From the NCBI GenBank assembly GCA_905209435.1, contig CAJLTE010000120.1, positions 1 to 7,902 of the forward strand: a stretch of DNA of 7,902 nucleotides, given 5' to 3'. Numbering within the stretch: position 1 is the stretch's first letter; every line of letters begins with the position of its first letter. A model generated the notes under the pieces. That model was not told the DNA's origin, searched no databases, and saw only the letters and a list, made by a program, of their open reading frames with translations. Positions 1 through 7,902 of the stretch are shown piece by piece. Origin of the DNA: an uncultured Blautia sp. (GTDB lineage Bacteria > Bacillota_A > Clostridia > Lachnospirales > Lachnospiraceae). Made by a program: the position numbers and the translations under genes.

Positions 1-214
1 TATGCAGGTCTACGAATGACCACATCTCGAATTTTGTTCCATCATCAGGACCTACAGTTGTTACTGCAGTAGGTTCTCCCTCAGCCGGTTCTTCGCTCTC
101 AGCAGCTTCTTCTGTTGTGTCTTCGTCATCTGCAAAGACATTCACTGCCATGCTCATGCTGGACACTGCCATAGCCGCAGTCATAAGTAATGCGAACAAT
201 TTTCTTCTCTTCAT
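1..214 (-). CDS. Sugar ABC transporter solute-binding protein, N-terminal part (runs off left edge)
   Basis: Reading leftward from the ATG at 214-212 gives 71 residues before the edge. Residues 1-5 (MKRRK) are basic, 6-28 are hydrophobic with a V-F-A ending typical of a signal peptidase I site, and 29-48 are strongly acidic (DDEDTTEEAAESEE...). Residues 62-69 (FEMWSFVD) resemble the first beta strand of family-1 extracellular sugar-binding proteins of clostridia. A perfect AGGAGG lies 8 nt upstream of the ATG (223-228). The family captures sugars or oligosaccharides outside the cell and delivers them to an ABC permease pair, which would be expected beyond the left edge. No lipobox cysteine is present, unusual for a Gram-positive binding protein. 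Next to arabinan-degrading genes, an arabino-oligosaccharide substrate is likely but not shown. Signal peptide and secretion are well supported; the exact family rests on a short stretch. Confidence 0.75.
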   Translation of the reverse strand, partial: MKRRKLFALLMTAAMAVSSMSMAVNVFADDEDTTEEAAESEEPAEGEPTAVTTVGPDDGTKFEMWSFVDLH

Positions 215-269
215 AAAAAGATCCTCCTTTTTTGCTTTTCCTTGCGCTCTTCCGGTTCCAATGATGCTA

Positions 270-277
270 TTGTACAA
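270..277. promoter_or_regulatory. TTGTACAA palindrome, candidate operator box 1
   Basis: This perfect 8-bp palindrome lies in the transcribed leader of the solute-binding protein gene. The overlapping GTACAAAT at 272-279 equals one half of the Bacillus subtilis AraR operator consensus (ATTTGTACGTACAAAT), but the other half is absent. The box is embedded in TGCTATTGTACAA (265-277), which resembles TGCTATGGTA at 325-334. Operator function is inferred. Confidence 0.4.
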
Positions 278-337
278 ATACTATAATCAATTCGACTTTT
301 TTTAAAATATGCAAGTTGTTATTTTGCTATGGTAATT

Positions 338-345
338 TTGTACAA
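338..345. promoter_or_regulatory. TTGTACAA palindrome, candidate operator box 2
   Basis: This is a second exact copy of the 8-bp palindrome, about 26-33 nt downstream of the predicted start of the leftward transcript, where a bound repressor could block elongation. A one-mismatch copy, TTATACAA, lies at 379-386 on top of the -10 box. Three such boxes around one promoter suggest an operator cluster, although the AT-rich context raises the chance rate. Confidence 0.4.
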
Positions 346-377
346 CTTTTTTCTTTTTCGCTCCGGTTTATGTTGAT

Positions 378-406
378 ATTATACAATTCATTCCTGTAAA
401 TGTCAA
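378..406 (-). promoter_or_regulatory. Consensus sigma-A promoter for the solute-binding protein unit
   Basis: On the minus strand TTGACA (406-401) and TATAAT (383-378) are separated by exactly 17 bp; both hexamers match the sigma-A consensus perfectly. Transcription should begin near 371, leaving an untranslated leader of about 157 nt before the ATG at 214. A weaker alternative, TTGACG (473-468) with TATTTT (450-445) at 17 bp, lies upstream. A promoter this strong would be expected to need a repressor or leader control, consistent with the palindromes just downstream. Confidence 0.8.
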
Positions 407-500
407 TATATTTTTGATTTATTTTTATTATTTTAGATTTTATTAAAATAAATAATTGATATTTATTCGTCAATCTTACCACATTTCTGCTGTTTTCCTA

Positions 501-529
501 TGTTTATTTTACCAGTTTTATGGTAAAAT
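501..529 (+). promoter_or_regulatory. Candidate extended -10 promoter for regulator 1
   Basis: TG-G-TAAAAT at 521-529 fits the TGnTAnnnT extended -10 pattern; the -35 position (501-506, TGTTTA) is poor, as extended -10 promoters tolerate. The start would be near 536, giving a leader of about 75 nt. It overlaps the 504-531 palindrome, suggesting autoregulation. Other weak AT-rich -10 candidates exist downstream, so the assignment is tentative. Confidence 0.35.
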
Positions 530-531
530 AA
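504..531. repeat. Perfect inverted repeat, 11-bp arms, candidate operator of regulator 1
   Basis: The left arm TTATTTTACCA (504-514) is the exact reverse complement of TGGTAAAATAA (521-531), with a 6-nt centre. A symmetric 28-bp site is typical of dimeric winged-helix repressors. The right arm contains the extended -10 motif TGGTAAAAT (521-529), so a bound protein would cover the promoter of the downstream regulator gene. The half-site TATGGTAA (519-526) recurs at 328-335 in the leftward leader. No T-run follows, so a terminator is unlikely. Confidence 0.55.
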
Positions 532-610
532 GTAATCAAAACGTATTTTTCTAAATATTATTGTTTAGCATTCTATACCTGAAAACAAGTCGAAAAAGGA
601 GGTTTTTTGT

Positions 611-1528
611 ATGAAATCCTGCTCTATTGAAGATGGCCTTACAATTTTTAAAGCTCTCGGATCTCCCGTCCGGGTCAGAATTCTGCGCCTGATCCAGGAG
701 AAAGAAGGTTTAAACATTAAGCAACTTGCACAAACACTTCAAATCCCGATTACAACTTTGTCTCCTCATCTTGGTCTGCTGGAAGAAGCCGGGTTAATCG
801 AATTTCAGGACGAAGCACTAAATCACGGTACCCAGAAGCGCTGCTATGCAGCAAAGGACTGGGAACAGCTTCTGGTAGACTTTACCCTCTCCCGTTCTAA
901 TCTGCAAATTTACAGCGCAGAGCTCGGTGTTGGACAGTTTTCAGATTTCTCCGTAACTCCTACCTGCGGCATGGCTACTGCTACATCATTTGTCGGCCAG
1001 CTGGATCAGCCTCGCTATTTCGTCCATCCAAGCAGCTATCAGGCACGAATCGTCTGGTTTACTACCGGATATCTGGAGTATATCCTGCCCAACTTCATTC
1101 CGGACAACAGTGTAATTGAAGAATTGACACTCTCTTTTGAGATCAGCTCTGAAGCGCCCAGATTCTGTGATGTGTGGCCTTCTGATATTACCTTTTCCCT
1201 GAACAGTATGATTCTGGGTACATGGACCAGTCCCGGAGATTACGGTGACCGCAGAGGAAAATATAATCCTGACTGGTGGTTTCCATTTCTCAACCAGTAT
1301 GGTTTATTAAAAAAACTGACAATTACTCCTGAGGGAACTTTTCTGGACGCAGAAAAGCTGTCCGATGTTTCCACCAGACAGCTTGCCCTTACTGATCAAT
1401 CTGTTATAAAGTTTCGTTTTTCAGTCCTGCCAGGAGCTGAAAATCCCGGAGGATGTACCCTGTTTGGTGCAGGTTTCGGAGATTATGACCAACATATCCG
1501 CATTACCATTGGATATCATCCCAGATAA
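611..1528 (+). CDS. Regulator 1: ArsR-type winged-helix protein fused to a large beta-rich putative sugar-sensing domain
   Basis: This 305-residue protein starts at an ATG 8 nt after a strong AAGGAGG (596-602). Residues ~8-80 form an ArsR-like winged helix: FKALGS (13-18), RVRILRLI (21-28), a helix-turn-helix at ~36-60 and LEEAGLI (57-63). The metal-binding Cys motif of classical ArsR metal sensors (ELCVCDL type) is absent from the DNA-recognition region. Residues ~105-305 form a second domain rich in Trp, Tyr, Gly and Asp with motifs PTCG (117-120), PRYFVHPS (134-141), LTLSFEISSEAP (172-183), GTWTSPGD (203-210), PDWWFP (220-225) and NQYGLLK (228-234). Aromatic-rich beta domains of this sort often bind carbohydrate, but I do not recognise a characterised family. 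Family members bind DNA as dimers and often repress. It diverges from the transporter gene and probably controls it and itself. Regulator 2 is its paralogue. Confidence 0.9.
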   Translation: MKSCSIEDGLTIFKALGSPVRVRILRLIQEKEGLNIKQLAQTLQIPITTLSPHLGLLEEAGLIEFQDEALNHGTQKRCYAAKDWEQLLVDFTLSRSNLQIYSAELGVGQFSDFSVTPTCGMATATSFVGQLDQPRYFVHPSSYQARIVWFTTGYLEYILPNFIPDNSVIEELTLSFEISSEAPRFCDVWPSDITFSLNSMILGTWTSPGDYGDRRGKYNPDWWFPFLNQYGLLKKLTITPEGTFLDAEKLSDVSTRQLALTDQSVIKFRFSVLPGAENPGGCTLFGAGFGDYDQHIRITIGYHPR

Positions 1529-1533
1529 ATTTC

Positions 1534-3102
1534 CTACGGTAAAAGATATTTTACACCCCAGATTGTTTCATTGTTTTCACCTTTTGCACTGAAGCACATC
1601 GTATTATTACCTGCCTCGTCAGTCATTTCCAGTGTAACACCTGTGTAAGTGTTTTCGCCAAGAGTCACGTTAATATATGGTGTGCCTTCTTCTGTGCTCC
1701 AGGCCCCGTCCAGTTCTTCTCCTGTGACGGTTCCGTCTGCGTTAAGCTGGATTTTCTGTGGTTTATGCACTTTGTCAGAAATATCTGTACCATGATCTAC
1801 CAGATAGAATGTCCCCTGAATCTCATCCACAGAATATCCATCCTCTTTCAAAGTCTCGCCGCTGGTCGCAAAAGGCGCTGCAACAAGCCAGCCATCTTTG
1901 GTACGGAATAACTGATGAACACGCGGTTCATGGAGTTCTCCTGTCTTGGCAAAACGCTGATGATAAACCAGATATAATTTGCCGTCTTCATCTTCAAATG
2001 AGGTCTGTCCGCCAGGTGCCATATAGGTCTGGGTAAGACTTGGAAAAGTATAATTTCCCATCATTTTCAAACCATGATCCTTGTGTTCTACAAAAAGATA
2101 CATATCCTTTCCTGCTGCATCAGTATAGGTTCCGTCTACTGTATCACAGCGGAAAAGACGTATCTGATATCCGCCTTTTGCCTGCAGATTTCCGTAGGAA
2201 AGAAACAGATAATAATACCCACTGGTCTTATCGTACATGATGTGCGGACCCTCAATAGAATTGTGATAACCGCCAAGGAGTTTCTTGCCATAGTAACTGT
2301 CTACGTGATTTTCTTCGTCTGCTTCCGGATAAATCGGATATCCTGTCTCTTCATCAATTTCAATCAGGAAAATACCACCGGACCAGGAACCGTAAACCAT
2401 CCACATCCGGCCGTCTTCATCATAAAAAACATCCGGGTCAATACAGTTCGGCCAGTTATTGTTATCATAAGCTGCCGCTGTATATGGTCTTGGATCTGTT
2501 CCCATCAATTCTTCGATGTTGTTTTCTTTTACATCATGATAGCTGTATCCGGAGTACAGAAAAGTATCCTGGTAATGGTATGGTCCTTCGATATTATCTG
2601 CTGTTGCAAAGCAGATATTGGATTTCACATAGGAAGATGTGGTGCAGAAATACATTACATATTTTCCCATTTTTTTATTGTATATAACATCTGGCGCCCA
2701 TACAGAATAGCCACCTTCCTCATTCTTTCCTACATAGGCAAATGCTGCCGGATCACCGTCTTCTTCTCCGTCAAAAAGATTATCAAACAGCTTGTTGTCT
2801 GCATTGACCCCAGAAGAAAAACTGGTCCAGTTTCTGAGATCTGTAGATTTTGCAGACTCCATATGAGAGCCAAAAATATAATAAATACCATTATCCTTGA
2901 TGATGGACGGATCATGCACAGAAGCTCCGGCTGAGAAACCGCCTTTCTTAATCTGACTCTCAATATCATCTGTGGTATCAGCAGATTCTTCTGCAGATAA
3001 TTCAGTCTCTGTATTTTCTGTTGTTTCTGCAGCATATACGCCCTGTGATCCCAGAAGCATCATCCCTGTCAGTCCCAGAATTATTCCCCATTTTTTTCTC
3101 AT
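1534..3102 (-). CDS. Secreted GH43 endo-alpha-1,5-L-arabinanase (Abn2/AbnA-like)
   Basis: The protein has 522 residues. Residues 1-24 are a Sec signal peptide (MRKKWG, hydrophobic core, cleavage after GVYA), followed by an acidic E/T linker to ~53. The five-bladed beta-propeller spans ~60-415 with the GH43 triad visible: D64 (HDPSIIK, base), D222 (CIDPDVFYDEDG, pKa modulator) and E284 (SIEGPHI, acid). RVHQLFRTKDGW (394-405) matches the end of the Bacillus Abn2 propeller. Residues ~425-522 match the C-terminal beta-barrel domain found in endo-arabinanases. The family hydrolyses internal alpha-1,5 links of arabinan outside the cell. Where Abn2-type enzymes carry PGHNS with a calcium-site His, this one has APGGQTS (362-368). 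A longer frame to an ATG at 3165 exists, but it would overlap the upstream gene and lacks a ribosome site. It is the second gene of a two-gene unit, 22 nt after the exo-GH43, and ends 5 nt from regulator 1's stop. Confidence 0.88.
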   Translation of the reverse strand: MRKKWGIILGLTGMMLLGSQGVYAAETTENTETELSAEESADTTDDIESQIKKGGFSAGASVHDPSIIKDNGIYYIFGSHMESAKSTDLRNWTSFSSGVNADNKLFDNLFDGEEDGDPAAFAYVGKNEEGGYSVWAPDVIYNKKMGKYVMYFCTTSSYVKSNICFATADNIEGPYHYQDTFLYSGYSYHDVKENNIEELMGTDPRPYTAAAYDNNNWPNCIDPDVFYDEDGRMWMVYGSWSGGIFLIEIDEETGYPIYPEADEENHVDSYYGKKLLGGYHNSIEGPHIMYDKTSGYYYLFLSYGNLQAKGGYQIRLFRCDTVDGTYTDAAGKDMYLFVEHKDHGLKMMGNYTFPSLTQTYMAPGGQTSFEDEDGKLYLVYHQRFAKTGELHEPRVHQLFRTKDGWLVAAPFATSGETLKEDGYSVDEIQGTFYLVDHGTDISDKVHKPQKIQLNADGTVTGEELDGAWSTEEGTPYINVTLGENTYTGVTLEMTDEAGNNTMCFSAKGENNETIWGVKYLLP

Positions 3103-3109
3103 ACACATT

Positions 3110-3114
3110 CTCCT
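3110..3114 (-). promoter_or_regulatory. Ribosome binding site that fixes the endo-arabinanase start
   Basis: AGGAG on the minus strand (3114-3110) sits 7 nt before the ATG at 3102. The in-frame ATG at 3108-3106 is only 1 nt from the AGGAG and too close; the one at 3165 lies inside the preceding gene with no such site. Starting at 3102 also yields a clean signal peptide. Confidence 0.8.
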
Positions 3115-3124
3115 GTTTTTCAAA

Positions 3125-4081
3125 TTAGTCTTCGTAAGAAAATACCGGTGCACCTGTTTTCTCATCCCATCGGATTTTCATCAGCATGGCATGACGATTT
3201 GGATTATACAGCGGATCCCCTACGATTTCTGCCTCTGTTCTTGCATGATAAACCATAATTGGATTTCCCTCCTCGTCTACAGTGAAGGAATTGTGCCCCG
3301 GTCCGTAGATTCCTCTGGACTCATCTGTGCTAAGAACCGGATAACGTTCTTTTGTCCAGGATTTGGGATCAAGAAGGTCTGCATCTTCATCTGCTGTCAG
3401 CATTCCCATACAGTATGCAATACCTGTCTCAGATGCAGAATAGGTAAGATAAATTTTACCTTCATGATGGATAACTGCAGGTCCTTCATTTACCCAGAAT
3501 CCAACTCTTTCCCAGTCATAATCCGGTGTTGTGAGAAGTACCTGAACCGTTTTTAACTTGTATGGTGTTTCCATTTCACCGATGTAAAGATTGGAAATCT
3601 GTTTGCCGACTCCTACTTTTTCTGCCCATACATAATAATGTTTTCCCTTGTTTTCAAATACAGTTGCATCCAAAGAAAAGGCTTCAAAAGAAAATTCATC
3701 TTCATCTGCACGCCCCATCTTACCTTTCTCTGTCCAGGTTCCTGTAAGAGGGTCTGCATCTGCGCATTCCAGTACATACGGGCGGATTGCCCAGATATCA
3801 TTCTTATCTCCGCCTGCAAAATAGATGTACCATTTTCCCTCCAGATAGTGAAGTTCCGGTGCCCAGATATGTTTACTCATAATTCCTTCTTCATGCTTCT
3901 CCCAGACCGTAACTTCTTCTGCGTCTTTCAGTCCTGCCAGAGTTTCGCTTCTTCTCAGTACAATTCGATCATAAGCAGGTACAGATGCTGTGAAATAATA
4001 AGTTCCATCTGTGTGACGGTAAACATATGGGTCAGCCCTCTGCAGAATCCATGGCTCATTGTATTTAAGTTCTTCACTCAT
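3125..4081 (-). CDS. Intracellular GH43 exo-type alpha-L-arabinofuranosidase
   Basis: The protein has 318 residues with no signal peptide, so it acts in the cytoplasm. It is a single beta-propeller with the GH43 catalytic trio: D17 (LQRADPYVY, base), D138 (FSLDATVF, pKa modulator) and E199 (VNEGPAVI, acid). The GPGHNS motif (260-265) holds the His expected at the metal site. The ADPYVYRHTDGTYYFTAS start and single-domain length resemble GH43 subfamily 26 exo-alpha-1,5-L-arabinofuranosidases, which cut arabinose from imported arabino-oligosaccharides; the subfamily is from memory and unverified. The ribosome site is AAGGGGG (4097-4091), 9 nt from the ATG. It is the first gene of the unit with the endo-arabinanase, 22 nt upstream of it. 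It could instead be an arabinofuranosidase with other linkage preference or, less likely, a xylosidase. Confidence 0.87.
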   Translation of the reverse strand: MSEELKYNEPWILQRADPYVYRHTDGTYYFTASVPAYDRIVLRRSETLAGLKDAEEVTVWEKHEEGIMSKHIWAPELHYLEGKWYIYFAGGDKNDIWAIRPYVLECADADPLTGTWTEKGKMGRADEDEFSFEAFSLDATVFENKGKHYYVWAEKVGVGKQISNLYIGEMETPYKLKTVQVLLTTPDYDWERVGFWVNEGPAVIHHEGKIYLTYSASETGIAYCMGMLTADEDADLLDPKSWTKERYPVLSTDESRGIYGPGHNSFTVDEEGNPIMVYHARTEAEIVGDPLYNPNRHAMLMKIRWDEKTGAPVFSYED

Positions 4082-4149
4082 TGTTTATATCCCCCTTCGT
4101 TTTTGCGTTTTATTTTAGATTAATATAAAGTATTTTTTATATATTTAAA

Positions 4150-4178
4150 AGTGTAACGCATTTTTCAGAAAATATCAA
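4150..4178 (-). promoter_or_regulatory. Candidate promoter of the GH43 pair
   Basis: On the minus strand TTGATA (4178-4173) and TACACT (4155-4150) are spaced by 17 bp. The -35 matches consensus at five of six positions and the -10 at four of six. A start near 4143 would give a leader of about 62 nt. The weak -10 fits an activated or tightly controlled promoter. Other AT-rich -10 possibilities lie between 4100 and 4145. Confidence 0.45.
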
Positions 4179-4197
4179 CTATATTTTTTTCTTTTCA

Positions 4198-4226
4198 TTG
4201 CACATTTTTTTCGGATTCGTTATAAT
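4198..4226 (+). promoter_or_regulatory. Sigma-A promoter of regulator 2
   Basis: TTGCAC (4198-4203) and a perfect TATAAT (4221-4226) are separated by 17 bp. The start should be near 4233, leaving a leader of about 79 nt. The -35 box lies only 19 bp from the -35 of the divergent GH43 promoter, so one bound regulator could affect both. Confidence 0.7.
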
Positions 4227-4230
4227 TTAT

Positions 4231-4244
4231 CGTAAACGCTGAAA
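4231..4244 (+). promoter_or_regulatory. cre-like catabolite-repression site
   Basis: CGTAAACGCTGAAA matches the Gram-positive cre consensus TGWAANCGNTNWCA at 10 of 12 defined positions (mismatches at the first T and the C near the end). It overlaps the predicted start of the regulator 2 transcript, a usual position for CcpA-type repression. CcpA control is inferred; the imperfect match keeps confidence moderate. Confidence 0.4.
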
Positions 4245-4275
4245 ACGGCTGAACGTTACCAGATCCGAAGCCGTT
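4244..4275. repeat. Inverted repeat in the leader of regulator 2
   Basis: AACGGCT (4244-4250) and AGCCGTT (4269-4275) are exact reverse complements with an 18-nt centre that contains TTACCA (4256-4261), the half-site found repeatedly upstream of regulator 1. It may be an operator or an RNA hairpin in the leader. It lacks a T-run, so it is not a terminator. Confidence 0.4.
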
Positions 4276-4311
4276 GAAGATGTACTCTAAATTCAGAAAG
4301 GGAAATCCGTT

Positions 4312-5235
4312 ATGTTGTATATTAAAAGTCTGGAACAGGCAGTCCCTGTTTTTAAGGCCCTTGGTTCCGAACTCCGTGTACGGTTGATCCAGATTCTTCT
4401 TGAGCATCAGGAAATGAATATGAACGAGCTGGCTTCCAGTCTGGGAATTACCAACGGTGCCCTGACCAGCCACGTAAAGAAACTGGAAGAAGCCGGAATT
4501 CTTGCGATCCTGCCAGAGCATTCCGGTCATGGCAACCAGAAAGTCTGCCGCATTAATGTTGACAAGATCCTGGTTGACATTGCCTCCAACAATGACAGCA
4601 CAGCTGAGGACAGCTACTCTATTGATATTCCGATCGGCAATTATTTTAATTATTCTGTTTATCCAACCTGTGGTCTTTCTACTACCGAGAATCTGATCGG
4701 CGAGGTAGATGATCCGCGTTACTTTGCTCATCCCAGCCATGTGGATGCAAGAATCCTGTGGTTTGGTCGGGGATTTATTGATTACCGTATCCCGAATATG
4801 CTCCCTCCTGGACAAAAAATCGACCGTCTTACACTCTCCTTTGAAATCAGTTCAGAAGCTCCGGGAGTCAACAGTGACTGGCCATCCGATATTTCATTTT
4901 TCCTGAATAATACAAAAATCGGAACATGGACAAGCCCCGGAGATTTTGGTGATGTTCATGGTATGTTTACTCCTGACTGGTGGTTTCCAAACTGGAATCA
5001 GTATGGTCTGCTGAAGATGCTTGTTATTGACCGTCACGGTACTTTTATCGATGGTCTGAAGATTTCAGATGTGAATACTCAGCAGCTTACTTTTACCTCT
5101 CAGGATGATATGGTATTCCGCTTCCAGGTAGATGAACCATCCCAGAACATCGGTGGTCTGACACTCTTTGGCAAAGATTTCGGAAACTATAATCAGGATA
5201 TTAATGTGAAAGTGCATTATACTCCGAATGTGTAA
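4312..5235 (+). CDS. Regulator 2: ArsR-type winged-helix protein fused to the same beta-rich domain
   Basis: This 307-residue protein is a paralogue of the product of 611-1528. The ArsR-like winged helix covers ~9-82: FKALGS (14-19), LRVRLIQILL (21-30), a helix-turn-helix at ~37-60 and LEEAGIL (58-64); no metal-site Cys pair is seen. The C-terminal domain (~108-307) repeats the motifs PTCG (118-121), PRYFAHPS, LTLSFEISSEAP, DWPSDI, GTWTSPGD, PDWWFP, NQYGLLK and GGLTLFG. From PTCG onward I count about 102 identities in ~187 residues without internal gaps; the N-terminal halves share about 35 in ~116. The ATG has a modest ribosome site (GAAAGGGA, 4296-4303). It is divergent from the GH43 pair, its likely target, and convergent with the GH127 unit, from which a shared terminator separates it. 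A sugar ligand is inferred from context. Confidence 0.9.
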   Translation: MLYIKSLEQAVPVFKALGSELRVRLIQILLEHQEMNMNELASSLGITNGALTSHVKKLEEAGILAILPEHSGHGNQKVCRINVDKILVDIASNNDSTAEDSYSIDIPIGNYFNYSVYPTCGLSTTENLIGEVDDPRYFAHPSHVDARILWFGRGFIDYRIPNMLPPGQKIDRLTLSFEISSEAPGVNSDWPSDISFFLNNTKIGTWTSPGDFGDVHGMFTPDWWFPNWNQYGLLKMLVIDRHGTFIDGLKISDVNTQQLTFTSQDDMVFRFQVDEPSQNIGGLTLFGKDFGNYNQDINVKVHYTPNV

Positions 5236-5244
5236 ACAAGAAAT

Positions 5245-5292
5245 AAAAAAATATCGTAACTGTTCCGTATTGTCGCAGTTACGATATTTTTT
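5245..5292. terminator. Bidirectional Rho-independent terminator between regulator 2 and GH127
   Basis: A 17-nt left arm (5246-5262) is perfectly complementary to the right arm (5276-5292), with a 13-nt loop. The core TATCGTAACTG stem is flanked by an A-run on the left and a T-run on the right, so each strand's transcript ends in a U-run. It begins 10 nt after the stop of regulator 2 and ends 5 nt before the GH127 stop codon, serving both convergent transcripts. Confidence 0.93.
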
Positions 5293-5297
5293 ATTAT

Positions 5298-7214
5298 TTA
5301 TTCTCCGCGCATCCAGACTCTCATCTGGTTTTCTCCGCGGTTGCCCCATGTGTAATATGGCACTGCAGTCAGTGTCGCAAGTGTCCTCACCGGTGATACT
5401 TCGCTGTACAGAGAATCTCCTACCGTCTCCAGCTTACGTGCTTTAATCCTGAGCAGAACACAGCCTTCCAGCAGACCTTCTTTGCAGATTTCCTCTTCTG
5501 TCCTTGCATCTTCAAAAATATGATAAGACTGAAGCAGTCCCGGATTGTCCACACCCTCAAAGCAATAGACGATCGGACCACGCATAAATGCCACACAGCC
5601 TGCATCTTCTCTTACTTTAAGATTCGCATAGATCTTACGGATCTTCATAGGGAAAACAAGTTCTACTACATCATTTTCCCACACTCGCTTAAGAATCAGA
5701 TAACCTTTTTCCACATTAGCAGTGATATTCTCCACTTTTCCGTTAATACGCACCTGCACACTGCCCGGGCGTACCCAGGATGGAATGTGGATTCCCAGAA
5801 TAGTTGCTTCTTCTGTTTTTCCGGTTACATGATAGGTCACTTTGCCATCCCATGGATAGTTGCTCTCTACAGTTACATCCAACTTATCAAAGTGTGCTTC
5901 TGTGCCTGCCGGAATATGAGAATAAACGCCATCTTCTGTCTCACTCCACAAATATTTGCCAAGAGACATCAGCAAACGGACCACATTTGGAGGACAGCAT
6001 GCGCAGGTATACCAGCCCGGACGCTCCGGCAGAACGTGTTTATGTCCATACAATTTTCCGCTGACTCCCGGCTCGGTTTCCAGTGGATTTACATAGAAAA
6101 ATCTCTTTCCATCAAGCTGCATTCCACTGATAATTCCATTGTAAAGCGCACGCTCCATCACGTCCGCATAGCGTCCGTCCATCACATTATCAAGCATTTT
6201 TCTTGCAAAAAATACCAGTCCGATGGATGCACAGGTTTCTGCATAAACGGTATCGTTCGGCAGGTCATAATCAATAGTAAACGCTTCTCCGTCTACAGTG
6301 CTGCCGATTCCTCCGGTAATATACATTCTCTTCTGGGTCATGTTCTCCCAGAGATCACAGCATGCCTGATAGAGCTTTTCATCTTTGTAAAGAGAAGCCA
6401 GTTCTGCCATAGCAGTGTACATATACACCGCACGGACGCTATGTCCCACTGCTTCTTTCTGTTCATAGACAGTGGCATGGACCTGGTTATACTCTCTATT
6501 ATTCACATCCATATCAAAGTGAACCCAGCCTCTTTTTTCCTTTTCTTTTACAAAGTAATCCGGATCTTTTCCACGCTGTTCAATGAAATATCTGGCAAGG
6601 TTTCTGTAGCTTTCTTTTCCGGTTACTTCGTAAAGGCGCAGAAGTCCCAGTTCAATTTCCTGATGTCCCGGAATCCCCGGTTCTTTACCTTCTTCTGTTC
6701 CGAAACGTTTCTCAATGTGCTCTGCCATACGCTCCATGACATGAAGCAGACGATCTTTTCCAGTTACTTCGTAGTATGCTGCCGCAGCTTCCATCATATG
6801 CCCTGCGCAATATAATTCATGACATTCCTGCAGATTCTGCCAACGATGTTCGGGCTCTTTAATTGTAAAAAATGTATTCAGATATCCATCATCCTGCTGT
6901 GCTTTTTCAATGATCTCAATAACCTTATCTGCACGTTCTTCCAGTTCAGGATCCGGACGGACTTCCAATGCATATGCCACGCCTTCCAGCCATTTGGCAA
7001 CATCACTGTCCTGAAAAACCATTCCATAAAACTCGCCCTCTTCCAGGCCTGCTGCAATACGGAAGTTTGCCAGTGCATGGCTCTTCTCCACTCCCGGAAT
7101 CTCATCATTTAATATTTTCTCCTGATAAGGAATGACTGTATCCATTACCAGTTCCTGATATCCATGCCAGAACGCATCTGTCACTTTTACCTTATTTAAC
7201 AAACTTTCTCTCAT
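5298..7214 (-). CDS. GH127 beta-L-arabinofuranosidase (HypBA1-like)
   Basis: The protein has 638 residues, close to the ~658 of Bifidobacterium longum HypBA1. Residues ~1-420 form the (alpha/alpha)6 barrel and the remainder beta-sandwich domains. The zinc/cysteine active site is intact: E310 (VDGEAF) matches HypBA1 acid/base E322, E326 and C328 (YAETCAS) match E338 and C340, and C406-C407 (CACCPPN) match the nucleophile C417 and ligand C418. No signal peptide is present, so it is cytoplasmic. The family releases beta-L-arabinofuranose, for example from beta-1,2-linked arabinobiose. The start is MRESLL at 7214, with GGGAGG 8 nt upstream; a longer frame to 7304 would run inside the preceding gene. 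Its ATG overlaps that gene's TGA (ATGA). It is the last gene of the GH51 unit and ends at the hairpin terminator. Confidence 0.93.
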   Translation of the reverse strand: MRESLLNKVKVTDAFWHGYQELVMDTVIPYQEKILNDEIPGVEKSHALANFRIAAGLEEGEFYGMVFQDSDVAKWLEGVAYALEVRPDPELEERADKVIEIIEKAQQDDGYLNTFFTIKEPEHRWQNLQECHELYCAGHMMEAAAAYYEVTGKDRLLHVMERMAEHIEKRFGTEEGKEPGIPGHQEIELGLLRLYEVTGKESYRNLARYFIEQRGKDPDYFVKEKEKRGWVHFDMDVNNREYNQVHATVYEQKEAVGHSVRAVYMYTAMAELASLYKDEKLYQACCDLWENMTQKRMYITGGIGSTVDGEAFTIDYDLPNDTVYAETCASIGLVFFARKMLDNVMDGRYADVMERALYNGIISGMQLDGKRFFYVNPLETEPGVSGKLYGHKHVLPERPGWYTCACCPPNVVRLLMSLGKYLWSETEDGVYSHIPAGTEAHFDKLDVTVESNYPWDGKVTYHVTGKTEEATILGIHIPSWVRPGSVQVRINGKVENITANVEKGYLILKRVWENDVVELVFPMKIRKIYANLKVREDAGCVAFMRGPIVYCFEGVDNPGLLQSYHIFEDARTEEEICKEGLLEGCVLLRIKARKLETVGDSLYSEVSPVRTLATLTAVPYYTWGNRGENQMRVWMRGE

Positions 7215-7483
7215 TTCTGCGCCTCCCATTTTGCCGGAAGATCCGGACATTTTCGCACCTTCTGTACAGCCCGCAGTTCCACAAAGCATCCACAGAGTCT
7301 GCACATCCCATTCATCAACCGGTCACAGGTGCTGCATATGTTCAGTCTTTTCTCGTAGGCCCGCTGATCTACTTTCAGATCCTCATCCATACGCTGGATA
7401 TAGCGTGACAGATCCTCATAAAAAGCTTCTTCATTATTCTGTTCAGGCAAACATTTCCTGCACACACGCAACTTCCCGTTCAT
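7211..7483 (-). CDS. Small Cys-rich zinc-ribbon-like protein (DUF6171-like)
   Basis: The 90-residue product has eight cysteines arranged as C8-x2-C11, C50-x2-C53, C61-x2-C64-x-C66 and C79, a pattern typical of zinc-binding ribbons. A charged helical stretch (~17-47) separates the first pair from the rest. The segment NICSTCDRLMNGMCRLCGCFVEL recalls the DUF6171 family of clostridia; this is recognition from memory and the function is unknown. AAGGAG lies 8 nt before the ATG. It starts 27 nt after the GH51 stop and overlaps the GH127 start by 4 nt, so it is made together with the sugar enzymes. Possible roles are metal handling or protein interaction, but nothing in the sequence proves either. 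Confidence 0.85.
   Translation of the reverse strand: MNGKLRVCRKCLPEQNNEEAFYEDLSRYIQRMDEDLKVDQRAYEKRLNICSTCDRLMNGMCRLCGCFVELRAVQKVRKCPDLPAKWEAQK
7222..7227 (-). promoter_or_regulatory. Ribosome binding site of GH127 inside the upstream gene
   Basis: GGGAGG (7227-7222) lies 7 nt before the GH127 ATG and inside the last codons of the small Cys-rich gene. With the ATGA stop/start overlap it indicates translational coupling, and it decides the 7214 start over the longer frame. Confidence 0.8.
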
Positions 7484-7510
7484 ACCTTAGTCTCCTTTTT
7501 TTGTTTCTGA

Positions 7511-7902
7511 TTATCTTACTTCCAGGTGAAGAACGCTGCACTTAGGAATTGTAAATTTAATTCCTTCTGCTGTTTTTTCTACTTCATTAAATTCTTTTAC
7601 ACGAACCTGATCTGGTGTTTCAAATGTGTTCATTTCGTGCATTTCGCCGTGTACAATCTCACCTTTGACTTCATTTACCTGATAATCTGTAAGAATAGTT
7701 CTGATTTCATAATCTTTGTCAAGAGACAGGTTTGTCAGCGTGATATGTACAGCTCCGTCCCCTGCTACAGACACGGATTCTGTCAGGTTCGGTACCTGCC
7801 ATTCATCTTCCACACCGATGGTTTCTGTCTCAACAGAACTGTCTACAAGCATTGCATCCTGATGATATTTATACATATCAAATACATGATAAGTTGGTGT
7901 CA
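7511..7902 (-). CDS. GH51 alpha-L-arabinofuranosidase, C-terminal part (runs off right edge)
   Basis: The reading frame is open to the right edge and encodes the last ~130 residues. It begins TPTYHVFDMYKYHQDA, the hallmark of GH51 arabinofuranosidases just after the catalytic barrel, followed by the C-terminal beta-sandwich: VHITLTNLSLDKDYEI, a GEIVHGEMHEMNTFETPDQV segment and the closing SVLHLEVR. The catalytic glutamates lie outside the window. The family is normally cytoplasmic and removes terminal alpha-L-arabinofuranose from arabinan or arabinoxylan oligosaccharides. No signal can be checked here. It is the upstream gene of the unit that continues with the Cys-rich protein and GH127. Confidence 0.88.
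   Translation of the reverse strand, partial: TPTYHVFDMYKYHQDAMLVDSSVETETIGVEDEWQVPNLTESVSVAGDGAVHITLTNLSLDKDYEIRTILTDYQVNEVKGEIVHGEMHEMNTFETPDQVRVKEFNEVEKTAEGIKFTIPKCSVLHLEVR

What the first reader, a model, noticed from the sequence alone, without database searches (positions are those of the whole stretch)
611..5235. Paralogous pair of ArsR-fold regulators carrying a conserved beta-rich, probably sugar-sensing domain
Both proteins (611-1528, 4312-5235) join an ArsR-type winged helix lacking the metal-binding Cys motif to a ~190-residue domain with invariant LTLSFEISSEAP, GTWTSPGD, PDWWFP and NQYGLLK blocks. ArsR members are best known as metal or redox sensors, so a one-component carbohydrate sensor built on this fold would be notable. 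The genes are interleaved with arabinan-degrading enzymes. I do not recognise a characterised family for the C-terminal domain.
Basis: partly seen in the sequence, partly recalled or inferred. Interest (0 to 1): 0.8.

Follow-up and report, generated by a model that had tools for sequence, protein, structure and literature searches.

The report
Sugar-sensing gene switches for arabinan degradation
Two sister regulator proteins in a gut-type bacterium join a DNA-binding head of the metal-sensor type to a domain that looks like a sugar-binding module, and genome comparisons suggest that this widespread, little-studied family switches plant-sugar genes on and off.

The parts
611..1528 (+). Regulator 1: ArsR-like winged helix plus CBM-like sensor domain; recognition helix TTLSPH (STLSPH in most of its clade)
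   Evidence: ORF; HTH Pfam; own 7-member clade with SH-aLRT 100; helix
896..1525 (+). Sensor domain of regulator 1
   Evidence: Alignment A3 with the modelled domain of regulator 2
4312..5235 (+). Regulator 2: ArsR-like winged helix (recognition helix TNGALTSH; TNGAVTQH in the Caldicellulosiruptor relative) plus sensor domain
   Evidence: ORF; Pfam; helix; tree
4600..5232 (+). Sensor domain of regulator 2, modelled alone (pLDDT 94.8, pTM 0.91); CBM6/35/36-like beta-sandwich
428..451 (.). Predicted operator TTATTTTAGATTTTATTAAAATAA (1 mismatch) between the solute-binding-protein gene and regulator 1
   Evidence: 2 matches at up to 3 mismatches; 0 in 200 shuffles
4110..4133 (.). Predicted operator TTATTTTAGATTAATATAAAGTAT (3 mismatches), 29-52 bp before the GH43 ATG and overlapping a weak promoter-like -10
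378..406 (-). Promoter-like TTGACA-17-TATAAT (12 of 12) pointing at the solute-binding-protein gene; the operator at 428-451 lies upstream of its -35
2..214 (-). N-terminus of a secreted protein, by position the solute-binding protein of a sugar ABC transporter (cut by the window end)
   Evidence: SBP-permease-permease order in L001
1534..3165 (-). GH43 with a signal-peptide-like start (arabinan endo-1,5-alpha-L-arabinosidase AbnB is the best NCBIfam match, below its cut-off)
3125..4081 (-). GH43, no signal peptide evident
5298..7304 (-). GH127 beta-L-arabinofuranosidase-type enzyme
7211..7483 (-). DUF6171 small Cys-rich protein
7511..7900 (-). C-terminus of GH51 alpha-L-arabinofuranosidase

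Best explanation
Both proteins are cytosolic one-component transcription factors of an arabinan-utilisation cluster. An ArsR-like winged-helix head binds, as a dimer (inferred from the palindrome), a 24-bp operator TTATTTTAG-N6-CTAAAATAA. A CBM6/35/36-like beta-sandwich behind it binds the inducer, most likely L-arabinose or a short arabino-oligosaccharide that enters by the neighbouring ABC transporter. Binding changes DNA affinity and so controls the transporter, the GH43 genes and the GH51-DUF6171-GH127 genes. Repression is likely at the enzyme genes; the mode at the transporter promoter is open. Regulator 2 carries the recognition helix that goes with this operator. Regulator 1 is an old paralogue with another helix and perhaps another site or ligand preference. 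Shown by computation: domain architecture, fold of the domain (predicted model), gene context, operator conservation and its link to helix type. Inferred: sugar as ligand, its identity, dimer, direction of control.
Against: No ligand data. Foldseek TM-scores to CBM entries, normalised by the domain, are only about 0.31-0.40, roughly 75-95 of 211 residues stay unaligned, and no CBM in Pfam and no carbohydrate-binding PDB chain matched by sequence. BcsB and Cry-toxin sandwiches score about as well as CBMs, so the fold alone does not prove sugar binding. The palindrome was read from regulator-2-like upstream regions, so its counts there are partly circular; it is recognisable at up to 3 mismatches in only 21 of 58, and is weak (3 mismatches) before regulator 2 itself. 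In whole genomes the reversed control pattern was about as frequent or more so in four of seven (places, pattern v control: G343 2 v 6, G364 7 v 6, G345 2 v 3, G356 0 v 3). Promoter-like matches were near chance in number (3 v 2.4, 3 v 1.2, 2 v 1.6). At the transporter promoter the operator lies upstream of -35, which suits an activator or looping as well as a repressor. Permeases were not enriched next to the gene (4 v 6 of 100). 21 of 184 members had no sugar gene within 5 kb by my profiles. An invariant Cys (C120, 100 of 100 tree members) leaves room for thiol chemistry.
Confidence: 0.7

Rival explanations
1. Same one-component regulators, but the inducer is a phosphorylated or otherwise modified intermediate (such as a sugar phosphate) rather than the free sugar.
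For: Cytosolic sensors often read intermediates (recalled). One galactose-branch member is fused to galactokinase, whose product is galactose 1-phosphate. Basic positions are well kept in the domain: K235 (78 of 79 and 15 of 21 members of the two tree halves), R or H at 143 (76 of 79 and 21 of 21), R136 (68 of 79 and 10 of 21).
Against: The fold resembles modules that bind neutral or uronic sugars; no Arg or Lys of the domain is among the residues that pass the strict cut in both halves.
Confidence: 0.15
2. A redox or metal sensor of the ordinary ArsR kind that happens to carry an extra domain; C120 and the wing Cys C79 would be the sensing residues.
For: C120 is in 79 of 79 and 21 of 21 members of the two tree halves, C79 in 72 of 79 and 21 of 21. 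ArsR-fold proteins classically sense metals or redox state (recalled).
Against: No Cys pair in the helix region; NCBI metalloregulator model below cut-off; the neighbours that stand out are sugar genes.
Confidence: 0.06
3. A nutrient-linked regulator whose domain binds another protein or cell component, so the sandwich is an interaction module and not a ligand pocket.
For: Foldseek's best matches are BcsB sandwiches, which work in an assembly; beta-sandwiches are common interaction folds (recalled).
Against: Strong conservation of aromatic and acidic residues and the galactose operons falling in one clade fit a small ligand better.
Confidence: 0.09

Closest known systems
ArbA of Caldicellulosiruptor (PMC8579813, passages read)
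   Same: The ArsR-like gene divergent from GH51 in three of seven Caldicellulosiruptor-like loci here (L135, L139, L140) is a family member; the copy in L086 is 53% identical to regulator 2. Seven of seven such loci carry 1-3 copies of the palindrome at up to 3 mismatches before it; the paper reports three predicted ArbA sites in the abfA-arbA gap.
   Different: The passages read describe no sensor domain, ligand, paralogues or galactose branch. Its site sequence is in a figure not held here, so it was not compared. Here there are two paralogues in one cluster, plus GH127 and DUF6171.
ArsR/SmtB metalloregulators (CzrA, CadC, SmtB)
   Different: No metal-site Cys motif, no fifth helix in the head of the model, a large sensor domain behind the head, sugar context
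CBM6/CBM35/CBM36 carbohydrate-binding modules
   Different: No sequence match, 75-95 residues unaligned, cytosolic by its DNA-binding head instead of joined to a secreted enzyme
AraR and AraC arabinose regulators (recalled)
   Same: Same job: one-component control of arabinose or arabinan genes
   Different: Unrelated sensor folds (periplasmic-binding-protein-like and cupin, recalled)
RsgI anti-sigma factors with extracellular CBMs (recalled; a sigma-I paper was seen in a search listing only)
   Same: Use a carbohydrate-binding module to sense polysaccharide
   Different: Membrane-spanning, act through a sigma factor; here sensor and DNA-binding part are one protein

Membership tests
ArsR/SmtB metalloregulators | ArsR-type winged helix-turn-helix | tested here: met
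ArsR/SmtB metalloregulators | Score over NCBI's metalloregulator model | tested here: not met
   49.8 and 43.5 bits, cut-off 55
ArsR/SmtB metalloregulators | Metal-binding Cys pair in the helix region (motif recalled) | tested here: not met
   Sequence: no Cys between residues 5 and 77 of either protein
ArsR/SmtB metalloregulators | C-terminal alpha-5 dimer helix (recalled) | tested here: inconclusive
   None in the predicted model: four helices in the head, then strands and a weakly predicted linker
ArbA-type regulators | Homology to the ArsR-like gene divergent from abfA in Caldicellulosiruptor | tested here: met
   L135, L139, L140; a 90% identical relative of L134's protein is named Caldicellulosiruptor sp. 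F32 (P0229).
ArbA-type regulators | Conserved binding sites in the shared intergenic region | tested here: inconclusive
CBM6/35/36 | Beta-sandwich (jelly-roll) core | tested here: met
CBM6/35/36 | Sequence similarity to the family | tested here: not met
   No Pfam CBM match for the two proteins and none among the 25 of 42 families shown for 53 relatives; profile against PDB sequences gives one row, an IgA Fc receptor, at E 0.69
CBM6/35/36 | Carbohydrate binding | not testable with these tools
   Needs purified protein

The most novel reading that the evidence does not exclude
A widespread, unnamed class of one-component sugar sensors in which a CBM-like sandwich, a fold best known from secreted proteins, has become the intracellular ligand domain of an ArsR-like DNA-binding head. 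The pocket has been retuned between L-arabinose and D-galactose (sugars of matching stereochemistry, recalled), with its own 24-bp operator code read by the recognition helix.
Probability: 0.55. Interest if true: 0.75.

Novelty: new variant of a known kind. Interest (0 to 1): 0.62.

Why it matters
Arabinan from plant cell walls is a carbon source for many gut and soil bacteria (recalled). Here is a regulator family found in about a quarter of the sampled genomes of Blautia's family and most of another sampled family, with no Pfam domain for its sensor half but now a predicted operator and a predicted fold. This makes regulon predictions and direct tests possible. If the sandwich binds sugar inside the cell, it adds a sensor fold to those known for sugars and a possible arabinose/galactose biosensor pair.

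Tried and rejected
Viral contigs: scanned for relatives, none confirmed. PDB sequences: rows matched the head, except a phage tail protein at E 0.9. A perfect 11-nt inverted repeat at 504-514/521-531 looked like a second operator; none of seven orthologous upstream regions listed a perfect repeat at that place, though L001 resembles it in part by eye. It overlaps a -10-like stretch, so I dropped it. I asked whether the palindrome is just AT-richness: shuffles, scrambled patterns and regulators with other helices argue against it, but in four of seven whole genomes the reversed pattern was about as common or commoner, so single sites carry little weight there. I looked by eye for an operator in the galactose branch on seven upstream regions and found nothing that I would claim. 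I first read all sites as repressor sites; the transporter promoter does not fit that simply. I mended it, raised the sugar-phosphate and redox rivals by 0.01 each and lowered the main reading from 0.72 to 0.70. Literature: searches led to ArbA and to a Geobacillus cluster headed by an 'ArsR family' gene (PMC4428132, one section read); I did not check that gene's sequence. PMC8960804 was a chance keyword match (passages). Rows dropped: 8 of 60 second-survey loci with a regulator identical to an earlier one; 8 of 120 loci, namely six Caldicellulosiruptor near-copies and two G377 regions (L114, L132) wrongly taken for duplicates, so recounts the operator sites with all 120; 2 of 100 with short upstream DNA; P0051, which holds an internal duplication, left out of A2. 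The 127 'regulators' include one headless lipoprotein (L131) and one fragment (L130).
Full report
What is there. The window holds two paralogous genes on the + strand, 611-1528 (305 aa) and 4312-5235 (307 aa), 47% identical. Each is an ArsR-like winged helix followed by a domain of about 210 residues. Pfam and NCBIfam see only the winged helix above cut-off; a Pfam scan of the 53 rows of A2 shows almost only DNA-binding models among the 25 of 42 families listed. The genes alternate with opposite-strand arabinan genes: two GH43, a GH127, a DUF6171 protein and the end of a GH51. Each regulator is divergent from a likely target: regulator 1 from the gene for a secreted protein that in the nearest genome is an ABC solute-binding protein, regulator 2 from a GH43 gene. 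The nearest named genome is Blautia sp. MSJ-9 (L001, 97% identity for regulator 2), which has both copies.

How common. Protein searches returned 7170, 1012 and 7290 proteins at E 0.001 or better among 7998, 1909 and 7998 scored candidates; only 120 of each are listed, and weak ones may match through the winged helix alone.

Neighbourhood. Among ORFs of at least 150 aa the share of these hydrolases is 125 of 412 within 2 kb, then 42 of 312, 38 of 304, 26 of 232, 2 of 125 at 8-10 kb and 0 of 8 beyond. Independently, Pfam on 100 of 217 adjacent genes versus 100 of 191 distant genes (random picks under 1200 aa from 112 loci) gave GH43 20 v 3, SBP_bac_1 15 v 2 and arabinofuranosidase C-terminus 14 v none among the 25 families shown; permeases were not enriched, 4 v 6. 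A second set of 52 loci, none overlapping the first, had GH genes in 31 and ABC genes in 28. Of its 21 loci without those GH genes, seven lie beside or are fused to galactokinase or GalT genes and others beside GH2, GH116 or ABC genes. Over 184 members (duplicates included) 163 had at least one sugar gene within 5 kb by my profiles and 21 had none.

Tree. A quick tree of 100 members under 78% identity splits into 79 and 21. The 79 side has 67 arabinan-labelled members, 7 with no label, 4 transporter-only and 1 GH2. The 21 side has 7 galactose, 7 GH2, 3 transporter-only, 3 arabinan and 1 unlabelled; the seven galactose-operon members form one clade (SH-aLRT 99). Regulator 1 belongs to a seven-member clade (100), regulator 2 to a five-member one (100), so the pair is an old duplication kept side by side in several loci. 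One galactose-branch protein, L211, is 718 aa and continues in frame into a galactokinase, followed by an epimerase of the GalE type. Residues kept in both tree halves at my strict cut include C120, D133, W150, E178, S181, E182, S192, N199, D211, W224, Q230 and Q295; several loop positions differ by branch (G130D, S208C, G210S, T284N). Basic residues are nearly as well kept at K235 and at 143.

Operator. From upstream regions of regulator-2-like genes I read off TTATTTTAG-N6-CTAAAATAA: 14 of 35 have it at up to 3 mismatches against 1 of 350 shuffles, other members 6 of 24 against 3 of 240 (the first figure is on sequences it was read from). The window has two matches, 428-451 and 4110-4133, and 200 shuffles had none. 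In the nearest genome (3.7 Mb) three places match at up to 2 mismatches: between the transporter and regulator-1 genes, in front of the GH51-DUF6171-GH127 genes, and one elsewhere. In 120 loci (1.96 Mb) there are 34 sites: 22 before a regulator, 9 before a GH or ABC gene, 1 before another gene, 2 elsewhere, 0 inside ORFs of 150 aa or more; reversed and complemented control patterns gave 0. Without six near-copy Caldicellulosiruptor loci it is 27 sites, 15 before a regulator. In the 52 new loci (0.72 Mb) 7 sites: 5 before a regulator, 1 before GH43, 1 inside a gene. The sharpest test is by recognition helix: NGA-type 21 of 58 at up to 3 mismatches (7 of 1160 shuffles), regulator-1 type 5 of 7 (2 of 140), other helices 0 of 12 and 0 of 21. 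Against it: sensitivity is modest, part of the NGA set is the set it was read from, and in four of seven whole genomes the reversed control is about as frequent or more so.

Mode of action. In L001 the GH51 site lies about 20 bp downstream of a promoter-like -10 and in the window the GH43 site overlaps a weak one, as for a repressor. The transporter gene has a 12-of-12 promoter with the site upstream of -35, which fits looping, control of regulator 1, or activation. Apart from that 12-of-12 match these promoter calls are near chance in number. I therefore commit to repression at the enzyme genes and leave the transporter open.

Precedent. PMC8579813 (passages read) predicted ArbA, an ArsR-family protein divergent from abfA in Caldicellulosiruptor, called it the first example in carbohydrate use, and lists 'ArbR (ArsR family)', presumably the same protein, among the likely repressors. 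Here, genomes whose family member is 90% identical to a protein named Caldicellulosiruptor sp. F32 show that gene divergent from GH51 in three of seven and the palindrome before it in all seven. ArbA is thus, very probably, a member. The searches (open-licence PMC papers only) showed, in the listings and passages that I saw, no description of the sensor domain or the galactose branch.

Verdict. Observation confirmed; interpretation supported; ligand binding unproven. A new variant of a known kind (one-component sugar regulators), with a CBM-like intracellular sensor as the unusual feature.

Noticed in passing
window 7211-7483 (-); also 32 other loci: DUF6171, a small Cys-rich protein of unknown function, occurs in 33 of 120 loci, in 25 of these within 250 bp of a GH51-like gene. 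An 'unknown 88 a.a. protein' next to an arabinofuranosidase in Geobacillus clusters (PMC4428132, Table 6) may be the same; not checked.
   Followed up: partly
L211:6854-9010: Natural in-frame fusion of winged helix, sensor domain and galactokinase, followed by a GalE-type epimerase and, by eye, a galT-like gene.
   Followed up: partly
L131:6110-8242 (same gene as L107:187-2319): The sensor-like domain (E 4e-27) in a 710-aa protein with a lipoprotein-like start, no winged helix and no Pfam match, so the domain seems to exist outside cells too.
   Followed up: partly
window 504-531: Perfect 11-nt inverted repeat TTATTTTACCA-N6-TGGTAAAATAA in the regulator 1 upstream region, at most partly kept in L001.
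   Followed up: partly
L053 (Treponema sp. MAG): A copy groups among Bacillota members in the tree, which suggests transfer or a mis-binned contig; 8 other genomes of that phylum sample also have the domain.
   Followed up: no
genes within 800 bp of regulators, alignment A4: 4 of 100 adjacent proteins have a chemotaxis MCP domain and 2 a PocR sensory domain, a possible chemotaxis link.
   Followed up: no
window 5298-7304 (-): The GH127 protein's best NCBIfam match is aceric acid hydrolase, far below its cut-off (414.9 of 950 bits), so its exact substrate is open.
   Followed up: no
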